Below the pieces are notes generated by a model that was given only the letters and a program-made list of their open reading frames with translations, ran no database searches and was not told where the DNA came from. The translations under genes were made by a program, and so were the position numbers. From contig QBMK01000006.1 of the NCBI GenBank assembly GCA_003249035.1, positions 186,001 through 250,000 of the forward strand: a stretch of DNA of 64,000 nucleotides, given 5' to 3'. This DNA is from Pseudanabaena sp. (GTDB lineage: Bacteria > Cyanobacteriota > Cyanobacteriia > Pseudanabaenales > Pseudanabaenaceae). This document shows positions 1 through 64,000 of this stretch, piece by piece (the first letter of the stretch is position 1; the number at the start of each line of letters is the position of its first letter).

Positions 1-199
1 AAAGGCTAGAAGTTAGATAGCTGATCAGTGTTGAATCAATACGTTGTTTCTTTAGAGTGCTGGAGGTAATGGAGATCGAAAAATCGATCAGTTTGCGTCC
101 AATAAACCAGAGGATTATCGCAGCAACAACTTTAAATGCTGCTCCAGCAAGCAAATTTAAGTTAGTTGCAATAAAAGTTTGAATCGTTGTTGGGTCCAT
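1..199 (-). CDS. MscS-family mechanosensitive channel, N-terminal part (truncated by window edge)
   Basis: Reading the minus strand from an ATG at 197-199 gives about 66 residues that run off the window. After a short polar start (MDPTTIQTF) there is one membrane segment containing AAFKVVAAIILWFIGRKLID, then a basic stretch ending near STLISYL. This is the usual N-terminal pattern of small-conductance MscS channels, where a helix ending in GR(K/W) is followed by a linker and 'xxDPTLxxFL'. Such channels open under membrane tension and release solutes on osmotic downshock. The conserved pore helix and beta domain lie outside the window, so the family call rests on the first helix only. An MscL gene lies about 800 bp away on the other strand. 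Confidence 0.7.
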   Translation of the reverse strand, partial: MDPTTIQTFIATNLNLLAGAAFKVVAAIILWFIGRKLIDFSISITSSTLKKQRIDSTLISYLTSSL

Positions 200-366
200 C
201 TTAGTAAAGGTTTTCTTCCTTTGAAATAAATGAAGTAAGCAATTTTTGCGTCAATCTTTATTAATATTTGACTGACCGACATAGATTTTGACTTATGGTG
301 GGATAGATCCTATAGAGTTTTTTAGTTTATTAACATTTATAGAGATCTCCCACATACTTTGCATAC

Positions 367-408
367 TTTGGTCGTCACAAAAAGACATTTCTTTTTGTGA
401 CGACCAAA
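367..408. repeat. Perfect 18-bp inverted repeat (hairpin)
   Basis: Arms at 367-384 and 391-408 are perfect complements around the 6-nt spacer ACATTT. The arm contains GTCGTCACAAAAAG. It sits between the divergently transcribed mscS start and the small membrane gene at 454, so it is not behind any gene and a terminator role is unlikely. It could be a regulatory site or a decayed mobile hairpin, since GTCACAAAA-like cores recur in the hairpins at 9921 and 29316. Confidence 0.7.
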
Positions 409-453
409 TAGCTAACAAGACGATAACATCGTCACAGAAGCAAAGGTAAAGTT

Positions 454-879
454 ATGAGCCGCTATGCTAAGCGCGATCGCCAAATCGAAAAGCCCAACCA
501 AATATCTCGCGATTCGACCAAAGAACGAATTGAAATGTTTTTTTGCTTAATGCCAGTATTTGGGATGATCCCATCGGCGATCGCACTAGTGCGACAGCGA
601 AGCAGTCGTAAAGTACGAGATGTCAGCCAAGTAGCGATCGCCTTGATGCTGACTTGGGCGATCGCTTATGGAGCAATGGGTGGAGCACCAACAGAGGGGG
701 AAACTCTACAAGTTACCGTTGAACTAATGAAAGCAACCATAAGTTCGGGCTATTTTGCGCTCTGTATGTATTTGATGTATCGTCTATATCGTCATCAAGC
801 GATCGCATTGCCGTGGTTGAAAGTTATGACTGAGCATAAAGAATCCCGATCAGTAAAACGCGATCAAAAGTCTGAATAA
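454..879 (+). CDS. Small membrane protein of unknown function (about 141 aa)
   Basis: I do not recognise a named family. The protein has a polar, charged N-terminus of about 27 residues, then three hydrophobic segments near residues 29-48 (FFCLMPVFGMIPSAIALV), 61-80 (VAIALMLTWAIAYGAMGG) and 92-110 (SSGYFALCMYLMYRLY), and a charged C-terminus. An internal ATG at 535, just before the first membrane segment, is a possible alternative start. Codon use and HIP1 sites (four within the gene) match the surrounding chromosome, so it is probably a real resident gene. It lies between the two mechanosensitive channel genes, but no functional link can be shown. Confidence 0.6.
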   Translation: MSRYAKRDRQIEKPNQISRDSTKERIEMFFCLMPVFGMIPSAIALVRQRSSRKVRDVSQVAIALMLTWAIAYGAMGGAPTEGETLQVTVELMKATISSGYFALCMYLMYRLYRHQAIALPWLKVMTEHKESRSVKRDQKSE

Positions 880-998
880 TTAATTTTTTGATTCAGGCAA
901 TGCCCCCGGTAAAAACACCGCTTATTACAAACGACTTAAATTTAGGAGCGATGTACTTTATGGCTTTACAAAATGGCAGACGTGCAGCTGGAGGTTTT

Positions 999-1382
999 AT
1001 GAAAGACTTTCAGGATTTTATCAAGAAAGGTAATGTGATCGATTTGGCTGTTGCCGTGGTCATTGGCGGTGCTTTTGGCAAAATTGTTACTTCATTGATC
1101 GAGGACATCATTACCCCTGTTATCCTGAATCCAGCGATACAGGCTGCCGGTGTTAAGGATCTTGCTCTGTTACAAATAAATGGCATTAAATATGGCGTGT
1201 TTCTTGCTTCGGTGATTAACTTTCTAGTTATCGCTTTTGTAATCTTCTTGATCATTCGTTATTTTGAAGCCTCAAAGCGTAAAGAAGTTCGTGAGGAAGC
1301 TGCGGCTGAAGTTAAGCCTGATCCTCAAGAGCGGTTGACTTTAGCAGTTGAACGTTTAGCAGAAGTAATGGAATCCAAATAA
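999..1382 (+). CDS. mscL: Large-conductance mechanosensitive channel MscL
   Basis: The 127-residue product is close to E. coli MscL in length and layout. It has an N-terminal amphipathic helix (MKDFQDFIKKGN), a first membrane helix with VIDLAVAVVIGGAFGKIV, a periplasmic loop, a second helix (YGVFLASVINFLVIAFVIFL) and a charged C-terminal helix. The pentameric channel opens under extreme membrane tension during hypo-osmotic shock. I place the start at the ATG at 999 because GGAGG lies at 990-994 and the protein then begins where the family begins. The frame is open upstream to 888 with another ATG at 960, giving longer but unconserved N-termini. Confidence 0.92.
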   Translation: MKDFQDFIKKGNVIDLAVAVVIGGAFGKIVTSLIEDIITPVILNPAIQAAGVKDLALLQINGIKYGVFLASVINFLVIAFVIFLIIRYFEASKRKEVREEAAAEVKPDPQERLTLAVERLAEVMESK

Positions 1383-1503
1383 AATATAAACCTATGCTTT
1401 GCCAGCCATACTTTCAACAAAATCAATTTTTATAATGAGAACTGTGTGTGCAAAGCATACACCTATATTTTTGAGACAGCTACCTCTAGACTGCTTGCAT
1501 ATC

Positions 1504-2523
1504 ATGCCATTTAGACAATTCAGAAACAAAATTCACGTCTATACATTTACATCTCTCGTAATTTTTGGAATTGCTATTGGTCTCAATGCTTGCGTTAGTA
1601 CCAATAATGACAAAAAGCCTGAAGCAGATAAACCTCCAGTCCCTATTTTTCTCTTCCTCCAATCTTCGCCCGATGGTAAGACGATCGAAGGTATTGTCCC
1701 TTCCGATTTGGTGGAGCAGTTTGGCAGTTTAGATCGGGTAATTCAATCGATCCCTGTGGGCAGCAATTTTTCATTAGTGCAGTTTGGCAAGCCTCTCGGC
1801 ATGTTCCAAGTGAGCGCAGTGCGAGGCTCAGATGCTTTTGGCGCGATCGCTAGTTTTAAAGTGCAAGCGCCAACCCAAAGTGATAAAAATCAACCCACCA
1901 AAAGATTTGACCCTACAATTTTGCGTCAGCCAAATCTAACAATTGTGGCTAGCGATCGCATAAATACGACAAGCGATCGCACTTACTTTTTTAATTGTCC
2001 TAACAAAATTCAGCCACTTGTTCTGGAAAAATCGCGCAATTTATTTGTGAAACTTGGTGCCACTCAAGCCGCAACTTCGCAAGTAGCGATCGCGTCGTTA
2101 GTATGCGCAGATATCGATGGCGACAATCAACCTGAAATCATTGCTGGTTTACGCCTTGATAATCCAATTCGTCCAGCAGGGTTTGATCCTCAAGCGTGGA
2201 AAGAGTTTTTGTCACGTCCCGCCCTTGAGCGACAGGAATACAGCATGTTAGTAATGTTGAGGAAATCATCAAACGGAGATTGGTCTTCGGAGCCAATTTT
2301 AACGCATACCAGAGCTCTCTCATATATTAATGACAGCCTGAGTAGCTATGCGCTCTATGGCATTCAAGAGATTAATGGCGATCGCTATCCTGAAATCATT
2401 GTCCAAGAAATTGGCTTAAATTCTCTTGATGTACGAGTGTTTACGCCCACTGTAGATGCAGAAGGGAAATGGCAATGGCGCAGTTATTACCAAAATCAGC
2501 GATCGCTAAATATTGTGCAATAG
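1504..2523 (+). CDS. Predicted lipoprotein of unknown function
   Basis: From the ATG at 1504 the protein (339 aa) has a basic start, a hydrophobic segment (TFTSLVIFGIAIG) and a lipobox-like LNAC, so it is probably lipid-anchored and outside the cytoplasm. The mature part begins with a charged, Pro-containing linker. Near residues 200-220 and 280-300 it has two Asp-rich motifs, ADIDGDNQPEIIAG and QEINGDRYPEIIVQE, which resemble the D-x-[DN]-G-D loops of FG-GAP/VCBS repeats. The frame is open upstream to 1399, but that part lacks a signal peptide at its start. Function is unknown. It ends 8 nt before a large hairpin. Confidence 0.65.
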   Translation: MPFRQFRNKIHVYTFTSLVIFGIAIGLNACVSTNNDKKPEADKPPVPIFLFLQSSPDGKTIEGIVPSDLVEQFGSLDRVIQSIPVGSNFSLVQFGKPLGMFQVSAVRGSDAFGAIASFKVQAPTQSDKNQPTKRFDPTILRQPNLTIVASDRINTTSDRTYFFNCPNKIQPLVLEKSRNLFVKLGATQAATSQVAIASLVCADIDGDNQPEIIAGLRLDNPIRPAGFDPQAWKEFLSRPALERQEYSMLVMLRKSSNGDWSSEPILTHTRALSYINDSLSSYALYGIQEINGDRYPEIIVQEIGLNSLDVRVFTPTVDAEGKWQWRSYYQNQRSLNIVQ

Positions 2524-2530
2524 GCATAGT

Positions 2531-2618
2531 ATAAAACCCAAAATTGGTTCGGCGGGCTTCGCCCGCCGAACCAATTTTGGGTTTTATATGCACTTGTTAT
2601 TTAATTTTCATTCCTTAG
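2531..2618. repeat. 88-bp dispersed repeat: 57-nt perfect hairpin plus 31-nt conserved tail (copy 1)
   Basis: The arms 2531-2557 and 2561-2587 are perfect 27-bp complements around the loop TTC. They start with ATAAAACCCAAAATTGG, and the core is GGCGGGC/GCCCGCC. The next 31 nt (2588-2618) also match the copy at 59754-59841. Between the copies one stem base pair differs on both arms, and the loop reads TTC here and GAA there. The position right behind the lipoprotein gene, with a T-rich 3' arm, is compatible with a transcription terminator, but the conserved non-pairing tail marks it as a dispersed repeat. Confidence 0.9.
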
Positions 2619-2695
2619 CAGCAAATCACCTCGCTACTTTGTTGGGTTCTGACGCACATCGCGCTATACAGTAAAAAGAAAATCCTTTTGCTACT

Positions 2696-3943
2696 ATGTC
2701 TTTAGAAAATTCCATTGATTATCCAGTTCTCTTCAAGCAAGTACGCATTCTAGATGCCGATTCATCGTCAAAGATTGCGGAAACTTTTGCCGATGTTTTT
2801 GTTGATCGAGATCGCCAAATCCACATTAACTTCGATCAAAGCAAAATTTCCCAAGAAACAAATATTGATGAGCGCTCTGGTGTTGTTTTAGGAGTAGGGC
2901 TAGTCGATCTTTACAGCACTAGTAGTGAGCCTGGGCATGAATCTAGAGAAACAATAGCTGAGCTAGTACAAGCATCTAAAAATGGCGGGTTTGCCCAAAT
3001 TGGGGTTTTACCCAATACACAACCTGCGATCGATGATATTGCGGCGCTAGAATTTTGGCGCAATGTCCAGCAAAAAAATGGCGATATTCTGCAACCTTGG
3101 GGCGCAATTAGCAAGGGCTTAGAAGGTAAACAACTCACTGATATTGCCGAACTAGCCGAATCCGTAATTGGGTTTACCGATAGCAAACCGATCGCCAATT
3201 TACTCTTGGTTCGTCGCGCTATGGAATATATAAAACCGCTTAGCAAACCAATTGCTCTATTTCCTCAAAACCCTGATCTCGCAGGTAGCGGCGTAATTCG
3301 AGAAGGTAAATGGTCTATACAATATGGCATGAATGGCTATCCTTCCACCGCCGAAACCACCGCTCTTGCAGCCTTAATTGAGTTAGTACGCCTTACCAAA
3401 GCACCCACTCATTTTATGAGACTCTCCACCACTCAGAGTGTAGAACTAATTTCTCAAGCCAAAAATGATGGATTGCCTGTAACCGCAAGTACAACTTGGC
3501 TACATCTCTGTCACTGCGATCGCGATTTAGAAACCTACGATCCTAATCTCCGTTTGATGCCTCCCCTCGGTAGTGAAAGCGATCGCTTAGCGTTGATTGC
3601 AGGTATCAAATCAGGAGCAATTGATAGTATTGCGATCGACCACACTCCCCTCGCTTACGAAGAAAAAGTCGTTCCTTTTGAAGTCGCGCCCACAGGTGCG
3701 ATTGGATTGGAGTTTGCCCTTCCTGTCCTCTGGCAAAACTTAGTGATTACAGGCTTATTAACTACTTGTGAGCTTTGGCAAGCTCTTAGCGTTAACCCCG
3801 CGAAGCTTTTAGGATTCTCTCAGCCCAAACTCTCAACTCTTTTTGATCCAAATTTGGAATGGCTAGTTAAAGATAATGCGATCGCATCTCAATCGAGAAA
3901 TAGTAATTATATTGGGCGATCGCTCATCGGCAAAGTTTTGTAA
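2696..3943 (+). CDS. Dihydroorotase-like protein lacking metal ligands (probably non-catalytic)
   Basis: The 415-residue protein follows the amidohydrolase fold of type-I dihydroorotases. It keeps EPGHESRETI, GGF, PNTQPAIDD, a 'YDPNLRLMPPLGSESDRLALIAG' region and IDHTP near residue 317, then the VNPAKLLGF end. The D-x-H-x-H motif that binds zinc in active enzymes is replaced by DLYST near residue 71. The later histidine positions also read differently (TTWLHLCHC in place of the usual THHLLL). Active DHOase makes dihydroorotate in pyrimidine synthesis. Non-catalytic homologues (PyrC', PyrX) serve as scaffold or assembly partners of aspartate transcarbamylase. That role is an inference here, since no pyrB is nearby. 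Confidence 0.8.
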   Translation: MSLENSIDYPVLFKQVRILDADSSSKIAETFADVFVDRDRQIHINFDQSKISQETNIDERSGVVLGVGLVDLYSTSSEPGHESRETIAELVQASKNGGFAQIGVLPNTQPAIDDIAALEFWRNVQQKNGDILQPWGAISKGLEGKQLTDIAELAESVIGFTDSKPIANLLLVRRAMEYIKPLSKPIALFPQNPDLAGSGVIREGKWSIQYGMNGYPSTAETTALAALIELVRLTKAPTHFMRLSTTQSVELISQAKNDGLPVTASTTWLHLCHCDRDLETYDPNLRLMPPLGSESDRLALIAGIKSGAIDSIAIDHTPLAYEEKVVPFEVAPTGAIGLEFALPVLWQNLVITGLLTTCELWQALSVNPAKLLGFSQPKLSTLFDPNLEWLVKDNAIASQSRNSNYIGRSLIGKVL

Positions 3944-4048
3944 TTTTTGCGATCGCTTTACTGACTTTACTTGGCAGGATTTGACTAGAGTTACTGCTAC
4001 ACAGCTTGCTCGTGTATAATTCATTCCTATTTGCACAGCCTAATTTCT

Positions 4049-5125
4049 ATGGTTACTAACCTTGAGAAACCACTAACAGACAATTTTTGGAGCGAATATA
4101 ACATTCGTTTAGAGCCTTGGAGTATGGGCTATGACGCACCCGTCAGCATTAATCCTGAAGAAATTCCTACTAGTGACAAGGTAAACACTGAAGTTGAGTT
4201 TGATAATGGGGAATGGCAACCGATTCGTGCTGCGATCACGCCCGAACTTCCTAATCAAATTTTGTTTATTGATGGGCGACTGCGCCTTGATGCCAGCTTT
4301 TTGGGAAGACGGGATGACGAGATTTTGTATGGTGCTTTTGCCACAATTTCCGTGGGAGCAGTGTTAGTCGATCGCACGATCAGCAGAGCAAAATGTGTGG
4401 CGACAGAAGTAACAAGGATTATTGCTCTGGGTGGGAATTTGACTCCTCCTGTAACGGCAATTCCCTGCCCTATGAGTGGTAGAGGTGATTTGAAATACGA
4501 TCGCTGCCTAACTAGTAGTAATAACCAACCTGATACTCCTTCCCAACTAGTACAAGGCGAAATGCTGGACGAAGAATTGCGTATTGCTAATGCGCTCTCC
4601 TTAAACAAAGAATTGATCAAAGAGAATACGCTCATCGTTCGCGATGGACCCTTGCTTTATCGAGTTTATCAAACCCCCTACGATACGATTGGCTATGTGA
4701 AGACAATGGGTAAGGCTTATCTGAAAGGAGATAATGCTCAGGTTATGCGATCGCTAAAGGTAGGAGAGCGGACACCGATTTTTCGGATTTCTAATACCAA
4801 TGGCTCGAATCTCAGTTGGTATTTGCGATCGGGTAGCAAAGATTTGAATTATAAAAAACTGGGTTACCACGACTTACATGGAATTATTCGCATCGATCTT
4901 GATGGTGCGATTCCTCTAGAGAGAGCAAAGGCGATCGCCGATCAAAGTACATATTTAATTCCCCAATATGCCTCACATCCCACTCGCGATCCCCGTGCGC
5001 CCCAAAATCTAACGCCAGTTGGAGCATTAGAGAAAGAGCTTGGGCGGAGAATGGGTAGTCGAGAGCTAATCTCAAGGCGGCTACGTGCATTTTTAGCAGA
5101 TTCTGCAAATTATCGTTCCATCTAG
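4049..5125 (+). CDS. NurA-domain-like protein (putative nuclease)
   Basis: The 358-residue protein has FIDGRLRLDA near residue 75, followed by a Gly-rich stretch (YGAFATISVGAVLVDR), and RDGPLLYR near residue 201. Its C-terminal part ends in HPTRDPRAPQNLTPVGALE. The IDG...DG.L pattern resembles NurA nucleases, which in archaea act with the HerA helicase in DNA end resection, and cyanobacteria carry similar lone proteins. I start at the ATG at 4049; an in-frame TTG at 4031 is less likely. No HerA-type helicase lies in the window. Family assignment is from motif resemblance only. Confidence 0.55.
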   Translation: MVTNLEKPLTDNFWSEYNIRLEPWSMGYDAPVSINPEEIPTSDKVNTEVEFDNGEWQPIRAAITPELPNQILFIDGRLRLDASFLGRRDDEILYGAFATISVGAVLVDRTISRAKCVATEVTRIIALGGNLTPPVTAIPCPMSGRGDLKYDRCLTSSNNQPDTPSQLVQGEMLDEELRIANALSLNKELIKENTLIVRDGPLLYRVYQTPYDTIGYVKTMGKAYLKGDNAQVMRSLKVGERTPIFRISNTNGSNLSWYLRSGSKDLNYKKLGYHDLHGIIRIDLDGAIPLERAKAIADQSTYLIPQYASHPTRDPRAPQNLTPVGALEKELGRRMGSRELISRRLRAFLADSANYRSI

Positions 5126-5197
5126 GTTATTTTCATAACAACTTAAAGCTCCATTTGCGATCGCATTTTTTTGTTGTACCAACCATTCAAGCCTTAA

Positions 5198-5225
5198 TAT
5201 AGCAATGAAAGTTTTGCTTAGGACA
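5198..5225. repeat. Half copy of the TATAGCAATG repeat
   Basis: The segment TATAGCAATGAAAGTTTTG, followed by CTTAGGACATAAAACC, matches the first 35 nt of the inverted-repeat element at 55803-55860 read on the minus strand. It runs straight into the 57-nt hairpin at 5226, so the two units share the TAAAACC boundary. Confidence 0.65.
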
Positions 5226-5282
5226 TAAAACCCAAATAGATGAAGGCGGCGCTTCGCGCCGCCTTCATCTATTTGGGTTTTA
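5226..5282. terminator. 57-nt perfect hairpin (27-bp stem, TTC loop), probable bidirectional terminator
   Basis: Arms 5226-5252 and 5256-5282 are perfectly complementary. The outer part reads TAAAACCCAAATAGATG and the core is GGCGGCGC/GCGCCGCC. A-rich and T-rich ends on the two sides would let it terminate transcription in both directions. It lies between the convergent NurA-like gene (ends 5125) and GTPase gene (ends 5325). Its size, loop length and first bases equal those of the hairpins at 2531, 36847, 47754 and 59754. Confidence 0.8.
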
Positions 5283-5283
5283 G

Positions 5284-5320
5284 AAGCAGAAAATGGCTAA
5301 GTCATTTTCTGCTTTGGTAT
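5284..5320. repeat. Right-half copy of the 104-bp two-hairpin MITE
   Basis: AAGCAGAAAATG (5284-5295) pairs with CATTTTCTGCTT (5303-5314), and inner pairs leave a 3-nt loop TAA; TGGTAT follows. The layout matches the right end of the elements at 25578 and 29316, where the stem reads ACACAAAATGGC or AGACAAAATGGC. The stem bases differ but pairing is kept. It abuts the preceding 57-nt hairpin and ends 4 nt before the GTPase stop codon. Confidence 0.65.
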
Positions 5321-5324
5321 AACT

Positions 5325-6860
5325 CTATGATTGTTTAATTAAGACCATCACTCGATTGACAGCATCTTGCACAAAAACTTTGAGAAACTCATCACGGCGA
5401 TTTAGTTGAAACTGACGCTGCACGACCTCGGCAATACCACCATCTCCCCAATCGCGATCGCGACTAAAATATTCAATAAAACTCTTACCCGCAATACGTG
5501 TGAGATAGGCTGCCGTTACTGCTTGAACTGTGGCTTTGAGAACTAGACCTACTACAGTTACGGAAATTAATGTGGTAATGATTTGGACTACACCTTTGAC
5601 GATACCAAGGCTAACGAGAGTACGAGTGAGTGAATTCGCTAATTCTTTACCGCGATCGATATTGATTTCACAACCATAGACCTTCCCAATTTCCACAACC
5701 ATTTGGGCATTAATAGCTGCTGTGGCTAGAAGATCAACCACAGGTAAAGGAGTAGCAAAAACCACGCCAACTACTAACCATTGGAACTTCTCAACTACTT
5801 TTTCGGCTTCGGCTTGTTGTTGTTGTGATAGCGCTTCGCGAGTTGCATCAGTAAGTCGTTGCGATCGCAATAACACATTATCCGCCACCAGTTCATCTCC
5901 TTCATAGCTAAGAATATCGAAAGTTCTTACTAAAAGCGGTTGGATTTTGGGTTTGGGAATTACGACTTCTCCAGATTCAAGGGTAATCGCCGCAGGGCTT
6001 GCTGAGATCGCAACGACATCTTCGGGGGCGATAAAATCTAGAACTCGCGATCTCAGACTAGTTTGAATGATTTCGCGATCACTTTTAGTCAGGCGATCGA
6101 TTTTGTTGAAGGCAAGAATTGTGCGCTTGCCGATGTCAGTAAGGGCTTTGAGAACTTCATATTCTGAACTGCGTAAATCGTCATCCACGACAAAAACAAT
6201 CAAATCTGCTTCTGTAGCAATTTTTCGCGCTTCCTGTTCGCGATCACTGCCCAAGGCACTTGCTTCTAATATGCCCGGACAATCAGTAAATTGAATCGGC
6301 ACATCAAGATTCTGAAATCTCACAGGCGCATAGACTTTACCCAATTGAGTTGTTCCCATCGTTGCGCCGACTTCTCCTTTGCTAGTGACATCTTGGAGAG
6401 ATAGATCTAGCAATCCATTTACTAACGAAGTTTTACCTGCGGAGCCAACCCCAAACACGACCACGCGCAATTCTTGACGGACGAAATTCTTTTTAAGCTG
6501 TTCGGTTTGCTCAGATAATGATCTGCGCGTTACCTCATCTTGGATTTGCTCTACCTGTCGCTCCAAGGCTGCAAGACTATCCTGAGCAGCTTCGACCTTA
6601 TCGGTGGGAGCTTCAGGAATGGGACGAGGTTTGGATGGTTCCGATTGAAATAGACGCAAATATCGCCAGATGATAAAAAATAATCCAGCAAATAGTCCTA
6701 TCACTAAGAGAACTACAAAACCGCCTAAAATCGGCGAGGAGGTTGCGACCAATTGATATATTTGAATAATTCGATCAAGTAAGGGAACGATAAACGAAAC
6801 CACTAGACCGAAGCAGCCTAAGACAAGTAGCGATCGCAACCAAGGAAATGTTCTTTTCAT
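5325..6860 (-). CDS. Membrane-anchored GTPase with C-terminal DUF697/YcjF-like region
   Basis: From the ATG at 6858-6860 the product has 511 residues. Two membrane helices lie near residues 7-26 and 42-62, then a charged coiled-coil (about 80-125) and a GTPase domain. That domain has P-loop GVGSAGKTSLVNG (about 137), G3 DCPG (about 193) and G4 NKID (about 250). The C-terminal third is hydrophobic with small residues (VVGVVFATPLPVVDLLATAA), typical of DUF697 proteins. GTPases of this type are common in cyanobacteria, and roles in membrane or envelope homeostasis are inferred only. The start is 4 nt after the stop of the upstream P-type ATPase, indicating co-transcription. A longer reading to 6911 would overlap the ATPase and is rejected. 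Confidence 0.85.
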   Translation of the reverse strand: MKRTFPWLRSLLVLGCFGLVVSFIVPLLDRIIQIYQLVATSSPILGGFVVLLVIGLFAGLFFIIWRYLRLFQSEPSKPRPIPEAPTDKVEAAQDSLAALERQVEQIQDEVTRRSLSEQTEQLKKNFVRQELRVVVFGVGSAGKTSLVNGLLDLSLQDVTSKGEVGATMGTTQLGKVYAPVRFQNLDVPIQFTDCPGILEASALGSDREQEARKIATEADLIVFVVDDDLRSSEYEVLKALTDIGKRTILAFNKIDRLTKSDREIIQTSLRSRVLDFIAPEDVVAISASPAAITLESGEVVIPKPKIQPLLVRTFDILSYEGDELVADNVLLRSQRLTDATREALSQQQQAEAEKVVEKFQWLVVGVVFATPLPVVDLLATAAINAQMVVEIGKVYGCEINIDRGKELANSLTRTLVSLGIVKGVVQIITTLISVTVVGLVLKATVQAVTAAYLTRIAGKSFIEYFSRDRDWGDGGIAEVVQRQFQLNRRDEFLKVFVQDAVNRVMVLIKQS

Positions 6861-6864
6861 TGGC

Positions 6865-9753
6865 TTAGGATTGAGCTTTTGAAGAACGACGCTTGACCCA
6901 CCACCTTGCAAAAATTTTCTCTGATTCTACCCACAGGACTAATAGCATACTGAATCCAATGCATAACCCCAATTCTGAAGCCGAAAGAGCATCAGTGCCA
7001 AAAAATTGGCGCAAAGTTGGAACATAGAGCAAGGCAAGCTGCAAAATCGTGGTGAAGATAACGGAGATCAGCAAATAAGGGTTAGAGATCGGATTTAACT
7101 CAATGATTAGTTTGGAATCAGAACGGCAAGCAAGGGCATGACCCATTTGAGCAATGCAGAGCGTCGTAAATGTAATCGTCTTCCAATGTTCGTGCCATGA
7201 AGGATTACCAGAATTATAGACAAGCTCCATTAAAGCGATTGTTTGTAAACCGAAGACAACACCGACTCGCAGAATATACCAACCTAATCCCCTTGCAAAA
7301 ATATTTTCTTGAGGACGAAAAGGAGGACGCTGCATGACATCGGCTTCAGCAGGTTCTACTGCAAGTGCTAGGGCAGGAACACCATCGGTAACTAAATTCA
7401 TCCACAAAATCTGTAAAGGAGTAAGTGGAACTGCTCCAAAACCTAGAAATGGCGTGGATGCGATCGCAATTACTTCACCAACATTACTACCGAGAATATA
7501 TTTAATAAAGCGACGAATATTTGCATAAACCGTCCTTCCCTCTTCAGTTGCTGCCACAATCGTCGCGTAGTTATCATCCAGCAAAATCATATCGCTGGCT
7601 TCTTTAGAAACATCTGTTCCCGTAATCCCCATCGCAATTCCAATATTTGCTTGTTTTAGGGCAGGCGCATCATTCACCCCATCACCTGTCATCGCCACGA
7701 TTTCACCGCTCCGTTGCAATGCCTGCACAATTCGCAGTTTATGCTCCGGCGATACTCTGGCATAGACGGTAGTTTGTTTGGCGATCGCCGTTAGTTGATC
7801 GTCGGTCATCAGTTCAATTTCTTGCCCCGTTAACACGCGATCTCGATCTGGATAAAAAATATTTAAGTCCCGGGCGATCGCTTGAGCCGTCAGTTGATGA
7901 TCGCCTGTAATCATCATTGTATGAATCCCTGCCTGACGACTTACCTGCACCGCTGCTGCTGCTTCCGCACGGAGAGCATCACGAATGCCCACTAGTCCCA
8001 ACCAAACCAGATTATTCTCTAACTCTACAAGTTCATCTTCTGATGGCAAATTTTCTAGGGGGAGATATGCAAATCCTAAAACTCGCATTCCCTTAGAGGC
8101 AAGCAGTGTGTTTTGGATATTAACGGCAGTTTTATAAGAAGTTGTAATTAAACCGATTTGTTTATCTATTTGAATGCGATCGCATCTTCCTAAAACTAAC
8201 TCAGGCGAGCCTTTGCAAAATAGAAAGTAGGGGGTATTCGGCAGTAAAGCCGAGATCATTCGCATAACTTCAGGCGTATCTTCGACATCCATATCTTTGA
8301 TAGCGACGATCGCGCTCATCAGTTTACGCTCAGAAGTAAACGGAATCTCAGCAACTCTTGAGAAGTATTGCGTAAAATGCGACTGCCAAAAATTCGCTTT
8401 CCCTGACAAGGCAAGTAGAGCCCCTTCTGTAGGATCGCCAATTATCTTCCACTGTGAACTATTCATAGGAGCAGACAAGTGGGGTAAGCTGCTTGTTCTG
8501 ATCTCATGAGCAGGAATTTTTTGTAAATAGGAATCATTACAAATTACACTTGCCGCTAGCAGAATCTGCAATTCTGCACATTGATAAATACTGAGATCGC
8601 TAGCCAGCATATCCCCTGCTAGTCGGGAAAGCGCAAATTCGCCAATCGGTTCATAACCAGTTCCATTTATTTGGGCCGCATAATTAGCAGTAAAAATATT
8701 CTCTGCCACCATTTTATTCTGGGTCAACGTTCCAGTCTTATCGGAACAAATCATTGTTACCGAACCAAGCGTCTCTACCGCAGGCAATTTGCGAATCAAA
8801 GCTTTACGGCGCACCATTCTTTGCGTTCCAAGGGCAAGAGTCACTGTAATCACGGCTGGCAATCCCTCTGGCACAGCGGCAACAGCCATGCTTAAGGATG
8901 TATTTAACAGTTTCACAAAATCACCATTACGCCATAGCCCCACAGCAATTACGATCGCCACTAGCCCCAAAGAAGAAATCACCAATGCTTGTGAAAGTTC
9001 CCCCATGCGCTTTTGCAATGGAGTTTCTTCTAGTTCTACGTCTTGCAATAGATTGGCTATTTTACCTAATTCCGTCTGCATTCCTATTGCTGTGACTAGC
9101 ATCATTCCGCGTCCTTGCAATACTTCAGTCCCTTGATAAAGCATATTTTGGCGATCGCCTAAAGACTCATCTTTATCAAATATTTGATTAGCCAATTTAT
9201 TTGTGCCCTGCGATTCCCCTGTGAGAGCTCCTTCTCTAACTTTGAGCTTCACCGCCTCCAATAAGCGTCCATCTGCCGCAATCTGCATCCCTGCATCCAC
9301 AAATACAACATCCCCCACCACCAACTCCGTCGAAAGGATTTCTGTAACTTTCCCGTCGCGAAGCACTCTCACATTTGAAGCCGCCATCCGTTGTAAAGCC
9401 GCAAGTGCCTCCTCGGCGCGACTTTCCTGCACATAACCCAAAATCCCATTGAGAATTATGATCGCGGCGATCGCTACTGCATCCTTAGGAAAATTGCCCA
9501 CCCGCAAATCCAATACCGCCGAAACAAGAGCCACACCCATCAACATCAACAACATGATGTTAGTAAACTGATCGACAAAAATACTTAGCTTGGAACGTCC
9601 CGCCTTGCCATTTAACTCATTACGACCATAGGCAGCTTGGCGATCGCTTACTTGCCATGAATCTAGCCCCAGATCTGGATTTGTATCCAAAGCGGCGATA
9701 GTTTGAGCGATCGTCATCGAGTGCCAAATCTGATCTGTTGGGAAATTTATCAT
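6865..9753 (-). CDS. P-type Ca2+-transporting ATPase (PacL/SERCA-like, P2A)
   Basis: The protein (962 aa) has the full P-type plan: an N-terminal cation-ATPase domain, TGES in the actuator (about residue 177), PEGLP in the fourth membrane helix, the phosphorylation motif DKTGTLTQ (about 340), the hinge [12 protein letters not shown] and six C-terminal helices. Helix 6 reads [12 protein letters not shown], nearly the SERCA sequence, and the PEGLP context [12 protein letters not shown] also fits Ca2+ binding. It would export Ca2+ across the plasma or thylakoid membrane using ATP. Mn2+ or other cations cannot be excluded. The ATG at 9751-9753 is preferred over a TTG six codons upstream. It is the first gene of a pair with the GTPase behind it. 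Confidence 0.9.
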
Positions 9754-9920
9754 TTTGGAATTTGCCGGCAATCAAGATAGTTAAATCTTTGTTTAAGCCT
9801 ATCAGAGTCTATGCTATCGCTAAGTTAGTGTCATAAATTATTCGCAATTGTCCAACCCAAAAAAATCACCTATTCACAAAGGTTTCAGAAAGTAAAAATC
9901 TGGAGTGTGAATAAGTGATT

Positions 9921-9964
9921 ATACCAATTCACGAAAGTGTCGTCACACTTTTGTGAATTGGTAT
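9921..9964. repeat. 44-nt near-perfect hairpin, left-half MITE type (ATACCAATTCAC...)
   Basis: Arms 9921-9940 and 9945-9964 pair over 20 bp with one G-T wobble around CGTC. The sequence begins ATACCAATTCAC and ends GTGAATTGGTAT, like the left hairpin of the elements at 25578 and 29316, but here the palindrome is complete. It lies 21 nt beyond the lpxA stop codon, so it may also terminate lpxA transcription. Confidence 0.75.
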
Positions 9965-9984
9965 CTCAACGTAAAATTTCGTGA

Positions 9985-10803
9985 TTAGATGCGGCTGGGA
10001 ATTGGGCCACGACGTTCAGGAATAGTAATCGAATCATGGAGAAATTGGCGTAAATGTTGAACATGGGGATTATCTACAAAAGTAGATAGTTTCCCAATTG
10101 CATCAACTAGAGTCAGATCTTGGTGATATAGCAGTCTAAAAGCTGACTTTAGAGCTTGCTGAGTTTCCGCATCTAGCCCAGCTCGATCCATTCCAACCCG
10201 ATTTAGGGTTCGCACCCGAGAAGGATTGCCCTCCACTAGAGTGTAAGGAGGAACGTCTCGCTCTATTCGGCTCATACCGCCAACCATTGATAACCTACCA
10301 ATGCGCACAAACTGATGTACACCCAACACTCCACTGATTCTGGCATTGGGTTCAATATGTACATGTCCCGCTAGCGCCACGCCATTAGCAATAATCACGC
10401 GATCTTCGATCTTGCAATTATGCCCCACATGGACATACGCCATTAGTAAGTTTCCATTGCCAATATATGTAACTTCATCGGCTTCATTGGCGCGGTTAAT
10501 TGTGACATACTCGCGGATGCGATTGTCATTACCGATGTGAACGAGGCTATCAGCACCCGAATATTTCAAGTCTTGAGAATCCAGCCCGATCGCCGCCCCA
10601 GGATAAATTTGGTTGCGATCGCCAATTTCAGTTCTCCCTTCGACAATGGCATGGTGTCCAATGACAGAATGAGAGCCAATTTTCACCTGATCACCGATGA
10701 CAGCATAAGCTCCAACTTTAACAGTCGGATGTAGTTGGGCATCAGGATGCACTATGGCTGTCGGGTGAATAAATTCAGACACAGGCGCATGAGACACAGG
10801 CAT
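9985..10803 (-). CDS. lpxA: UDP-N-acetylglucosamine acyltransferase LpxA
   Basis: The 272-residue protein has a long left-handed beta-helix made of hexapeptide repeats (IHPTAIVHPDAQLHPTVKVGAYAVIG and on) and a short helical C-terminus. The catalytic His is in LLMAYVHVGHNC (about residue 128), matching the His-125 region of E. coli LpxA. It transfers a 3-hydroxyacyl chain from acyl-ACP to UDP-GlcNAc, the first step of lipid A synthesis, in the cytoplasm. It follows fabZ by about 100 bp on the same strand and is the last recognisable gene of the Omp85-lpxC-fabZ-lpxA cluster. No lpxB follows it. Confidence 0.95.
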   Translation of the reverse strand: MPVSHAPVSEFIHPTAIVHPDAQLHPTVKVGAYAVIGDQVKIGSHSVIGHHAIVEGRTEIGDRNQIYPGAAIGLDSQDLKYSGADSLVHIGNDNRIREYVTINRANEADEVTYIGNGNLLMAYVHVGHNCKIEDRVIIANGVALAGHVHIEPNARISGVLGVHQFVRIGRLSMVGGMSRIERDVPPYTLVEGNPSRVRTLNRVGMDRAGLDAETQQALKSAFRLLYHQDLTLVDAIGKLSTFVDNPHVQHLRQFLHDSITIPERRGPIPSRI

Positions 10804-10902
10804 AAAAAGTTTGGCTCGCTTGATACTAAGTTAGATCGCTTGATTTGCGATCGCTTGGATCGCCAGATGACAAATTAAAATTTGAAACTAGAGATAAATA
10901 AT

Positions 10903-11409
10903 TTAGAGGTTAACTAATGAAAACATCAATTCACCATCGCAGACTAATTGACCATCAACTTCTGCACGCCCATGCATCTTACCAAAGCGCTTGCGTGAAA
11001 CTAATAGCTCAGTGGTAATAGTTAGGCGATCACCAGGAACTACAGGGCGACGAAAGCGAACTTTATCAATTCCTGCAAATAGTGACAGTTGATTTTCCAT
11101 GCCAGGCAAGTGTCTCAAGACAATACCTCCTACTTGTGCCATCGCCTCGACGATTAACACCCCAGGCATGATCGGGTGCTCAGGAAAATGACCTTGAAAA
11201 AATGGTTCGTTAAAGGTGACATTTTTAATTCCGGTAGCAGATTTGTTTGGTACAAAATCAATAATGCGATCAACTAACAGAAATGGATAGCGGTGGGGTA
11301 ATAATTTCTTAATATCTTCGATCATCAAAATCTGACTAGGGGTGGTGTTTTCCCCATCAGTGTTAGTGTCAGAACTATTTATAGAGGGTTCTTCGGTCAA
11401 AATTGACAT
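10903..11409 (-). CDS. fabZ: 3-hydroxyacyl-ACP dehydratase FabZ
   Basis: A single hot-dog domain with [10 protein letters not shown] near residue 40, [11 protein letters not shown] holding the catalytic His near residue 74, and VEAMAQVGG holding the catalytic Glu identifies FabZ. It dehydrates 3-hydroxyacyl-ACP in fatty acid elongation. Placement between lpxC and lpxA reflects competition for the 3-hydroxyacyl-ACP pool, as in many bacteria. The start is set at the ATG at 11407-11409. An upstream TTG at 11439 is possible. Either way there is a polar, poorly conserved extension of about 25-35 residues before the domain. Confidence 0.94.
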
Positions 11410-11451
11410 ATCAACTAATAATTTTGCATAGGGGGGCAATAAATTGTCTGG

Positions 11452-12297
11452 CTAAAGCTTTGTGTAGCTATAGCTCTTTTTAGATAAGGCGATCGCAAAT
11501 TCAGCATGAAGGTTATGACTAGCTTTGTACGCAAGAATATGTGCTCTCGGTAAAAATCCTAGCAAGCTTAGGTCACCAATGAGATCTAAAAGTTTATGAC
11601 GACATGGTTCATTGTCAAAACGCAGAGGTGGATTGATCCAGCGATCCGCATCACAAACAAGCGCATTTTCTAAACTACCACCCTTTATCAACCCTGCTGC
11701 ACGAGCTTGATCAATATAGGCTGCTAGCGTAAAAGTTCTGGCAGGGGCTATTTCATCCGCAAATCTTTCGCTGAAGTCAGAGATCGCAGGCGACCAGCTA
11801 AACCACTGCTCACCAATCGCCTTAGTCGGGTATTCGATACCATAGGTAAAACGCAATGTATCTGCGGGAATGGCAGTAACAAAGCTATCACCTTTACTAA
11901 TCGTGACGGCTTCGGTTAAGGGGACTAGGCGATCGCCAGACTTTTGAGTTTTAATCCCAACTTTGGCGATCTCCTCAACCCAAGGCAATGCCGAACCATC
12001 AAGGATTGGCAGCTCAGGGCAATTGAGTTCAATGCACGCATTATGTACGCCCATGCCAAACAAAGCCGACAGCAGATGCTCAACAGTGCGAACACCTGTG
12101 CCATTTTGGCGCAATTCTGTCGATAGCTGCGAGGCTGAGACTACAGTCGTATCCGCAGGTATCCTCGACTCATCGTAAATAAAATAGCGACCTGAGTCGA
12201 TGGGAGCAGGACTCACAGTCACAGATACTTGCTCGCCACTATGCAATCCAATCCCAGACAAAGAAAAAGGGGCAGCGATCGTCTGTTGGTAGAGCAT
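11452..12297 (-). CDS. lpxC: UDP-3-O-acyl-N-acetylglucosamine deacetylase LpxC
   Basis: The 281-residue protein shows the family's motifs: SGIGLHSGEQV at the start, RTVEHLLSALFG with a zinc-binding His, LDGSALPWV, and NEPCRHKLLDLIGDL with the second His and the Asp ligand. It removes the acetyl group from UDP-3-O-acyl-GlcNAc, the committed step of lipid A synthesis, using Zn2+. It starts 2 nt after the stop of the Omp85 gene, so the two are translated from one transcript. About 40 nt separate it from the fabZ start. Confidence 0.95.
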   Translation of the reverse strand: MLYQQTIAAPFSLSGIGLHSGEQVSVTVSPAPIDSGRYFIYDESRIPADTTVVSASQLSTELRQNGTGVRTVEHLLSALFGMGVHNACIELNCPELPILDGSALPWVEEIAKVGIKTQKSGDRLVPLTEAVTISKGDSFVTAIPADTLRFTYGIEYPTKAIGEQWFSWSPAISDFSERFADEIAPARTFTLAAYIDQARAAGLIKGGSLENALVCDADRWINPPLRFDNEPCRHKLLDLIGDLSLLGFLPRAHILAYKASHNLHAEFAIALSKKSYSYTKL

Positions 12298-12299
12298 GT

Positions 12300-14447
12300 C
12301 TAGAATTTCTCTCCTATCCCAAAGCTAAACTGAGTGCTTCCGTTTGAGCCTATGCCATAATCCACTCTGATCGAACCCAGAGGAGATTGAACCCGCACCC
12401 CAATACCATAACCAGAACCACTACCTGGCTTGCCCCGTCTTCCAGCAGGATTAGTATCCACGGCTGAGTCTGAACCTAAAGCCGTACCATAGTCAAAGAA
12501 CAGGACTCCGCCGACGATGTTAAAGACTGGGAATCGGTATTCAGCCGAAAAGAGGGCAAAACTGCGCCCACTAGCAATTTGCCCTTCTTCCCAACCTCTT
12601 ACTGAACTAGTACCACCCAGTTGGAATGCTTCGTATTGAGGTAAAGTTCCAAACGCGGTGCCGCCTTGGAGGTTAAATGCCAATGCTTGAGGACCTTCAG
12701 AGAACCTTAAGAAGCCAACAGGGATAAAAAAGCTGTAACTAGCCCGAATCCGATTCATAAAAATTGCGCCTAAACCAACTGGGATCGATTGCTCTGTAGC
12801 AACCCTAAATAGGGAGCCAGAGGTTGGCTTAGCCGGGTCATTTCGTTGATCGGTAGCATAGGCAAACTGTAGCACTAGTAAATCATCTTGCCCAGTCCCA
12901 CTAACTGTGAAAGGAAATCCCTGAGAGTCAACTGTAGCAACTTCGCCAGTAGAGCTACTCCTAACGCTAACTCGTTCATAACGAAGCCCAAGTGAAGCAG
13001 TTGAACCAACACCCAATGGTCTCGAGAAGCTAAAGCTAGTCCCAAGACGGTTTATGCGAGGACTGACGTTATCTGGTCCAATACCAATAGGCGCATCGAA
13101 AATATAGCTAAATAAATTACGGTTAAAAATATTGGCAGTAAACGAGGTGCGATATGGATCGCCAGCCAACCAAGGATCGGTAAAGTTAAGGTCAAATAAT
13201 ACTTCAGACTGACCGACTTGAAGATCTACACCAATTTTTTGGTTATTACCACCAAAGTTTTGTTGTTGGTAACTGATTGTCCCAAATAAACCTGATTGGG
13301 AGCTTAAGCCAGCACCAGCTGAGATCGAGCCGGTGTTGCGTTCTTTCACATTGACCGTCACGATCACTTGGCGTGGATCTGACGCGGGAGCAAGACCAAT
13401 GTTGAGATCTTCAAACAATCCAAGAGCAAAAACTTTTTGTAAATCAGCTTGAACTACATTTTTATTAAAGATTTCACCTTCTTTAATCGACAGCTCACGC
13501 GTAATAATAAAGTCGCGAGTAGTCCCAGTAACAGGCTTACCTTCTTTGTCTACGGTTTTGCCGTCTTCATTAATAAAAGCAACTTTGATACCTTCGATCA
13601 CACCTTCAGTTATTACTAAATTGATGTTTCCTTCAGGAGTTGCCTTGATATCAACAATTTGAGCTAGAACGTAACCCTTGTCTTGGTACCACTTTTCGAG
13701 TTCTTTAACCCCTGCTTGGATATCCTTGAGATTAGTTACTTTGCCGACTTGTGGACCAAAAATGCGATCGATTACACCCGCTTCTAATACCTTTGTCCCG
13801 TCTGCGTTAACAGATTTGAGGACTGGATTTGGCAATACAAAGAAAGTTACACGTACACCAATATCCGTATCTTCTGGCTCAGCTTGAACATTTGAGAAAA
13901 AGCCTGTGGCAAATACAGCATTTATATCAGATTGGAGCTGGGTCCGAGTTACAGTTCGTCCTGGTTTTGTCGAGATCACATCATAAATTCTTTGCTCAAG
14001 TTCAGGTGGTAGAGGAGGTTGTCCCTCAGGGGTTTTAATCGCAACTTCTCCAACAAGCACCTGAGCTTCAGTTGAAGTTGTGGGAGGAGGATTGGTAGAT
14101 GGTAGGGTAAAAGTTGGTGATGAACTAGGAGGTGTACTCGGAGTGGTGGGCTGATCAGGCTTTTTTGGTGAAGTGGGAGTGCTGGTGGTGGGCTGATCAG
14201 GCTTTTTGGGTGAAGTGGGAGTAGGGGTTGTTGGCAGGGTAAGAGTTGGTGGTGCACTCGTCGGGACATCAGGCGTGCTTGGCTTTGCAGGAGAAGTGCC
14301 TTCAGGTGCGGCGGGAAGAGTGGTTGGCTGTGGAGTTGGTACTTGAGCAATCTCTTGCTTTGCAGGAGCAGCCTTTGCCAGCAAAGGAATTGTTAGTAAC
14401 GTGCTGGATGCGGCAATGGCTGTGAATACGAGCAAGTTTATACGCAT
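12300..14447 (-). CDS. bamA: Omp85/BamA-family outer-membrane protein with Pro/Thr-rich linker
   Basis: Product of 715 residues. A signal peptide (INLLVFTAIAASSTLLTIPLLAKA) is followed by a Pro/Thr/Ser-rich linker of about 100 residues holding two copies of a 14-residue unit (PTSPKKPDQPTT..). POTRA domains follow (about 130-370), then a 16-strand surface-antigen barrel with SVRGWEEG near residue 595 and the terminal aromatic IGEKF. It inserts beta-barrel proteins into the outer membrane. I use the ATG at 14445-14447, which begins the signal peptide; the frame extends 4 codons to a TTG. It heads the envelope operon with lpxC 2 nt downstream. Confidence 0.93.
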   Translation of the reverse strand: MRINLLVFTAIAASSTLLTIPLLAKAAPAKQEIAQVPTPQPTTLPAAPEGTSPAKPSTPDVPTSAPPTLTLPTTPTPTSPKKPDQPTTSTPTSPKKPDQPTTPSTPPSSSPTFTLPSTNPPPTTSTEAQVLVGEVAIKTPEGQPPLPPELEQRIYDVISTKPGRTVTRTQLQSDINAVFATGFFSNVQAEPEDTDIGVRVTFFVLPNPVLKSVNADGTKVLEAGVIDRIFGPQVGKVTNLKDIQAGVKELEKWYQDKGYVLAQIVDIKATPEGNINLVITEGVIEGIKVAFINEDGKTVDKEGKPVTGTTRDFIITRELSIKEGEIFNKNVVQADLQKVFALGLFEDLNIGLAPASDPRQVIVTVNVKERNTGSISAGAGLSSQSGLFGTISYQQQNFGGNNQKIGVDLQVGQSEVLFDLNFTDPWLAGDPYRTSFTANIFNRNLFSYIFDAPIGIGPDNVSPRINRLGTSFSFSRPLGVGSTASLGLRYERVSVRSSSTGEVATVDSQGFPFTVSGTGQDDLLVLQFAYATDQRNDPAKPTSGSLFRVATEQSIPVGLGAIFMNRIRASYSFFIPVGFLRFSEGPQALAFNLQGGTAFGTLPQYEAFQLGGTSSVRGWEEGQIASGRSFALFSAEYRFPVFNIVGGVLFFDYGTALGSDSAVDTNPAGRRGKPGSGSGYGIGVRVQSPLGSIRVDYGIGSNGSTQFSFGIGEKF

Positions 14448-14627
14448 AGAGTCTTCCAAACACCTAACAGAAATTTATACAGAATACTTAACAGAAAACT
14501 ATTGACGGAAAATTGTGAACAGAAAGTTTCTGATAGTAAAAATTACTATAACTTTCAACACCCCTATATTGCTAGACGTAATTCACTAAGAACAGAATTT
14601 TGTGGTTTTGATTAACCTACAGTATTG

Positions 14628-14670
14628 GAAATCAGAGACAACTGAAAACTTTTTAGTTGTCTCTGATTTC
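14628..14670. terminator. Hairpin terminator behind purC
   Basis: GAAATCAGAGACAACT (14628-14643) and AGTTGTCTCTGATTTC (14655-14670) form a perfect 16-bp stem with an 11-nt loop GAAAACTTTTT. It lies 14 nt past the purC stop on the minus strand and upstream of the Omp85 gene, so it should separate purC transcription from the envelope operon. Confidence 0.7.
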
Positions 14671-14683
14671 AGTAAAACTAACT

Positions 14684-15409
14684 TTAGTCTATCGTGGCGA
14701 GGACTCGTTTTGTAACCTCTTGATAGGCTTCAGCAACATTACCAAGATCTTGACGAAAGCGATCTTTGTCCATAATGCGGGCAGTAGGGTCAGCGATCGC
14801 CTTATCCCAAAGGCGACAGGTGTCAGGGCTGATTTCATCGGCTAATAGTAAGCGTCCATTAACATCAACGCCTATCTCAACCTTAAAATCTACAAGAATC
14901 AGATTGCAGCGATCAAAAAAAGTTTGTAGATGTTGGTTAATATCTAAGGCAAGTTGTTTGAGTTGATTAACTTGCTCAGATGTTGCAAGATCAAGCATTG
15001 CGACATGGGCATCGGTAATCAGAGGATCACCTAGGTCGTCATTTTTATAAAAAAATTCGACCAGAGGCTTTTTGAGAGGTTGACCATGCTCTAAGCCGAG
15101 CCGTTTGCAAATACTCCCAGCGGCAATATTACGGACGACAACTTCAATTGGTAATATCTTGACTGAGGCAACTTGCATCTCATTGGGCGAAACCTGCTTG
15201 ATGAAGTGAGTGGCAATACCTTTGGTCTCCAAATATTGAAAAATATGAGATGCGATCGCGCAGTTCATTTCACCTTTGTTGGCAATTGAGCCTTTTTTAA
15301 GCGCATTGAAAGCTGTTGCGTCGTCTTTATAGCGCGAAAGCAAAATGTTTTGATCGTCTGTCGCAAATAGAATTTTAGCTTTGCCTTCGTAGAGCTTGTT
15401 TCCACACAT
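14684..15409 (-). CDS. purC: SAICAR synthetase PurC
   Basis: The 241-residue protein begins with LYEGKAKILFATDD, the ATP-binding start of the family, and carries SIANKGEMNCAIASHIFQYLE, VEVVVRNIAAGSICKRLG, PLVEFFYKNDDLGDPLITD, and the substrate-binding DEISPDTCRLWD near residue 206. It joins CAIR and aspartate in step 7 of purine synthesis. Length matches bacterial PurC. The ATG start is at 15407-15409. It is a single gene with a terminator behind it; purU, another folate/purine-linked gene, lies far away at 58 kb. Confidence 0.96.
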   Translation of the reverse strand: MCGNKLYEGKAKILFATDDQNILLSRYKDDATAFNALKKGSIANKGEMNCAIASHIFQYLETKGIATHFIKQVSPNEMQVASVKILPIEVVVRNIAAGSICKRLGLEHGQPLKKPLVEFFYKNDDLGDPLITDAHVAMLDLATSEQVNQLKQLALDINQHLQTFFDRCNLILVDFKVEIGVDVNGRLLLADEISPDTCRLWDKAIADPTARIMDKDRFRQDLGNVAEAYQEVTKRVLATID

Positions 15410-15492
15410 GTATAGATATATGGCGATAGTAGTTGCATAAGTATTCTATAGCAATTTCAAACCCAGCAAGAAGCGCGAGGTCTCTGCCGTCA

Positions 15493-16959
15493 TTAAATCA
15501 AGCCTAGAGCTGCTAACTGAGCCTGAGCTTTTTGCAAAGATTCATGCCATTCGCGATCGCTGACACTATCAGCGACAATCCCTGCCCCGACCTGTCCCCA
15601 GATATGATTATCGGTTTTGAGCAAAGTCCGAATCAGAATATTTAGATCCATATTTCCACGCCGATCGATATAGCCACAAGAGCCGTAAAACAAACTACGA
15701 CGCTGAGGCTCCAACTTTTCGACGATTTCCATACAGCGTACTTTTGGACAACCCGTAATTGTGCCCCCTGGAAAAGTGGCGCGAATCAGATCGACAAAGG
15801 TGCGATCGCTCCGTAGCGTCCCCACCACATTACTCACAAGATGCATAACGTGACTATATCGCTCGATCGCTAATAATTCGTCTACTTTTATGCTGCCCCA
15901 TTCACAGACTCTGCCAAGGTCATTGCGCTCAAGGTCAACCAGCATAATATGTTCGGCTTGCTCTTTGGTGCATGCAAGTAATTCGCGCTCAAATTCGAGA
16001 TCTTGCTGTTTATCTTTACCGCGAGGTCTTGTGCCTGCGATCGGTCGGGTTTCAGCATGGCGATCTCGCAAGCTGACCAGCCGCTCAGGGGAAACACTAA
16101 TTACTTCACCCCAAGTTGTGCGCCAATAGCTAGCAAATGGGGAGGGGTTAATTTTTTGCAAATGTCGGTACAGTTGCCATCCATCCGATGTCCAAGGGTA
16201 GCCAAACCGCATTGAGAGATTCGCCTGAAAAATATCACCAGCATAAATGTGCTTTTTTGCCTTTTCCACCATGGTTTCATAGCCTTGTTGCTCTGGTGAA
16301 TAGGTTGGTTGTATCCCCGCCAAAGGCGGGGATACAACTCGTTGTAGTTGCTCTGGTGAAAAAGTTAGATTTGTCTCTGCTGAAGGCGAGGATCCAATTC
16401 GCTGTAGCTGTTCTGGTGAAAAAGTTGTTTTTGTCTCCGCCTTTGAAAGAGGTAAAGTTTGATTTTTTTGAGAAAACCCAAAACTTAGCCGATCGCTTAG
16501 TTCGGTTAATTCGCGATTATCGCTAGCAGCTAGCCAAATCTTTTGCGTCTGATGATCGAGCACAGCAAAGCTAGATGGCTCGTACCAAAAGGCAACTGGA
16601 AATGGCAAAGTATCTGGCTTGGTATAGGGCAATCGCTCAATTTCCCAAGCGAAGTCATAGCCTAGCCAACCTAAATATCCACCTGTGAATGGTAAATGAT
16701 TCGGTAAATCTTGAGGATTTCGAGAAGGCTGCATCCGCGATCGCATTTTTTCAAGACAAGGTAGAATCTTACCTACCTCAGGAGTCCAAACCTGCCGAGG
16801 TTTTCCTGCTGCGATCGAATATCTTGCTAATTTTGAAGGGACTGTGGCTGGACTTTCTAGTAGAGCTGTAATTGGTTCGTCAGCATAAAGCGATTCCCAT
16901 AGATCAGCACCTGTAATATTTTCAGGTAGCGATCGCTGAAGCCATACCCAATCAGTCAT
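15493..16959 (-). CDS. pabB: Aminodeoxychorismate synthase component I-like protein (PabB), with repeat insertion
   Basis: The 488-residue protein has the anthranilate synthase/PabB N-terminal domain (FTGGYLGWLGYDFAWEIE) and a complete chorismate-binding domain: AGDIFQANLSMRF, PIAGTRPRG, ELLACTKEQAEHIMLVDLERND, TFPGGTITGCPKVRCMEIV. It would form aminodeoxychorismate for folate. TrpE is less likely because no anthranilate feedback motif is clear and PIAGTRPRG plus overall length fit PabB. Between the domains (about residues 170-225) lies an unusual insert in which a 20-residue unit containing TFSPEQLQR repeats about 2.7 times. The matching 60-bp DNA repeats and a 31-nt perfect hairpin lie at about 16295-16440. 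No pabA is adjacent. Confidence 0.88.
   Translation of the reverse strand: MTDWVWLQRSLPENITGADLWESLYADEPITALLESPATVPSKLARYSIAAGKPRQVWTPEVGKILPCLEKMRSRMQPSRNPQDLPNHLPFTGGYLGWLGYDFAWEIERLPYTKPDTLPFPVAFWYEPSSFAVLDHQTQKIWLAASDNRELTELSDRLSFGFSQKNQTLPLSKAETKTTFSPEQLQRIGSSPSAETNLTFSPEQLQRVVSPPLAGIQPTYSPEQQGYETMVEKAKKHIYAGDIFQANLSMRFGYPWTSDGWQLYRHLQKINPSPFASYWRTTWGEVISVSPERLVSLRDRHAETRPIAGTRPRGKDKQQDLEFERELLACTKEQAEHIMLVDLERNDLGRVCEWGSIKVDELLAIERYSHVMHLVSNVVGTLRSDRTFVDLIRATFPGGTITGCPKVRCMEIVEKLEPQRRSLFYGSCGYIDRRGNMDLNILIRTLLKTDNHIWGQVGAGIVADSVSDREWHESLQKAQAQLAALGLI
16295..16440. repeat. In-frame 60-bp tandem repeat inside pabB with embedded 14-bp perfect hairpin
   Basis: Direct units of 60 bp ending in GCTCTGGTGAA or TTCTGGTGAA occur about 2.7 times. 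One unit contains a perfect hairpin: arms 16308-16321 and 16325-16338 around loop AAA, core GTATCCCCGCC/GGCGGGGATAC. The second unit keeps a decayed version (CTGCTGAAGGCGAGGATCC). The hairpin has the same build as the intergenic ones (GC-rich core, 3-nt loop), suggesting that such an element entered the gene and was then duplicated in frame. Confidence 0.85.
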
Positions 16960-17081
16960 AAAGAGATTTAATAATTCAGTACGGATACATTATAGGGAGG
17001 CGGTGCTAAGCGTAGTCTCCCTATTTTTAATGGCATACTGAGTGACATAACCAAATCTGAGTAAAAACAAAAGCAAAAGCT

Positions 17082-17267
17082 ATGAGTCGCAACCTGTTTA
17101 TTGGGATTCTCGTCGTAATTGGGTTAATGGTGTTGGCTAGTTCGCTACCAAATAAGTTCTATGGTGCTAGCGATCGCAAATTCATTAATATCACGATCAT
17201 CACCTGTATCGTTTCGGCGATCGGCTTAGCAATATTTTTCAGCATTCCCTTTTTGACCGCAAACTAA
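17082..17267 (+). CDS. Small two-helix membrane protein (61 aa)
   Basis: I do not recognise the family. Residues 5-23 (LFIGILVVIGLMVLASSLP) and 37-58 (ITIITCIVSAIGLAIFFSIPFL) are two membrane helices joined by a short polar turn. A HIP1 octamer within the gene and its own terminator support a real gene. It is divergent from pabB, with about 120 bp between the starts, and convergent with the rhodanese gene. Its stop codon lies inside the shared hairpin. Confidence 0.6.
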   Translation: MSRNLFIGILVVIGLMVLASSLPNKFYGASDRKFINITIITCIVSAIGLAIFFSIPFLTAN

Positions 17268-17305
17268 AAAAAGAGCGACCGCATAGCGGTCGCTCTTTTT
17301 TTAGT
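17263..17305. terminator. Bidirectional terminator containing the stop codons of both convergent genes
   Basis: A perfect 20-bp stem (17263-17282 with 17286-17305) with loop ATA; the arm is ACTAAAAAAAGAGCGACCGC. The plus-strand stop TAA at 17265-17267 and the minus-strand stop at 17301-17303 are mirror-image parts of the same stem. U-tracts follow on both strands, so it fits an intrinsic terminator used from both sides. Confidence 0.88.
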
Positions 17306-17639
17306 ACTTTGCCATGCTTGGGTCAACTACATAGGCATAGGCATCAATGCCGCCACCAATATTTTTGACGTTAGTAAAACCTTGATTGACCAACCATTGA
17401 CACATTTGCGCCGATCTCATCCCGTGATGACACAGCACTAGAGTTTCAGCATGAGGATCAAACTTTTCTTTAAAATCCACTGACCATTGGTCATATTCGC
17501 TAAGTGGGAGAACTGTAAAATCAGCGATCGCGGCAATTTCCACCTCGTCACGTTCGCGTACATCGATCAGTTGTAAATTTTGGCGTTCACCAGCCAAACG
17601 TTCGGCTAGCTCTTGGACAGTAATTTGTATGATAGACAT
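17301..17639 (-). CDS. Rhodanese-like domain protein
   Basis: The 112-residue single-domain protein has LIDVRERDEVEIA at the start and the active-site loop LCHHGMRSAQM with the catalytic Cys near residue 69. It ends with TNVKNIGGGIDAYA. Single-domain rhodaneses carry sulfane sulfur as a persulfide on that Cys. The partner is unknown. It ends within the bidirectional terminator shared with the convergent small membrane gene. Confidence 0.88.
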   Translation of the reverse strand: MSIIQITVQELAERLAGERQNLQLIDVRERDEVEIAAIADFTVLPLSEYDQWSVDFKEKFDPHAETLVLCHHGMRSAQMCQWLVNQGFTNVKNIGGGIDAYAYVVDPSMAKY

Positions 17640-17815
17640 ACGAGCAAAATATCTCTTAGGTATGAGTTAAAAAACTAACACAAGTCCCGCTTTTAGTTCA
17701 AACTTTAGACTATTGAGCTTTGTCTTCAAAGCAAAACCAAATAGTTTTTTAAAGAATCTGGATCTGTAAAAATTCTTAAAAGAACAATTTGGACACTATT
17801 TATTTGTTTAGACTA

Positions 17816-18283
17816 ATGAGCAAGCCCATCGAAGAATTGTTGCAAGACCTCAAGAATAAAGATGAAGACATTCGCGATCGCGCCACTCAGGGGCTGTGGG
17901 AAATGTGGTTTATGCAGAAGGGGATGCAGGGTCTGCAAGTATTGAGACAGAGCCAAATGATGGCAGATAGCGGCAATATCCGACAAGCGGAGCTGATGCT
18001 GACACAATTAATTCATGCTCAGCCAGATTTTGTGGAAGCTTGGAATCGTCGAGCGGTTTTGTTTTATATGAAAGGGGATTACACGCGCTCGATTCAAGAT
18101 TGTTTGAAGGCAATCGCCCTTAATACTTACCATTTTGGGGCAGTTCACGGTTTGGGATTATGCTATGCAGCGATTGGCAACTATCACGATGCGATCGTCA
18201 CTTTCCGCAGAGCTTTAGAGATTCAGCCTTACTCACTCACCAACCAAAAGCTAGTTCTCGAATGTACCTCCATGCTGAATTAA
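17816..18283 (+). CDS. TPR-repeat protein
   Basis: The 155-residue cytosolic protein starts with a helical region (KPIEELLQDLKNKDEDIRDRA) and then has tandem tetratricopeptide repeats. Clear units are AELMLTQLIHAQPDFVEAWNRRA, YTRSIQDCLKAIALNTYHFGA and YHDAIVTFRRALEIQPYS. TPRs bind protein partners, and none is suggested by context. I use the ATG at 17816; a TTG nine codons upstream gives a longer form. It lies alone between the rhodanese gene and a convergent membrane gene. Confidence 0.8.
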   Translation: MSKPIEELLQDLKNKDEDIRDRATQGLWEMWFMQKGMQGLQVLRQSQMMADSGNIRQAELMLTQLIHAQPDFVEAWNRRAVLFYMKGDYTRSIQDCLKAIALNTYHFGAVHGLGLCYAAIGNYHDAIVTFRRALEIQPYSLTNQKLVLECTSMLN

Positions 18284-18313
18284 AAAAAAGAAAACTAGCT
18301 TCGTGATTTTTTT

Positions 18314-19738
18314 CTAATAGTTTGTATTCCAAAGTGGGGTTCGACGAACAAAGGCTAGGATGCAGACTCCGATACTAATGCAGAGCCATCCACAAATGAG
18401 CGTTAGTATCGGTAGTGATTGATTAAATGTGACTAAAGACGAAATTTTTGCTGTGGATTTAGCTGAGAGAAAGGCGCTAATCAATAAAATCGCTGTACCG
18501 ATTTCCCATGACTGTAAATGATTTTCACTGTAGCTAGGGCGATCGCTTTGTAAACTATTTGGGGCAACTAGTTGCAAGAAGAATCTGGCGATCGCTGGGC
18601 TAACTAGACTAACTCCAAGCCATGCGATCACACTCTCTGCTGATAGGTTTGTGGGTAAAGGGAAGATAAATAAAAGTAATCCACCCACTGTGATAAATGC
18701 TGTTCCGGCTAAAATCCCTGCCCCTTGGGGTAGAAGTACATTAGCCATACCTAAACTGTCGCGCTCAGTTTCTTGTTTTGCAAGGTGAAACTCGTCACGG
18801 ATGGTTTGACCTAGCTGATCGTTTTGATTTGTACCTTCTTTAGTATTGGTTAAAATCGTCATCGCTAAAGGGATTGTAATGTCACTATTATTTCCCGATA
18901 ACTGCATCCAGCTTAGTTCTCCACCAGCTTCCTGCAATTTGATCACTGACAAGCATGAGAATGGTTTTATATCGATCGCATATTTGGCAGCAATTCCCCA
19001 TAAACCGCTAAACCTTAGGTGTAAGACTTTTTCGGGCGATCTCAACTGGGCTTGCCATGTAAAAAATCCTGTCAGGCCAGAAGTTGTCAAAGCGATCGCG
19101 GCAACCGCCCTCAGATTTACGGATAACTCAAGCATCGTCCAAAAGAAAAATCCCAACCCGATTAACACCAGACTATTAAACTGCCTTGGTTGCTGGCTTG
19201 GAGCCGACGGGCTAACCAATACAGTTTGGTCAGAATAGGCAACTACATTCAATACATCAGCGTTAACCGCTTCGATGATTTTCTTTTTCGTTACTGTTGT
19301 TTTAGATTTTCCAGATCGAAAAGCTAGAGAGCTAGAGATACCTATAAAAATAGCGGCTGGAAAAATCCACCAAATTGCCACAAAACCCTTAACAAATGTT
19401 TCTGAAGATGAACAAAGACCTGCAATTAAAATCAACCAGTAAGAAGCAATAACAATTAATTGAGATCGCGAAAATAGATAATCTGAATTTTGTTGGCATA
19501 TATTTACTACTGATTTGGCTACATATATGCCTATTAAAAATCCTACAATCAGGGAAAAACATGAGATCGGTAAAAATTTTGACTCTCCGATTCGCACTAA
19601 TTGTGCGATCGCTACCATAAGAATCAACAAACCCGCAAAAAAAAAGTTAGCAGAAATTGGCAAAGTCGCCTGTCTCCAGCCCCAACCGACTTTACCTGAT
19701 ACCAATTGTCGCTGTGAGTGGGATGGCGAAACTTGCAT
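18314..19738 (-). CDS. Multi-pass membrane protein of unknown function (474 aa)
   Basis: I do not recognise this protein. It has about ten hydrophobic segments: four in the first 160 residues, two near 195-235, and further pairs near 340-365, 370-395, 410-435 and 445-465. A soluble part of about 100 residues (about 240-335) holds LRSPEKVLHLRFSG and LGQTIRDEFHLAKQETERDS, the latter probably helical and charged. HIP1 sites within it point to a resident gene. The start ATG at 19736-19738 precedes a short polar N-terminus. It lies between the TPR gene and the PIN/TRAM gene, about 80 bp after the latter. Confidence 0.6.
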   Translation of the reverse strand: MQVSPSHSQRQLVSGKVGWGWRQATLPISANFFFAGLLILMVAIAQLVRIGESKFLPISCFSLIVGFLIGIYVAKSVVNICQQNSDYLFSRSQLIVIASYWLILIAGLCSSSETFVKGFVAIWWIFPAAIFIGISSSLAFRSGKSKTTVTKKKIIEAVNADVLNVVAYSDQTVLVSPSAPSQQPRQFNSLVLIGLGFFFWTMLELSVNLRAVAAIALTTSGLTGFFTWQAQLRSPEKVLHLRFSGLWGIAAKYAIDIKPFSCLSVIKLQEAGGELSWMQLSGNNSDITIPLAMTILTNTKEGTNQNDQLGQTIRDEFHLAKQETERDSLGMANVLLPQGAGILAGTAFITVGGLLLFIFPLPTNLSAESVIAWLGVSLVSPAIARFFLQLVAPNSLQSDRPSYSENHLQSWEIGTAILLISAFLSAKSTAKISSLVTFNQSLPILTLICGWLCISIGVCILAFVRRTPLWNTNY

Positions 19739-19818
19739 AGGAATTTGAGGCTGGTAATTGGTAATTAGAAATTGGTAATTAGAAGTTGCTTTTTTTATTT
19801 TCCCCTTTTCGTTGAAAT

Positions 19819-20895
19819 CTAGACAGTAGCGATCGCTTCGTGACGTGCAAAAATCATCCGACCTGCTGAAGTTTGCAAAGCACTGGTAACAATCACAATA
19901 ATTTGTTTGCCGACATATTCGCGACCTTCTTCAATCACAACCATTGTGCCGTCTTCAAGATAGCCAATTCCTTGAGATGCTTCTTTTCCTTCCTTAAGCA
20001 CCTTAATTTCGATCAAGTCACCTGGCAAGTAAGTTGGACGCAATGCTTGAGCAAGATCGTTAATGTTTAAAACTTCGACTTGTTGCAAATTTGCAACTTT
20101 ATTTAGGTTGTAATCATTGGTAATCAATGTACAGCTTAACTCTTGAGCTAAGCGAACTAATTTAGCATCGACTGTATGCAAATCCTCGTAATCTGCTGAA
20201 TGTATCGTGATGCGATCGTTAAATTGATCGCGCATATTATTAAGAATATCTAATCCCCTTCTACCACGAACCCGTTTTTGATCATTGGAGCTATCTGCGA
20301 TAGTTTGCAATTCTTGAATCACAAAATGAGGGATCAATAATTGCCCCTCCAAAAATCCTGTTTCCATTAAAGTCTGAATCCGACCGTCAATTACAGTGCT
20401 GGTATCTAAGACCTTCGCTGAAGCAGTACGCAATGTTCCATCCGCAAGAAGGCTGCTTTCGACATTGTTAGGATTAATCAAACGCAACAATGCACGTCCG
20501 TGCGTATCGGAGAGAGTCATCCCCGAATAAGCAAAGATAATACTCACCAAAATTGCAGTGAGCGGCTTAATAAAGTCAAAGTCGTTGGGAATTGGTATTA
20601 AAAACAATGGCGCTAGCATCAAGTTAGCAACCAGTAGCCCAAAGACCAAGCCGACAGCCCGCCCCAAAATTGTCTCAAGCGGCATTGACCGAATGTTGGT
20701 CTCAATTCGGCGGTAGGTATTTTGGACGATTAATCCTGCAACTAGACCAACAACAGATCCAACACCAAGCGTTACCCAACGCAAATTTTGGATATTAAGA
20801 TGAGCGATCGTATCTGGCGGCAAGAAATCAATTCCATGGAAGCCAGTACCTGCTCCCGCTAGGATGAATGTAAAAATGATAATAGCGTCAATCAT
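19819..20895 (-). CDS. PIN/TRAM-domain membrane protein (YacL-like)
   Basis: The 358-residue protein has four membrane helices in the first 125 residues, a PIN nuclease domain beginning at LDTSTVIDGRIQTL (about 165) with QELQTIADSSNDQKRVRGRRGLD and TNDYNLNKVANLQ, and a C-terminal TRAM domain (about 295-350, PGDLIEIKVLKEGKEASQGIGYLEDGTMVVIEEG). This order is that of Bacillus YacL and its cyanobacterial homologues. PIN domains usually cut RNA with acidic metal-binding residues, and TRAM binds RNA. The substrate is unknown. Confidence 0.88.
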   Translation of the reverse strand: MIDAIIIFTFILAGAGTGFHGIDFLPPDTIAHLNIQNLRWVTLGVGSVVGLVAGLIVQNTYRRIETNIRSMPLETILGRAVGLVFGLLVANLMLAPLFLIPIPNDFDFIKPLTAILVSIIFAYSGMTLSDTHGRALLRLINPNNVESSLLADGTLRTASAKVLDTSTVIDGRIQTLMETGFLEGQLLIPHFVIQELQTIADSSNDQKRVRGRRGLDILNNMRDQFNDRITIHSADYEDLHTVDAKLVRLAQELSCTLITNDYNLNKVANLQQVEVLNINDLAQALRPTYLPGDLIEIKVLKEGKEASQGIGYLEDGTMVVIEEGREYVGKQIIVIVTSALQTSAGRMIFARHEAIATV

Positions 20896-21047
20896 AGGGC
20901 GGAACTCCGCTTGGACGAATAAATATAAGGACTTGAGATTAACTCAAAATAATCTCTAGACTAAAGCTTTAATTGAGTTTAGTTAATATTTTTCCAACTT
21001 TCTCAATCCTTTCCATACAATTCTACACAAATGCAACGGGGAATTGT

Positions 21048-21449
21048 CTATTTTGGTGCTTTAGGACAGCCTTCGCTCGATTTTTGTCCATCGGGCATAG
21101 TCGCACCACAAAAGTTAGTTTCTGTCATATAGGTACTGGTCAAATCTGCACCCGTGAGATCTGCACCGCTGAGATCAGCCTTATCGAGGATAGCGCCAAT
21201 CAGGTTTGCGTCTCGTAGATCCACAAATTTAAGATCTGCAGAGAACAGATTCGCATTTCGTAAGTTTGCATTCCTAAGATTTGCAAAACTTAATCTTGTG
21301 CGAGAAAGATCGCAACCTGGGCATTCTCTTGTTTGCAATACTTGGCGAATTTGGTTGGGATCGGCAAAGGCTAAGTCTGTCCAACAAATTGAGGAGATCG
21401 CTAAAGTTAATCCTGAAATCACCAAACAAGAATTAATTAAATCTTCCAT
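21048..21449 (-). CDS. Secreted pentapeptide-repeat protein (133 aa)
   Basis: An N-terminal hydrophobic segment (CLVISGLTLAISSICWTDLAFA) with an A-x-A-like end suggests export. The mature part starts with a CPGCDLS Cys pair, then about 12 pentapeptide repeats of the A(D/N)LxX type (FANLRNANLRNANLFSADL...). It ends FCGATMPDGQKSSEGCPK, with two more Cys. The repeats fold as a right-handed square beta-helix. The GATMPDG tail also ends the pentapeptide protein at 38297. Role unknown. Confidence 0.85.
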   Translation of the reverse strand: MEDLINSCLVISGLTLAISSICWTDLAFADPNQIRQVLQTRECPGCDLSRTRLSFANLRNANLRNANLFSADLKFVDLRDANLIGAILDKADLSGADLTGADLTSTYMTETNFCGATMPDGQKSSEGCPKAPK

Positions 21450-21762
21450 TTTTTAGATATTAGTTGTTTAGTCTATTGTCAGTATAAAACCTAAAAAGTA
21501 AAGGCGGCGAAAAGCTCCGTCTTTACTTATCACTATGGGTTGCGATCGCAATCACAAGGGAAGATATCTGATGTCACTGGCAATTATTGAATAAAGTTTG
21601 ATGATGTTGTTATTGAGTTAATCACTCATGCATCAAGTTCACCCAGTCGGCTGAGTTGATAGCAGGAAGTAGCGATCGCTACTTTTGGTCGAAAATTAAA
21701 TTATAGAAGTTTAGTTTTCTGTTTCGTTGGAAGAAATTAGATAAAGCAGAGTACAGGCAGTC
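21450..21762. other. 313-bp intergenic region with a decayed hairpin
   Basis: AAGTAAAG (21496-21503) pairs with CTTTACTT (21521-21528), with an imperfect GGCGG/CTCCGTC core. The preceding ATAAAACCTAAA matches the outer part of the 57-nt hairpins, so this is probably a degenerate copy. The rest is AT-rich with two HIP1 octamers, and I see no gene in it. Promoters for the secreted protein at 21763 probably lie here. Confidence 0.5.
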
Positions 21763-22113
21763 ATGAAAAATACTATCGTCGCCACATTTTTAGCCATTTC
21801 GGGTTTCGCCATTTCAGGTTTCGCGATCGCTACACCAGCAAATGCTCAAGCTGCGATCGTTGCGGCACTTTATCAAAGTCCTACTGCTGCTCAAACTGAA
21901 GTTCGTTATGAGAATGCTGACATTAATCCAAATCAAATCGTCATTGCTGTTAATACCACTCCTGAAGTAATGGCAATTACTGACAATCTACTCACTGGGC
22001 ATAGATATGATCGCATTGTAACCATGAGCCATAAGGATAGCCTCGCTTGTTTAGTTAGTGGTAAAGGCTCTATCGACGGCGCAGTAATGTGCGGATTCAT
22101 CGACCACGAATAA
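21763..22113 (+). CDS. Secreted small protein of unknown function (116 aa)
   Basis: A signal peptide is clear: MKNTIVATFLAISGFAISGFAIATPANAQA, with a likely cut after ANA-QA. The mature part of about 88 residues (AAIVAALYQSPTAAQTEVRY...) has no motif I recognise. It has two Cys, in LACLVSG and VMCGF, that could form a disulfide. It lies alone with a strong terminator directly at its stop codon. Confidence 0.6.
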   Translation: MKNTIVATFLAISGFAISGFAIATPANAQAAIVAALYQSPTAAQTEVRYENADINPNQIVIAVNTTPEVMAITDNLLTGHRYDRIVTMSHKDSLACLVSGKGSIDGAVMCGFIDHE

Positions 22114-22149
22114 AAAAGAGAGAACGCTTTGCGTTCTCTCTTTTTTATT
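22109..22149. terminator. Hairpin terminator overlapping a stop codon
   Basis: A 19-bp perfect stem (22109-22127 with 22131-22149) with loop TTT; the core is GAGAACGC/GCGTTCTC. The stop TAA at 22111-22113 of the secreted protein is inside the 5' arm. T-runs on one side and A-runs on the other allow use in both directions, including for the convergent gene ending at 22193. Confidence 0.85.
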
Positions 22150-22151
22150 TG

Positions 22152-22184
22152 CATGAGAGGCATCGCTAAGCGCTGCCTCTCATG
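22152..22184. terminator. Second hairpin between convergent genes
   Basis: CATGAGAGGCA (22152-22162) pairs with TGCCTCTCATG (22174-22184), and the inner CGC/GCG leaves a TAA loop. It follows immediately after the hairpin at 22109 and precedes the minus-strand stop at 22193. It reads TTTTGTTTTT on its 3' side on the plus strand. Confidence 0.6.
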
Positions 22185-22192
22185 TTTTGTTT

Positions 22193-22705
22193 TTAAGCAA
22201 TATTGGAAATATTGGGATTATTTTTAAGTTCGTTTAGCTTTTGTAGCCCAAACTGAGCGCGTTTAATTTGTTTTTCGCACAATTCTTCAATATCAGTACG
22301 CACAATCTCAATACCGTTTTGCGTATCCGTTGCCCGATCAAAAAACACGATGCTGTCTACCTGCTTCATACCAATTAAGCGAAACAGCATATCAATCACA
22401 TTGTATTCTCCACATTCGAGATGTTCATCATTTAGTTTAAATCTGTCAATATTGGCAGGCGTGCGATCGCAATAGGCATAGATCGTTGTCTTTTCCAGCT
22501 CAGGATTATCATGGTTGCTAAGCGGTGTAAGTAACCAACCACTTTCAATATCTTGAATCACAAAATAAATTGTATGTTTAAGATTTTGAGCGATCGCTTT
22601 AAGCACCGATGCAATCAAACTTACTGCGCTGGCAGTATCCTCGTCAGGTGTACTCTGAACTAATAAGGCAACTTGGCGATCGAGAATTTGATCTTTAGTA
22701 AGCAT
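22193..22705 (-). CDS. Conserved-looking cytosolic protein of unknown function (170 aa)
   Basis: No family recognised. The protein has no signal or membrane segment. It begins with a helical part (LTKDQILDRQVALLVQ), a small-residue helix (TASAVSLIASVLKAIAQNL), then alternating strands (YFVIQDIESGWLLTPL, TTIYAYCDRTPANIDRF, SIVFFDRATDTQ) and a charged C-terminal helix. The layout suggests an alpha/beta domain. The ATG start is at 22703-22705. The gene 80 bp upstream on the same strand may share its transcript. Confidence 0.55.
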   Translation of the reverse strand: MLTKDQILDRQVALLVQSTPDEDTASAVSLIASVLKAIAQNLKHTIYFVIQDIESGWLLTPLSNHDNPELEKTTIYAYCDRTPANIDRFKLNDEHLECGEYNVIDMLFRLIGMKQVDSIVFFDRATDTQNGIEIVRTDIEELCEKQIKRAQFGLQKLNELKNNPNISNIA

Positions 22706-22786
22706 GAATCTTTAGTAAACACTGATCTGTAGTTGTTAGTGCTATTTAGGAAGCAGAATTGTTTGAGACGAAATGCGCTCGAAAAC

Positions 22787-23512
22787 CTAGTTAATTTGGT
22801 TAGCTGTTCTTTTGAGTAAAGGTTTAGCCGTAATTGATTGGAGAGATTCTAGAGTCTCGAAGATAGCATCACGCATCGTTGTCTCAGTCTCTCTATTGAT
22901 CAATATCTTACAATAATCAGCGATTGCCCGTTCTTGAGCAGCAGGCAAACGATTGTCCTGAACATATTGGTTAATCTGCTTAATCGCAATTAGTCGCGCC
23001 AGATCATCATTTACTGCAAGTTGAGCAATTAGTTGATCAAAATTATCTTGTTGACGTTGTAACCATTGCTGAAACGCTTGTCGAACTAGCAGAGCTAAAA
23101 TTCCTAAAGTTGAACTTAGCTGCAAAATATTAGCTGATGCTAACCAATGATTTTCTTGATTTGACCATACAGCTAATAATGTATAGGTCAGGAAGACTGT
23201 CAAAGTCCCACTCGCAACCGATAGCGGCAAATGTCGATAGGGACTTTGTAGGAATTTCTGGATTCGCCACAAAATCACATTCCAGTTCCAGTCTTGCATC
23301 ATATATACAGCAATCATGGCAAAGATTCCTGCACTGGTTGCCGCAATCAGTTGCCAATTCCATAGCAGCAACATTACCAAAAAAATTGACAACAACGCCC
23401 ATACTGGCAAGCCCTGTTCACGGGCAAGACCACGCCAAAGCGATCTGATTAGCTGATGAGCTTGCGATGTCGATGTTGATTCTTGTTCTTGATGATGCGA
23501 GTTTTTGACCAC
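22787..23512 (-). CDS. Membrane protein with C-terminal helical (armadillo-like) region
   Basis: The 241-residue protein has a polar N-terminus, paired membrane helices near residues 38-72 (PVWALLSIFLVMLLLWNW..., SAGIFAMIAVYMMQDW), two more near 98-142, and then a soluble helical region with repeated helix pairs (LARLIAIKQINQYV, AAQERAIADYCKILI, MRDAIFETLESLQ). Cyanobacterial proteins of this layout are often labelled armadillo-type fold. I am only moderately sure of that link. Function unknown. Confidence 0.6.
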   Translation of the reverse strand: MVKNSHHQEQESTSTSQAHQLIRSLWRGLAREQGLPVWALLSIFLVMLLLWNWQLIAATSAGIFAMIAVYMMQDWNWNVILWRIQKFLQSPYRHLPLSVASGTLTVFLTYTLLAVWSNQENHWLASANILQLSSTLGILALLVRQAFQQWLQRQQDNFDQLIAQLAVNDDLARLIAIKQINQYVQDNRLPAAQERAIADYCKILINRETETTMRDAIFETLESLQSITAKPLLKRTANQIN

Positions 23513-23571
23513 TGGCTTAAACCACTTTTATCCCTGAGGATTGTAAAAGCTACTCTACAGGATTTTAGTTC

Positions 23572-23610
23572 AAAAAGGTGAGAAGGCGCAAAGCTCCGCT
23601 GCACCTTTTT
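23572..23610. terminator. Imperfect hairpin between two minus-strand genes
   Basis: AAAAAGGTG (23572-23580) and CACCTTTTT (23602-23610) pair, with a partly paired GGCGCAAAGCTCCGC interior that looks like a mutated GC-rich core of the common hairpins. It overlaps the end of the EamA transporter gene (stop at 23609) and lies upstream of the 22787 gene. Confidence 0.55.
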
Positions 23611-25363
23611 ATCTAGCAGTCGTCTTCTTATACATATTTTGCAAACTGAGCAGCCCCACACCACCAGTAACTATAAACACTCCCAGTAGCTGAACTAAAT
23701 CCAAGCTATTTCCCAGAATTGCGAATGCTAAGAATGTGGTAAAAACAGGGCCACTGGCGCTAACAATTGATGCTTGGGCTGCTCCCATCAGCTTTGTACC
23801 AAAACTTGTCAGCAAATAACCACTTAGGGTAGTTATCGCGATCAGGAAGCACATGAATATAAGTGAGCTATTTAGAGAAATTGAAGCCAAAGTGAATGGT
23901 AATGTACCAACGCAAAGGAGTAGGATAATTGCAAAGTTAATTGACGTAAATGAGACAGGATTAAGTTGTTTGAAGCAAGCTTGTGAGGTGATGATATATC
24001 CTGCAAAAGAAATACCCGAAAGCATTGCCGCAATTACGCCCCATGTATCAGGTTTAGCTACACCAAAGATGTTATAGGTAAGCATGATGCCGAAATAGAT
24101 CACCCCAATCACTAACCAGCGTTCCTTGCTAGGGCGATCGCCAAATAGCATCCAAGCCATTAACACAGTAACTGTCGGGGAAATGAAAAATAACGTGACA
24201 GCTAAGCCAGGATTTAAAATACCTAAAGCCACATAAATCAAGGCAAAAGAGGTAAATTGCAATAAGGCGCTAAAGGCAACTCGCCAGAATAATAATCTGC
24301 GGTTAGGTGTAAGCAATTGCTGAAAGTCACGTAATACATCCACCCGAAAAATAAACTTAGCAACTATCCACATAATCGGTGTGGCAAAAAGCATTCGCAA
24401 CAATAACAGCATGAAAGAGTTGGGGACAGTTGGTTTAATCAATCCACCAAAACTAAATAGCCCAAAAATACTTGAGTTGGAGAAAACTACCCTTACCAAA
24501 ATATTCTGTAAGGATAAAACCACTGAAGCCCCTAAAACCAAAATAAAACCAATCCACCAATCATTTAGACGATTAGCTGGTTGAACTATAGGAGGAGGTG
24601 ACTCTAAAGAATCAAATGCTTCAGTTGGATCGCCATAGGGGCGAGTGTCATTTGGGTCATATTGTCTAAATTGGCTACTATTAAATGTGGGTATCTGAAT
24701 TTGGTTGTAATTACCGTTGCCGTTAGGAATAAGAGGCTCTGCACTATTACCATTAGCGCCGATGACTCCTGCAAAGCCAGATGAACCGGTGAAGCTGATT
24801 GGCGGATTTACTCCTGTACTTCCCCCACCATAGCGATCGCTCGAAGATCGCCGCAAATATTCATCTATCCTCTCAACAAGTGCCGAAAGCATTAACTCAC
24901 CCTGCTGCCTCTGGGCGTACATCCGTTGCATCTGATCGTCAATATCACGCTGATAGGTATCCACATCTCTTTGCAATGACTGGAATGTGGCACGAATTGC
25001 ACCGTCAAGGTTAAGCATTAACTGCTCAAAATTTTCAGAGTGATCGCTAAGAACCTTTGAGTTCGTTACGATCACATCATTTTTTAGATGATAAGTAATC
25101 GATTGGGCAAGTTGCTCGATCCATTGCTGACGCTGAATTTCTTGCTGATTCATCCCCTGCTGAGCAACAGTCAGCACTTCTTGCTCTTTCCGTTGAGACT
25201 GGAGTCTTTGAATGTCATCTGTTAGGGCATTTTTTTGTGCTTGTAAAATCAAAATTTCACGACTGAGCTTGCCCAGAATGTTTGCCCGCAAATCTGACAA
25301 GTCCTTGGTGACTCCCGCAAGTGTCTGATCGTAAGAACTACTACGAATATTATTGCTCTCCAT
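23609..25363 (-). CDS. EamA/DMT-family transporter with long N-terminal coiled coil
   Basis: From the ATG at 25361-25363, with GAGGTGA 8 nt upstream, the protein has 584 residues. The first 160 are a Gln/Arg-rich coiled coil (LILQAQKNALTDDIQRLQSQRKEQ). A Gly/Ser/Asn-rich linker (about 170-255) follows, then ten membrane helices (about 262-575) with two EamA repeats. The repeat ends are VALGILNPGLAVTLFFISPTV and SASGPVFTTFLAFAILG. DMT transporters export metabolites or drugs. The coiled coil could mediate oligomerisation or partner binding on the cytosolic side. A second, plain EamA transporter lies at 40295. Confidence 0.85.
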   Translation of the reverse strand: MESNNIRSSSYDQTLAGVTKDLSDLRANILGKLSREILILQAQKNALTDDIQRLQSQRKEQEVLTVAQQGMNQQEIQRQQWIEQLAQSITYHLKNDVIVTNSKVLSDHSENFEQLMLNLDGAIRATFQSLQRDVDTYQRDIDDQMQRMYAQRQQGELMLSALVERIDEYLRRSSSDRYGGGSTGVNPPISFTGSSGFAGVIGANGNSAEPLIPNGNGNYNQIQIPTFNSSQFRQYDPNDTRPYGDPTEAFDSLESPPPIVQPANRLNDWWIGFILVLGASVVLSLQNILVRVVFSNSSIFGLFSFGGLIKPTVPNSFMLLLLRMLFATPIMWIVAKFIFRVDVLRDFQQLLTPNRRLLFWRVAFSALLQFTSFALIYVALGILNPGLAVTLFFISPTVTVLMAWMLFGDRPSKERWLVIGVIYFGIMLTYNIFGVAKPDTWGVIAAMLSGISFAGYIITSQACFKQLNPVSFTSINFAIILLLCVGTLPFTLASISLNSSLIFMCFLIAITTLSGYLLTSFGTKLMGAAQASIVSASGPVFTTFLAFAILGNSLDLVQLLGVFIVTGGVGLLSLQNMYKKTTAR

Positions 25364-25508
25364 TTGAAAAATCACCTCGTAACAATGCCATCTGAAATAA
25401 TGCTAGGGACAAAGTTTGGCACTAATTTTTTTAGTTGGCTTAATTGGTTGCATCTAGTTTGCGAACTTTATAACACTAATTTGAGCATATGGCATATTTT
25501 GTTTTTAA

Positions 25509-25561
25509 GTGAAGCCCAAAAAAGAGGAGACGCAAAGCGCCTTCTCTTTTTTGGGCTTCAC
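25509..25561. terminator. 25-bp hairpin with AAA loop
   Basis: Arms 25509-25533 and 25537-25561 pair with one A-C mismatch and one wobble around AAA; the outer part is GTGAAGCCCAAAAAAGAG. It lies between the transporter start (25363) and the mfd end (25686). For mfd transcripts on the minus strand it would act as a terminator about 125 nt past the stop. Confidence 0.75.
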
Positions 25562-25577
25562 ATGGAGATCAGCCTGT

Positions 25578-25681
25578 AATACCAATTCACAAAAGTGTGA
25601 CAACACTTCTGTGAATTAAAGACCAAACCCTGTAAGGGTTTTAAAAAGACAAAATGGCTACGCCATTTTGTCTTTTTGTAT
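25578..25681. mobile_element. 104-bp two-hairpin MITE, copy A
   Basis: It starts AATACCAATTCACAAAAG and ends TTTTTGTAT. The left hairpin pairs AATTCACAAAAGTGT with ACACTTCTGTGAATT. The middle has ACCAAACCC...GGGTTTTAAA, and the right hairpin pairs AGACAAAATGGC with GCCATTTTGTCT around TAC. The length equals copy B at 29316-29419. I see no target-site duplication. The element stops 4 nt before the mfd stop codon and could serve as its terminator. Confidence 0.85.
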
Positions 25682-25685
25682 AAAC

Positions 25686-28600
25686 TCAAGATTCGGCTTT
25701 GGCAAGATGCATAGTATCAAGCCATTCGATCAAACTATCAAGCTGCTTGTCATGAGACATTGTGCCTAAGCCCCTCACTGTGACATTGCCTTTGCTATAA
25801 ACAAACCGTGATTGTAAATGACTGGGTAAATACTGATGGAGTAATTTCCAAGCAGGTTCTTCCATCTTAGACTCTAGGACAACATGCTGCTTACCTTCAG
25901 GCTTAATGCGCGAGAATCCAATACGCTTAGCAATCAGTTTTAGCTCCATCACCTTGACAAGCTGCATCGCCGGCGCCGGAACATTACCATAGCAATCATT
26001 CCATTCTTCAATGATTTGGGTGAGTTCGCGGCGGGAATTTACGGAGGCTACTGCCCGATATGCGCTCATCTTGCGATCGCCATCGGGAATATATTCTGCG
26101 GGAATAAAGGCGGTAATCGGCAGATCGATCTGCGTGTCATCAACCTCAGGGATCTCTGAGCCGCGTATTTCCGCGATCGCTTCTTGCAACATCTCCATGT
26201 AAAGATCGAAGCCAATCGTGTTGATTTGTCCAGACTGTTCTGAGCCGAGCAGATTACCCACACCGCGAATCTCCATATCGCGCATTGCTAATTGGTAACC
26301 TGAGCCTAGATGCGTAAATTCTTGAATCGCTTTGAGTCGTTTACGAGCAACATCGGTTAGTTCACCCTTTTCTTGATAAAACAGCCATGCATGGGCTTGA
26401 ATGCCAGCTCGACCGACGCGACCGCGCAATTGATACAGTTGCGCAAGTCCAAATCTTTGGGCATCTTCGATGATGATCGTGTTCACGCGAGGAATGTCTA
26501 GCCCCGATTCAATAATAGTGGTGCAAATCATCATGTCTGCCTCACCACTATTGAAGCTGAGCATAGTTGCTTCTAGTTCAGATTCGGGCATCTGTCCATG
26601 GGCGATCGCCATTCTTACCGACGGCAACATTTCATGAACTCGCGCCGAAACTTCTTCAATATCATCAATACGCGACACCACATAAAAAATCTGTCCACCG
26701 CGATCGAGTTCTTGGCGGATGGCAGCCCTCACTAATTCAAGGTTATAGCGAGAGAGATGGGTCATAATTGATCGCCTTGATGGCGGCGGTGTGGTAATCA
26801 GACTCATTTCGCGCACTCCAGACATCGCCATATATAAAGTTCTTGGAATTGGCGTAGCTGAGAGGGTGAGCACATCTACTTCCGTTTTCATGGTTTTGAT
26901 TTTTTCTTTTTGGGCAACTCCAAAACGTTGCTCTTCATCAATTACCAAAAGCCCTAAATCTTTAAATTCTACATCTTTAGATAAAAGCTGATGTGTGCCC
27001 ACGACAATATCCAGTTCACCAGTCTTTAGCTTGCGATAGATTTCTTTTTTCTCAGAAGTAGTCCGAAAACGATTGAGCAGTGCAATATTGACTGGATAGG
27101 CAGCATAGCGTTCTTGCAAGCTGTGATAATGCTGTTGTGCGAGAATTGTCGTCGGCACGAGTAGAGCGGCTTGTTTCCCAGTTGTCACAGCTTTAAAAAT
27201 TGTGCGAATGGCGACTTCAGTTTTTCCAAATCCTACATCACCACACACTAGCCGATCCATTGGACGACAACTTTCCATGTCCTGTTTGACATCTTGAGTT
27301 GCTTTAAGTTGATCGGGAGTTGCCTGATAGGGAAAAGAATCTTCCATCTCTTGCTGCCAAGGATTATCAGGCGGAAAAGCATATCCAAGCTGTTGCGATC
27401 GCTTTGCATAAAGTTCTAACAAATCAAAAGCAATCTTTTTAATCGCTTTCTTTGCCTTAGCGGTCGCGTTTGTCCATGTTTTACCAGTCATCTTATGCAG
27501 CTCTGGTCTGGCCTCATTCATGCCTCGATAACGGGATAGAATCGACATCTGATCAACAACTACACGCAACAATCCGTCGGCATATTTGAGAACTAAATAT
27601 TCACGAGTTTCATCATTTAGAGTCAACTTCTCTAATTTAATGAATTGCCCTACGCCGTGGTTCTTATGGACGACGTAATCACCTGCTGAGAGCTTATTTA
27701 GATCAACTTGTTTAGAAACTGCGCGTCTACGTTTACGCACATAGTTGGGAGTACCAAGGGCGTGCTGCCCAAAAAATTCGCGATCGCTGATCACCACAAT
27801 TCTATAAGTAGGCAGCACAAACCCTTGAATTTCGGCAGTACCAGAATATTTCAATGCAACGGCGATTCGTAGGTTATGGGTTTTATCGATCGCAGGGTAA
27901 TCGCGAACATTAGGGATAAATTGGGCTTGGCAGTCGTGCTCTTGTAAGAGCGCAACCGTGCGGGAAGGTTGTGCGGAAACGAGAATGATTTTGTATTTCT
28001 GTTCACGATAGTCGCGTATTGTTTGGGCAAGTTTAGCAAACTGATGGGGAATCGCTGGGATAGATCGACTCGACATATTTACGCCGCGATTCTCTTCGCC
28101 TAGCTCAAATAATTCGAGACAATTGAAATTTTGGATTTGTTCTAGGCAGTCTTTAAAGGAGCGATGGAGTTTTCTAGCTCCTCTTTCTCCACCCATTTTT
28201 TGAAATTGAAGGAAAATTTCCTCAGCAGATTCGTACCAGCGATCGCAATGAGCTTTACATTGTTCGATTTCGTCAATTACCACCAAGCAATTTTCTGAAT
28301 CAGGCAGATAGTCCAACAGAGAAGCTGTAGAGTTAGGATGAACAGCAAAACCTTTGGTGCTGAATTCATCTTCTAGATCGCTATCGGTTGATAGAAGTTT
28401 GCCAAGAATATGACCATAGCTAATCGGTGCTAGTAATACTGAAGTAATGCTATCAAGTGGTCTTTGCGTAGAAGGATCAAATTCACGAATACGTTCTATT
28501 TCATCCCCAAACCAGTCAATCCTGACGGGCATTTCACTGGAAACAGGAAAAATATCAATAATATCGCCGCGTCTTCCCCAATGCCCTTCTGTCTCGACCG

Positions 28601-29120
28601 TTGATGTATGCTCATAGCCCATCAAGGTCAGTTTCTCCGCTATATTCTTCAGTTTAATCTCAGAACCAACTTCCAAAGATACGCAATATTCTTTGAATTC
28701 TTCAGGGTGGGGTAAGTGTGGCTGAAGAGCGCGATCAGTTGCCACAATCGCTACTTTCTTTTGATCGCCTTCCCGCTTATCCCAATTGATTAAATCTGCC
28801 AGCACCTGCATCTGTCCCCAAATAATCTCCGATTCAGGTGCATAAGGTTCGTAAGGTAATACATCGGAAGTAGGGTAAAAATGCACAGTCTGCCAACCCA
28901 TCATTTCTAGCTGCACAGACCATCGCCCCGCCTCTTCAATCGTGGCAGCAACAACCAGCATCAGGCTCTCTTGCTTTTGGCTCAGGGTCGAGCTGACGAT
29001 GCCTTTCCCCACTCGCGACAAGCCCGAGAGAGTAAGTTTATGCGATCGCGTCAGTTTACTCTCTAGCTCATCAGTGAGAGGTGATCGAATTAATGAACGA
29101 ATTACAGAGGAAAATGGCAT
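25686..29120 (-). CDS. mfd: Transcription-repair coupling factor Mfd
   Basis: The 1144-residue protein has the family's full plan: a UvrB-homology N-terminus (about 1-330), the CarD-like RNA polymerase-binding domain [17 protein letters not shown] (about 480), RecG-like helicase motifs (Walker [12 protein letters not shown] near 620, [20 protein letters not shown], the [10 protein letters not shown] motif VI region near 900), and a C-terminal TRCF domain (about 1000-1130). It removes RNA polymerase stalled at DNA lesions and recruits UvrA. It is a single gene with terminator-like repeats behind it and a 377-bp spacer in front. Confidence 0.97.
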
Positions 29121-29497
29121 GAGCTAGACAATGAAATGGGAGAATTTACAAATGCGATTCAGCTGCATTTATCACTAAGTCTAGCAACAAGTAGGGTGGG
29201 GTATAAGCAAACAAAAGCAGTACTCTTGTCAACTAAAGTGCGATCGACGTATTTACGCCTTTTTTGTTGGCATGAAATGGACATTTCAGAACGCATCCAT
29301 CTTTAACTGACCAATAATACCAATTCACAAAAGTGTGACGACACTTTTGTGAATTAAAAACCAAACCCAGCAAGGGTTTTAAAAACACAAAATGGCTCCG
29401 CCATTTTGTGTTTTGGTATAACTGACCAATGCCCAGTCTTTGGAGCATAGCGCTTTAATTGTTATTTTGGCTCAACCCAAATTTGTCGTAGATCTAG
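29121..29497. other. 377-bp spacer between mfd and the FGE homologue
   Basis: It holds the mfd promoter side and the 104-bp mobile element copy B. No gene-like frame is seen in the rest. The short frames on the minus strand here run through the mobile element. Confidence 0.6.
29316..29419. mobile_element. 104-bp two-hairpin MITE, copy B, with 11-bp target duplication
   Basis: The ends are AATACCAATTCAC and TTTTGGTAT, giving short terminal inverted repeats ATACCAA/TTGGTAT. Left hairpin: AATTCACAAAAGTGT pairs with ACACTTTTGTGAATT. Right hairpin: ACACAAAATGGC pairs with GCCATTTTGTGT around TCC. The element is flanked on both sides by AACTGACCAAT (29305-29315 and 29420-29430), which shows insertion by transposition. 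It has no coding capacity, so a transposase must act in trans. Confidence 0.9.
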
Positions 29498-30466
29498 TTA
29501 CTTCAATGGAGAAACTAGCCGAAACCCAATATGGGACATGCCCGTATCGGGAGACTGTGCCTCTCTCGCTGCCGGACGGTAACGGCTGCAATAGTTGCGG
29601 GCACATAAAAACGAACCTCCTTTAATGACATGCTTGACGACACCAGGATCTCGAGGATCGAAGCTTTGTTCCTGCTGAGAAACTAAGGGATTGACCTGAT
29701 GAGCCATCAGTTGGTGCCCCGGACGATACCAGTCCATCGTCCATTCCCAGACATTGCCAGTCATATCGTAGAGCCCGAAACCATTTGGCGGAAAGGAGCC
29801 GACGGGAGCAGTGCCGAAATAGCCATCTTCTTGAGTATTTTTAACGGGAAACTCACCCTGCCAAGTGTTGGCTTTCTTGGGGGAATAGGTATTGCCCCAA
29901 GAAAAAATCTTGTCTTTTAATCCGCCTCGCGCTGCAAATTCCCATTGCGCCTCACTGGGAAGGGATTTGCCAGCCCATTTTGCATAGGCTTGGGCATCTT
30001 CAAAAGCAACATGAACGACGGGATAGTTTTCTTGTCCCTTAATACTGCTATCAGGTCCTTCTGGATGTTGCCAGCTTGTTCCCGGAACCCAATGCCACCA
30101 ACTCAATTCCTGAATCGACTTTCCAGGAGGGACGGACTGGAAAACAGCGGAACCGGGAGCACGTTCTTCATCAGTGAGATCAGGAAACTGCTCGACAGAA
30201 AGGGGGCGTTCGGCAACAGTGAGATATCCAGTTTCTCTAACGAATTGGCTAAATTGGGCGTTGGTTACCTCATGGGAATCCATACAAAAACCATTAACCT
30301 TGACCTCTTCTGCCGATTGCTCTTCAGGGAGTTGAGCTTCTGCCCCAATGCTAAAGGTTCCACCTCGAATGGCAACCATACCTTCAGGACAGGCGTATGC
30401 TGCTGGAATGGCAACGAAAAAGGTCAAAAGAATGAAGAAAAACGCCAAAATCCTTTCTTGGCTCAT
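29498..30466 (-). CDS. Secreted formylglycine-generating enzyme (FGE/SUMF1-like)
   Basis: The 322-residue protein begins with a signal peptide (ILAFFFILLTFFVAIPAAYAC). The rest is one FGE-sulfatase domain: MVAIRGGTFSIGAEAQ, CMDSHEVTNAQFSQFV, LPSEAQWEFAARGG, YDMTGNVWEWTMDWY and GGSFLCARNYCSRYRPAARE (about residues 283-302). The two Cys in LCARNYC match the copper-binding catalytic pair of true FGEs, so it may convert a Cys of a target protein into formylglycine. Many homologues lack these Cys and are not enzymes. No sulfatase is in the window. The gene has no HIP1 octamer, unlike most neighbours, so acquisition by transfer is possible. Confidence 0.88.
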   Translation of the reverse strand: MSQERILAFFFILLTFFVAIPAAYACPEGMVAIRGGTFSIGAEAQLPEEQSAEEVKVNGFCMDSHEVTNAQFSQFVRETGYLTVAERPLSVEQFPDLTDEERAPGSAVFQSVPPGKSIQELSWWHWVPGTSWQHPEGPDSSIKGQENYPVVHVAFEDAQAYAKWAGKSLPSEAQWEFAARGGLKDKIFSWGNTYSPKKANTWQGEFPVKNTQEDGYFGTAPVGSFPPNGFGLYDMTGNVWEWTMDWYRPGHQLMAHQVNPLVSQQEQSFDPRDPGVVKHVIKGGSFLCARNYCSRYRPAAREAQSPDTGMSHIGFRLVSPLK

Positions 30467-30744
30467 GTTAAATCCCTATTTGCAAATATCATCTCAATAA
30501 ATACTGGACATCTTTATATAAATCAATTTTGGACTAACTAGCATAGAAATATCAATACATTCGGCATTGTTTTTTCGCTCGGAGACTATATAGAGAATTG
30601 ATCTAGACTACTTTATCTTTGCTTTTTCTGGAAATACCGCCCCCATTACGTTCTTAATGGAAGCCAAAAGTGTTCTATGACGAGCCAATTAGGTTTTCAG
30701 CATAGCGATATGATCGTATTTACGAATATATCTTGTCAAATATT

Positions 30745-31284
30745 ATGACCACTGTTCTTGTCCCACTATTTGAAGGCTTTGAAGAAATAGAAGCAATTAC
30801 CATCATCGATGTGTTGCGTCGCGCAGGTGTTGATGTAACGACCGCAGGCTTGACAGCACAAACTGTGTTAGGCGCTTATGCGATCGCTGTTATTGCCGAT
30901 ACACTTCTCGATCTAGTCAATTCTAGTCAATTTGATGCAATCGTCCTTGCTGGCGGAGCAGGTACTTTTCGACTCCGAGAAGATTCCAGAATTACCAAAA
31001 TGTTAATCGCCCATGCCGCAGCAAATAAGCTTGTCGCCGCCATCTGCGCTGCGCCTAGTGTTCTATCCGCCGTAGGTTTACTTAAGGATAAACGCGCCAC
31101 ATCATATCCATCGGTTAAAGAGCAAATGCAAGTCGCGGAATATTTGACAATTCCTGTGGTCGTTGATGGCAATGTAGTGACAAGTCGGGGCGCAGGAACT
31201 GCTATGGCATTTGCGCTCAAGTTAGTGGAAATCTTGCAAGGTGAGGCGATCGCAAATAAACTTGCCGCAGATATGATCGTTTAA
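30745..31284 (+). CDS. DJ-1/PfpI family protein
   Basis: The 179-residue protein has the DJ-1 pattern: VLVPLFEGFEEIEAIT with the conserved Glu near residue 15, VDVTTAGL, FDAIVLAGGAG, and the nucleophile elbow AAICAAPSVL with Cys near residue 99, then VTSRGAGTAMAFAL. Relatives act in protection from oxidative or carbonyl stress, and exact activity is uncertain. I use the ATG at 30745 rather than a TTG four codons upstream. It is a single gene, divergent from the FGE homologue. Confidence 0.9.
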   Translation: MTTVLVPLFEGFEEIEAITIIDVLRRAGVDVTTAGLTAQTVLGAYAIAVIADTLLDLVNSSQFDAIVLAGGAGTFRLREDSRITKMLIAHAAANKLVAAICAAPSVLSAVGLLKDKRATSYPSVKEQMQVAEYLTIPVVVDGNVVTSRGAGTAMAFALKLVEILQGEAIANKLAADMIV

Positions 31285-31367
31285 CTTTTGAGAAGCAATC
31301 CAGAACTAAATTTTCTTCTTGTAAAGCGTAGAGCATTGCTAGCAAATGACACAAGTTTTTCGATACT

Positions 31368-31419
31368 CAAAAAGAAGAGAGCGTGGGGATGCGTTAATCC
31401 TCCTCTCTCTCTTCTTTTG
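31368..31419. terminator. Hairpin behind the DJ-1 gene
   Basis: CAAAAAGAAGAGAG (31368-31381) pairs with the CTCTCTTCTTTTG stretch ending at 31419, with one bulge and a long GC-containing interior. It lies about 85 nt past the DJ-1 stop. Confidence 0.5.
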
Positions 31420-31455
31420 ATTGTGTTGATCGCGATCGCAAATATTTTTGGGTAA

Positions 31456-31490
31456 AAATAAAAATGGACGATTCTCGTCCATTTTTATTT
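31456..31490. terminator. 16-bp hairpin with TTC loop overlapping a stop codon
   Basis: Arms 31456-31471 and 31475-31490 pair perfectly; the arm is AAATAAAAATGGACGA. The last bases of the minus-strand membrane gene, including part of its stop at 31489-31491, lie in the arm. The opposite strand carries a T-run as well, so it works for both convergent genes. Confidence 0.8.
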
Positions 31491-32073
31491 AGGTAAAGGC
31501 AAGCAATCCATAGTATAGATATACACCTAATATCGGGAGGAAAACCAATAACCCCATAAGCGATGATTTGCCAAGGTTAGCCGGTATTCCAAACAAAACT
31601 ATTAAAGCGATGACAATATTAACGAATGGAACAAAAAACCAAAGGAGCCACCATCCAGGTTTTCCTGCAGCGCGAACCATCACCCAAATATTGCCAATCG
31701 GAAGCCATGCTAGCCAACTATTAGGGAGTTCCAGTTTATCTGCAATTTTCATCAAACAGAGACTGCAGAAAACATAAGTAAAAAAGCCATAAATCCCAGC
31801 AAAAAGATATATTTGGGTTACAATGGCTTTTTGTTCTTCAGTTAGTTCAGGTACGTTACTAGGACTAGTTGAATCAGATGGACTAGCTTGAGCAACGATT
31901 GATGATGCGATCGCACTAGATGTCGAGCTAGACATTGGACTAGAAGCAGATAGAATTGGCTCACTAATGAAATGTTGTAAGCTCACAATAGTGAACAAAG
32001 TAATAAAAAATAGAGCAAGCCTGCGCCAAGTTACGCCTAGGTACTGGAAAGGTAAATACTTAGAAAAATTCAC
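31489..32073 (-). CDS. DUF5684-like membrane protein
   Basis: From the GTG at 32071-32073, with AGGAG 8 nt upstream, the protein has 194 residues. A membrane helix near residues 17-33, a Ser-rich polar stretch, and then a domain with about four helices follow: GIYGFFTYVFCSLCLMKIADKL, PNSWLAWLPIGNIWVMVRAAGKPGWWLLWFFVP, NIVIALIVLFGI and the C-terminal LLVFLPILGVYL. The W-(I/L)P-(I/L)xN..., AGKPGWW pattern fits DUF5684 proteins. Function unknown. An in-frame TTG at 32127 gives a longer form without a ribosome-binding site. Confidence 0.65.
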   Translation of the reverse strand: MNFSKYLPFQYLGVTWRRLALFFITLFTIVSLQHFISEPILSASSPMSSSTSSAIASSIVAQASPSDSTSPSNVPELTEEQKAIVTQIYLFAGIYGFFTYVFCSLCLMKIADKLELPNSWLAWLPIGNIWVMVRAAGKPGWWLLWFFVPFVNIVIALIVLFGIPANLGKSSLMGLLVFLPILGVYLYYGLLAFT

Positions 32074-32271
32074 TGTTGACACTCCTAAAACAATCTTAAA
32101 GATAGGATGCAGTACATTTTTTTGCAATACCGTTAGCCTATAGGAATGTCGAGCCTTTTAATCAGTGAGCTTTAGATTTCTTAATTCTTGAATAAGTACT
32201 CAAGCAATCACCAACCACTCACATAAGTGATTATTTTGCTGCTCACAGAAGTGAGTTCATCTACAGCATTA

Positions 32272-32889
32272 CTAACTTGAATAAGTCACAAGACCATGAT
32301 TTTTCTGTAATTGCATTGAAATATCTGGCAGATTATTTAGAAAATCATCCCAAGCTTTGGATGAATCTAACGCCTCAATCACAAATGGTAACGGCTCCGC
32401 TAAGATATCTGGGAAATCAACTTCACCTATGAGCTTGGGTCTGCAAGCTAGTTGTTCTCTGGGTGGTACAAACTGGGCATTGACACCTTGTCGATTTCCT
32501 CTTGGATCGATTCGATACCAGCCAAATTCAGGTAAATAAACAGCATTAAATCCATGTAAGGAGTAAGGAGCACCGCAATCGTCAATACTTAATCTTTGAT
32601 AGCAAAATCCTGTTGGCAAACCATTTGCGCGTAGAAGAGCTGCTAGTAAGTGACTCTTGGCAAAGCAGTAACCTGTTTTATGTTTCAAGACATCCGAAGC
32701 GCGGCAGGTGACAGGATTCATTTGATAATCAACACTATGATGAATCCGATCTCGCACCCACTCAAAACAGGCTTTAGCGATCGCTAAAGGATTTATATGT
32801 TCGGAAGCGATCGCTAAAGCTAATTCTAAGACTTCTCGATTTTGCCAATCAATTATTTCGCTTGAACGCAAATACTCTTGCATAAACAT
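32272..32889 (-). CDS. Transglutaminase-like domain protein
   Basis: The 205-residue protein carries the Cys-His-Asp triad of transglutaminase-like cysteine proteases: KTGYCFAKSHLLAALLRA (Cys near 76), YSLHGFNAVYLPEFG (His near 115) and WYRIDPRGNRQGV (Asp near 130). The domain usually hydrolyses amide bonds or peptides rather than crosslinking. No signal peptide is seen, so it acts in the cytosol. Two ATG codons (32889 and 32883) are possible starts. It lies 50 bp downstream of rppH on the same strand. Confidence 0.85.
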   Translation of the reverse strand: MFMQEYLRSSEIIDWQNREVLELALAIASEHINPLAIAKACFEWVRDRIHHSVDYQMNPVTCRASDVLKHKTGYCFAKSHLLAALLRANGLPTGFCYQRLSIDDCGAPYSLHGFNAVYLPEFGWYRIDPRGNRQGVNAQFVPPREQLACRPKLIGEVDFPDILAEPLPFVIEALDSSKAWDDFLNNLPDISMQLQKNHGLVTYSS

Positions 32890-32939
32890 AACTCAACTGT
32901 AATTTGGAAATCTTTCACAGAAAAATTTTAATTGCAGTT

Positions 32940-33425
32940 TTAACTCAGTTTGCCAATGTAGTCGCGGATCACTGGCGTGAAAATTTTAACTACTTGTTGA
33001 TAGACTTCTCTTTTAAATCTAACAATCGAATCAAGAGTCTGATTGATTGCCATAAATTGCACCACCCTAAACTCGCGATTATGGACATCTAACTTACAAT
33101 TAGATGCAGGATGATCCCAATAAAAAGCAAACCATCGCTGTCTTTGTCCACAATAATTTGCCCATTTTCCAGATAGCTTTAGGGTTGAAGGGAAATCGTA
33201 ATATAGCCATTCAGGATGCACATAGGCTAAGACTGCATTGTTTATGCCTACTTCTTCATACAGTTCCCGCAAAGCTGCTGCTTCAGGATCTTCACCATCA
33301 TCGATTCCACCCTGAGGAAATTGCCATGAATCAGGCACACCAACACGTTCACCGACTAGCACTTCACCTTTACGGTTAAAAACAATAATCCCCACATTTG
33401 GGCGGTAAGATTTTTCGGGTGTCAT
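32940..33425 (-). CDS. rppH: RNA pyrophosphohydrolase, Nudix family (RppH)
   Basis: The 161-residue protein has the Nudix box GGIDDGEDPEAAALRELYEEVGI (about residues 38-60) and the RppH features YRPNVGIIVFNRKGEVLVGER, SWQFPQGG and QRQRWFAFYW. RppH removes pyrophosphate from mRNA 5' ends and starts decay; Np4N hydrolysis is a related activity of the group. It lies upstream of the transglutaminase-like gene and downstream of ilvB on the same strand, separated from ilvB by a hairpin. Confidence 0.92.
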   Translation of the reverse strand: MTPEKSYRPNVGIIVFNRKGEVLVGERVGVPDSWQFPQGGIDDGEDPEAAALRELYEEVGINNAVLAYVHPEWLYYDFPSTLKLSGKWANYCGQRQRWFAFYWDHPASNCKLDVHNREFRVVQFMAINQTLDSIVRFKREVYQQVVKIFTPVIRDYIGKLS

Positions 33426-33483
33426 AGATTTTCACATAAACAAAGCAAAAGCATAGCATCGCCGCCAATTATCATCAAAATAA

Positions 33484-33512
33484 GAAATCCTCGCGCTGAG
33501 CGTGAGGATTTC
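33484..33512. terminator. 13-bp hairpin with TGA loop between ilvB and rppH
   Basis: GAAATCCTCGCGC (33484-33496) pairs with GCGTGAGGATTTC (33500-33512) with one wobble. It is 54 nt past the ilvB stop on the minus strand. A second GC-rich pairing, AGGGGCG...GCCCCGCCCCT, lies at about 33526-33552, closer to the ilvB stop. Confidence 0.65.
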
Positions 33513-33565
33513 GCCTTACTAGAGATAGGGGCGATGTTAAGCCCCGCCCCTCAGATCGAATACAC

Positions 33566-35338
33566 CTATACTAATGCTCGTTCCAACTTAGCAACAGGCT
33601 CTAACATTTCTGGGAGTAGTCGCTTAGGAGTTTGCAAGCCAACCATTTCCGCATTACTTGCCCCTGGCGGAACCATCGGATAACAGTTTTCATCGCGCTT
33701 AACCCGGAAATCAGCAAATACAGGCCCATCGTAAGCCAAAATCTCCGCAACTGCAGATTGCAAATTACTTGGCTCAATCACCTTCATTCCTTTAATACCA
33801 AAAGCTTCAGCAAGCTTCACAAAATCAGGCATACCCACTTCCATGTTAGAAGAAGAATAACGCTCATCATAGAAACTTTCTTGCCACTGACGCACCATAC
33901 CCTGCCAACCATTATTAATAATGATCACTTTGACGTTGATGCCATACTGCGCCAATGTGCCAAGTTCTTGAATATTCATCTGAATACTAGCATCGCCGCT
34001 AATACAGATTACTTGATCATCGGGAAGCGCTACTTTCGCGCCCATCGCCGCAGGCATTCCATAGCCCATCGTGCCCAGTCCTGCGCTCGAGATCCACTTG
34101 CGAGGACCAGTTTTGATTAACTGAGCTGCCCACATTTGGTGCTGACCAACATCAGTAGTGTAATAAGCATTTGGTGCTTGCTTACCAAACTCATAGATGA
34201 CTTGCTGTGGGGATAACACATTGGCATAGGTAGGGACTTCGAGAGGATAATCTTCTTTCCACTCGTCAAGCTGAACAAACCAATCTTTGGTTTGAATATT
34301 TTCTTCGTAACTTGTAGCTTCAAGAATCGCTTGCAATACTTCCTTCACATCACCAACGATGGGCACCTCAGGTTTGCGATTTTTGCCAACTTCAGCAGGA
34401 TCGATGTCAATGTGAATAACTTTGGCTTCGGGTGCAAATTTATCCAGACGCCCCGTTACGCGATCGTCAAATCTTGCCCCAACCGCAATTAATAAATCGC
34501 AACCCTGAACTGCAAAGTTGGCATAGGCTGTCCCATGCATTCCTAACATCCCTAGGGAAAGATAATTGTTCTCATCATATGCACCTTTCCCCATCAGAGT
34601 CGTAGTTACAGGCAACTGGAAGCGTTTTGCTAATTCAGCAAGCTCAACATGGGCATCGGCAAGTACCGTTCCACCACCTGCATAAAGCAACGGTCTTTTG
34701 GCATCACGAATTAAGGCGATCGCAGCCGAAATTTGATGCAAATGACCCTTAACCCCAGTCTGATAACCAGGCAAATCAATCTTCACATCAGGATTGTAAT
34801 CAAATGTCTGCTGAGCAATATCCTTAGGAATATCGACTAATACAGGACCTGGGCGACCAGTACCTGCAATATGGAAGGCTTCAGCCATGATTCGCGCAAT
34901 ATCTTCAGGCTTACGAATCACATAGGAATGCTTGACGATAGGTAGAGTAATGCCCCAAATATCAGTTTCTTGAAAGGCATCAGTCCCGATCGCATAGGAT
35001 GGGACTTGCCCAGTGATTACCACCATCGGAATCGAGTCCATTTGCGCTGTCGCAATACCAGTCACCAGATTGGTTGCTCCAGGACCTGAAGTAGCAACGC
35101 AAACACCCACGTTCCCAGTGGCGCGTGCATAGCCATCAGCAGCATGGACGGCTCCTTGTTCATGACGCACGAGGTAATGCTTAAGCTCTCCTCTTGCCTC
35201 AGCCTTAAAGATTTCATCGTACACTGGCAGTATTGCTCCACCAGGGTAGCCAAAGATATGTTTTACACCTTGCCGTCTCACGCTGTCGATGAGAGCAAAT
35301 GCACCCGTTGTTCGCAAAGTAGCCTCCTCTAGACTCAT
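33566..35338 (-). CDS. ilvB: Acetolactate synthase large subunit IlvB
   Basis: The 590-residue ThDP enzyme has [16 protein letters not shown] and [18 protein letters not shown] (catalytic Glu near 50), the central FAD/helical domain and the ThDP/Mg2+ site [31 protein letters not shown] (about 446-476). It condenses pyruvate with pyruvate or 2-oxobutyrate in valine, leucine and isoleucine synthesis. Length and the FAD-region motifs fit the biosynthetic enzyme rather than the catabolic one. The small subunit ilvN is not adjacent, as is usual in cyanobacteria. Confidence 0.96.
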
Positions 35339-35434
35339 ATTGATCTTGTTCGCGATCTAAGCAAAATTTGTTTTTGAGACATTTCCAGATACTTTTCTGC
35401 CCCCTAAGTAGCTGGGCAAAATTAAAAACCAGAG

Positions 35435-35477
35435 CTAAAACCTGTGGCGAACGCGCAGCGTTCGCCACAGGTTTTAG
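35435..35477. repeat. 20-bp perfect hairpin with GCA loop in the ilvB-petH spacer
   Basis: Arms 35435-35454 and 35458-35477; the arm is CTAAAACCTGTGGCGAACGC. It lies about 100 nt upstream of the ilvB start and far from petH. Neither flanking gene ends here, so it cannot be a simple 3'-end terminator for them. The following GGGTTTTATATTTAATTA resembles the tail of other hairpins in the window. Confidence 0.8.
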
Positions 35478-35732
35478 GGTTTTATATTTAATTACGCCTA
35501 GCTACCTACTACGACAAGTAGTAAAGAGCAAGTACCTTAAGTTGATAATTTGTAGCAATTGTATCGATAATAACATAGACAAGCTGCCCCAAAGCTGCTA
35601 TAAAAAGATGTTTTCAGTATCAAGATTTCTAGCAAATAAGCCTAGCCTTAGTATCAAATTTTGGCTTTAATATTCGAGCTATCTTGAATTTTGGCGCGAT
35701 CTCCAAATTTATTAACTCAATAATTAAAAATC

Positions 35733-35785
35733 CAGAACCAAAAACTACACTGTCCTGAGCGCGGGCAGTGCAGTTTTTGGTTCTG
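35733..35785. repeat. 23-bp hairpin in the petH upstream region
   Basis: CAGAACCAAAAACTACACTG (starting 35733) pairs with a 3' arm ending in TTTTTGGTTCTG at 35785, with two mismatch or wobble positions and the loop TGAGCGC. It lies 170 nt upstream of petH. If transcription starts before it, it would be part of the leader. Confidence 0.7.
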
Positions 35786-35948
35786 GGTTCTGGACTTAAC
35801 TGTGATTAGCTACATACCTAATCACAAAATATTAACAATGATGTAATGTTTGCCCCACTAAACAGATCTTTAAGCTACAAAATATCGACAAGTCCCATTT
35901 GAAAATATAATAAGCTTCGTGTTCTTCTGTCATATATCGGCAACATAA

Positions 35949-36846
<898 letters not shown>

Positions 36847-36848
<2 letters not shown>

Positions 36849-36903
36849 AACCTAACTAAAAAGAAAGGCTCGCGCAGCGAGCCTTTCTTTTTAGTTAGGT
36901 TTT
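36847..36903. terminator. 57-nt perfect hairpin at the end of petH (27-bp stem, GCA loop)
   Basis: Arms 36847-36873 and 36877-36903 pair perfectly. The outer part is AAAACCTAACTAAAAAG and the core GGCTCGC/GCGAGCC. The petH stop TAA (36846-36848) overlaps its first bases. The T-rich 3' end (CTTTCTTTTTAGTT) fits intrinsic termination. Confidence 0.85.
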
Positions 36904-36940
36904 CGACCATAATTAGAGCTGCTATTGCTCCCCCATAAAG

Positions 36941-38269
36941 ATGGAATTTTTCTGGTTGCTTGTCGGAATTTGCCTTGGCGCGATCGCAACTAGCGCTTGC
37001 TGGTTTAGTTGGAATTATGCCAAACAGAGGCGAAATCGCAAGTTGCGTAAGCGATCGCGTCATGTATTTAAAACGAAATCAATCCGTAGTTTTAAGTCAT
37101 GGGCGCAGAATATCCAACAAAATATTCAGCAAAACTATAACAATCAATTTAATGCTCAATTTCAAGTAATTGAGCCTATGGAGGATGGAGACGAGCGATT
37201 ACAGTGGGCAAAAATTGTTGAACTTTCTCCCACTGGCTATATCCAAGTCAATCAAGATAACCGCTTATTGGTCTGTAATCAACAAGCCGCAACCATGATG
37301 GGGATCGCTAACCATAAACAAGGGTTAATTCGTAAGCCATTTTTGCTGCAACTAATTCGCTCCTATGAACTTGATCATCTTGTTGAACAAACGAGATCGC
37401 TGAGACAAGGTTCGCAAGTTGATTGGGTATTTCATCCTGCCATTCCCGATCCTGTTAATCCTGTGCCGCAGATAGGTAGACCAATTCGAGCCATCAGCAT
37501 TTATTTGGAAAAAGGGAAAGTCGGCATTTTTTTGGTAGATCGTCAAGAAGCGGTAGCGATCGCTCAGCAACGAGATCGTTGGACCTCTGACATTGCCCAT
37601 GAACTTAAAACGCCAATAACCTCGATTCGTCTGGTTGCGGAGACACTTGAGCCCCGTGTCGAGCCAGCGGCAAGAATTTGGGTGGAGCGGCTACTCGGCG
37701 AAATAGAGAGGATTACCAAACTTGTCCAAGACCTGCTGGAGTTAGGTCAGATGGATGTGGGGATTGAGTCTGTTCTGAACCTAAGCGAAGTGAATTTATC
37801 GTTAATAGTGCGATCGGTCTGGGCAACCCTTGAGCCATTAGCCAATCGAAAACAAGTTAAACTCAAATACATTGGAAACGAACAATTACTTTGGCAACTA
37901 GACGAATCTCGCATTTATCGGCTTTTACTGAACTTATTAGACAACAGTATTAAGCACAGTCCATCACTTCAGTCGATTACAATCAAAACTAGCGTGGTAG
38001 ACTCAAATTTACTAATAGAAACAATTGACGCGGGAGAAGGTTTTCCTGAAGAAGCTTTGACCCATATTTTTGATCGTTTTTATCAAATCGATCCATCTCG
38101 AACAAGATCGGGACTGGAGCGAGGGGGGAGTGGATTAGGACTAGCGATCTCTCGTCAGATCGTCACATTACATAAAGGAGCGATCACCGCCAGAAATCAT
38201 CCTGAGACTGGTGGAGCATGGATTACGATCACATTACCGTATCAAAATCCTGCAACCGATAATTTGTAA
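36941..38269 (+). CDS. Membrane-bound sensor histidine kinase (SphS/PhoR-like)
   Basis: Order of parts in the 442 residues: one N-terminal membrane helix (FFWLLVGICLGAIATSACWF), a basic Gln/Asn-rich linker, a PAS domain (about 90-200, LSPTGYIQVNQDNRLLVCNQQA), a HisKA domain with the phosphorylated His in DIAHELKTPITSIR (about residue 220) and an ATPase domain with N box LLNLLDNSIKHSP, G1 DAGEGFPEE and G2 GGSGLGLAIS. The single helix without a periplasmic sensor and the PAS match cyanobacterial SphS, which controls the phosphate response with SphR. No response regulator is adjacent, so the signal is unproven. Confidence 0.85.
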   Translation: MEFFWLLVGICLGAIATSACWFSWNYAKQRRNRKLRKRSRHVFKTKSIRSFKSWAQNIQQNIQQNYNNQFNAQFQVIEPMEDGDERLQWAKIVELSPTGYIQVNQDNRLLVCNQQAATMMGIANHKQGLIRKPFLLQLIRSYELDHLVEQTRSLRQGSQVDWVFHPAIPDPVNPVPQIGRPIRAISIYLEKGKVGIFLVDRQEAVAIAQQRDRWTSDIAHELKTPITSIRLVAETLEPRVEPAARIWVERLLGEIERITKLVQDLLELGQMDVGIESVLNLSEVNLSLIVRSVWATLEPLANRKQVKLKYIGNEQLLWQLDESRIYRLLLNLLDNSIKHSPSLQSITIKTSVVDSNLLIETIDAGEGFPEEALTHIFDRFYQIDPSRTRSGLERGGSGLGLAISRQIVTLHKGAITARNHPETGGAWITITLPYQNPATDNL

Positions 38270-38296
38270 GGCTTTGAGCACTTTCGTAACTACATC

Positions 38297-39289
38297 ATGA
38301 GCGCAGAAAAACTTCTGAAAGACTATGCTTCTGGTCGGCGTGACTTTGTTAGTTTAAATCTAGCTAATGCCAATTTGTTTAACAGCGATTTAATCGGCGT
38401 TAACTTGACCAAAGCTGACATGAGGCGGACTAATCTTGTCTTTGCTTATCTTAACAAAGTCACCTTGAATCATGCCAATTTGTCAGGAGCCAAACTCGGT
38501 GGAGCAACGCTTAACCAAGCGATCATGATGAGTGCCAACCTGACTGAGGCTGACTTGCATGGGGCAATGTTGCAACGGGTTAATCTATTTGGGGCAAATC
38601 TTTCCCTTGCCAACTTAATGGATGCCAACTTAAATGAGGCAGATTTGCGTAGCGTCAATCTTCGTGGCGCAAATTTACGCTGTGCAATCTTGAGCGCAAC
38701 TCTCATGCGAGAGGAGAGAGGCTATCCTCCAACCAACTTGAGTGGTGCAAATATACGCAAAGCTGATTTGCGTGGGGCAAACTTGAGCGGAGCCGATCTC
38801 ACGGGAGTCGATCTTTCTGGCGCAAATCTTAGTGAAGCGACATTCTCAAGAGTTAACTTGCAAGGGGCAAATCTTAGTGGCGCGATCGCGATCGGCACAA
38901 TTTTTACTGAGGCAAATCTGAGCAATGTTAATCTCACAGAAGCCAATCTAAAAGGTGCAAACCTAACTAAGGCTGTACTCAAAAACGCAAACCTTCGACG
39001 CGCAAATTTATTTGCGGCTAATCTGACTAAAACTAATCTGAGTATGGCGACATTAAGTAATGCGGGCTTAATTCAGGCAATACTTACAGGTAGCGATCTA
39101 TCGCGATCGCTTCTAGATAAGGCTAATTTTAGTCAAGCCAGTCTCGTTGATGCTTATTTAGTCAGAGCAAATCTTGACGGAGCCGATTTCAGCGATGCTG
39201 TGTTGACGAGAGCCGAGATGAGTGGAGCTAGCACGATTGGCACAAGTTTTAATGGGGCAACTATGCCCGATGGCAAATCACATTCTTAA
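38297..39289 (+). CDS. Pentapeptide-repeat protein (330 aa)
   Basis: Nearly the whole protein, from about residue 20 to 325, consists of A(D/N)L(S/T)x repeats (about 55 to 60 units), predicted to form a long right-handed square helix. No signal peptide or membrane helix is seen. A non-repeat insertion, LMREERGYPPTNLSG, interrupts the repeats near residue 138. The end, GATMPDGKSHS, is shared with the secreted protein at 21048. It starts 27 nt after the kinase gene on the same strand and may be co-transcribed. Function unknown. Confidence 0.9.
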   Translation: MSAEKLLKDYASGRRDFVSLNLANANLFNSDLIGVNLTKADMRRTNLVFAYLNKVTLNHANLSGAKLGGATLNQAIMMSANLTEADLHGAMLQRVNLFGANLSLANLMDANLNEADLRSVNLRGANLRCAILSATLMREERGYPPTNLSGANIRKADLRGANLSGADLTGVDLSGANLSEATFSRVNLQGANLSGAIAIGTIFTEANLSNVNLTEANLKGANLTKAVLKNANLRRANLFAANLTKTNLSMATLSNAGLIQAILTGSDLSRSLLDKANFSQASLVDAYLVRANLDGADFSDAVLTRAEMSGASTIGTSFNGATMPDGKSHS

Positions 39290-39427
39290 TCATAAGGTCA
39301 GTAATTTAAAACGCTTTGCTATCCAATCAACAAGCTGTAACTTATGGCTGTCTTTGTGATTAACCTTGACGTACAATGCCTTCATCAATCAATATGACAA
39401 CTGAGCATTGCAGCGCATAACAAAAAT

Positions 39428-40153
39428 ATGGAAGATTTCAGTCTTCTAGAGGAAGTCATAGATAGCTTAGAGCAAGACAACAATGTTCTTCGCATCAAGC
39501 GACTTATCCTCTTTACCTGTCATGATTCTTGGGAAAATGATGTCAACGTAGTTAAAGCGTTGCATATGCGTCAGCTTGTCCGCGAATTGATGATCAGGTT
39601 TCCCGATCTCAATAATCTCAAGCACAAATTAAATAGCCAAGTCAAACAACTCAGTAAACAGTCTGACTATTTGCTTGCCGCCGATAACATTATCGATAGT
39701 CTTGGGTTTATCTATACTCTGCGTGATGAAGGGAAACTCCCTATTAGCTTTTTGAATCCAGAGCCAGCTTCAGTATCCCAAAACGGCTCGCCTGCAATTG
39801 GAAATAAGTCTTCTGAGAGAAATGATAGTGACACGATTCCCCATATACATAATCTTAAATATCTAACTAATCTATTCGATCTGAGAGCTGATATTTCTCG
39901 AAATGTCAGTCCTCTTCATGCCAAAATCCTGTTGTTTTCCAGTCTGAATTATCGTTTTAGTCCGCAAGAGCGTGACTGGTCGGCACTATATACTTACGAC
40001 CTTGACGATTTAATCCAAATGATCTTTCAAGCTCACGAAACTGTTGAATCTCTCGATACAAGGCTGTCGGAAGTAAGCCTAACGTTAGATCAACCCGAAG
40101 ACGCTAAACGAGCTGCTGCTGTAATTTTACAAGCCTTAAGACCTTTCTATTAA
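39428..40153 (+). CDS. Conserved-looking protein of unknown function (241 aa)
   Basis: I do not recognise the family. The protein is soluble and mostly helical, with an N-terminal part rich in Leu/Glu/Asp (LLEEVIDSLEQDNNVLRIKRLILFTC), a Lys/Gln helix (HKLNSQVKQLSKQ), a polar linker near residues 115-140, and a C-terminal helical part (FDLRADISRNVSPLHAKILLFSSLNYRF...). Codon use resembles its neighbours. It ends just before two hairpins. Confidence 0.55.
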   Translation: MEDFSLLEEVIDSLEQDNNVLRIKRLILFTCHDSWENDVNVVKALHMRQLVRELMIRFPDLNNLKHKLNSQVKQLSKQSDYLLAADNIIDSLGFIYTLRDEGKLPISFLNPEPASVSQNGSPAIGNKSSERNDSDTIPHIHNLKYLTNLFDLRADISRNVSPLHAKILLFSSLNYRFSPQERDWSALYTYDLDDLIQMIFQAHETVESLDTRLSEVSLTLDQPEDAKRAAAVILQALRPFY

Positions 40154-40161
40154 AAAGCCAG

Positions 40162-40240
40162 AAACCAAAAGCATCTCTGTGCAAGGCTTTTGGTTTATAG
40201 CTCCAAGAGAGGTTTTTCTTTGTTAAACCTCTCTTGGAGC
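40162..40240. terminator. Two consecutive hairpins behind the 39428 gene
   Basis: First: AAACCAAAAGC (40162-40172) with GCTTTTGGTTT (40186-40196). Second: GCTCCAAGAGAGGTTT (40200-40215) with AAACCTCTCTTGGAGC (40225-40240), a perfect 16-bp stem with a 9-nt loop. They lie between two same-strand genes and should separate their transcripts. Confidence 0.7.
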
Positions 40241-40294
40241 CAGTTTTAAATTATCCGAAACTAACGTTAAGATTAAATTAAACGTCGAGGCAAA

Positions 40295-41185
40295 ATGGTT
40301 AATCCACAAACTAAACAAGTACCTATGGGACTTGTTTATGGATTTCTCGGTGTCATAATTTTTAGCGTTACTTTACCTGCAACTCGTATCGCTCTCACAG
40401 CATTTGATCCAGTATTTGTTGGGCTAGGTCGGGCAGTAATTGCCGCTGGATTGTCCTTGATTTTATTAGTTGCTACAAAGCAACCGATCCCATCTTGGCG
40501 ATTTCTGCCCAACTTCGTTGTTGTTGTTATTGGAGCAGTTTTTGGGTTTCCATTATTATCTACGCTAGCAATGCGCGATGCTTCTGCATCATATGGAGCC
40601 GTTATCATTGGTCTATTACCACTAGCAACAGCTCTGTTTGGAGTTTGGCGAGCAGGAGAAAGACCATCACTAACATTTTGGATTTTTGCGATCGCAGGAA
40701 GTGGATTGGTGGTTACTTTTGCGTTGATATCGGGGACAGGGAGCTTCCATTTTGCAGATTTGGCGCTACTAGGAGCAGTAATTACGGCTAGTTTAAGCTA
40801 TACAGAAGGAGCAATTTTAGCGCGTACTTTTGGCTCCTGGCAGGTTGTATGCTGGGCATTAGTCATTGCCTTCCCAATCGTGTTTCCGATCGTATTGCAA
40901 CATTTGCCATCTTCTTTTATGGCTATTTCTAGTAATGCATTGATAAGCTTCCTATATATCAGTTGTTTCAGTATGTTTTTGGGCTTTTTTGCTTGGTATC
41001 GAGGACTGTTTTTGGGAGGTATTGCGCGGATTGGTCAATTGCAACTATTTCAGCCATTTCTGACGATTCTTGCCTCAGCGATACTGCTAGGAGAGCCAAT
41101 GACTTTAACAACATTAGGTTTTGCGTCGGGAGTACTAATATGTGTAGCCTTGGGCAGAAGCTCTCAATTTAACCCTCGAAAATAG
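40295..41185 (+). CDS. EamA/DMT-family transporter
   Basis: The 296-residue protein has ten hydrophobic helices and two EamA repeats. The first is VIIFSVTLPATRIALTAFDPVFVGLGR with ASYGAVIIGLLPLATALFGVW at its end. The second begins FHFADLALLGAVITASLSYTEGAIL and ends AWYRGLFLGGIARIGQLQLFQPFLTI. It probably exports a small metabolite or amino acid, and the substrate cannot be read from sequence. It is a single gene of the plain EamA type, unlike the coiled-coil fusion at 23609. Confidence 0.9.
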   Translation: MVNPQTKQVPMGLVYGFLGVIIFSVTLPATRIALTAFDPVFVGLGRAVIAAGLSLILLVATKQPIPSWRFLPNFVVVVIGAVFGFPLLSTLAMRDASASYGAVIIGLLPLATALFGVWRAGERPSLTFWIFAIAGSGLVVTFALISGTGSFHFADLALLGAVITASLSYTEGAILARTFGSWQVVCWALVIAFPIVFPIVLQHLPSSFMAISSNALISFLYISCFSMFLGFFAWYRGLFLGGIARIGQLQLFQPFLTILASAILLGEPMTLTTLGFASGVLICVALGRSSQFNPRK

Positions 41186-41295
41186 GTAGGCTAAATTAAA
41201 AATAAAGATAAATATAGAGACTTCAAAACTCGCAAACTATCTAGTGAGCAGCGCAGATTTCCAATTTATGTTTTAATTACGCTGATGTACTTGAA

Positions 41296-41390
41296 CTAAT
41301 TCTCATAAAGTGAAGTCAAGCTTTCGAAAATCAAAAATCAAACCCTTTTAGGGTATTAAATTCTCAAAAGGACATTGTCATTTTGATGGT
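41296..41390. repeat. Decayed copy of the 104-bp MITE
   Basis: AATCAAACCCTTTTAGGGTA (from about 41331), followed by ATTAAATTCTCAAAAGGACA and a CATTTT run, lines up with the middle and right parts of the elements at 25578 and 29316 (ACCAAACCC...GGGTTTTAAAAACACAAAATGG). The left part (ATTCTCATAAAGTG) is poorly kept. Assignment is tentative. The remaining spacer 41186-41470 shows no gene. Confidence 0.45.
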
Positions 41391-41470
41391 TGCTATTAAC
41401 TTAAAGATTGACCATTGTCACTTAAATCAAGATAAGCTTCTACAAACATTAGTTTTCATATAGACAAGCA

Positions 41471-42811
41471 ATGGCAGCTACTTCTTCCCGACAGCCTAAG
41501 ATTATTGTTCTTGATGACGATCCGACGGGTTCGCAAACGGTGCATAGCTGCCTACTGCTAACTAAATGGGATGTGGAAACTTTGCGGATCGGACTAGCCG
41601 ATGCTTCACCGATTATGTTTGTACTGACAAATACGCGATCGCTTACGCCCGAAGATGCGACCAGCGTGACCCGCGAAGTTTGTCGTAACCTTAAGCCTGC
41701 GCTCGAAGCTGAAAGCATCCAAGAATTTATGATCGTTAGTCGCTCTGACTCGACATTGCGGGGGCATTATCCCATTGAGACGGATGCGATCGCTGAAGAG
41801 TTAGGTAATTTTGACGCGCATTTTCTTGTGCCAGCATTTTTTGAAGGTGGGCGCTTTACTAAATCGAGCGTGCATTATCTAGTAGTTAACGGCGTACCTA
41901 CACCAGTACATGAAACTGAATTTGCCAAGGATTCAGTCTTTGGTTATCAGCATAGCTACCTGCCTGATTATGTCGAAGAAAAAACCAAGGGCAAAATTCT
42001 TGCCGCAGATGTACACCGTTTTTTGTTAGGCGATATTCGTTCAGGAGTGCGCCAGCGCTTAGCACGATTGCATGACAATCAGTGCGGTGTGGTCGATGCA
42101 GAAAACCAAGCCGATCTTAATCAATTTGCCTCGGATATTTTGGCAGTTGCCGCGACTGGTAAAAGGTTTTTATTCCGCAGCGCTGCTAGTTTACTTACGG
42201 CTCTTGCGAAGCTCCCACCCCAACCGATCGCTGCCGAGGACATGTCGAAATATATGCGATCGCACAAAGCGGGTGTCGCGATCGTTGGATCCCATGTCAA
42301 AAAAACTACTGAGCAGTTAGAAAATTTACTCAAAGCGCCCAATACGGTTCCTGTGGAGATCGATGTCTCTCGCCTATTAAATGATGTTGAAGCTCAATCA
42401 GCCATTCTTAAACAAGAAGCATTGAAGCAAATTCAGCAAGCCCACGAAGAAGGCATAACTGCCGTAGTCTTTACCAGTCGCAAAGAATTGGAATTTGCAG
42501 ATACCTCTACCCGTCTCGCGTTTGGCCAGTCAGTCTCGGCTCTCTTGATGGCGATCGTACAGGAATTACCCTCAGATATTGGCTTTTTAATTAGTAAAGG
42601 TGGCATTACATCTAATGATGTTTTGAGCACAGGTTTGAATTTGCCGACGGCAAGGCTGCTAGGGCAAATTCTTGCTGGTTGTTCCGTCGTCCGCACTCCC
42701 GAGGATCATCCTCGTTTTCCCGATTTACCCGTAGTCTTATTCCCTGGGAATGTTGGAGATGCAAATGCTTTGGCAACTGTATATACAAGACTTGCGATCG
42801 GTATTGAATAA
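41471..42811 (+). CDS. Four-carbon acid sugar kinase family protein (DUF1537)
   Basis: The 446-residue protein begins with IIVLDDDPTGSQTVHSC, the substrate-binding start of the family, followed by FVLTNTRSLTPEDA and VSRSDSTLRGHYPIE. The C-terminal nucleotide-binding domain contains GFLISKGGITSNDVL and ends RFPDLPVVLFPGNVGDANAL. Family members phosphorylate four-carbon acid sugars such as erythronate or threonate. No pathway partners (dehydrogenase, aldolase) are adjacent, so the substrate is open. The ATG start at 41471 follows a spacer with a repeat remnant. Confidence 0.88.
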   Translation: MAATSSRQPKIIVLDDDPTGSQTVHSCLLLTKWDVETLRIGLADASPIMFVLTNTRSLTPEDATSVTREVCRNLKPALEAESIQEFMIVSRSDSTLRGHYPIETDAIAEELGNFDAHFLVPAFFEGGRFTKSSVHYLVVNGVPTPVHETEFAKDSVFGYQHSYLPDYVEEKTKGKILAADVHRFLLGDIRSGVRQRLARLHDNQCGVVDAENQADLNQFASDILAVAATGKRFLFRSAASLLTALAKLPPQPIAAEDMSKYMRSHKAGVAIVGSHVKKTTEQLENLLKAPNTVPVEIDVSRLLNDVEAQSAILKQEALKQIQQAHEEGITAVVFTSRKELEFADTSTRLAFGQSVSALLMAIVQELPSDIGFLISKGGITSNDVLSTGLNLPTARLLGQILAGCSVVRTPEDHPRFPDLPVVLFPGNVGDANALATVYTRLAIGIE

Positions 42812-42831
42812 AACAAATCAAAACCTAGAAA

Positions 42832-42862
42832 GAGTGAGGCGGCGCGAATGCCCGCCTCACTC
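42832..42862. terminator. 11-bp GC-rich hairpin between convergent genes
   Basis: GAGTGAGGCGG (42832-42842) pairs with CCGCCTCACTC (42852-42862) around CGCGAATGC. It lies between the DUF1537 stop (42811) and the minus-strand pentapeptide stop (42866). Confidence 0.7.
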
Positions 42863-42865
42863 ATT

Positions 42866-43453
42866 TTAGTAGCTGGCATTGTTGAGAGTTGTACCATCTA
42901 GTAGGGCATATTCAAAATTGCTTTTTAATAGATTTGCATTATCCAGACAGACTTCAGTCAGATTCGAATGTTGTAGATTGGCATAACTCAGATTGCACCC
43001 AAAGCAGTTAGCCCCCGTTAAGTCCGCACCCTGTAGATTGACAAATTCAAGACTTGCATTACTCAGATTTGCGCCCCGTAAATTAGAATTGCTCAGATTT
43101 GCTCCCCTCAAAATCGCCCCACTCAAATCAGCTCCCCCCAGATTTGAGTCTTTTAAATTAGCGTTACTCAAATTAGCATTAGTCAGATTGGCAAAGCTAA
43201 TGGTCGCTCCTTCCAGATTTGCCTCACGCAGATCAGACTCGCTCAAGTCAGTCATATCAAGATCGGCTTTTCGTAAATCCGTGCTGGTAAAGTTAATGGC
43301 TGTAAGTTTGCAGCAGGATAATTTAAGTCCAGAAAAATTTTCTGAAGCAAAGTTTTTACGCCCCATCTCATACATTTTTTTAAGAGCCATTCCCATAGCA
43401 AGGGCATTAGTCATAGGAGCGTGATGAGTTTTTTGATTTTGCGTGGATATCAT
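42866..43453 (-). CDS. Pentapeptide-repeat protein (195 aa)
   Basis: After about 50 non-repeat residues (MISTQNQKTHHAPMTNALAM... FSGLKLSCCKLTA), the protein is a run of about 27 A(D/N)LxX pentapeptides ending YALLDGTTLNNASY. No signal peptide is seen. The ATG at 43451-43453 is used; a GTG three codons upstream is possible. It is the third pentapeptide-repeat gene in the window. Function unknown. Confidence 0.87.
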   Translation of the reverse strand: MISTQNQKTHHAPMTNALAMGMALKKMYEMGRKNFASENFSGLKLSCCKLTAINFTSTDLRKADLDMTDLSESDLREANLEGATISFANLTNANLSNANLKDSNLGGADLSGAILRGANLSNSNLRGANLSNASLEFVNLQGADLTGANCFGCNLSYANLQHSNLTEVCLDNANLLKSNFEYALLDGTTLNNASY

Positions 43454-43658
43454 GACGATCACTCTCTAACTTAGACAATCAGGTGCTTGTAGCTGTTGGC
43501 TTAAATATAAGGCGATCGCCATTGATTACACTTCACCCTATTGGATTGCATTGCTTTCGGGACAAAGCTCACAGATTATTTGAGATTAAGTTAGAATAAT
43601 AGGAACAGGCATTATTAAATAGTGCTTGTTATGGTTTTTATCGACAGTGGAGAAAATA

Positions 43659-43754
43659 ATGTCTAAAGAACAAAAGGGCAATAAAGAAACCAAAAAGCCC
43701 AAGAAAGATCCTTCAGAGAAAAAAGACAAGAAAGATCCTAATAGATACAATTAA
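43659..43754 (+). CDS. Very small Lys-rich protein (31 aa)
   Basis: An ATG at 43659 opens a frame of 31 codons: MSKEQKGNKETKKPKK, then DPSEKKDKKDPNRYN. GGAG lies at 43649-43652, about 6 nt upstream. Twelve of 31 residues are Lys. Short proteins with a K-x-Q-K-x-x-N-x-E-x-K-K-P-K pattern occur in many bacteria without known function. A terminator hairpin follows at 43881. An 11-codon frame (43631-43666) overlaps the start and could couple translation. The motif plus ribosome site support a gene, but nothing shows expression. Confidence 0.6.
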   Translation: MSKEQKGNKETKKPKKDPSEKKDKKDPNRYN

Positions 43755-43880
43755 TCTTTAACTTGACCGTCAAGCAAATTGAATTTTCTTATATCAAAAG
43801 GTTAATGCTAGTTACAGTTACTGCTGCTAGCATTAATTTTTAAATATTACACTAAGTATCTCGATACAATTAACAGAATG

Positions 43881-43921
43881 AAAACCTAATTCTGAAATCT
43901 TAGCGTTCAGAATTAGGTTTT
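43881..43921. terminator. 16-bp perfect hairpin with T-run
   Basis: AAAACCTAATTCTGAA (43881-43896) pairs with TTCAGAATTAGGTTTT (43906-43921) and TTTGTGTTTTAT follows. A weaker hairpin, TAATGCTAG with CTAGCATTA, lies before it at about 43803-43835. Both are downstream of the small Lys-rich gene. Confidence 0.75.
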
Positions 43922-43972
43922 TTGTGTTTTATATTTAATTATTTATACCTACATCAATGACTAAAAGATGCT

Positions 43973-44392
43973 ATGTCAACTGAAACTTTAAGTAATCGCA
44001 ACAACAAAGATTTTGCTGAATATACACTTCAAATATTGCAGAGAGCCGAAGTTGCTTTAAGATGTGCGCCCTTTACGGTGAAATTATTTGCAGACATGGC
44101 AACACAGGGCGTAAATCTAAGAGCGATCGCTAGTAATGAGGGGCTCAAAAACCAATATTTGACCAGTCCCACTAATTTAATCATTACCGAAAATCGTTTG
44201 TTATGGCTGATCCAAGTTGGGGTATTGCGTCGAGAAGTTGATGGTCAAGGCATAACTGATAGTTTTCGGCTGACACCAATGGGGCATTTGCTATTAGATA
44301 AATGGCGATCGCAATCAAGATTTCCGATCGCAACTTTAGGAGATCGATTCCAAAATTTTTGGGCGCAAATCCAAATATCACGATTTCTCTAA
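43973..44392 (+). CDS. Npun_F0494-like cyanobacterial protein
   Basis: The 139-residue protein contains LQRAEVALRCAPFTVKLFADMA, ENRLLWLIQVGVLRREVDGQGITDSFRLTPMG and GDRFQNFWAQI. This order fits a cyanobacterial family I know as Npun_F0494. The central part reads like a winged-helix (LLWLIQVGVLRREVDGQG.. FRLTPMGHLLL), so DNA binding is possible, but no function is established. Confidence 0.65.
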   Translation: MSTETLSNRNNKDFAEYTLQILQRAEVALRCAPFTVKLFADMATQGVNLRAIASNEGLKNQYLTSPTNLIITENRLLWLIQVGVLRREVDGQGITDSFRLTPMGHLLLDKWRSQSRFPIATLGDRFQNFWAQIQISRFL

Positions 44393-44602
44393 TCTTGCCC
44401 AAATTACGAAAGCCGCACAAAATGCCGTCTTTATTATGTAAAAGGAACAAACAACCCATTAGATCGTCTAAAGTGTAGAGACTTTTTTACTTAAGGTGTG
44501 ACGCATCCATCTCGTGGCAAAAATTGCGCCTGTATGTTTATGTGTCAATACAAATAAGTTGGCTTTAGCAAATTACGGATCACATTAAGCTGGGAATAAA
44601 TC

Positions 44603-46231
44603 ATGATGGATATTTTCCGTAAAAATTTTCGCAACCAAATGAGCAATAGTTTCCAGAAGACTTCACTCTGTCTTCTCGCTACCACTCTCACTACCGCATC
44701 TTTTCTGAATACTATAGAAGCGATCGCGGCTCCATCTGTTCCACAAATAGTTGCTCAAGTCTCACAGGATTGGCAAACAGGTGTACAACTATTGCGTTTG
44801 CTCGATGACTCTGGCAACCTTTCAAGCATTGGTATCTTACTGGATATTGCCAATAAGCCGCCCACAACATACGCAAACGCAGTGTATCAGCTTTATGTGA
44901 GACGCGCTGGGGAATGGCGCGAAGTTTATACTAACTCCGGTGCAAGACTGCTCCCAAAAAGTGCTGGGCGTCAGTTTGCTGTTGTGGAAGTAATTCCATT
45001 AAGTTTACTAAGCCAAAAAATCTCGCTTGATGATATTTTCAATGGTGATATCAAGGCGGTTACTAGTGTTCGTTATGACTCACCTAATGGGGTCAAAGAT
45101 GGGAGATTTGCGATCGAGGAAGTCATGTCTTTCGCCTCACTTGTTACGGCTAGTGCGTCAGAGGTAAGTGCTGGACGGATAGATTCTATATTTACCAATA
45201 ATTCCAATAGCTCCAACAACACTTCAAACAATTCATCCAGTAACTCTTCCAACAATAATCCTAACTCATCCAACAATAATTCTAACAATTCAGGACTTTC
45301 TGATCGCGATCTGGGCATTACAACCTCTTCTCAATCAACGAATACAACAAATACGCAATCTACTCAAACAACGGTCGTCCAAACCACAAATGTCCAAACG
45401 GATAGTTCTGTTAAACCCATGAAACCCATCGTTATCTCGAAAAGAGGCGATGAAGATGATTTCTATGATGACTCTAATGGGAAGGAACCTGATGGCGTTG
45501 AAATGTCAAGGAAAAATCCTCATCGGGGGCATTTTAGCCTTGCCATTTTGCAAAATCAGCCCCGTCTATCTCAGGTCATTGCTCGTTTATCGATTAGATC
45601 TAAGCGTTCTAACGGATTTCTCGCTGAGCGCTTTATAGGTGATTATCGCTACAACATTAATCAGAGGGCAAACTTTATCCGTGGGTTGAATCCCGGCGAT
45701 CGACTAATTGTAAGAATGTTCGACTTACAGAACCGCCCAATAGGCTATAGCGAAGTTCAATTGCTCAAAGACTTCGCCGCTATCAATCTGATTTTACCTA
45801 GCGATCCATCAGCCTATGGCATCTTGAGAACTGTATCTGGTATTGACTCTCAACGCGATGGTGAGATAGATCGCAATGTCAAAATCTATGACTACTTCAC
45901 CCAAATCCAGACGACAAACCTCATATCTCAAACAGTTGCTCGCTTTTTGACCTCATCACAAGGTATCCCCCTTCGCTTGTTTAATGTTGCTGGGCTCCCT
46001 CCAGCAAGTAATCAATTTACATTTACCAATGCTTTTGTAAAAGGTAATAATTCGCTAATTAATCGCACGATTAATGTATTCACTAGGGAAATGCCTCCTG
46101 CAATGCAAGTTCTACCAGGTCAGCTAATTTCTGTAATTCCAATTACAAACTCGCAATCCACATTCAATGTGGTCAGCCAGTTTCTAAATTACAAAGATTT
46201 ACGACCCAATGGTATGACTACCTTGTTTTAA
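44603..46231 (+). CDS. Exported Asn/Ser-rich protein of unknown function (542 aa)
   Basis: A hydrophobic N-terminal segment (TSLCLLATTLTTASFL) with IAAPS points to export. The first folded part is about residues 45-190 (WQTGVQLLRLLDDSGNLSSIG.., YQLYVRRAGEWREVYTNSGARLL). It is followed by a low-complexity Asn/Ser stretch (about 193-232), a Thr/Gln stretch (about 240-268) and an acidic run (RGDEDDFYDD). A second folded part (about 300-540) ends in LRPNGMTTLF. I recognise no family. Repeats such as NNSNNS suggest a flexible linker between two domains. It ends in a terminator that includes its stop codon. Confidence 0.6.
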   Translation: MMDIFRKNFRNQMSNSFQKTSLCLLATTLTTASFLNTIEAIAAPSVPQIVAQVSQDWQTGVQLLRLLDDSGNLSSIGILLDIANKPPTTYANAVYQLYVRRAGEWREVYTNSGARLLPKSAGRQFAVVEVIPLSLLSQKISLDDIFNGDIKAVTSVRYDSPNGVKDGRFAIEEVMSFASLVTASASEVSAGRIDSIFTNNSNSSNNTSNNSSSNSSNNNPNSSNNNSNNSGLSDRDLGITTSSQSTNTTNTQSTQTTVVQTTNVQTDSSVKPMKPIVISKRGDEDDFYDDSNGKEPDGVEMSRKNPHRGHFSLAILQNQPRLSQVIARLSIRSKRSNGFLAERFIGDYRYNINQRANFIRGLNPGDRLIVRMFDLQNRPIGYSEVQLLKDFAAINLILPSDPSAYGILRTVSGIDSQRDGEIDRNVKIYDYFTQIQTTNLISQTVARFLTSSQGIPLRLFNVAGLPPASNQFTFTNAFVKGNNSLINRTINVFTREMPPAMQVLPGQLISVIPITNSQSTFNVVSQFLNYKDLRPNGMTTLF

Positions 46232-46266
46232 CTAAAAAAGGGGCGCTAAGCGCCCCTTTTTTAGTT
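46230..46266. terminator. 17-bp perfect hairpin with TAA loop overlapping a stop codon
   Basis: Arms 46230-46246 and 46250-46266; the arm is AACTAAAAAAGGGGCGC. The stop TAA at 46229-46231 overlaps the first bases, and a T-run ends the 3' arm. Confidence 0.88.
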
Positions 46267-46403
46267 TTAGATTGCATTGAGTTAAGCATTATGGCGATCG
46301 CTACACATAATCCTCATAATTGTCTCGAAAGTGTCAAGATTGAATTTTAAGGATAAACGGCGCAAAACACCGACTATCCTTCGACTATTTAAAATTCAAA
46401 GAT

Positions 46404-47756
46404 ATGAAAAAGATTTTTGTACTTGATACTAATGTGCTGTTGTACGATCCAACAGCCATGAGGCGTTTTGAAGATAATGAAGTCGTCTTACCGATGACAA
46501 TTATTGAAGAACTCGATCGCTTTAAAAAACAGCCTGAGATGATCGGACGCAATGCAAGACAAGTTTCACGATCCTTAGACGAATTGAGAATGCAAGGGAA
46601 TATTCTCAAAGGTATTGACCTCGAAAATGGCGGCTTGCTGCGAGTTGCCCTGTGCGATCGCGAAACTTTAAAAACCCTGCCTGTTGAACTTGAAGGCGAT
46701 CGCAATGACAATGCAATTTTGGCGGTTGCACTCGAACTCAAGCGCAGTTGTCAATGTCGTGTCGTCATGGTCAGTAAGGATACCAACCTTCGCATCAAAG
46801 CTGATGCATTAGGACTGGAAGCCCAAGATTACGAGACCAATAAGGTCGATATCTCTGAACTCTATACAGGCATTACCGATCTAACAGTGGATGCAGCAAA
46901 AATCGATCAGCTTTTTAAGAATGGTGCGATTACCGTTGATGGTGAATTTTACCCAAATCAAGCTGTGATGCTGATCGATCAGCTGAATCCATCTCATACG
47001 GCTTTAGCGATCTCTAGTAGTAGCAATCATAATTCCACCAAACTGGTTGCTATTAATAAGCTCGTCAACTCAGGAGTTGTAGGCATCAATGCTCGTAATC
47101 GCGAACAAAAATTTGCCCTTGATCTTTTGCTCAACGATGCAATTCCCTTAGTCACCCTCGTTGGTAAGGCTGGCACAGGCAAGACTTTGTTAGCGATCGC
47201 GGTGGGATTGCACAAGGTTGCGGATGAGCGAGTTTATACGAGACTGTTGATTTCGCGTCCTGTAATTCCAATGGGTAAAGACATAGGCTTTCTCCCAGGG
47301 GATATCAAAGAAAAACTCACCCCTTGGATGCAACCCATTTACGATAATTTCGATTTGATTTTTGGTTCACAGTCTCCTAAAGATCCAAAAGAAAAGCGTA
47401 GTCTGCATACCCATACTCGACGAGGACATGAAGACTTAATGGAGCGAGGACTGCTTCAGATTGAGCCACTCACCTACATTCGAGGGCGGACGATTCCTCA
47501 GCAATTTCTGATTGTGGACGAAGCCCAAAACCTTACGCCCCATGAGCTTAAGACTATTCTTACCCGAGCTGGTGAAGGAACTAAAGTAGTTCTAACGGGC
47601 GACCCTGAACAAATCGATAATCCCTATATCGACGCTGCCAGTAACGGTCTAACCTATGTAGTTGAGCGATTTAAAAACGATCCTCTGGCGGGACATATTA
47701 CCCTCAGTAAGGGTGAACGCTCTCAGTTAGCAGAACGTTCTACAGAACTCCTTTAA
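46404..47756 (+). CDS. PhoH-like ATPase with N-terminal PIN domain
   Basis: The 450-residue protein has an N-terminal PIN domain (KIFVLDTNVLLYDPTAMRRF, DRNDNAILAVAL, VSKDTNLRIKADALG) and a C-terminal PhoH ATPase domain. The latter shows Walker A VGKAGTGKTLLAIAVGL near residue 253 and Walker B FLIVDEAQNLTPHELKTILTRAG near 370, with TGDPEQIDNPY. PIN-PhoH (PhoH2-type) proteins are ATP-dependent RNA helicases/RNases. It is a full-length single gene, with the stop codon inside a 57-nt hairpin. Confidence 0.93.
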   Translation: MKKIFVLDTNVLLYDPTAMRRFEDNEVVLPMTIIEELDRFKKQPEMIGRNARQVSRSLDELRMQGNILKGIDLENGGLLRVALCDRETLKTLPVELEGDRNDNAILAVALELKRSCQCRVVMVSKDTNLRIKADALGLEAQDYETNKVDISELYTGITDLTVDAAKIDQLFKNGAITVDGEFYPNQAVMLIDQLNPSHTALAISSSSNHNSTKLVAINKLVNSGVVGINARNREQKFALDLLLNDAIPLVTLVGKAGTGKTLLAIAVGLHKVADERVYTRLLISRPVIPMGKDIGFLPGDIKEKLTPWMQPIYDNFDLIFGSQSPKDPKEKRSLHTHTRRGHEDLMERGLLQIEPLTYIRGRTIPQQFLIVDEAQNLTPHELKTILTRAGEGTKVVLTGDPEQIDNPYIDAASNGLTYVVERFKNDPLAGHITLSKGERSQLAERSTELL

Positions 47757-47810
47757 GCCCAAAAAGATGAGAGGCGGCGCTTTGCGCCGCCTCTCATCTT
47801 TTTGGGCTTA
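47754..47810. terminator. 57-nt perfect hairpin at the end of the PIN-PhoH gene (27-bp stem, TTT loop)
   Basis: Arms 47754-47780 and 47784-47810 pair perfectly. The 5' arm begins with the stop codon (TAAGCCCAAAAAGATGAG) and the core is GGCGGCGC/GCGCCGCC. The 3' arm has a T-run (CATCTTTTTGGGC). Confidence 0.87.
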
Positions 47811-47898
47811 GGCGACGGTGGATGCAACATGGAAAAAAGCTAAACTAAAGCGGTAATTTGTTGTCGCAGATCCAATCATTCTTCTTGAGTCAATCTTC

Positions 47899-48867
47899 AT
47901 GAGCTATCTCGAAACTACCGCCGAATTTTATGCGGAAGCCGCAAAAACACCACAAGTTGGTTTGTGCTGCATCAGCACACCACCATTGCAATATCCAAAT
48001 CTCAAAATACCTCAAATCATTGAGCAGATGAACTATGGCTGTGGGACAACCATCCATCCTACAGAATTACGCGGAAACCCAACTGTTTTATATATTGGCG
48101 TTGGGGGAGGTTTGGAGGCACTTCAATTTGCGTATTTCTGTCGCCGAAAAGGCAGTGTCATCGCCGTCGATCCAGTAGCAGCTATGCGGGAAGTTGCTAG
48201 TCATAATTTGCAATTAGCAGCTCTAGAGAATGATTGGTTCGATCCTAATTTTGTAAACATCTTAGAAGGAGATGCATTTGCATTGCCCGTTGCCGATGCC
48301 TCAGTGGATGTAGTTGCCCAAAATTGTCTATTCAATATTTTTGAGCCTCAAGACTTACAAAGAGCTTTAAAAGAAGTCTATCGAGTTCTCATACCTAAGG
48401 GCAGATTAATTATGAGCGACCCGATCGCAACTCGTCCTATTCCTGCCAACCTGCAAGCTGATGAACGTCTACGCGCCATGTGTCTATCTGGAGCAATGAC
48501 CTATGACGAGTATATTCATTATCTAATTGAAGCAGGTTTTGGACAAATAGAAGTTCGTGCCCGTCGTCCTTATCGTCTGCTCGACACCCATAGCTTTGAA
48601 TTAGATACACCTCTGATGCTAGAGAGTCTAGACTCTGTATCATTCAAGGTTCCTATACCCAGTGATGGAGCCTGTGTATTTACAGGTAAAACCGCAGTAT
48701 ATGGTGGCATGGAGGCATCTTTAGATGATCGTGCTGGGCATGTGTTGCAGCGTGGGAATCCTACAGCTGTATGTGATAAGACCGCTGCAAAACTTGCGGA
48801 AAAGTTCCCCCAAGAAGTGATGATCACTGATTCCACTTGGCATTATAACGGTGGTGGATGTTGTTGA
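47899..48867 (+). CDS. arsM: Arsenosugar-type arsenite methyltransferase ArsM
   Basis: The 322-residue methyltransferase has the SAM motif VLYIGVGGGLEALQFA (about 70-85), acidic VIAVDPVAAMRE, and LFNIFEPQDLQRALKEVYRVLIPKGRLIMSD. Cys residues in GLCCIST, MNYGCGTT and MCLSGA are candidates for arsenic binding. The end, DSTWHYNGGGCC, is characteristic of the ArsM form linked to arsenosugar synthesis. It methylates arsenite using SAM. The radical-SAM partner ArsS is not next to it. Instead a TVP38 membrane protein gene overlaps the stop. Confidence 0.85.
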   Translation: MSYLETTAEFYAEAAKTPQVGLCCISTPPLQYPNLKIPQIIEQMNYGCGTTIHPTELRGNPTVLYIGVGGGLEALQFAYFCRRKGSVIAVDPVAAMREVASHNLQLAALENDWFDPNFVNILEGDAFALPVADASVDVVAQNCLFNIFEPQDLQRALKEVYRVLIPKGRLIMSDPIATRPIPANLQADERLRAMCLSGAMTYDEYIHYLIEAGFGQIEVRARRPYRLLDTHSFELDTPLMLESLDSVSFKVPIPSDGACVFTGKTAVYGGMEASLDDRAGHVLQRGNPTAVCDKTAAKLAEKFPQEVMITDSTWHYNGGGCC

Positions 48868-49637
48868 TGTATAAGAAAATAGCTTCGACATTAAAGGTAT
48901 CTCTTCGCGACAATATTAACAAAAATTTCATTGTCCTTGTTTTCGTAGCGATCGCCTTTTTATTGGTCAATGCGGTTATCGCTAATCCTGCATTTGCTCA
49001 AGATCCAGCATTCCAAAGCATTAATCCACAAGAGCTACTGCGCTCAGCACTGAAATGGGTGGAAAGCCTTGGCTATATCGGTGGGCTTGCCTTTATGCTA
49101 ATTTATATTGTTGCCACAGTTGCTTTTATTCCCGGTTCGATCTTGACTTTAGGTGCAGGTGTAGTATTTGGCGTTATCTTAGGATCACTCTATGTACTTG
49201 TTGGCGCAACTTTAGGTGCGATCGCAGCTTTTCTAGTTGGAAGATATTTAGCGCGTGACTGGATTGGGAAAAAGATTGAGGGAAACCAAAAATTTGTAGC
49301 GATCGATCAGGCTGTTACCCATGCAGGATTCAAAATAGTTCTATTAACTCGGTTATCCCCAGTCTTTCCTTTCAATTTATTGAATTACGCATTTGGCATA
49401 ACTGGAGTTACGCTTAAAGACTATGCACTAGCCTCAGTGGGTATGTTCCCAGGAACGGTGATGTATGTCTATATCGGTTCTCTAGCTGGAGATATTGCTC
49501 GAATTGGGAGCGAAAATCAACCTACAGATTCCACAATTCAGTGGATAATTCGGATTGTTGGTTTTATTGCCACAGTTGCGGTGACGCTATATGTCAATAG
49601 TATTGCGCGTAAGGCGATCGCTGAAATTAGCAATTAG
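48867..49637 (+). CDS. TVP38/TMEM64-family membrane protein
   Basis: From the ATG at 48867, which overlaps the ArsM stop in TGATG, the protein has 256 residues. After two N-terminal hydrophobic stretches comes the SNARE-associated core: TVAFIPGSILTLGAGVVFG, LVGATLGAIAAFLVGRYLARDW, VLLTRLSPVFPFNLLNYAFG and MFPGTVMYVYIGSLAGDI. It is an integral membrane protein; the group has roles in lipid scrambling or transport. The one-base overlap couples it to ArsM, suggesting a part in arsenic handling. An ATG at 48858 is an alternative start. Confidence 0.88.
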   Translation: MYKKIASTLKVSLRDNINKNFIVLVFVAIAFLLVNAVIANPAFAQDPAFQSINPQELLRSALKWVESLGYIGGLAFMLIYIVATVAFIPGSILTLGAGVVFGVILGSLYVLVGATLGAIAAFLVGRYLARDWIGKKIEGNQKFVAIDQAVTHAGFKIVLLTRLSPVFPFNLLNYAFGITGVTLKDYALASVGMFPGTVMYVYIGSLAGDIARIGSENQPTDSTIQWIIRIVGFIATVAVTLYVNSIARKAIAEISN

Positions 49638-49729
49638 AGAAGGGGGCTTTGTGAGTATTTCTTACAGAGCTTTGAGCTTAAACAAGTCTCATGTTTTTTA
49701 ATTGCAATTTGCTGTATGGAGATTATGAG

Positions 49730-50383
49730 ATGCTCTGGCATTTAAAATTAGCTACTTTGGTTGTTACCTTTTTACATGTTTCGCTAGCTCCAGCTTTTGG
49801 TCAAACTTGCAACGACTATTCTAATGAAAATATAGAAGAAGAGTCTCCCACCCAGCGCGTCGGAACTGCCCTGAGCGATCGAGATCAAGCCATACAATGG
49901 TCTCAGCCTGCAGATTTTACGGAAATACTTCATTTTATTGGCGATGCTGATCAGCTAGCCGAACATGAAGGGATTGACTTCATCTATAGCGATCGCGCAG
50001 TTGCTCAAGTTTCAGTGCGATCGGCGGCAGATGGCAAGGTTGTCTATGTTCGGCGAGGCTGTCCTCAATCCTATCCATTTGAGCCTAATACTGAGAAGCG
50101 CGGATGTGGCGGAGATTGGGGGAATCATATTGTCATTGTGCATCCTAATGGACTATTCACGCGATATGCTCACCTCCAACCTGATAGCATCCAAGTCCAT
50201 GTTGGACAAAAAATTCTTCGCGGTGAAGAGTTGGCAAAAATGGGAAACTCAGGTCGGAGTGATACTCGACATCTTCATTTTGAATTGGGTGTTGCTATTC
50301 AGCTAAACTCCTGTGAACCAGCACAGTCTTTTAAATATATTTACAATCCAGCAGTTTATCTGGGCTGGGACGATCTGCTCTAA
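49730..50383 (+). CDS. Secreted M23-family metallopeptidase
   Basis: From the ATG at 49730, with GGAGA 7 nt upstream, the product has 217 residues. A signal peptide (LWHLKLATLVVTFLHVSLAPAFGQ) is followed by a LytM/M23 domain. Zinc ligands appear in EHEGIDF (H-x-G-x-D), FTRYAHL and RHLHFELG. M23 enzymes cut peptide cross-links in peptidoglycan, and this one would act in the periplasm. Two Cys pairs (RRGCPQ, KRGCGGDW) may form a disulfide. The frame is open upstream to 49691. Confidence 0.87.
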   Translation: MLWHLKLATLVVTFLHVSLAPAFGQTCNDYSNENIEEESPTQRVGTALSDRDQAIQWSQPADFTEILHFIGDADQLAEHEGIDFIYSDRAVAQVSVRSAADGKVVYVRRGCPQSYPFEPNTEKRGCGGDWGNHIVIVHPNGLFTRYAHLQPDSIQVHVGQKILRGEELAKMGNSGRSDTRHLHFELGVAIQLNSCEPAQSFKYIYNPAVYLGWDDLL

Positions 50384-50428
50384 TCTACAAAACCCGCAAC
50401 TTTGATATCACTCGAACAGTAAAAAACA

Positions 50429-51274
50429 ATGTTGACAGTTGATTTCACAATTGGTTTGCCTGCTTCTGGTAAATCCACATGGGCTAAAGCGAAAGTCGAT
50501 AAATCACCCAATGGAATTAAACGGGTGAATAAAGATGAACTCCGAGCCATGCTAGATAATTCTTATTTCTCCAAAGGCAATGAGAAATTTGTTTTAAATA
50601 TACAAGATCAGATTATTAAAGCGGCTTTGGAGGAAGGAAAGCATGTAATCGTTGATAATACGCACCTTGCGCCTAAACATGAAGCGAGAATCAGAGAGTT
50701 GATCAAGGGCTTGGCAGTATTAGAGATCGTAGACTTTCGGCATGTGGATTTAGAAACCTGCATTAAGCGAGATTTGCAGCGATTTAACTCAGTTGGGGAG
50801 AAGGTAATTCGCGATATGTATAACCAATTTATCGCACCGCCTAGAAGCCCGAAACCAGTTCATAAGCCAGACTTACCTGATGCGATTATTTGTGATTTGG
50901 ATGGAACGCTTGCTTTGATTGGCGATCGCAGTCCCTATGATGGCGCTAGCTGTGAGAAGGATTTTGTCAATGAACCTGTGCGATCAATTTTACAGACATC
51001 AGGAAAGGCGATCGTATTCGTGTCTGGAAGAGAGGATAAGTCCAGACCTCAGACATTAGCATGGCTTGAAAAGCATGGTATCTGTTTTGATGCTCTTCAC
51101 ATGCGAAAGTCAGGTGATATGCGCAAAGACAGCATTATTAAGAGGGAGATTTATGATGAATTTATTCTTGATAAATTCAATGTGGCGTTTGTATTAGACG
51201 ATCGCGATCAGGTGGTCAAAGTATGGCGAGATCTGGGTTTAACATGCCTGCAAGTTGACTACGGTGATTTCTGA
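50429..51274 (+). CDS. T4 Pnkp-like polynucleotide 5'-kinase/3'-phosphatase
   Basis: The 281-residue protein has the same order as phage T4 polynucleotide kinase (301 aa). A P-loop kinase comes first: TIGLPASGKSTWAKA (T4: TIGCPGSGKSTWARE), the lid region KRDLQRFNSVGEKVIRDMYNQF and then a Pro-rich link. A HAD phosphatase follows, with IICDLDGTLALIGDRSPYD (T4: VIFDVDGTLAKMNGRGPYD), FVSGRED, GDMRKDSIIKREI, VLDDRDQVVKVWRDLGLTCLQVDYGDF; T4 also ends in SGDF. It would repair RNA or DNA ends by adding a 5' phosphate and removing a 3' phosphate. No ligase lies beside it. It starts 45 nt after the M23 gene. Confidence 0.9.
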   Translation: MLTVDFTIGLPASGKSTWAKAKVDKSPNGIKRVNKDELRAMLDNSYFSKGNEKFVLNIQDQIIKAALEEGKHVIVDNTHLAPKHEARIRELIKGLAVLEIVDFRHVDLETCIKRDLQRFNSVGEKVIRDMYNQFIAPPRSPKPVHKPDLPDAIICDLDGTLALIGDRSPYDGASCEKDFVNEPVRSILQTSGKAIVFVSGREDKSRPQTLAWLEKHGICFDALHMRKSGDMRKDSIIKREIYDEFILDKFNVAFVLDDRDQVVKVWRDLGLTCLQVDYGDF

Positions 51275-51342
51275 TTTTTGGTAATCATTTGCTCGACTTG
51301 TACAAAACTGCCTTGTATAGCTTCAGTCAATTGCCTTAGTGC

Positions 51343-51397
51343 AAAACCCTAGAATTGATTAACGGCGAGGATCGCCGTTAATCAATTCTAGGGTTTT
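51343..51397. terminator. 26-bp perfect hairpin with GGA loop
   Basis: Arms 51343-51368 and 51372-51397; the arm begins AAAACCCTAGAATTGATT and the core is AACGGCGA/TCGCCGTT. It lies 69 nt past the Pnkp-like stop and upstream of alaS. Confidence 0.82.
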
Positions 51398-51549
51398 ACG
51401 TCCTAGTACACTTAGCGGCAGCAGTATAATACAATTAGAAGATTGTTAAAATTTGTAAGAATTTATTTAGGTTTGCCCAACCTATCATGTTGCAAACTTG
51501 TTAAGCTTTCTTGAAAATTCATCTATCGTCTGTATTAATTCAAACTTTT

Positions 51550-54186
51550 ATGGCTAGCCTTCCCTCTCTTACTGGTGCTGAAATTCGCGCAAAGTTTCTG
51601 AGTTTTTTTGAGGAGCGCGGTCACAAGGTAATGCCTAGTGCGTCACTCGTACCTGATGATCCTACAGTGCTACTTACGATCGCGGGAATGCTACCATTTA
51701 AGCCAATCTTTTTAGGTCAACAAGAGCCTGAAGTTCCTCGCGCTACTACATCTCAAAAATGTATCCGTACCAATGACATTGAGAATGTCGGTAGAACAGC
51801 GCGTCACCACACATTTTTTGAAATGTTAGGGAATTTCAGTTTTGGCGACTATTTTAAAAAAGAAGCGATCGCATGGGGATGGGAATTAGTCACTAAAGTA
51901 TTTCGGCTACCTCCCGATCGCTTAGTAGTCAGCGTCTATTACACCGATGAAGACGCCTTTGCGATTTGGCGCGATGTGATCGGAATTCCAACGCATCGAA
52001 TTCAACGGATGGGCGATGATAACTTCTGGGCTTCGGGTGCGACGGGGCCCTGTGGTCCATGTTCAGAAATCTATTATGATTTTCATCCTGAATTGGGTGA
52101 CGATGCGATTGATTTGGAAGATGATTCACGATTCTTGGAGATTTACAATCTGGTCTTCATGGAATTGAATCGAGATGCTGATGGCAATCTCACAAAACTC
52201 AAAAAACAAAATATTGATACGGGCTTGGGCTTGGAACGGATGGCGCAAGTTTTGCAGGCTGTTCCCAATAACTACGAGACTGATTTAATCTTCCCAATTA
52301 TCAAGAAAGCAGCCGACATTGCAGGGATTGAGTATCATCAGAGCGAAGAAAAGGTTAAAACTTCGCTGAAGGTGATTGGCGATCATGTTCGCTCCGTTGT
52401 TCATATGATTGCCGATGGCATTAATGCATCGAATGTTGGACGGGGTTACATTATGCGTCGTCTCTTGCGTCGCGTAGTTCGTCATGGACGGTTGATAGGC
52501 ATCTCAGGTACATTTGCTTCTGAAGTGGCTGAAGTGGCGATCGCACTTTCAGAATCCGTTTATCCTAATACTCGTGAAAGAGCACAAGTAATCAAGGATG
52601 AGATCAAAATCGAAGAAGTTCGCTTTTTACAAACCCTAGAAAGGGGAGAAAAGCTGCTTGAAGAGATTCTTACAAAACCTGAAGTGCAATCTAGTAAAAC
52701 GATTTCTGGTGTAGATGCTTTCACTCTCTATGATACTTACGGATTTCCGCTTGAGTTAACTCAAGAGATCGCTGAAGAAGAAGGCTTTGCTGTCGATGCG
52801 GTCGGCTTCGAGGTAGAAATGAAGAAGCAACAAGAGCGATCGCAAGCAGCCCATGAAGATATTGATCTGATGGCAAAAGATAGTTGGGTGAATATTGCTA
52901 AAGAAATTTGTAAGACTGAATTTCTTGGCTATACGGAACTCAGAAGCACCGCCACGATTAAAGCAATTCTTGTTAATGGTGAATTGGTAAAAACAGCGAT
53001 CGCTGGGAACAAAGTCCAAATCGTTTTAGACCGTTCACCTTTCTATGCAGAATCAGGCGGACAGGTCGGAGATAATGGCTATTTAGCAATTGGTGAAGCG
53101 ATCGTTAAGATTAGCGATGTGCAAAAGCAAGCCGATCTATTCATTCACATTGGACAAGTAGAGCGTGGCGAAATTGCGATCGGTGATAACGTCAATGCTC
53201 AAGTTGCAGTATCTGAGCGTCGTCGCATTCAGGCTCACCATACTGCCACACACCTGTTGCAATCAGCCCTCAAGAAAATCGTTGATCCTAATGTTTCTCA
53301 AGCAGGTTCCTTAGTTGATAGCGATCGCCTTCGTTTTGACTTTAATCTCAATCGAGCGGTCACTCCTGAAGAGATTCAGCAAATCGAATTGCAGATCAAT
53401 AACTGGATCGCTGAAGCCCATGAATCAGTAATCGAAGTATTACCAATCGCTCAAGCAAAAGCCAAAGGCGCGATCGCCATGTTTGGTGAAAAATATGGCG
53501 CAGAGGTTCGGGTTATGGATATTCCTAACGTCTCAATGGAACTTTGCGGCGGTACGCATGTAAAAAATACTAGCGAAATTGGTCTGTTTAAAATCATTAG
53601 TGAAGCAGGAGTTGCTTCTGGTGTGCGGCGAATCGAAGCGATCGCAGGTCAAGCAGTCCTCGAATATCTCACCCTGCGGGACAACATTGCTAAAGATTTA
53701 AGTGATCGCTTCAAGATCAAGCCAGACGAAATTTGTGATCGGATTACAGGATTGCAAAATGAGTTAAAGAACTCCCAAAAAGAAGTTGAGAACTTAAAAC
53801 AGCAACTAGCTCTAGTCAAAGCCGACAGTCTTCTCGTTGAAGCAGAACCTGTGGGAGAATTCAAGATTCTCATCGCTCAAATCCCTGATATTGAGGCTGA
53901 AGCGCTCAAAGCTGCTGCCGAAAAACTCTCTGCTAAGTTAGGGCAAAGTGCAGTTGTACTGGGTTCCTTTTCTGATGATGGCAAGGTAACTCTTGTTGCA
54001 TCCTTCAGCAAAGAGGTCATCGCTAAGGGTTTACAAGCTGGCAAGTTTATCGGTGCGATCGCCAAAATCTGCGGTGGCGGTGGCGGCGGTCGCCCTAACC
54101 TTGCTCAAGCAGGTGGTAAAGATGCTACTAAGTTGCCAGAAGCACTAGAAGCTGCTGAAACTCAGTTAAGAAATACTCTAGCTTAA
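51550..54186 (+). CDS. alaS: Alanyl-tRNA synthetase
   Basis: The 878-residue enzyme has [69 protein letters not shown] and [12 protein letters not shown] in the aminoacylation domain. The editing domain carries [13 protein letters not shown] and [13 protein letters not shown], the zinc-binding editing motifs. A C-terminal DHHA1 domain has a Gly-rich [19 protein letters not shown] end. It attaches Ala to tRNA-Ala. The start is the ATG at 51550, which begins the conserved [13 protein letters not shown]. The frame is open further up to a TTG at 51511. Confidence 0.97.
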
Positions 54187-54191
54187 GTTGG

Positions 54192-54216
54192 AGAAGAGGT
54201 GCTTTGCGCCTCTTCT
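54192..54216 (+). terminator. alaS terminator
   Basis: AGAAGAGGTGC (54192-54202) pairs with GCGCCTCTTCT (54206-54216) with one wobble and loop TTT, followed by ATTTTTTT. This is the classical intrinsic form, 6 nt after the alaS stop. Confidence 0.85.
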
Positions 54217-54242
54217 ATTTTTTTAAATAGAATCAAGTAAAT

Positions 54243-55073
54243 ATGTTGACAAACATCAAAATGTTATTGGAGGCTTGCAAAAAGTTGTCCATTAAATATG
54301 AGATTTTGCATCCCAATCAGAATCTAGTTAAGGTTAAACTCAGCGATCGCGAATATTACTTTACTAACTACTCAACTCCTCTCATACCGCAATCGATAGC
54401 GGAAATCTTTAAGGATAAGCAATATTTTTATCAAGTATTTCGAGATGTCGTGAAGATGCCACTCACAGTATCTTTTATCTCTCCCTATTGCGATCAGAAA
54501 TATAAAGAGTATTTACGTCACTCAACCATCGATGAAATTATTGTGGAGATTGAAAACAGCTTTGAGTTGCCAGTCATTGTGAAGCGGAATCGGGGATCGG
54601 GTGGCAATAATGTCTTTAAGTGTTTTGATTTACTTCAGATTCGTAATGCGTTAGATTGTATTTTTAATGTTAATAGCAAAAATTATGACTACGTTGCTCT
54701 CGTACAGGAGCCAATTAATATCGTTAAAGAATATCGCTCCGTATGTCTCAATCATGAACAAATAGTTCAGTATGACAAAGATATTTCGGATGCCGCGTTT
54801 ACTGGGAATCTTAGCCCATTACATTGGGAAGGGGCGATCGCGAAACAAGTAACTGATCAATCAACTATTGCTTCGATCAATAAATTCATCCATCCAATTT
54901 TCCAGAAGATGTCAATCCCTTATGTCGGTCTGGATATAGCTTTAGATGATCGTCAAAATTACTGGCTGATTGAGGCGAATTCACATCCAAATTTTGATAT
55001 TTTCATTCGAGACAATGGAGAAGATGCGATAGTGGGACTTTTTGAAAAGATTTTAATATATCTAAGCAAATAA
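54243..55073 (+). CDS. ATP-grasp enzyme (RimK/LysX-like)
   Basis: The 276-residue protein has an ATP-grasp fold: the ATP-binding lysine region LPVIVKRNRGSGGNNVFKCF (about 105), YVALVQEPINIVKEYRSVCL (about 150), and the metal-binding end YVGLDIALDDRQNYWLIEANSHPNFD (about 225-250, with Asp, Glu and Asn). Such enzymes join an acid to an amine using ATP via an acyl-phosphate. The substrate is unknown. The last codons lie inside the following terminator. The gene has few HIP1 sites and is AT-rich, so it may be a later arrival, but this is weak evidence. Confidence 0.8.
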   Translation: MLTNIKMLLEACKKLSIKYEILHPNQNLVKVKLSDREYYFTNYSTPLIPQSIAEIFKDKQYFYQVFRDVVKMPLTVSFISPYCDQKYKEYLRHSTIDEIIVEIENSFELPVIVKRNRGSGGNNVFKCFDLLQIRNALDCIFNVNSKNYDYVALVQEPINIVKEYRSVCLNHEQIVQYDKDISDAAFTGNLSPLHWEGAIAKQVTDQSTIASINKFIHPIFQKMSIPYVGLDIALDDRQNYWLIEANSHPNFDIFIRDNGEDAIVGLFEKILIYLSK

Positions 55074-55110
55074 AAAGGGGCACTTAGCGCCCCTTTTTAT
55101 TTGCTTAGAT
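55060..55110. terminator. 24-bp hairpin containing the end of the ATP-grasp gene
   Basis: The 5' arm 55060-55083 includes the last three codons and stop of the ATP-grasp gene (ATCTAAGCAAATAA) plus AAAAGGGGC. The 3' arm 55087-55110 is its mirror, ending TTTGCTTAGAT. There is one A-C mismatch and the loop is TTA. It also ends just before the stop of the convergent hli gene (55117). Confidence 0.87.
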
Positions 55111-55116
55111 GAAAAA

Positions 55117-55263
55117 TTACATCAAGCCAATTTGAGAAAGAATGCCTTGTCCGGTGATTAATTCTGTTGCCAAACCAATAACGAAACCTAGCATAGCAAG
55201 GCGACCGTTCCAAGTTTCAGCGAAGTTGTTGAAACCGAATTTTGGCTCTGTAGTGTTTTCCAT
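55117..55263 (-). CDS. High-light-inducible protein (one-helix LHC-like), copy 1
   Basis: Forty-eight residues: MENTTEPKFGFNNFAETWNG, then RLAMLGFVIGLATELITGQG and ILSQIGLM. The E-x-x-N-G-R-x-A-M motif of the LHC superfamily is present (ETWNGRLAM), giving one chlorophyll-binding membrane helix. Hlips bind chlorophyll and carotenoid and protect photosystem assembly under excess light. The stop is TAA read from 55119 to 55117. AAGGAGAT lies 6 nt before the ATG. It lies downstream of a near-identical copy on the same strand. Confidence 0.93.
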   Translation of the reverse strand: MENTTEPKFGFNNFAETWNGRLAMLGFVIGLATELITGQGILSQIGLM

Positions 55264-55383
55264 TTCAGTAATCTCCTTGGTGGTTTAACTATTAAGTAGA
55301 AAATTAATAATCTTTACTTGTTTTAATGTTACTTTATATTTCTTAATATGCTATACCGCTAAAGGTAGAACATATTTATATTG

Positions 55384-55438
55384 CGGAATATCTAAAAAGA
55401 AAGATGCGTTAGACGCATCTTTCTTTTTAGATATTCCG
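55384..55438. terminator. 26-bp perfect hairpin with TAG loop between the two hli genes
   Basis: Arms 55384-55409 and 55413-55438; the arm starts CGGAATATCTAAAAAGAAAG and the core is GATGCGT/ACGCATC. It lies 55 nt past the upstream hli stop on the minus strand, so the two hli copies are probably separate transcription units. Confidence 0.82.
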
Positions 55439-55492
55439 TTTGATGCCAAAATGCAACTTTTACCAGCTACATTTTTTAGAACAGTCAAAAAT

Positions 55493-55639
55493 TTACATCA
55501 AGCCAATTTGAGTAAGAATGCCTTGTCCAGTAATTAATTCTGTTGCCAAACCGATAACGAATCCTAGCATTGCAAGACGACCGTTCCAAGTTTCAGCGAA
55601 GTTGTTAAAACCAAATTTAGGCTCTGTAGAATCGGACAT
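55493..55639 (-). CDS. High-light-inducible protein, copy 2
   Basis: Forty-eight residues: MSDSTEPKFGFNNFAETWNG, then RLAMLGFVIGLATELITGQG and ILTQIGLM. It differs from copy 1 at only three residues near the start and one near the end, so the genes are a recent tandem duplication or are kept alike by gene conversion. AGGAGAT precedes the ATG by about 7 nt. The ETWNGR chlorophyll-binding motif is intact. Confidence 0.93.
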   Translation of the reverse strand: MSDSTEPKFGFNNFAETWNGRLAMLGFVIGLATELITGQGILTQIGLM

Positions 55640-55802
55640 TGCAGTTATCTCCTTTGTTTTTTGATTTCTTAGCGATAAGAATCTTTTATTAAATTAATAT
55701 TACTTTATATTTCTTAATAAGCTATACCACTCAAGGTAGATTCGACAAAGCTATTTGAATGATTACAAAAGCATATAGGTCTTGCCGAATAATACTAAAA
55801 CC

Positions 55803-55860
55803 TATAGCAATGTATGGTTTATTTAGGTTTTATGTCCTAAGCAAACCTTACATTGCTATA
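55803..55860. repeat. 58-bp TATAGCAATG inverted-repeat element
   Basis: TATAGCAATGTATGGTTT (55803-55820) pairs with AAACCTTACATTGCTATA (55843-55860) with one T-T mismatch. The interior on the minus strand reads GCTTAGGACATAAAACCTAA. A half copy is at 5198-5234, where the 57-nt hairpin replaces the second half. Confidence 0.75.
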
Positions 55861-56073
55861 TAAAAATCTGGTTCTAGCACAATCAATAGTTATTCAGACA
55901 AAAGAAAACAAGCTGGCAAGGATCGAAAGAATAGGATTTTGGAGCAAAATAGCGTTTTGAGCTACTGGAATGGTTTCCTAAAAGAGCATCACTATGAGGT
56001 TAGGAGTTCATTATTGTTTTTAGAAAAAAGTGAAAAAGCTCTTTTGAGAGCTGGTGCACAGACAAACAACTTT

Positions 56074-56232
56074 GGCTCTATAGGTGTTTCGGGGAGGTCA
56101 AACATAATAAACGGCTCAATGCTTTTAATACTGGGTGTTTCAGACATCAAAGACCTCCGAGGCTAAAACTATTGCACATCAAGCATTTCAGCCATTTAAG
56201 CTAAAGCACCTCCCCGAAACACCTATTGAGCC
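56074..56232. mobile_element. 159-bp ISL3-like MITE with 8-bp target duplication
   Basis: The terminal inverted repeats are 25 bp with one mismatch: GGCTCTATAGGTGTTTCGGG (56074 on) and its counterpart beginning GGCTCAATAGGTG read inward from 56232. The direct repeat ACAACTTT flanks it at 56066-56073 and 56233-56240. An end starting GGCTCT and an 8-bp duplication are the hallmarks of ISL3-family elements. There is no transposase. The interior carries a degenerate internal copy of the end (GGCTCAAT.. GGTGTTTC.. GACCTCC). Confidence 0.88.
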
Positions 56233-56326
56233 ACAACTTTTTGGACTTAATCAGTAATAAATACTTCAATAAATCTCTTTTCTTAATTTTTACAAAAATA
56301 GTGTGGTGCTTTAAATTTATAAGTTA

Positions 56327-56408
56327 TGCGGAACGGGGGACTTGAACCCCCAAGTCTTTCAACACATGTACCTGAAACATGCGCGTCTACCAATTCCGCC
56401 AGTTCCGC
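56327..56408 (-). tRNA. tRNA-Leu (anticodon CAG)
   Basis: Read on the minus strand the 82-nt gene starts GCGGAACTGGCGGAATTGG and ends GTTCCGC plus discriminator A. The 7-bp acceptor stem, the D arm with GGTAGACGCGC, an anticodon stem CATGT/ACATG with loop TTCAGGT (anticodon CAG), a long variable arm (TGTTGAAAGACTT) and a T arm GGGGGTTCAAGTCCCCC are all complete. The long variable arm and sequence identify a class II tRNA-Leu reading CUG. CCA is not encoded. Confidence 0.96.
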
Positions 56409-56763
56409 GATTGGATTTCGAAGCTATTAGATTTTGGCTATTAACCGTAGAACTAATGAAATGAATATTTCTAACATTTCACTAGCAGATATTAAGTCTG
56501 CTAGAAAGATTGCATAATGTCAATCGTTAGTTTTTTGGGAATATCGAACATGAATGGGGATCTCAAAAATTTTAGCGACAAGCATTTCTGTAATAGAAAA
56601 AACGTTAACTCTAGTTAACTTTTTTCCGACTTTCTATTAGACAATGTCATAATCTACAGTAAAGCTATGGGAATACCGACCTATATGGTTAGCGAGTTTT
56701 CCTGTATTCTTGTATCTTAGGTTTGTAACAAAAAAGACTGAACTCAAACAGCAAATTAAAACT
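56409..56763. other. 355-bp spacer with promoter regions
   Basis: It separates the divergent tRNA-Leu and peroxiredoxin genes. A short inverted repeat, AACGTTAACT-CT-AGTTAACTTT (56601-56622), lies in the middle. I see no gene. Confidence 0.5.
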
Positions 56764-57405
56764 ATGACACTGCGTTTAGGCGATATCGTCCCCAATTTTA
56801 CTCAAGACTCCACCGACGGCGTAATTAATTTCCACGATTGGATTGGCGATAAATGGGCGATTCTATTCTCTCACCCCAAAGATTTCACACCAGTTTGCAC
56901 CACCGAGCTAGGTACAGTAGCTAAGCTCAAACCAGAATTTGATAAACGCAACATTAAGGCGATCGCCTTGAGCGTTGACGGCGTTGAGTCTCACAAAGGA
57001 TGGGTTGGCGACATTGAAGAAACTCAAAATGCTACCCTCAACTACCCGATTCTTGCTGATGAAGACAAAAAAGTTGCAGAACTTTATGACATGATTCACC
57101 CTAACTCGGCAACAGGTAATACCTTAACCGTGCGATCAGTGTTTATCATTGACTCCAATAAAAAACTTCGCCTTAGTTTGACCTACCCTGCTAGCACAGG
57201 CCGTAACTTTGACGAAATCTTGCGTGTCATTGACTCGCTACAGTTGACCGACAACTATAGTGTCGCGACACCAGCTAACTGGAAAGATGGCGATGATTGT
57301 GTAATTGTGCCTTCAGTTTCCAACGAAGAAGCTAAAACTAAATTCCCCAAAGGTTTTAATCCAATCAAACCATACTTGCGTATGACGCCTCAACCTAACA
57401 AGTAA
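56764..57405 (+). CDS. 1-Cys peroxiredoxin (Prx6 type)
   Basis: The 213-residue protein starts LRLGDIVPNFTQDSTDG and has the peroxidatic motif SHPKDFTPVCTTELG with Cys near residue 47. It has LSVDGVESHKGWVGDI and the long C-terminal extension of the 1-Cys group (DDCVIVPSVSNEEAKTKFPKGF.. PYLRMTPQP). No resolving Cys follows. It reduces peroxides and is typical of cyanobacteria. The start is the ATG at 56764 where homology begins; the frame extends up to 56710. Confidence 0.94.
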   Translation: MTLRLGDIVPNFTQDSTDGVINFHDWIGDKWAILFSHPKDFTPVCTTELGTVAKLKPEFDKRNIKAIALSVDGVESHKGWVGDIEETQNATLNYPILADEDKKVAELYDMIHPNSATGNTLTVRSVFIIDSNKKLRLSLTYPASTGRNFDEILRVIDSLQLTDNYSVATPANWKDGDDCVIVPSVSNEEAKTKFPKGFNPIKPYLRMTPQPNK

Positions 57406-57413
57406 TGAAAAGC

Positions 57414-57458
57414 CCAAAGATCTACATTGTCCGCTGTGCTGACAACGTAGATCTTTGG
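57414..57458 (+). terminator. Peroxiredoxin terminator
   Basis: CCAAAGATCTAC (57414-57425) pairs with GTAGATCTTTGG (57447-57458); TTGTC/GACAA extends the stem after one mismatch. TGTTTTTTAATTATGCTGA follows. Confidence 0.78.
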
Positions 57459-57511
57459 ATCTGTTTTTTAATTATGCTGAGGTAATTAACAAGGGGCTTA
57501 AGCTCCTTGCC

Positions 57512-57558
57512 TAGATAAAGAAAAAAGGCTTGCAGAGCAAGCCTTTTTTCTTTATCTA
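57512..57558. terminator. 22-bp perfect hairpin with AGA loop containing the NIL gene stop
   Basis: Arms 57512-57533 and 57537-57558; the arm is TAGATAAAGAAAAAAGGCTTGC. The minus-strand stop TAG (57558-57556) of the NIL gene is the first pair of the stem. T-runs are on both sides, suiting the convergent peroxiredoxin gene as well. Confidence 0.85.
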
Positions 57559-57906
57559 CCAGCTTTCGTCTTCGACAGCTGTTTTATCCCAAATTTCTAA
57601 ATCTAGTTCTTCTAGATAAATGATCCCACTTTGAATTTGTTGAGTTGTCCCAGTTAGTTCTAAAGTGAACCAGCCATCATCTTCTGGACTTTCACCTAGA
57701 AGCGCAGCAATTATGGTCACAATTAATCCGTGTTCGCAAGAGAGTCGAGAAATAATTGGTTCGCCGAAGCAGCTTCTCGGCACACGCATTGCAATGCGTG
57801 TAGTCGTTCGTCGCTTTTCCTCAATATTTAAAGGTGCTCTGGAATCGATACATTCCGCCGCTAGCATTGAAGTTTCTCCAGTGCAAATGTCTTGATGATT
57901 TGACAT
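57556..57906 (-). CDS. NIL-domain protein
   Basis: The 116-residue protein has a ferredoxin-like NIL domain from about residue 34: RTTTRIAMRVPRSCFGEPIISRLSCEHGLIVTIIAALLG, then DGWFTLELTGTTQQIQSGIIYLEELDLEIW. NIL domains bind ligands in methionine transporters, and stand-alone cyanobacterial forms exist with unknown roles. A perfect 20-bp palindrome, ACACGCATTGCAATGCGTGT, sits inside the gene at 57782-57801. Confidence 0.8.
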   Translation of the reverse strand: MSNHQDICTGETSMLAAECIDSRAPLNIEEKRRTTTRIAMRVPRSCFGEPIISRLSCEHGLIVTIIAALLGESPEDDGWFTLELTGTTQQIQSGIIYLEELDLEIWDKTAVEDESW

Positions 57907-57997
57907 TTAATATCATAGCTAAAGTTTTAAGGAAATGGAAGTGATTTGGGTCACTAAATTCTAGAGAAACTATAAATTCGCAATATAGTCAGTAAAA

Positions 57998-58327
57998 ATG
58001 GGTACTAAAAACAACTCTTATGATCGCATCTACGAAATTGTCCGACAAATTCCCAAGGGACAAGTTGCGACCTATGGACAGATCGCAGAACTATCAAATT
58101 TGGCTGGAAAAGCTCGTGTAGTTGGCTATGCACTTTATCGTGTAGATTTGAAAAATTTAGATATTCCTTGGCAACGTGTGGTGAATGCTAAGGGAGAGGT
58201 TTCAAATTCCCCTTTGCGTTTTGGTACTGACTACTTGCAGCGATCGCTACTTGAGGGGGAAGGTATCTGCTTCAGCGACGCTGACAAAATCGATCTAAGA
58301 AAATATTTGTGGCAACCTAAGCTATAA
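57998..58327 (+). CDS. Alkyltransferase-like protein (ATL, MGMT family without active Cys)
   Basis: The 109-residue protein is a single MGMT DNA-binding domain: IYEIVRQIPKGQVATYGQIAEL, KARVVGYAL, then IPWQRVVNAKGEVS. The PCHRV motif of active methyltransferases reads PWQRV, with Trp in place of the acceptor Cys, which is the mark of ATL proteins. These bind O6-alkylguanine and flag it for nucleotide excision repair. It stops 2 nt before purU starts, so the two are co-transcribed. Confidence 0.93.
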   Translation: MGTKNNSYDRIYEIVRQIPKGQVATYGQIAELSNLAGKARVVGYALYRVDLKNLDIPWQRVVNAKGEVSNSPLRFGTDYLQRSLLEGEGICFSDADKIDLRKYLWQPKL

Positions 58328-58329
58328 CT

Positions 58330-59202
58330 ATGACTACGGCGACTTTACTTGTTTCTTGCCCCGACCAAAGAGGCTTAGTAGCAAAAATTTCGGACTGGGT
58401 GTTTTCCCATGGCGGTAATATTCTCCATGCAGATCAACATGCGGATAGTACGGCTGGGCTATTTTTGATGAGAGTTGAGTGGGAGTTAGACACCTTCGAT
58501 CTGTCAAGGACAGAAATTGCGCCAATCTTCGAGAAATTAGCAACAGAAATTCAAGCTAAATGGAGCATCCAGTTCTCTGATTATGTTCGTCGAATTGCAA
58601 TTTTTGTCTCTAAACAAGATCACTGTTTATATGATTTGATTTTGAGACAGCGATCGCATGAACTCTCTGCTGTGATACCAGTGGTAATTAGCAATCACCC
58701 AGATTTAGAAAAAGTCGCGCATAACTTTGGCATTAATTATCATCACATTGCGATCTCATCTGACAATAAGTTGGAACAGGAAAAACAGCAGCTAGCAATT
58801 CTAAAGCAGTACCAGATTGACTTAGTGGTTCTCGCAAAATATATGCAGGTATTAAGTCCTAGCTTTCTAGCTCAGTTTTCGCAGGTTATTAATATTCATC
58901 ATTCATTTTTACCAGCCTTTGCGGGGGCAAATCCATACCAACGAGCCTACAAACGCGGCGTAAAAATTATTGGGGCGACTGCTCATTATGTTACCGATGA
59001 CCTTGATGAGGGGCCAATCATTGAGCAGGATGTCATTCGGGTCTCACATCGAGATTCTGTTACCGACCTGATTCGAAAAGGTAAAGATTTAGAACGCATA
59101 GTTCTTGCGAGAGCTGTCAGACAACATTTACAAAATCGCGTACTGATTTACGGGCAATCGGCGGGTTCGGATTTGGGTCTTAGAACTGTTGTATTTGATT
59201 AA
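58330..59202 (+). CDS. purU: Formyltetrahydrofolate deformylase PurU
   Basis: The 290-residue protein has an N-terminal ACT domain (LLVSCPDQRGLVAKISDWVF, HADQHADS) and a formyltransferase-fold domain with AKYMQVLSPSFL, INIHHSFLPAFAGANPYQRAY and ATAHYVTDDLDEGPIIEQ. These supply the Asn, His and Asp of the active site. It hydrolyses 10-formyl-THF to formate and THF, balancing one-carbon units for purine synthesis. It is translated from the ATG 2 nt after the ATL stop. A 31-nt imperfect hairpin follows at 59216. Confidence 0.95.
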   Translation: MTTATLLVSCPDQRGLVAKISDWVFSHGGNILHADQHADSTAGLFLMRVEWELDTFDLSRTEIAPIFEKLATEIQAKWSIQFSDYVRRIAIFVSKQDHCLYDLILRQRSHELSAVIPVVISNHPDLEKVAHNFGINYHHIAISSDNKLEQEKQQLAILKQYQIDLVVLAKYMQVLSPSFLAQFSQVINIHHSFLPAFAGANPYQRAYKRGVKIIGATAHYVTDDLDEGPIIEQDVIRVSHRDSVTDLIRKGKDLERIVLARAVRQHLQNRVLIYGQSAGSDLGLRTVVFD

Positions 59203-59215
59203 GCAAAAATCAAAA

Positions 59216-59246
59216 AGTAAATACGACGCAAAGCATCGAATTTACT
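59216..59246 (+). terminator. 14-bp imperfect hairpin with AAA loop behind purU
   Basis: AGTAAATACGACGC (59216-59229) pairs with GCATCGAATTTACT (59233-59246) with two mismatches. It lies 13 nt past the purU stop and is probably an aged member of the 3-nt-loop hairpins. Confidence 0.6.
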
Positions 59247-59317
59247 CTCCATAGGAGGTGATTTTGGGGTATGTTATTAAAAATCTACATTAAATAAGTT
59301 TTTTAAAGTTTAATAAA

Positions 59318-59659
59318 ATGACAGCAAAATTACAGTTAACGCGCGGCATTGATGAAGCAGCTACAGACGTGAAGATTACACGATCAAAAGACGGAGATAC
59401 TAGTGTAGCGGTGTTTATCTTTGATGTGCTTAACTGTATGACAGGAGAAAATGCATCCACTAACGAGATCTTAGGGATGTATATGATTGATGAAGAAGGC
59501 GAAATGATTACCCGTAATGTTAATGCCAAATTTATCAATGGTAAGCCTGCTGGGATCGAAGCAATTCATAAAATCGAGGGAGATCGAGATTGGCAGCGCT
59601 TTTTAAGATTTATGAATCGTTATGCAGAATCTAATGGGATGAGTCTAAACAAGCCTTAA
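59318..59659 (+). CDS. psb28: Photosystem II assembly protein Psb28
   Basis: The 113-residue protein matches Psb28 in length and motifs: LQLTRGIDE, ITRSKDGDTSVAVFIF, GMYMIDEEGEMITRNVNAKFINGKPAGIEA and WQRFLRFMNRYAESNGM. Psb28 binds CP47-containing PSII assembly intermediates on the cytosolic side and protects them during biogenesis. It is a single gene with no photosystem gene adjacent. The closest are petG and psbO 3-4 kb on. Confidence 0.95.
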   Translation: MTAKLQLTRGIDEAATDVKITRSKDGDTSVAVFIFDVLNCMTGENASTNEILGMYMIDEEGEMITRNVNAKFINGKPAGIEAIHKIEGDRDWQRFLRFMNRYAESNGMSLNKP

Positions 59660-59753
59660 ATTAGATTTTGTATTGATTTGCCAAAACTGTTGAGCACTAT
59701 TAGTTTGGAAGATGTTGATAATGTCTTCGGTAGTACGAAGGAATGATAATTTA

Positions 59754-59841
59754 ATAAAACCCAAAATTGGTTAGGCGGGCGAAGCCCGCCTAACCAATTT
59801 TGGGTTTTATATGCACACGTTATTTAATTTTCATTCCTAAG
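59754..59841. repeat. 88-bp dispersed hairpin repeat (copy 2)
   Basis: Arms 59754-59780 and 59784-59810 form a perfect 27-bp stem with loop GAA; the tail 59811-59841 matches copy 1. Compared with 2531-2618, the stem pair C-G is A-T here, keeping the pairing, and the loop is the reverse complement of TTC. It lies about 95 nt past the psb28 stop with T-rich ends. Confidence 0.9.
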
Positions 59842-59903
59842 GATGTTTACCAGATATTTCTTGGTTCTAAGACTGATGACAATATAATCACTATTTAATT
59901 TTT

Positions 59904-60198
59904 AACCTACGGTTCGACTACCCCTACAGGTAGCATTTTGAGTGTTACCAAATACTACATATAGCGTCACAAGCTAAACTTATACGCTATATGTAGCGGG
60001 GCAGTATATTAACCCAAGTTGCTACCTATCAAAAATCACTTCAAAATAGCTTGAAACTAGCCTTGCAAAGCATTAAATGCTGTTATTTTTATATAAATAC
60101 CTGATATTTATCGTTTTAAGTTGAGTTTTAAGCCAATAGGTAGCAACTTGGGTTATATTAGGAAACACTACCTGTAGAAAATGGTCGAACCGTAGGTT
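59904..60198. mobile_element. 295-bp element of nested inverted repeats (unclassified)
   Basis: Outer repeats: AACCTACGGTTCGAC (59904-59918) with GTCGAACCGTAGGTT (60184-60198), followed inward by CTACAGGTAG (59924-59933) with CTACCTGTAG (60168-60177). Inner repeats: AACCCAAGTTGCTACCTAT (60011-60029) with its complement (60136-60154). A separate 13-bp hairpin, CTACATATAGCGT/ACGCTATATGTAG, lies at 59955-59996. TTAATTT occurs on both flanks. No coding frame exists. It could be a MITE or a structured RNA. Confidence 0.75.
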
Positions 60199-60405
60199 TT
60201 AATTTACCTTTGACTTAAATAGACGCTGTCAAACGCTGTCAAAGTGATCGCAATTATTTTCGCTATTTCCCAAAGATAAAAGGAGATAAAGCATATTGCA
60301 CATAATCTCCTTTTATCTGAATCTAAGCGTGGTGGTGATATCACCTAAACTAGGATCGATATCGTTAAAATTATCGATATTTTCAAAAGATCTGTTCAGT
60401 GGACT

Positions 60406-60855
60406 ATGGAAGTTAGATTTCGAGAATGTGATTGGTTCGACTTGTGGATCTGGATAAAATTTAATGAAATCCCATCCCAGCAAGAAAAACAACTTTTAGA
60501 TGAATTATTTAATTCTTGGTTTCTGCTTGGTAAGCTAGGCGGTTTCAATGCCTGCAATATGCAAGTTTTAGAATCTGGCGTTGATATTAGCTATTTTGAT
60601 TATGACAACCAAGCAGCCGATGACGAGATGATGTCGGTCATGCACAACATGACTGATCTTGAATACGAAAACGAATGGGGTCGCTGTTGGGTTGATTTGG
60701 GAACAACCGATGCGATCGCGATCGATACTTTAGTAAATGCGTTACGTCAGTTTGACAAGGAATATGTAGCGATCGCAGAAGTAATTATTGGCGGACAAAA
60801 CTCTGATTGGTTGGTTGAGTCCAAGAGCTTAGATGATGAAGATTATGATCGGTAA
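60406..60855 (+). CDS. DUF3531-family protein
   Basis: The 149-residue soluble protein has MEVRFRECDWFDLWIWIKF, LFNSWFLLGKLGGFNACN, MHNMTDLEYENEWGRCWVDLGTTDAIAIDTLVNALRQF and VIIGGQNSDW. This is the pattern of DUF3531 proteins found in cyanobacteria and plastids. The function is unknown. It is followed closely by gloA on the same strand (53 nt). Confidence 0.8.
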   Translation: MEVRFRECDWFDLWIWIKFNEIPSQQEKQLLDELFNSWFLLGKLGGFNACNMQVLESGVDISYFDYDNQAADDEMMSVMHNMTDLEYENEWGRCWVDLGTTDAIAIDTLVNALRQFDKEYVAIAEVIIGGQNSDWLVESKSLDDEDYDR

Positions 60856-60908
60856 ACTGTTAGAGAGATAATTTGTATCTCTCTAACAAAATTTAGAGGA
60901 AAACCAAA

Positions 60909-61292
60909 ATGCGTGTTTTACATACAATGATTCGGGTTGGAGATCTAGAGCGATCGCTTGATTTTTATAGTAATGTCCTCGGCATGAAAATATTGCGCCG
61001 TAAAGATTACCCAAATGGACACTTTACATTAGCTTTTGTTGGTTATGGCGATGAATCCAGCAATGCTGTTATTGAGCTAACCCATAACTGGGATACCAAT
61101 ACCTACGACATAGGCTCTGGGTATGGCCATATAGCATTGGGCATGGAAAACATCTATACCGCCTGTGACGCTATTCGTGAAAAAGGTGGCAAAATAACCC
61201 GCGAGCCCGGTCCCATGAAACATGGCACGACTGAGATTGCCTTTGTTGAAGATCCAGATGGTTATAAAATCGAATTGATTCAACTCAAATAA
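60909..61292 (+). CDS. gloA: Lactoylglutathione lyase (glyoxalase I)
   Basis: The 127-residue protein has the family's metal-binding pattern: [20 protein letters not shown] (His), [19 protein letters not shown] (Glu), [13 protein letters not shown] (His) and [16 protein letters not shown] (Glu). It isomerises the glutathione-methylglyoxal hemithioacetal to lactoylglutathione. AGAGGAAAAC lies just upstream of the ATG. The stop codon and the last codons are inside the next hairpin. Confidence 0.95.
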
Positions 61293-61330
61293 CTTAAATT
61301 GATGCGAAGCATCAATTTAAGTTATTTGAG
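61284..61330. terminator. 22-bp perfect hairpin with GAA loop containing the gloA end
   Basis: The 5' arm 61284-61305 includes the last two codons and stop of gloA (CTCAAATAA) and then CTTAAATTGATGC. The 3' arm 61309-61330 is its exact mirror, ending TTATTTGAG. Confidence 0.85.
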
Positions 61331-61383
61331 GATTGAGATAAAAATTGTTATAAGCTGTAAAGCTGCACACCAGTAGCCTAGTC

Positions 61384-62814
61384 ATGCGTAGACCCCGATA
61401 TACATCTTCTTGGCAACCCAAGCGCAAATCTTGGTTGCGAAATATTTTACTTTTGATCCTGATTGGTTTGCCATTACTATTAATTTTGGCAGAACTAATT
61501 GCGCGAGGAGCAGTTTTAGCAACAGGTAGTGCCAACCAGCTTGCCCCCAACAAAACTGTAGCGATCGCTCAGTCCTATGCTTTTAGATTACAGGACTCCA
61601 ATGGTAATAGCTATCCTGGACTACCAGATGCTGGGCTGCTCCGAGTAAAACGCAGCCCAATACTGGGTTATGAATTACTTCCCAGTCAAAGTAGTGAATA
61701 TTGGCAAATCAACGATCAGGGCTTTCGTCAAGATTCATCCGTACCCGTTGTCAAGCCTGCTAACGAGATCCGAGTGTTTTTGGTTGGTGCTTCCACCGCT
61801 TTTACAAATATGGCGGAAAAGAATCAAAAGGCATTGGCTTTTAAGGTTGAGAAATTGCTTAATGAGCGTGTACGCGCGCAAAATAGTAGCCCCGAGAAGT
61901 TTAAGCCCAAAGAAATCCCCTACTTTGCTGATCAAATTGAATCGATGCGAGCATTGCCTCCGCGTATTCGGGATGGAAGCTATCGCGTAATTGCTGCGGC
62001 AGTTCCTGGATATAGTTCTGGGAATGAACTGGGTCTGTTAGCTCATAAGGTGATGGCATATAGCCCCAATGCTCTGCTAATTCTGGATGGCTACGAAGAT
62101 TTGCGATCGCCTAGCAATCAGTCTGCTCGCGAAATCGGGAACGTTGAGCAAATGTTACGCGATCCACTCGCCCAATATCGCCAACATTTAACCCAGCAAT
62201 TTAATAACTGGCTAAATTCGCTTTATCTTGTCAAAGCTTGGCAAAAATGGATAGTTCCAGCCGACATAACTACATTTAGTTCGGAATATCAAGTTTTTAA
62301 CGCAGAACAACTAAGCAAAGATCCTCAAGAACTTCAAAAAAGGATCGAGAGATATCTTTACAATGCTCAGCAAATGACACGATTGGCAAACAATATTCCT
62401 TCTTTGATCATTCTTCAGCCAGAAATTACGGGCAAGCAAAAGTCCTTAACTAAAGAAGAAGAAGGCATTCTGAAATCCTTGGGCAAGGAATATAGCGATC
62501 GCGCCACCAATGCTTACAAGATTGCCGAACAATCACTTAGTAATAGTCCGCTCAAGCCTAAGTTTGTCAATTTTTATCAGATATTTCAAAATACTAACCA
62601 GCAGGCTTTCATTGATCCTATCCATTTAACTGAAGCTGCAAACGATTTGTTAGCGCAAAAATTATATGAAAGCACCGAGCAGCTATTTTTAGTTCAGCCC
62701 AACCCAAATGCACTAAATAGCGAGGTTGAGCGGCAACCTATACCAGCTCCTCAGCCATTAGTTACGCCAGAACCTAGCCCTCCTAACCTTCTTCGCTCTC
62801 TAGTTAATCCTTAG
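61384..62814 (+). CDS. Membrane-anchored SGNH/GDSL-type hydrolase-like protein
   Basis: The 476-residue protein has a basic N-terminus, one membrane helix (NILLLILIGLPLLLILAELIARG, about 20-42) and a large outer part. The SGNH blocks are visible as VFLVGASTAFTN (about 132, Ser in the GxS position), VIAAAVPGYSSGNELGLL (Gly block), NALLILDGYEDL (with Asp in place of the usual Asn) and DPIHLTEAANDLLA (Asp-His, about 418). It could be an esterase or acyl hydrolase acting on envelope polysaccharide. The C-terminus is Pro-rich. Confidence 0.75.
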   Translation: MRRPRYTSSWQPKRKSWLRNILLLILIGLPLLLILAELIARGAVLATGSANQLAPNKTVAIAQSYAFRLQDSNGNSYPGLPDAGLLRVKRSPILGYELLPSQSSEYWQINDQGFRQDSSVPVVKPANEIRVFLVGASTAFTNMAEKNQKALAFKVEKLLNERVRAQNSSPEKFKPKEIPYFADQIESMRALPPRIRDGSYRVIAAAVPGYSSGNELGLLAHKVMAYSPNALLILDGYEDLRSPSNQSAREIGNVEQMLRDPLAQYRQHLTQQFNNWLNSLYLVKAWQKWIVPADITTFSSEYQVFNAEQLSKDPQELQKRIERYLYNAQQMTRLANNIPSLIILQPEITGKQKSLTKEEEGILKSLGKEYSDRATNAYKIAEQSLSNSPLKPKFVNFYQIFQNTNQQAFIDPIHLTEAANDLLAQKLYESTEQLFLVQPNPNALNSEVERQPIPAPQPLVTPEPSPPNLLRSLVNP

Positions 62815-62943
62815 GCTCTTGCTATGTGAACTTTGCGTTCACTTTCAGCTTAAAGCGATGGGTATAGAAAAAAGCAAAAACTGATTTTCATAATGATAAT
62901 TGCTAAAGTAAACTATATAAGTCAGTGAATTTAATAAATATTT

Positions 62944-63042
62944 ATGGTAGAACCAATTTTGTCAGGCATTTGCCTCGGTCTTATTTTCATTACCCTAGGC
63001 GGACTTTTTTTTGCTGCTTATCAGCAATATCGCCGAGTCTAG
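62944..63042 (+). CDS. petG: Cytochrome b6f complex subunit PetG
   Basis: Thirty-two residues: [20 protein letters not shown], then [12 protein letters not shown]. The start MVEPxLxGIxLGLI and the end FxAAYxQYRR match PetG (subunit V), a single-helix protein needed for b6f stability in the thylakoid membrane. The ATG at 62944 and TAG at 63040-63042 bound it. It is shorter at the C-terminus than many homologues (37 aa) but complete. It lies next to psbO and psb28, without shared transcription. Confidence 0.93.
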
Positions 63043-63057
63043 TTCTAACATAAACAC

Positions 63058-63098
63058 CAAAAAGCAGAAGAGATATGTTCTACCTCTTCTGCTTTTTG
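63058..63098. terminator. 15-bp hairpin behind petG
   Basis: CAAAAAGCAGAAGAG (63058-63072) pairs with CTCTTCTGCTTTTTG (63084-63098) around an 11-nt loop. It lies between convergent petG and the 63122 gene and has T-runs on both strands. Confidence 0.82.
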
Positions 63099-63121
63099 CT
63101 AGCAATTAAAGTGTGATCGGT

Positions 63122-63454
63122 TTATTCTTCTAATTCTTCGGGTTGATCTAAATATCGACAAATCTCATCAATTTTCATGCGATAAATATGTGGCCAGCCC
63201 CCGTTTGTCTCAATATCGCGTAAGAGATTAAATAGTTCATGGCGGCTATTTGGTAGAGAAGGTTGAAACAAATCATCGCGAATGCGCTTATGAATTACTT
63301 CTAAGACCCGTAAAATTTGTAAAAGATTGGCTGACGTGCCTTGCTGATTTTGAGCAATTTGCCATAGGCGATCACTGATCGCGTCAAGCTCAGATAAATC
63401 AGCAGTTTGCCCCTGTTGTGATTGTTTCTGTGATTGGATTTCAGTTTGTGCCAA
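63122..63454 (-). CDS. Conserved-looking small protein of unknown function (110 aa)
   Basis: The soluble, mainly helical protein has a Gln-rich start (QTEIQSQKQSQQGQTADLSE), then LDAISDRLWQIAQNQQ, LLQILRVLEVIHKRIRDDLFQPSLP and HELFNLLRDIETNGGWPHIYRMKIDEICRYL. I recall similar proteins only from cyanobacteria but cannot name a function. The ATG start is at 63452-63454. It is divergent from psbO, with about 235 bp between the starts. Confidence 0.6.
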   Translation of the reverse strand: MAQTEIQSQKQSQQGQTADLSELDAISDRLWQIAQNQQGTSANLLQILRVLEVIHKRIRDDLFQPSLPNSRHELFNLLRDIETNGGWPHIYRMKIDEICRYLDQPEELEE

Positions 63455-63689
63455 GCTAAGTACCCTCGTGCGCGATAATATGGTGATTGGAATTTTACAA
63501 ATTAAGTCTTTGGTTTGCCAACCTCTATGGCTAGTCTAAAGCACCACCAACTCCTTAACGATCTCAATTTAAAATCCCAAACTAGATCGTATTTTTTTTA
63601 ACAGAGTTAACATAGGCTGCGCTTTGCTCTAGCTTTTCTAACTCTAAAATACACTCATTAAATCCTGTTAAATTAAAAAGAGGTTATTT

Positions 63690-64000
63690 ATGAAATTTCG
63701 TAGTTTTACGAAAGCAATTTTTACATTGTGTATCAGTTTATGTATGTTAGTAGTAAGCGGTCTATTTGCTACTAATGCGATCGCTGCTGTTGAACCAGGC
63801 TTGACCTACGACCAAATTGTAAATACTGGCTTGGCGAACAAATGTTCTGACATTTTGGGTTCCTCTCGCGGTGGGCGAAACTTTATTCCTATTGAAGCTG
63901 GTCAATCTGCCGAAATTTCAGATCTTTGCTTAGAACCAACTTCATTTTTTGTTAAAGAAGAATCCAGCAACAAGCGCAAAAAATCAGAATTTGTAGCAAG
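63690..64000 (+). CDS. psbO: Photosystem II manganese-stabilising protein PsbO, N-terminal part (truncated by window edge)
   Basis: The first 103 residues are in the window. A signal peptide for lumen transport (AIFTLCISLCMLVVSGLFATNAIA) ends in AIAA. The mature protein starts VEPGLTYDQIVNTGLANKC and has CSDILGSSRGGRNFIPIEAG and LCLEPTSFFVKEESSNKRKKSEF. These are PsbO motifs, including the Cys pair that forms its disulfide. PsbO stabilises the Mn4Ca cluster on the lumenal side of PSII. AAAGAGG lies 6 nt before the ATG. Confidence 0.97.
   Translation, partial: MKFRSFTKAIFTLCISLCMLVVSGLFATNAIAAVEPGLTYDQIVNTGLANKCSDILGSSRGGRNFIPIEAGQSAEISDLCLEPTSFFVKEESSNKRKKSEFVA

Follow-up and report, generated by a model that had tools for sequence, protein, structure and literature searches.

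The tandem array and its hairpin

How a perfect palindrome comes to lie in frame inside an enzyme gene, and what keeps it perfect there, is the question raised by a pabB-like gene of Pseudanabaena sp. The gene was found at 15493-16959 on the minus strand of the 64-kb stretch of DNA that was analysed (hereafter the window), which belongs to a genome of 4.55 Mb (G000), and the genus was sampled by 26 genomes, G000 included. The encoded protein of 488 aa belongs to the aminodeoxychorismate synthase component I family and was found to contain the Pfam domains Anth_synt_I_N (PF04715) at residues 27-143 and Chorismate_bind (PF00425) at residues 224-477, its top PDB match being 7pi1 (aminodeoxychorismate synthase component 1). 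The AlphaFold model was poor (mean pLDDT 57), with residues 166-214 and parts of the catalytic domain below 50. The enzyme presumably works, judging from residues conserved across 27 sequences, and the protein would appear to be unharmed by the hairpin and the array.

A tandem array with a 60-bp unit was found in the gene at 16287-16441 (minus strand) by TRF (period 60, 2.6 copies, 77% matches) and by repeat search. It is in frame and covers about residues 173-224; the first domain ends at residue 143 and the second starts at residue 224, and the repeat is therefore interdomain. The repeat search gave three registered 60-nt copies at a spacing of 60, with 100, 77 and 62% identity to the reference. 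The last unit in coding order (16287-16346, minus strand) was found to contain the hairpin together with TYSPEQ, the conserved residues with which the second domain starts, the middle unit (16347-16406, minus strand) a decayed hairpin, IGSSPSAETNLTFSPEQ, and the first unit (16407-16466, minus strand), which is incomplete since the TRF array stops at 16441, a hairpin remnant, PLSKAETKTTFSPEQ. The units, in coding order, are PLSKAETKTTFSPEQLQR, IGSSPSAETNLTFSPEQLQR and VVSPPLAGIQPTYSPEQQGYE. The residues YSPEQQGYE are carried by the last coding unit, alongside the intact hairpin.

The hairpin at 16308-16338 (minus strand), which was found by repeat search, family models and folding, is a perfect 14-bp stem with the 3-nt loop TTT on the coding strand; it encodes VVSPPLAGIQ and has a fold energy of -25.8 kcal/mol. 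The 60-nt unit that bears it folds at -26.8 kcal/mol (z -6.6), whereas folding is weak in the remaining two (-5.0 and -3.5 kcal/mol, z 0.8 and 0.4), the intact hairpin being limited to the last of the three coding units. None of 300 codon shuffles of the G000 linker matched the quality of the hairpin, and the window yielded one occurrence of CCCCGCCNNNGGCGGGG at up to two mismatches, 0.10 being expected by chance. A first-pass annotation of this DNA had described a 60-bp unit repeated in frame between the PabB domains and a perfect 14-bp hairpin in one unit, and both descriptions agree with these results, minor corrections aside; its proposal that the last unit holds the original sequence also gains support, as YSPEQQGYE matches a stretch common to the relatives.

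The hairpin scan found 37 hairpins in the 64-kb window and 171 in a 464-kb sample of G000 (window included). Only 7 of the 171, the pabB hairpin among them, were located well inside mechanical ORFs of at least 120 aa, which make up 80.6% of the sample, and such palindromes are thus usually absent from genes. Several of the long window hairpins (37 places, for example 2530-2588 and 59754-59810) share the ends TAAAACCC, and their differing middles still pair. A further tandem repeat, with 1.9 copies of a 42-bp unit, was found at 14143-14222, within the N-terminal, Pro/Thr-rich region of the ORF at 12300-14459, which is the next but one from the pabB-like ORF.

Kinship with a dispersed palindromic element

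A dispersed core, TTTCCCCGCC-NNN-GGCGGGGAAA, which characterises what is called here the CCCCGCC-core element, was found scattered through the genus. A related pattern was matched in 23 of the 26 genomes, at 0 to 34 copies each, the reversed-pattern control giving 0 or 1; G011, G022 and G005 contained 29, 22 and 6 copies of the core, respectively. Among 59 distinct dispersed cores that were read, 40 were found to contain both TATAGCG and CGCTATA ends within 60 bp (at most one mismatch), 15 contained one end and 4 contained none, against 1 of 59 in the shifted control. The full element is usually 95 bp long in copies with exact ends, and perfect stems of at least 23 bp were found in 10 of the 59 copies. 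One copy of G011 (L184:1489-1525) was found to contain arms that deviate from the consensus beside the core and nevertheless form a perfect stem of 20 bp.

The first family pattern missed the pabB copy, which differs at two positions. Family models were then built from 42 cores of the genus, G000 included and pabB excluded, one with structure (R1) and one by sequence only (R2). The pabB hairpin was detected by both (R1 E=2.4e-6, R2 E=9e-6, 172 kb searched), and R2 also detected the pabB hairpins of G013 (1.2e-4) and G012 (0.002). The pabB arm agreed with the family consensus at 12 of 14 positions, whereas the 129 control arms (147 minus 18 with family-like tips, three pabB arms of other species being retained) reached at most 10. 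Because a model free of pabB finds the hairpin by sequence alone, the pabB hairpin is, on these sequence grounds, kin to a scattered palindromic element of Pseudanabaena. Neither of the TATAGCG/CGCTATA ends was found within 60 bp of it at up to one mismatch, and it is therefore a core-only relative and not a member of the full element.

In the window the pabB hairpin was the sole significant match to the family models; the next best window hairpin gave E 2.6 with structure, and none was matched by sequence alone. Its relatives are located elsewhere in the G000 genome, where at least 7 loci, pabB among them, reached E<0.01, scoring having covered 150 of 1381 first-look candidates. When the whole array served as a DNA query against the same genome, it returned nothing but the array (both hairpin strands). 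The earlier remark that the hairpin is built like the intergenic hairpins is thus only partly right.

Six of the 59 dispersed cores were located in mechanical ORFs of at least 150 aa, all in the S-P-P-x-A-G frame. Selection on the reading frame is not claimed, since the full element consensus is stop-free in this frame alone and several of the ORF-borne cores sit near ORF ends. A candidate in-gene copy in the PdxA ORF (L139, another frame) was also discarded, as both the likely start and the PdxA domain are located downstream of it. In a glycosyltransferase ORF of G022 (L153:282-1547:+), a dispersed element at the 3' end supplies the final residues VSPPKAGKQTRTSPD. An alpha-mannosidase-like gene of G000 was found to contain a 17-bp in-frame hairpin in the region of the GH38 C-terminal domain (L245:2750-2786; G000:C57:82750-82786), with a weak family-model match (E=0.0023).

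PabB linkers across the genus

The PabB linkers of 24 of the 26 genus genomes (G007 and G015 being absent) were compared together with five outgroup linkers. In G007 (3.5 Mb, 99% complete) the PabB query gave one weak match (best E 1.7e-9), and neither a close PabB nor TrpE was found by it. On our sorting of the linkers, 9 of the 24 in the genus, G000 included, were found to contain a hairpin of the CCCGCC type or its remnant. This was intact or had one mismatch in G000, G019, G018, G012, G013 and G003, contained several mismatches in G016 and was decayed in G008 and G009; the G003 hairpin has only the tip GCC-TTT-GGC in common with the type. Ten of the 24 linkers contained CAAGGGGCTTAAGCCCCTTG or an altered form of it elsewhere within the linker, the linker of G006 contained the CCCTCTCCCTAGGGGAGAGGG type and that of G001 a ITNYELRITNYEL repeat, and a hairpin of any sorted type was absent from the linkers of G017, G014 and G004. 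The second and third types (CAAGGGGCTTAAGCCCCTTG and CCCTCTCCCTAGGGGAGAGGG) are dispersed too, with matches in 26 and 25 of the 26 genomes, respectively. In 16 of the 24 genus linkers (G023 and G025 among these 16 being near-identical), no more than 5 of 300 codon shuffles equalled the best hairpin of the linker; this held for none of the five outgroup linkers.

Linkers with a single CCCGCC hairpin were 43-50 codons long, and the hairpin-free linkers of the genus together with the five outgroup linkers were 42-54 codons long; the former are no longer than the latter, and there is therefore no length mark of insertion. The linkers of G001 and G006 contained 55 and 57 codons, and those of G000 and G012, with 83 and 73 codons and about three units each, were far longer than the rest. 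As neither a clean empty site nor a target duplication for the hairpin was found among the 24 genus linkers, we can only infer its insertion. Among the 9 species with the CCCGCC type, 8 were found to have 26-35 nt between the end of the hairpin and the second-domain anchor, the exception being G009, for which a different stem was chosen by the scan; TGT-A/G-T next to the core was common to 5 of the 9.

In a nucleotide tree of the gene without the linker, G000 was found to group with G016, G018, G008 and G019 (support 100/96). These four nearest relatives are single-unit, and G012 was placed elsewhere in the tree; on the simplest reading, the tandem expansions of G000 and G012 are probably separate. 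The CCCGCC-type species were scattered on the tree, and its deeper nodes were weak, so that one old acquisition and several acquisitions are indistinguishable. The tandem copies are lineage-specific, and the CCCGCC-type hairpin is old in the genus.

These comparisons bear on the remaining claims of the first-pass annotation. The in-frame position in a linker was borne out, the linker being variable among the relatives. Of the proposed insertion followed by duplication, the later duplication is upheld by the single-unit state of the nearest relatives of G000, whereas a recent insertion missing elsewhere is contradicted by the nine linkers with the hairpin type or its remnant, by their unremarkable length and by the lack of a clean empty site. 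A repeat of equal length in all relatives, which the annotation had named as refuting its view, was not found among the 24 genomes.

Arm co-variation and loop inversion

In the pabB stem, 11 of 16 pairs were found to have changed on both sides over nine species. The stem was paired in 91% of 144 cells, with wobbles in 3 of the 131 paired cells, whereas slid controls were at most 47% paired. The co-variation score was 0.552 against 0.243 in shuffles. The observed value was reached by none of 500 shuffles on four of five measures and by 75 of 500 on the fifth (further pair types); the shuffles take no account of how the species are related, and the co-variation is therefore support and not proof. 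The loop was found to contain TTC in G019 and GAA in G018, with S replaced by K in the protein, and inversion of the loop at pabB itself was found only between these species.

A second gene, encoding an O-antigen-ligase-like protein (PF04932), was found in 25 near-full orthologs with a common variable loop (L202-L226; orthologs of L042:3-1907:-). In G008 this gene contains a perfect 16-bp hairpin with the loop TTC; the sister species G018 has these arms too, with one mismatch, around the loop GAA. In-frame hairpins were also found in G005, G022 and G012, the remaining orthologs containing none or decayed traces. Against the family model, the hairpins of G008, G018 and G005 gave 9e-4, 0.013 and 2.4, respectively, and that of G022 gave no match; the copy in G012 was itself among the 42 cores used to build the model. 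These hairpins are thus not all secure members of the family.

Loop inversion was also found between near-identical genomes. G025, a MAG, and G023, a single contig, diverge by 0.63% over 150 kb. At the stricter threshold 74 hairpins were found and 59 mapped, of which 37 were the same, 17 inverted, 2 symmetric and 3 other; at the looser threshold 90 were found and 73 mapped (46 same, 17 inverted, 2 symmetric, 8 other). The stems with inverted loops were 13-29 bp long. Among 8243 random 3-mers of the same genomes 67 were changed and 1 was inverted, and loop inversion amounts to 78 times the substitution rate per site (61 times at the looser threshold), some flips being possible assembly or population effects because G025 is a MAG. 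ORFs contained 1 hairpin under the stricter threshold and 2 under the looser one; these showed no flip and were all the same in both genomes.

Ten orthologous family cores were compared between G025 and G023, from 19 and 12 stretches, respectively, and 3 of them were found to contain inverted loops, which are counted within the 17. One of these cores was changed by the flip alone, one by the flip together with repair of a mismatch, and one by the flip together with a rewritten left arm that mirrors the right arm. The flips could be accounted for by recombination between the arms, the rewritten arm could not.

In G002 and G021 (1 and 8 contigs, 6% apart), 10 hairpins were mapped, of which 3 were inverted, 1 was the same, 1 symmetric and 5 other, and two of these 5 contained several compensatory changes. 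Nine further, more distant genome pairs gave 13 mapped hairpins with none inverted, 2 the same and 11 other, and this absence of further inversions lowers confidence slightly. G022 and G011 (20 stretches each) shared one orthologous family core, with the same loop and one pair changed on both sides. The E. coli control (K-12 against B, 193 kb, 1.2% divergence) was small, with at most 19 informative hairpins. It gave 0 inverted and 7 same at the stricter threshold, against 17 of 54 in G025/G023 (Fisher p=0.17, not significant), and 0 inverted and 19 same at the looser threshold, against 17 of 63 (Fisher p=0.009).

Origin and maintenance of the pabB hairpin

The account that we regard as probable is that the interdomain linker of pabB is a permissive site with a palindromic core, in which template switching keeps the palindrome and tandem amplification has multiplied it. 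An ancestral element, a palindromic repeat of the dispersed kind, would have been inserted in the linker, where its core would now be found, the CCCGCC-type hairpin being present there through much of the genus. Template switching in DNA replication is the mechanism that we propose, and it may have acted at this pabB copy: one arm would be copied from the other and the loop inverted, the palindrome being kept while its letters change. The variability of the linker, and a core that reads without a stop codon as S-P-P-x-A-G, would let the hairpin persist. In the species of the window, the hairpin and the adjacent TYSPEQ segment would have been duplicated in tandem to about three units, of which the other copies decayed; a similar, presumably independent, expansion is present in G012, elsewhere in the tree.

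On another view, close to that of the first-pass annotation, mobile hairpins were inserted more than once and independently at a single hot spot, so that species or clades differ in their element. This is unlikely, though it is the strongest of the rivals: three different dispersed hairpin families were found in the pabB linker across the genus, copies occur inside the ORFs of other genes, and the CCCGCC-type species are scattered on a weakly resolved tree. Against it count the similar distance between hairpin end and second-domain anchor in 8 of 9 species, TGT-A/G-T next to the core in 5 of 9, and linkers that are not longer and lack the terminal repeats. Less probable still is a functional mRNA hairpin, whose stem would slow ribosomes at the domain boundary and be kept by compensatory selection. 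Such a role would fit the strong fold, the arm co-variation and the 16 significant linkers, whose hairpins stem from three unrelated sequence families; it fits poorly with the 8 genus linkers and five outgroup linkers in which the hairpin is not significant, with the rarity of wobbles, with the loop flips, which RNA selection does not predict, and with the like pattern in the loop of an unrelated membrane protein, the O-antigen-ligase-like protein.

That the hairpin is incidental to an ordinary fast-evolving linker repeat is disfavoured and very improbable. Interdomain linkers vary, the 60-bp array resembles any tandem repeat, and another such repeat (14143-14222) is located in the ORF next but one; the perfect stem was nevertheless reached by no codon shuffle, its kinship with the dispersed family was detected by sequence alone, and its arms co-vary. 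Template switching at a permissive linker, followed by tandem amplification, is the reading that we retain for pabB. A wider proposal, on which we are close to evenly divided, is that template switching in Pseudanabaena is a fast, genome-wide diversifying process. Loops would invert tens of times faster than substitution and arms would be copied onto one another, and dispersed palindromes in protein linkers would become self-renewing coding sequence with toggling residues, for example PPKAG/PPSAG.

Comparison with known systems and meaning for the genus

Arm homogenisation, which is looked for at template-switch sites, was found at pabB and at the family copies of near-identical genomes, and loop inversion was found between close relatives (17 inverted against 37 same in G025/G023). 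In yeast coding genes, template switching between the arms of inverted repeats has been described (Abraham and Hazkani-Covo 2021, PMC8604942), and the ORF examples of that paper include arm homogenisation and spacer inversion, such as GCC-ttc-GGC to GCC-gaa-GGC, with neighbouring amino acids altered. Both features resemble those of Pseudanabaena; the yeast cases are separate inverted repeats of individual genes, whereas the Pseudanabaena hairpins are kin to a dispersed family, common to several species and tandemly amplified. For rRNA hairpins, creation and maintenance by template switching is reported in PMC8794818, where compensatory change together with loop inversion is expected as the strongest support for a template switch and was found to be extremely rare. 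The same footprint was found here, in intergenic and coding hairpins instead of rRNA.

Rickettsia palindromic elements, as outlined in the review PMC10969869, are about 150 bp long with a conserved peptide and are likewise palindromic, dispersed and in frame inside housekeeping genes; the 31-bp core in a 60-bp unit found in Pseudanabaena falls short of that size. PMC6649704 states that the Rickettsia elements lose arm identity over time, whereas the pabB-type arms seem to be re-matched, and the comparison with Rickettsia is best taken as an analogy. The same paper describes coding palindromes of up to 284 bp in the mitochondria of Nematomorpha, whose arms encode conserved residues; these are also perfect palindromes in ORFs that are gained and lost, with arm conversion proposed, but they belong to an organelle genome and are not presented there as a dispersed family, unlike the Pseudanabaena hairpins. 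Small inversions at chloroplast hairpins, in which short stretches bordered by inverted repeats change orientation from one relative to another, are mentioned in PMC12928735 (citing Kim and Lee 2005). There the genomes are plastid, whereas the present case is a cyanobacterial genome with in-frame examples.

The mechanism is already known from yeast genes and rRNA, and the Pseudanabaena setting appears to be new; among the matches listed for cyanobacterial hairpins, loop inversion and template switching, a search that covered few subscription papers, none dealt with dispersed hairpins in frame or with rapid inversion of loops in Pseudanabaena. The case connects three subjects that are usually considered separately: palindromic repeats dispersed in genomes, mutation by template switching, and the way in which protein linkers evolve. 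If the proposed reading is right, short coding palindromes would stay perfect without function or repeated transposition, and compensatory co-variation, which is often taken as proof of RNA structure, could arise from DNA copying alone. The near-identical genomes of the genus allow the timing of the process, and the small inversions seen at hairpins of chloroplasts may have a bacterial, cyanobacterial counterpart in Pseudanabaena.

Follow-up and report, generated by a model that had tools for sequence, protein, structure and literature searches.

The DNA analysed here, referred to below as the window, is a stretch of 64,000 nucleotides from a Pseudanabaena genome. In the interval between psb28 and the DUF3531 gene, it contains a 295-bp region of inverted repeats (59904-60198). 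A sequence-only reading of this region had described four inverted pairs, and all four were located where it had placed them, far beyond what is expected by chance (fold z about -13). The inner pair, 60010-60029/60136-60155, is perfect over 20 bp. A duplication of TATATTA around this pair, which is absent from the sequence-only reading, marks the inner 142 bp as a separate element, and the remainder of the region can be joined into a palindrome of its own. The features are listed below in window coordinates, with the strand given where there is one.

59900..59905, TTTTAA, possible left target duplication; short, AT-rich and weak
59904..60011, left part of the outer palindrome, from the fold of the joined sequence; single copy
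59904..59918, + strand, left arm AACCTACGGTTCGAC of the outer 15-bp inverted repeat; perfect
59924..59933, + strand, left arm of the 10-bp inverted repeat CTACAGGTAG, from repeat inspection
59955..59996, 13-bp perfect hairpin CTACATATAGCGT...ACGCTATATGTAG in the outer palindrome (arms 59955-59967/59984-59996)
60005..60011, TATATTA, left target-site duplication; perfect, 7 bp
60012..60153, 142-bp element classed as a MITE of IS982 type, with copies in its own genome and in congeners
60012..60029, + strand, left 18-bp TIR ACCCAAGTTGCTACCTAT, equal to one end of a 907-bp IS982 element (own genome, G002 and G005)
60136..60153, - strand, right 18-bp TIR, perfect inverted partner of the left TIR
60154..60160, TATATTA, right target-site duplication; perfect, 7 bp
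60161..60198, right part of the outer palindrome, from the fold of the joined sequence
60168..60177, - strand, right arm of the 10-bp inverted repeat, from repeat inspection
60184..60198, - strand, right arm of the outer 15-bp inverted repeat; perfect
60197..60202, TTTTAA, possible right target duplication; short, AT-rich and weak

The inner 142-bp element and its copies

The own genome (4.55 Mb in 60 contigs, 95.5% complete) was searched together with 57 other genomes, making 58 in all. With the 295-bp region as the query, 27 matches were obtained in the own genome, and all but the locus itself were restricted to the inner part. Complete copies of the inner element number 17 in this genome; they are 134-143 bp long, are bounded by ACCCAAGTTGCTACCTAT and its reverse complement, and form two groups that are about 72% alike between groups. 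The 16 copies other than that at the locus lie in unrelated flanks. A perfect, TA-rich duplication of 6-7 bp is found at 16 of the 17 copies, and all 17 lie clear of ORFs of at least 90 aa. When the copies of congeners are included, a perfect duplication of 6-8 bp is present at 31 of 34 copies (22 of 6 bp, eight of 7 bp and one of 8 bp), and the duplications mostly start with TA and end with TA. The TIR pattern gave 20 + 26 matches in the own genome, as against 0 + 1 for its reversed control.

Related copies were detected in nine of the 57 other genomes, which are congeners without exception. Named records that carry the element are Pseudanabaena lw0831, Pseudanabaena biceps PCC 7429 and a Pseudanabaena metagenome genome, and a plasmid of P. 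galeata has a partial match. The element is short and non-coding (no ORF of at least 50 aa), has perfect 18-bp TIRs, is dispersed in multiple copies with duplications, and has an end in common with an autonomous element at 18 of 18 positions; as classified by its sequence, it is an IS982-family MITE. No earlier description of an IS982-type MITE family of Pseudanabaena was found in the literature searched.

Two copies on other contigs (G000:C29:18203-18344 and G000:C8:21805-21946) are identical to the copy at the locus, and hence the insertion at the locus is considered to be recent. No orthologous empty site for it was found among the genomes compared; psb28 and the DUF3531 gene are adjacent solely in the own genome among these, so that no such site is available for checking.

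The 907-bp IS982 element and its ends in other phyla

At C20:44805-45711 of the own genome lies a 907-bp element with MITE-like ends; the IS982 transposase model matches it in two broken frames, the transposase being interrupted by in-frame stops. Intact 907-bp relatives with a 276-aa transposase, 90-93% identical to the own copy, are present in G002, G005 and G021, and the duplications flanking the element in relatives are TATTTA, TACTTA and TAGATTTA. The transposase of G002 scored 192.7 bits on NF033520, above the cut-off of 130 for the IS982 family. Upstream of its transposase gene, the IS ends in ACCCAAGTTGCTACCTAT, which agrees with the MITE end at 18 of 18 positions (17 in G021), while the other end, ACCTAAGTTGCTACCCATAG, differs from the MITE ends at two bases. 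This second end overlaps the final codons of the transposase (..NLWVAT, stop), and this overlap is a possible reason for the difference and for both MITE ends looking like the upstream end. Beyond the terminal 18 bp, the MITE and the 907-bp IS have nothing significant in common; hence, the MITE did not arise from that IS by simple loss of its interior.

No intact transposase with MITE-type ends was found in the own assembly, which is 95.5% complete and broken at an IS copy. A second copy of the IS is cut by the start of contig C35 (53 bp, 100%), and therefore assembly breaks may conceal additional copies. The other IS982-type transposases of the own genome, located on C11 and C58, are remote from that of the 907-bp IS. 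Judged from the sequence of one of its ends, the 907-bp element is likely to be the helper of the MITE. In the mechanism proposed, a full-length 907-bp IS982 element with the end sequence of the MITE would supply a DDE transposase. This enzyme would bind both 18-bp ends of the MITE, would excise or copy the MITE, and would insert it where a TA-rich site has received a staggered cut, after which gap repair would leave direct repeats of 6-8 bp beside it. We infer that the MITE was moved by the transposase of the 907-bp IS. The analysis gives Pseudanabaena a well-supported IS982-type MITE family together with a likely helper.

The IS982 family is described as having AC ends, duplications of 2-10 bp, a length of 845-1282 bp and the end pattern AC(N)6T(N)5TT (PMC7335449). 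The 907-bp IS is alike in its ends (ACC..), in its duplications and length, which lie within these ranges, and in a transposase that scores over the NCBIfam cut-off. On comparing it with the end pattern, it was found that AC and the T at position 9 agree and that positions 15-16 are CT, which is half of the TT. The 142-bp element differs from the family in that it has no transposase. A MITE derived from IS982 is already known as a kind from Cardinium, an endosymbiont of the phylum Bacteroidota. This element, MITECca01, is about 240 bp long and derived from ISCca4, a member of the IS982 family (PMC9769881); as compared by description only, the MITE of Pseudanabaena is likewise short, non-coding, multi-copy and lineage-restricted, with IS982 ends, but is 142 bp long. 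In Microcystis, a MITE of 187 bp and ISL3 type was reported, with GGCTCTTCG ends and 8-bp duplications (PMC10969869, PMC11448079). Like the Pseudanabaena MITE it is non-autonomous, and it has a stem-loop, target duplications and a mainly intergenic location; however, it groups with ISL3, whereas the Pseudanabaena MITE groups with IS982. Nezha is referred to in the same sources as a cyanobacterial MITE, a non-autonomous repeat (PMC10969869, PMC11448079).

The exact 18-bp end was detected in at least 111 stretches of species genomes; as the scan required an exact end, this number indicates sharing and not how frequently the end diverges. Among the matches listed are Pseudanabaena, Poribacteria, Thermus, Chlamydiota, Parabeggiatoa, Thiomargarita and others. 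In Thermus and Poribacteria (loci among L312, L352, L332, L310 and L316), the end bounds stretches of 855-949 bp with transposases, which, among the matches listed, are about 39-41% (Thermus) and 52-57% (Poribacteria) identical to that of Pseudanabaena; several of these stretches have perfect duplications, e.g. TAGCTTA. Poribacteria also contain many short pairs of the 18-bp end, about 110-280 bp in length; 7-bp duplications are frequent among them, and those interiors that were examined gave no match to the Pseudanabaena MITE. The exact end is thus common to IS982 elements of cyanobacteria, Thermus and Poribacteria, whose transposases are 39-57% identical, and MITE-like elements that carry it around unrelated interiors are present in several phyla. 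In a wider reading, which is considered rather improbable, MITEs could be mobilised by IS982 elements that arrive from a different phylum if the ends were interchangeable, and the outer palindrome could besides be a rare undescribed element. With an end that is constant across phyla while the transposase goes down to about 40% identity, such cross-mobilisation is testable.

The outer palindrome and the nesting at the locus

When 59904-60011 is joined to 60161-60198, the MITE and one TATATTA being omitted, a palindrome of 146 bp is obtained, which folds at -65.7/-74.8 kcal/mol (z -10.2/-11.0). The fold spans the joined site, and this supports the order in which the palindrome came first and the MITE later. 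The outer palindrome is single copy in its own genome and thus lacks the multiple copies of a MITE. No IS sharing its ends was found in the 58 genomes or in the plasmid and phage collections, and the search of these collections for the palindrome itself gave no matches. With respect to the flanks, TTAATTT had been proposed as a target duplication; it is indeed present to the left (59895-59901) and to the right (60199-60205), but its left copy lies 2 nt off the repeat. TTTTAA, which adjoins CCTACGGTTCGAC on both sides of the palindrome, is cleaner and therefore the better, though still weak, candidate, both motifs being AT-rich and TTTTAA being short.

The outer palindrome is probably the remnant of an older element, and it is not filed as a MITE. 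For these 146 bp alone, a hairpin that evolved locally, as a bidirectional terminator or regulatory stem, and was hit by the MITE by chance is a serious possibility, although we lean against it. Such an origin would agree with the single copy in the own genome and with the fact that intergenic hairpins are very common in Pseudanabaena; moreover, the 13-bp hairpin recurs once in the 57 other genomes searched, in G013, upstream of an ORF that we take, by eye, to be patatin-like. It agrees less well with the outer arms, which are imperfect and far apart compared with the tight, perfect hairpins elsewhere in the window, with the TTTTAA next to both 13-bp ends, and with a partial match of 46 bp and 80% identity (E 5e-5 per genome) in G018, out of 57 relatives searched, which is located near a presumably thiL-like gene named by eye.

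Two candidate explanations of a more specific kind were rejected. One was that the 13-bp hairpin is an NrdR operator pair. A conserved operator would be expected to show its tandem boxes repeatedly among relatives, but they were found solely here and once in G013 among the 58 genomes, and their neighbours are psb28 and the DUF3531 gene here and the presumed patatin-like ORF in G013. A repeat family built on the motif CTACAGGTAGTGTTT was also considered; its matches were no commoner than those of a reversed control, and most of the contexts were unrelated.

It was concluded that the 295 bp are two things and not one element, namely a MITE and an older, single-copy palindrome. The region is very probably a nested insertion, in which a recent 142-bp IS982-family MITE lies in a pre-existing palindrome of ~146 bp in the psb28/DUF3531 interval. 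It is an element of an ordinary kind in an unusual nest, and a puzzling structure is resolved into two ordered events, the older palindrome and then the recent MITE. The guess of a MITE made in the sequence-only reading holds for the inner 142 bp, with its 17 complete copies, 18-bp TIRs, target duplications and IS982 partner; it does not extend to the 295 bp as a unit, as the outer palindrome is single copy and its parent element was not found. Searching cyanobacterial genomes for copies, as suggested there, divided the region in the same way, into a multi-copy inner and a single-copy outer part. The view that the region matches no known type of element fails for the inner part, which is of a type already published in Cardinium (PMC9769881).

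The region as a whole folds at -114 kcal/mol on the + strand and -122 kcal/mol on the - strand, with z of -13.0 and -11.1, respectively, relative to dinucleotide shuffles, none of which was equally stable, and it is overlapped by no ORF of at least 50 aa. The rod-like fold and the lack of a coding frame that had been claimed for it are thus confirmed. A structured non-coding RNA, with the fold as its function, would account for the strong folding on both strands, but the source of the stability is a set of inverted repeats for which transposon ends are the explanation, and its strength hardly differs between the two strands. Furthermore, no Rfam family reaches its gathering threshold in the region, the two weak sigma-70-like promoter matches are fewer than in shuffles, and congeners lack a conserved counterpart of the outer part; an RNA is, hence, considered very unlikely. 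Least credible of all is a single composite element, with nested repeats made together and mobile as a unit, as might be suggested by arms that share a common centre (the side hairpin excepted), by the rod-like fold and by the flanking TTAATTT or TTTTAA, since recurrence is confined to the inner 142 bp, whose 16 other complete copies have unrelated flanks and which has its own perfect duplication, and since the outer part is without a second copy in the own genome; one new element of 295 bp is not supported.

Other hairpins and inverted repeats

Between genes, many perfect, short-looped hairpins of 20-28 bp occur in the window at 5226-5282, 36847-36903, 47754-47810, 51343-51397, 59754-59810 and other positions, and also at the congener loci L139, L144, L149 and L169. 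A subset of these has AAAACCC-like ends and a GC-rich tip in common, the middle of the stem being variable, and the hairpins may be two-way terminators or may form a family of variable palindromes. At 59739-59838 and 2530-2588, perfect hairpins (27 and 28 bp, with a 3-nt loop) are followed by a matching downstream flank, TGCAC..GTTATTTAATTTTCATTCCT; hairpin and flank together are a second small dispersed repeat. The hairpin in 59739-59838 is enclosed by outer arms, AGGAATGA..TCATTCCT. Among the contexts of the CTACAGGTAGTGTTT motif, one hairpin, at C11:223600, appears similar.

In G018 (C127, locus L107), the partial relative of the outer palindrome has as its neighbour a small inverted-repeat element of another kind, the ends of which are GCACTGGACAGTTAA. 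Two copies of an inverted-repeat element of roughly 100 bp with ends TTGGACTTTGGACAA were observed in G006 (L207 and L210), and this is apparently another MITE. In a congener (L384, G002:C1:389900-391700, positions 256-1427), a copy of the IS982-type MITE is apparently split by an insert, with its TAAATA flanks intact. The insert has a transposase frame that we take, by eye, to be IS630-like, and it appears to be another nested insertion.
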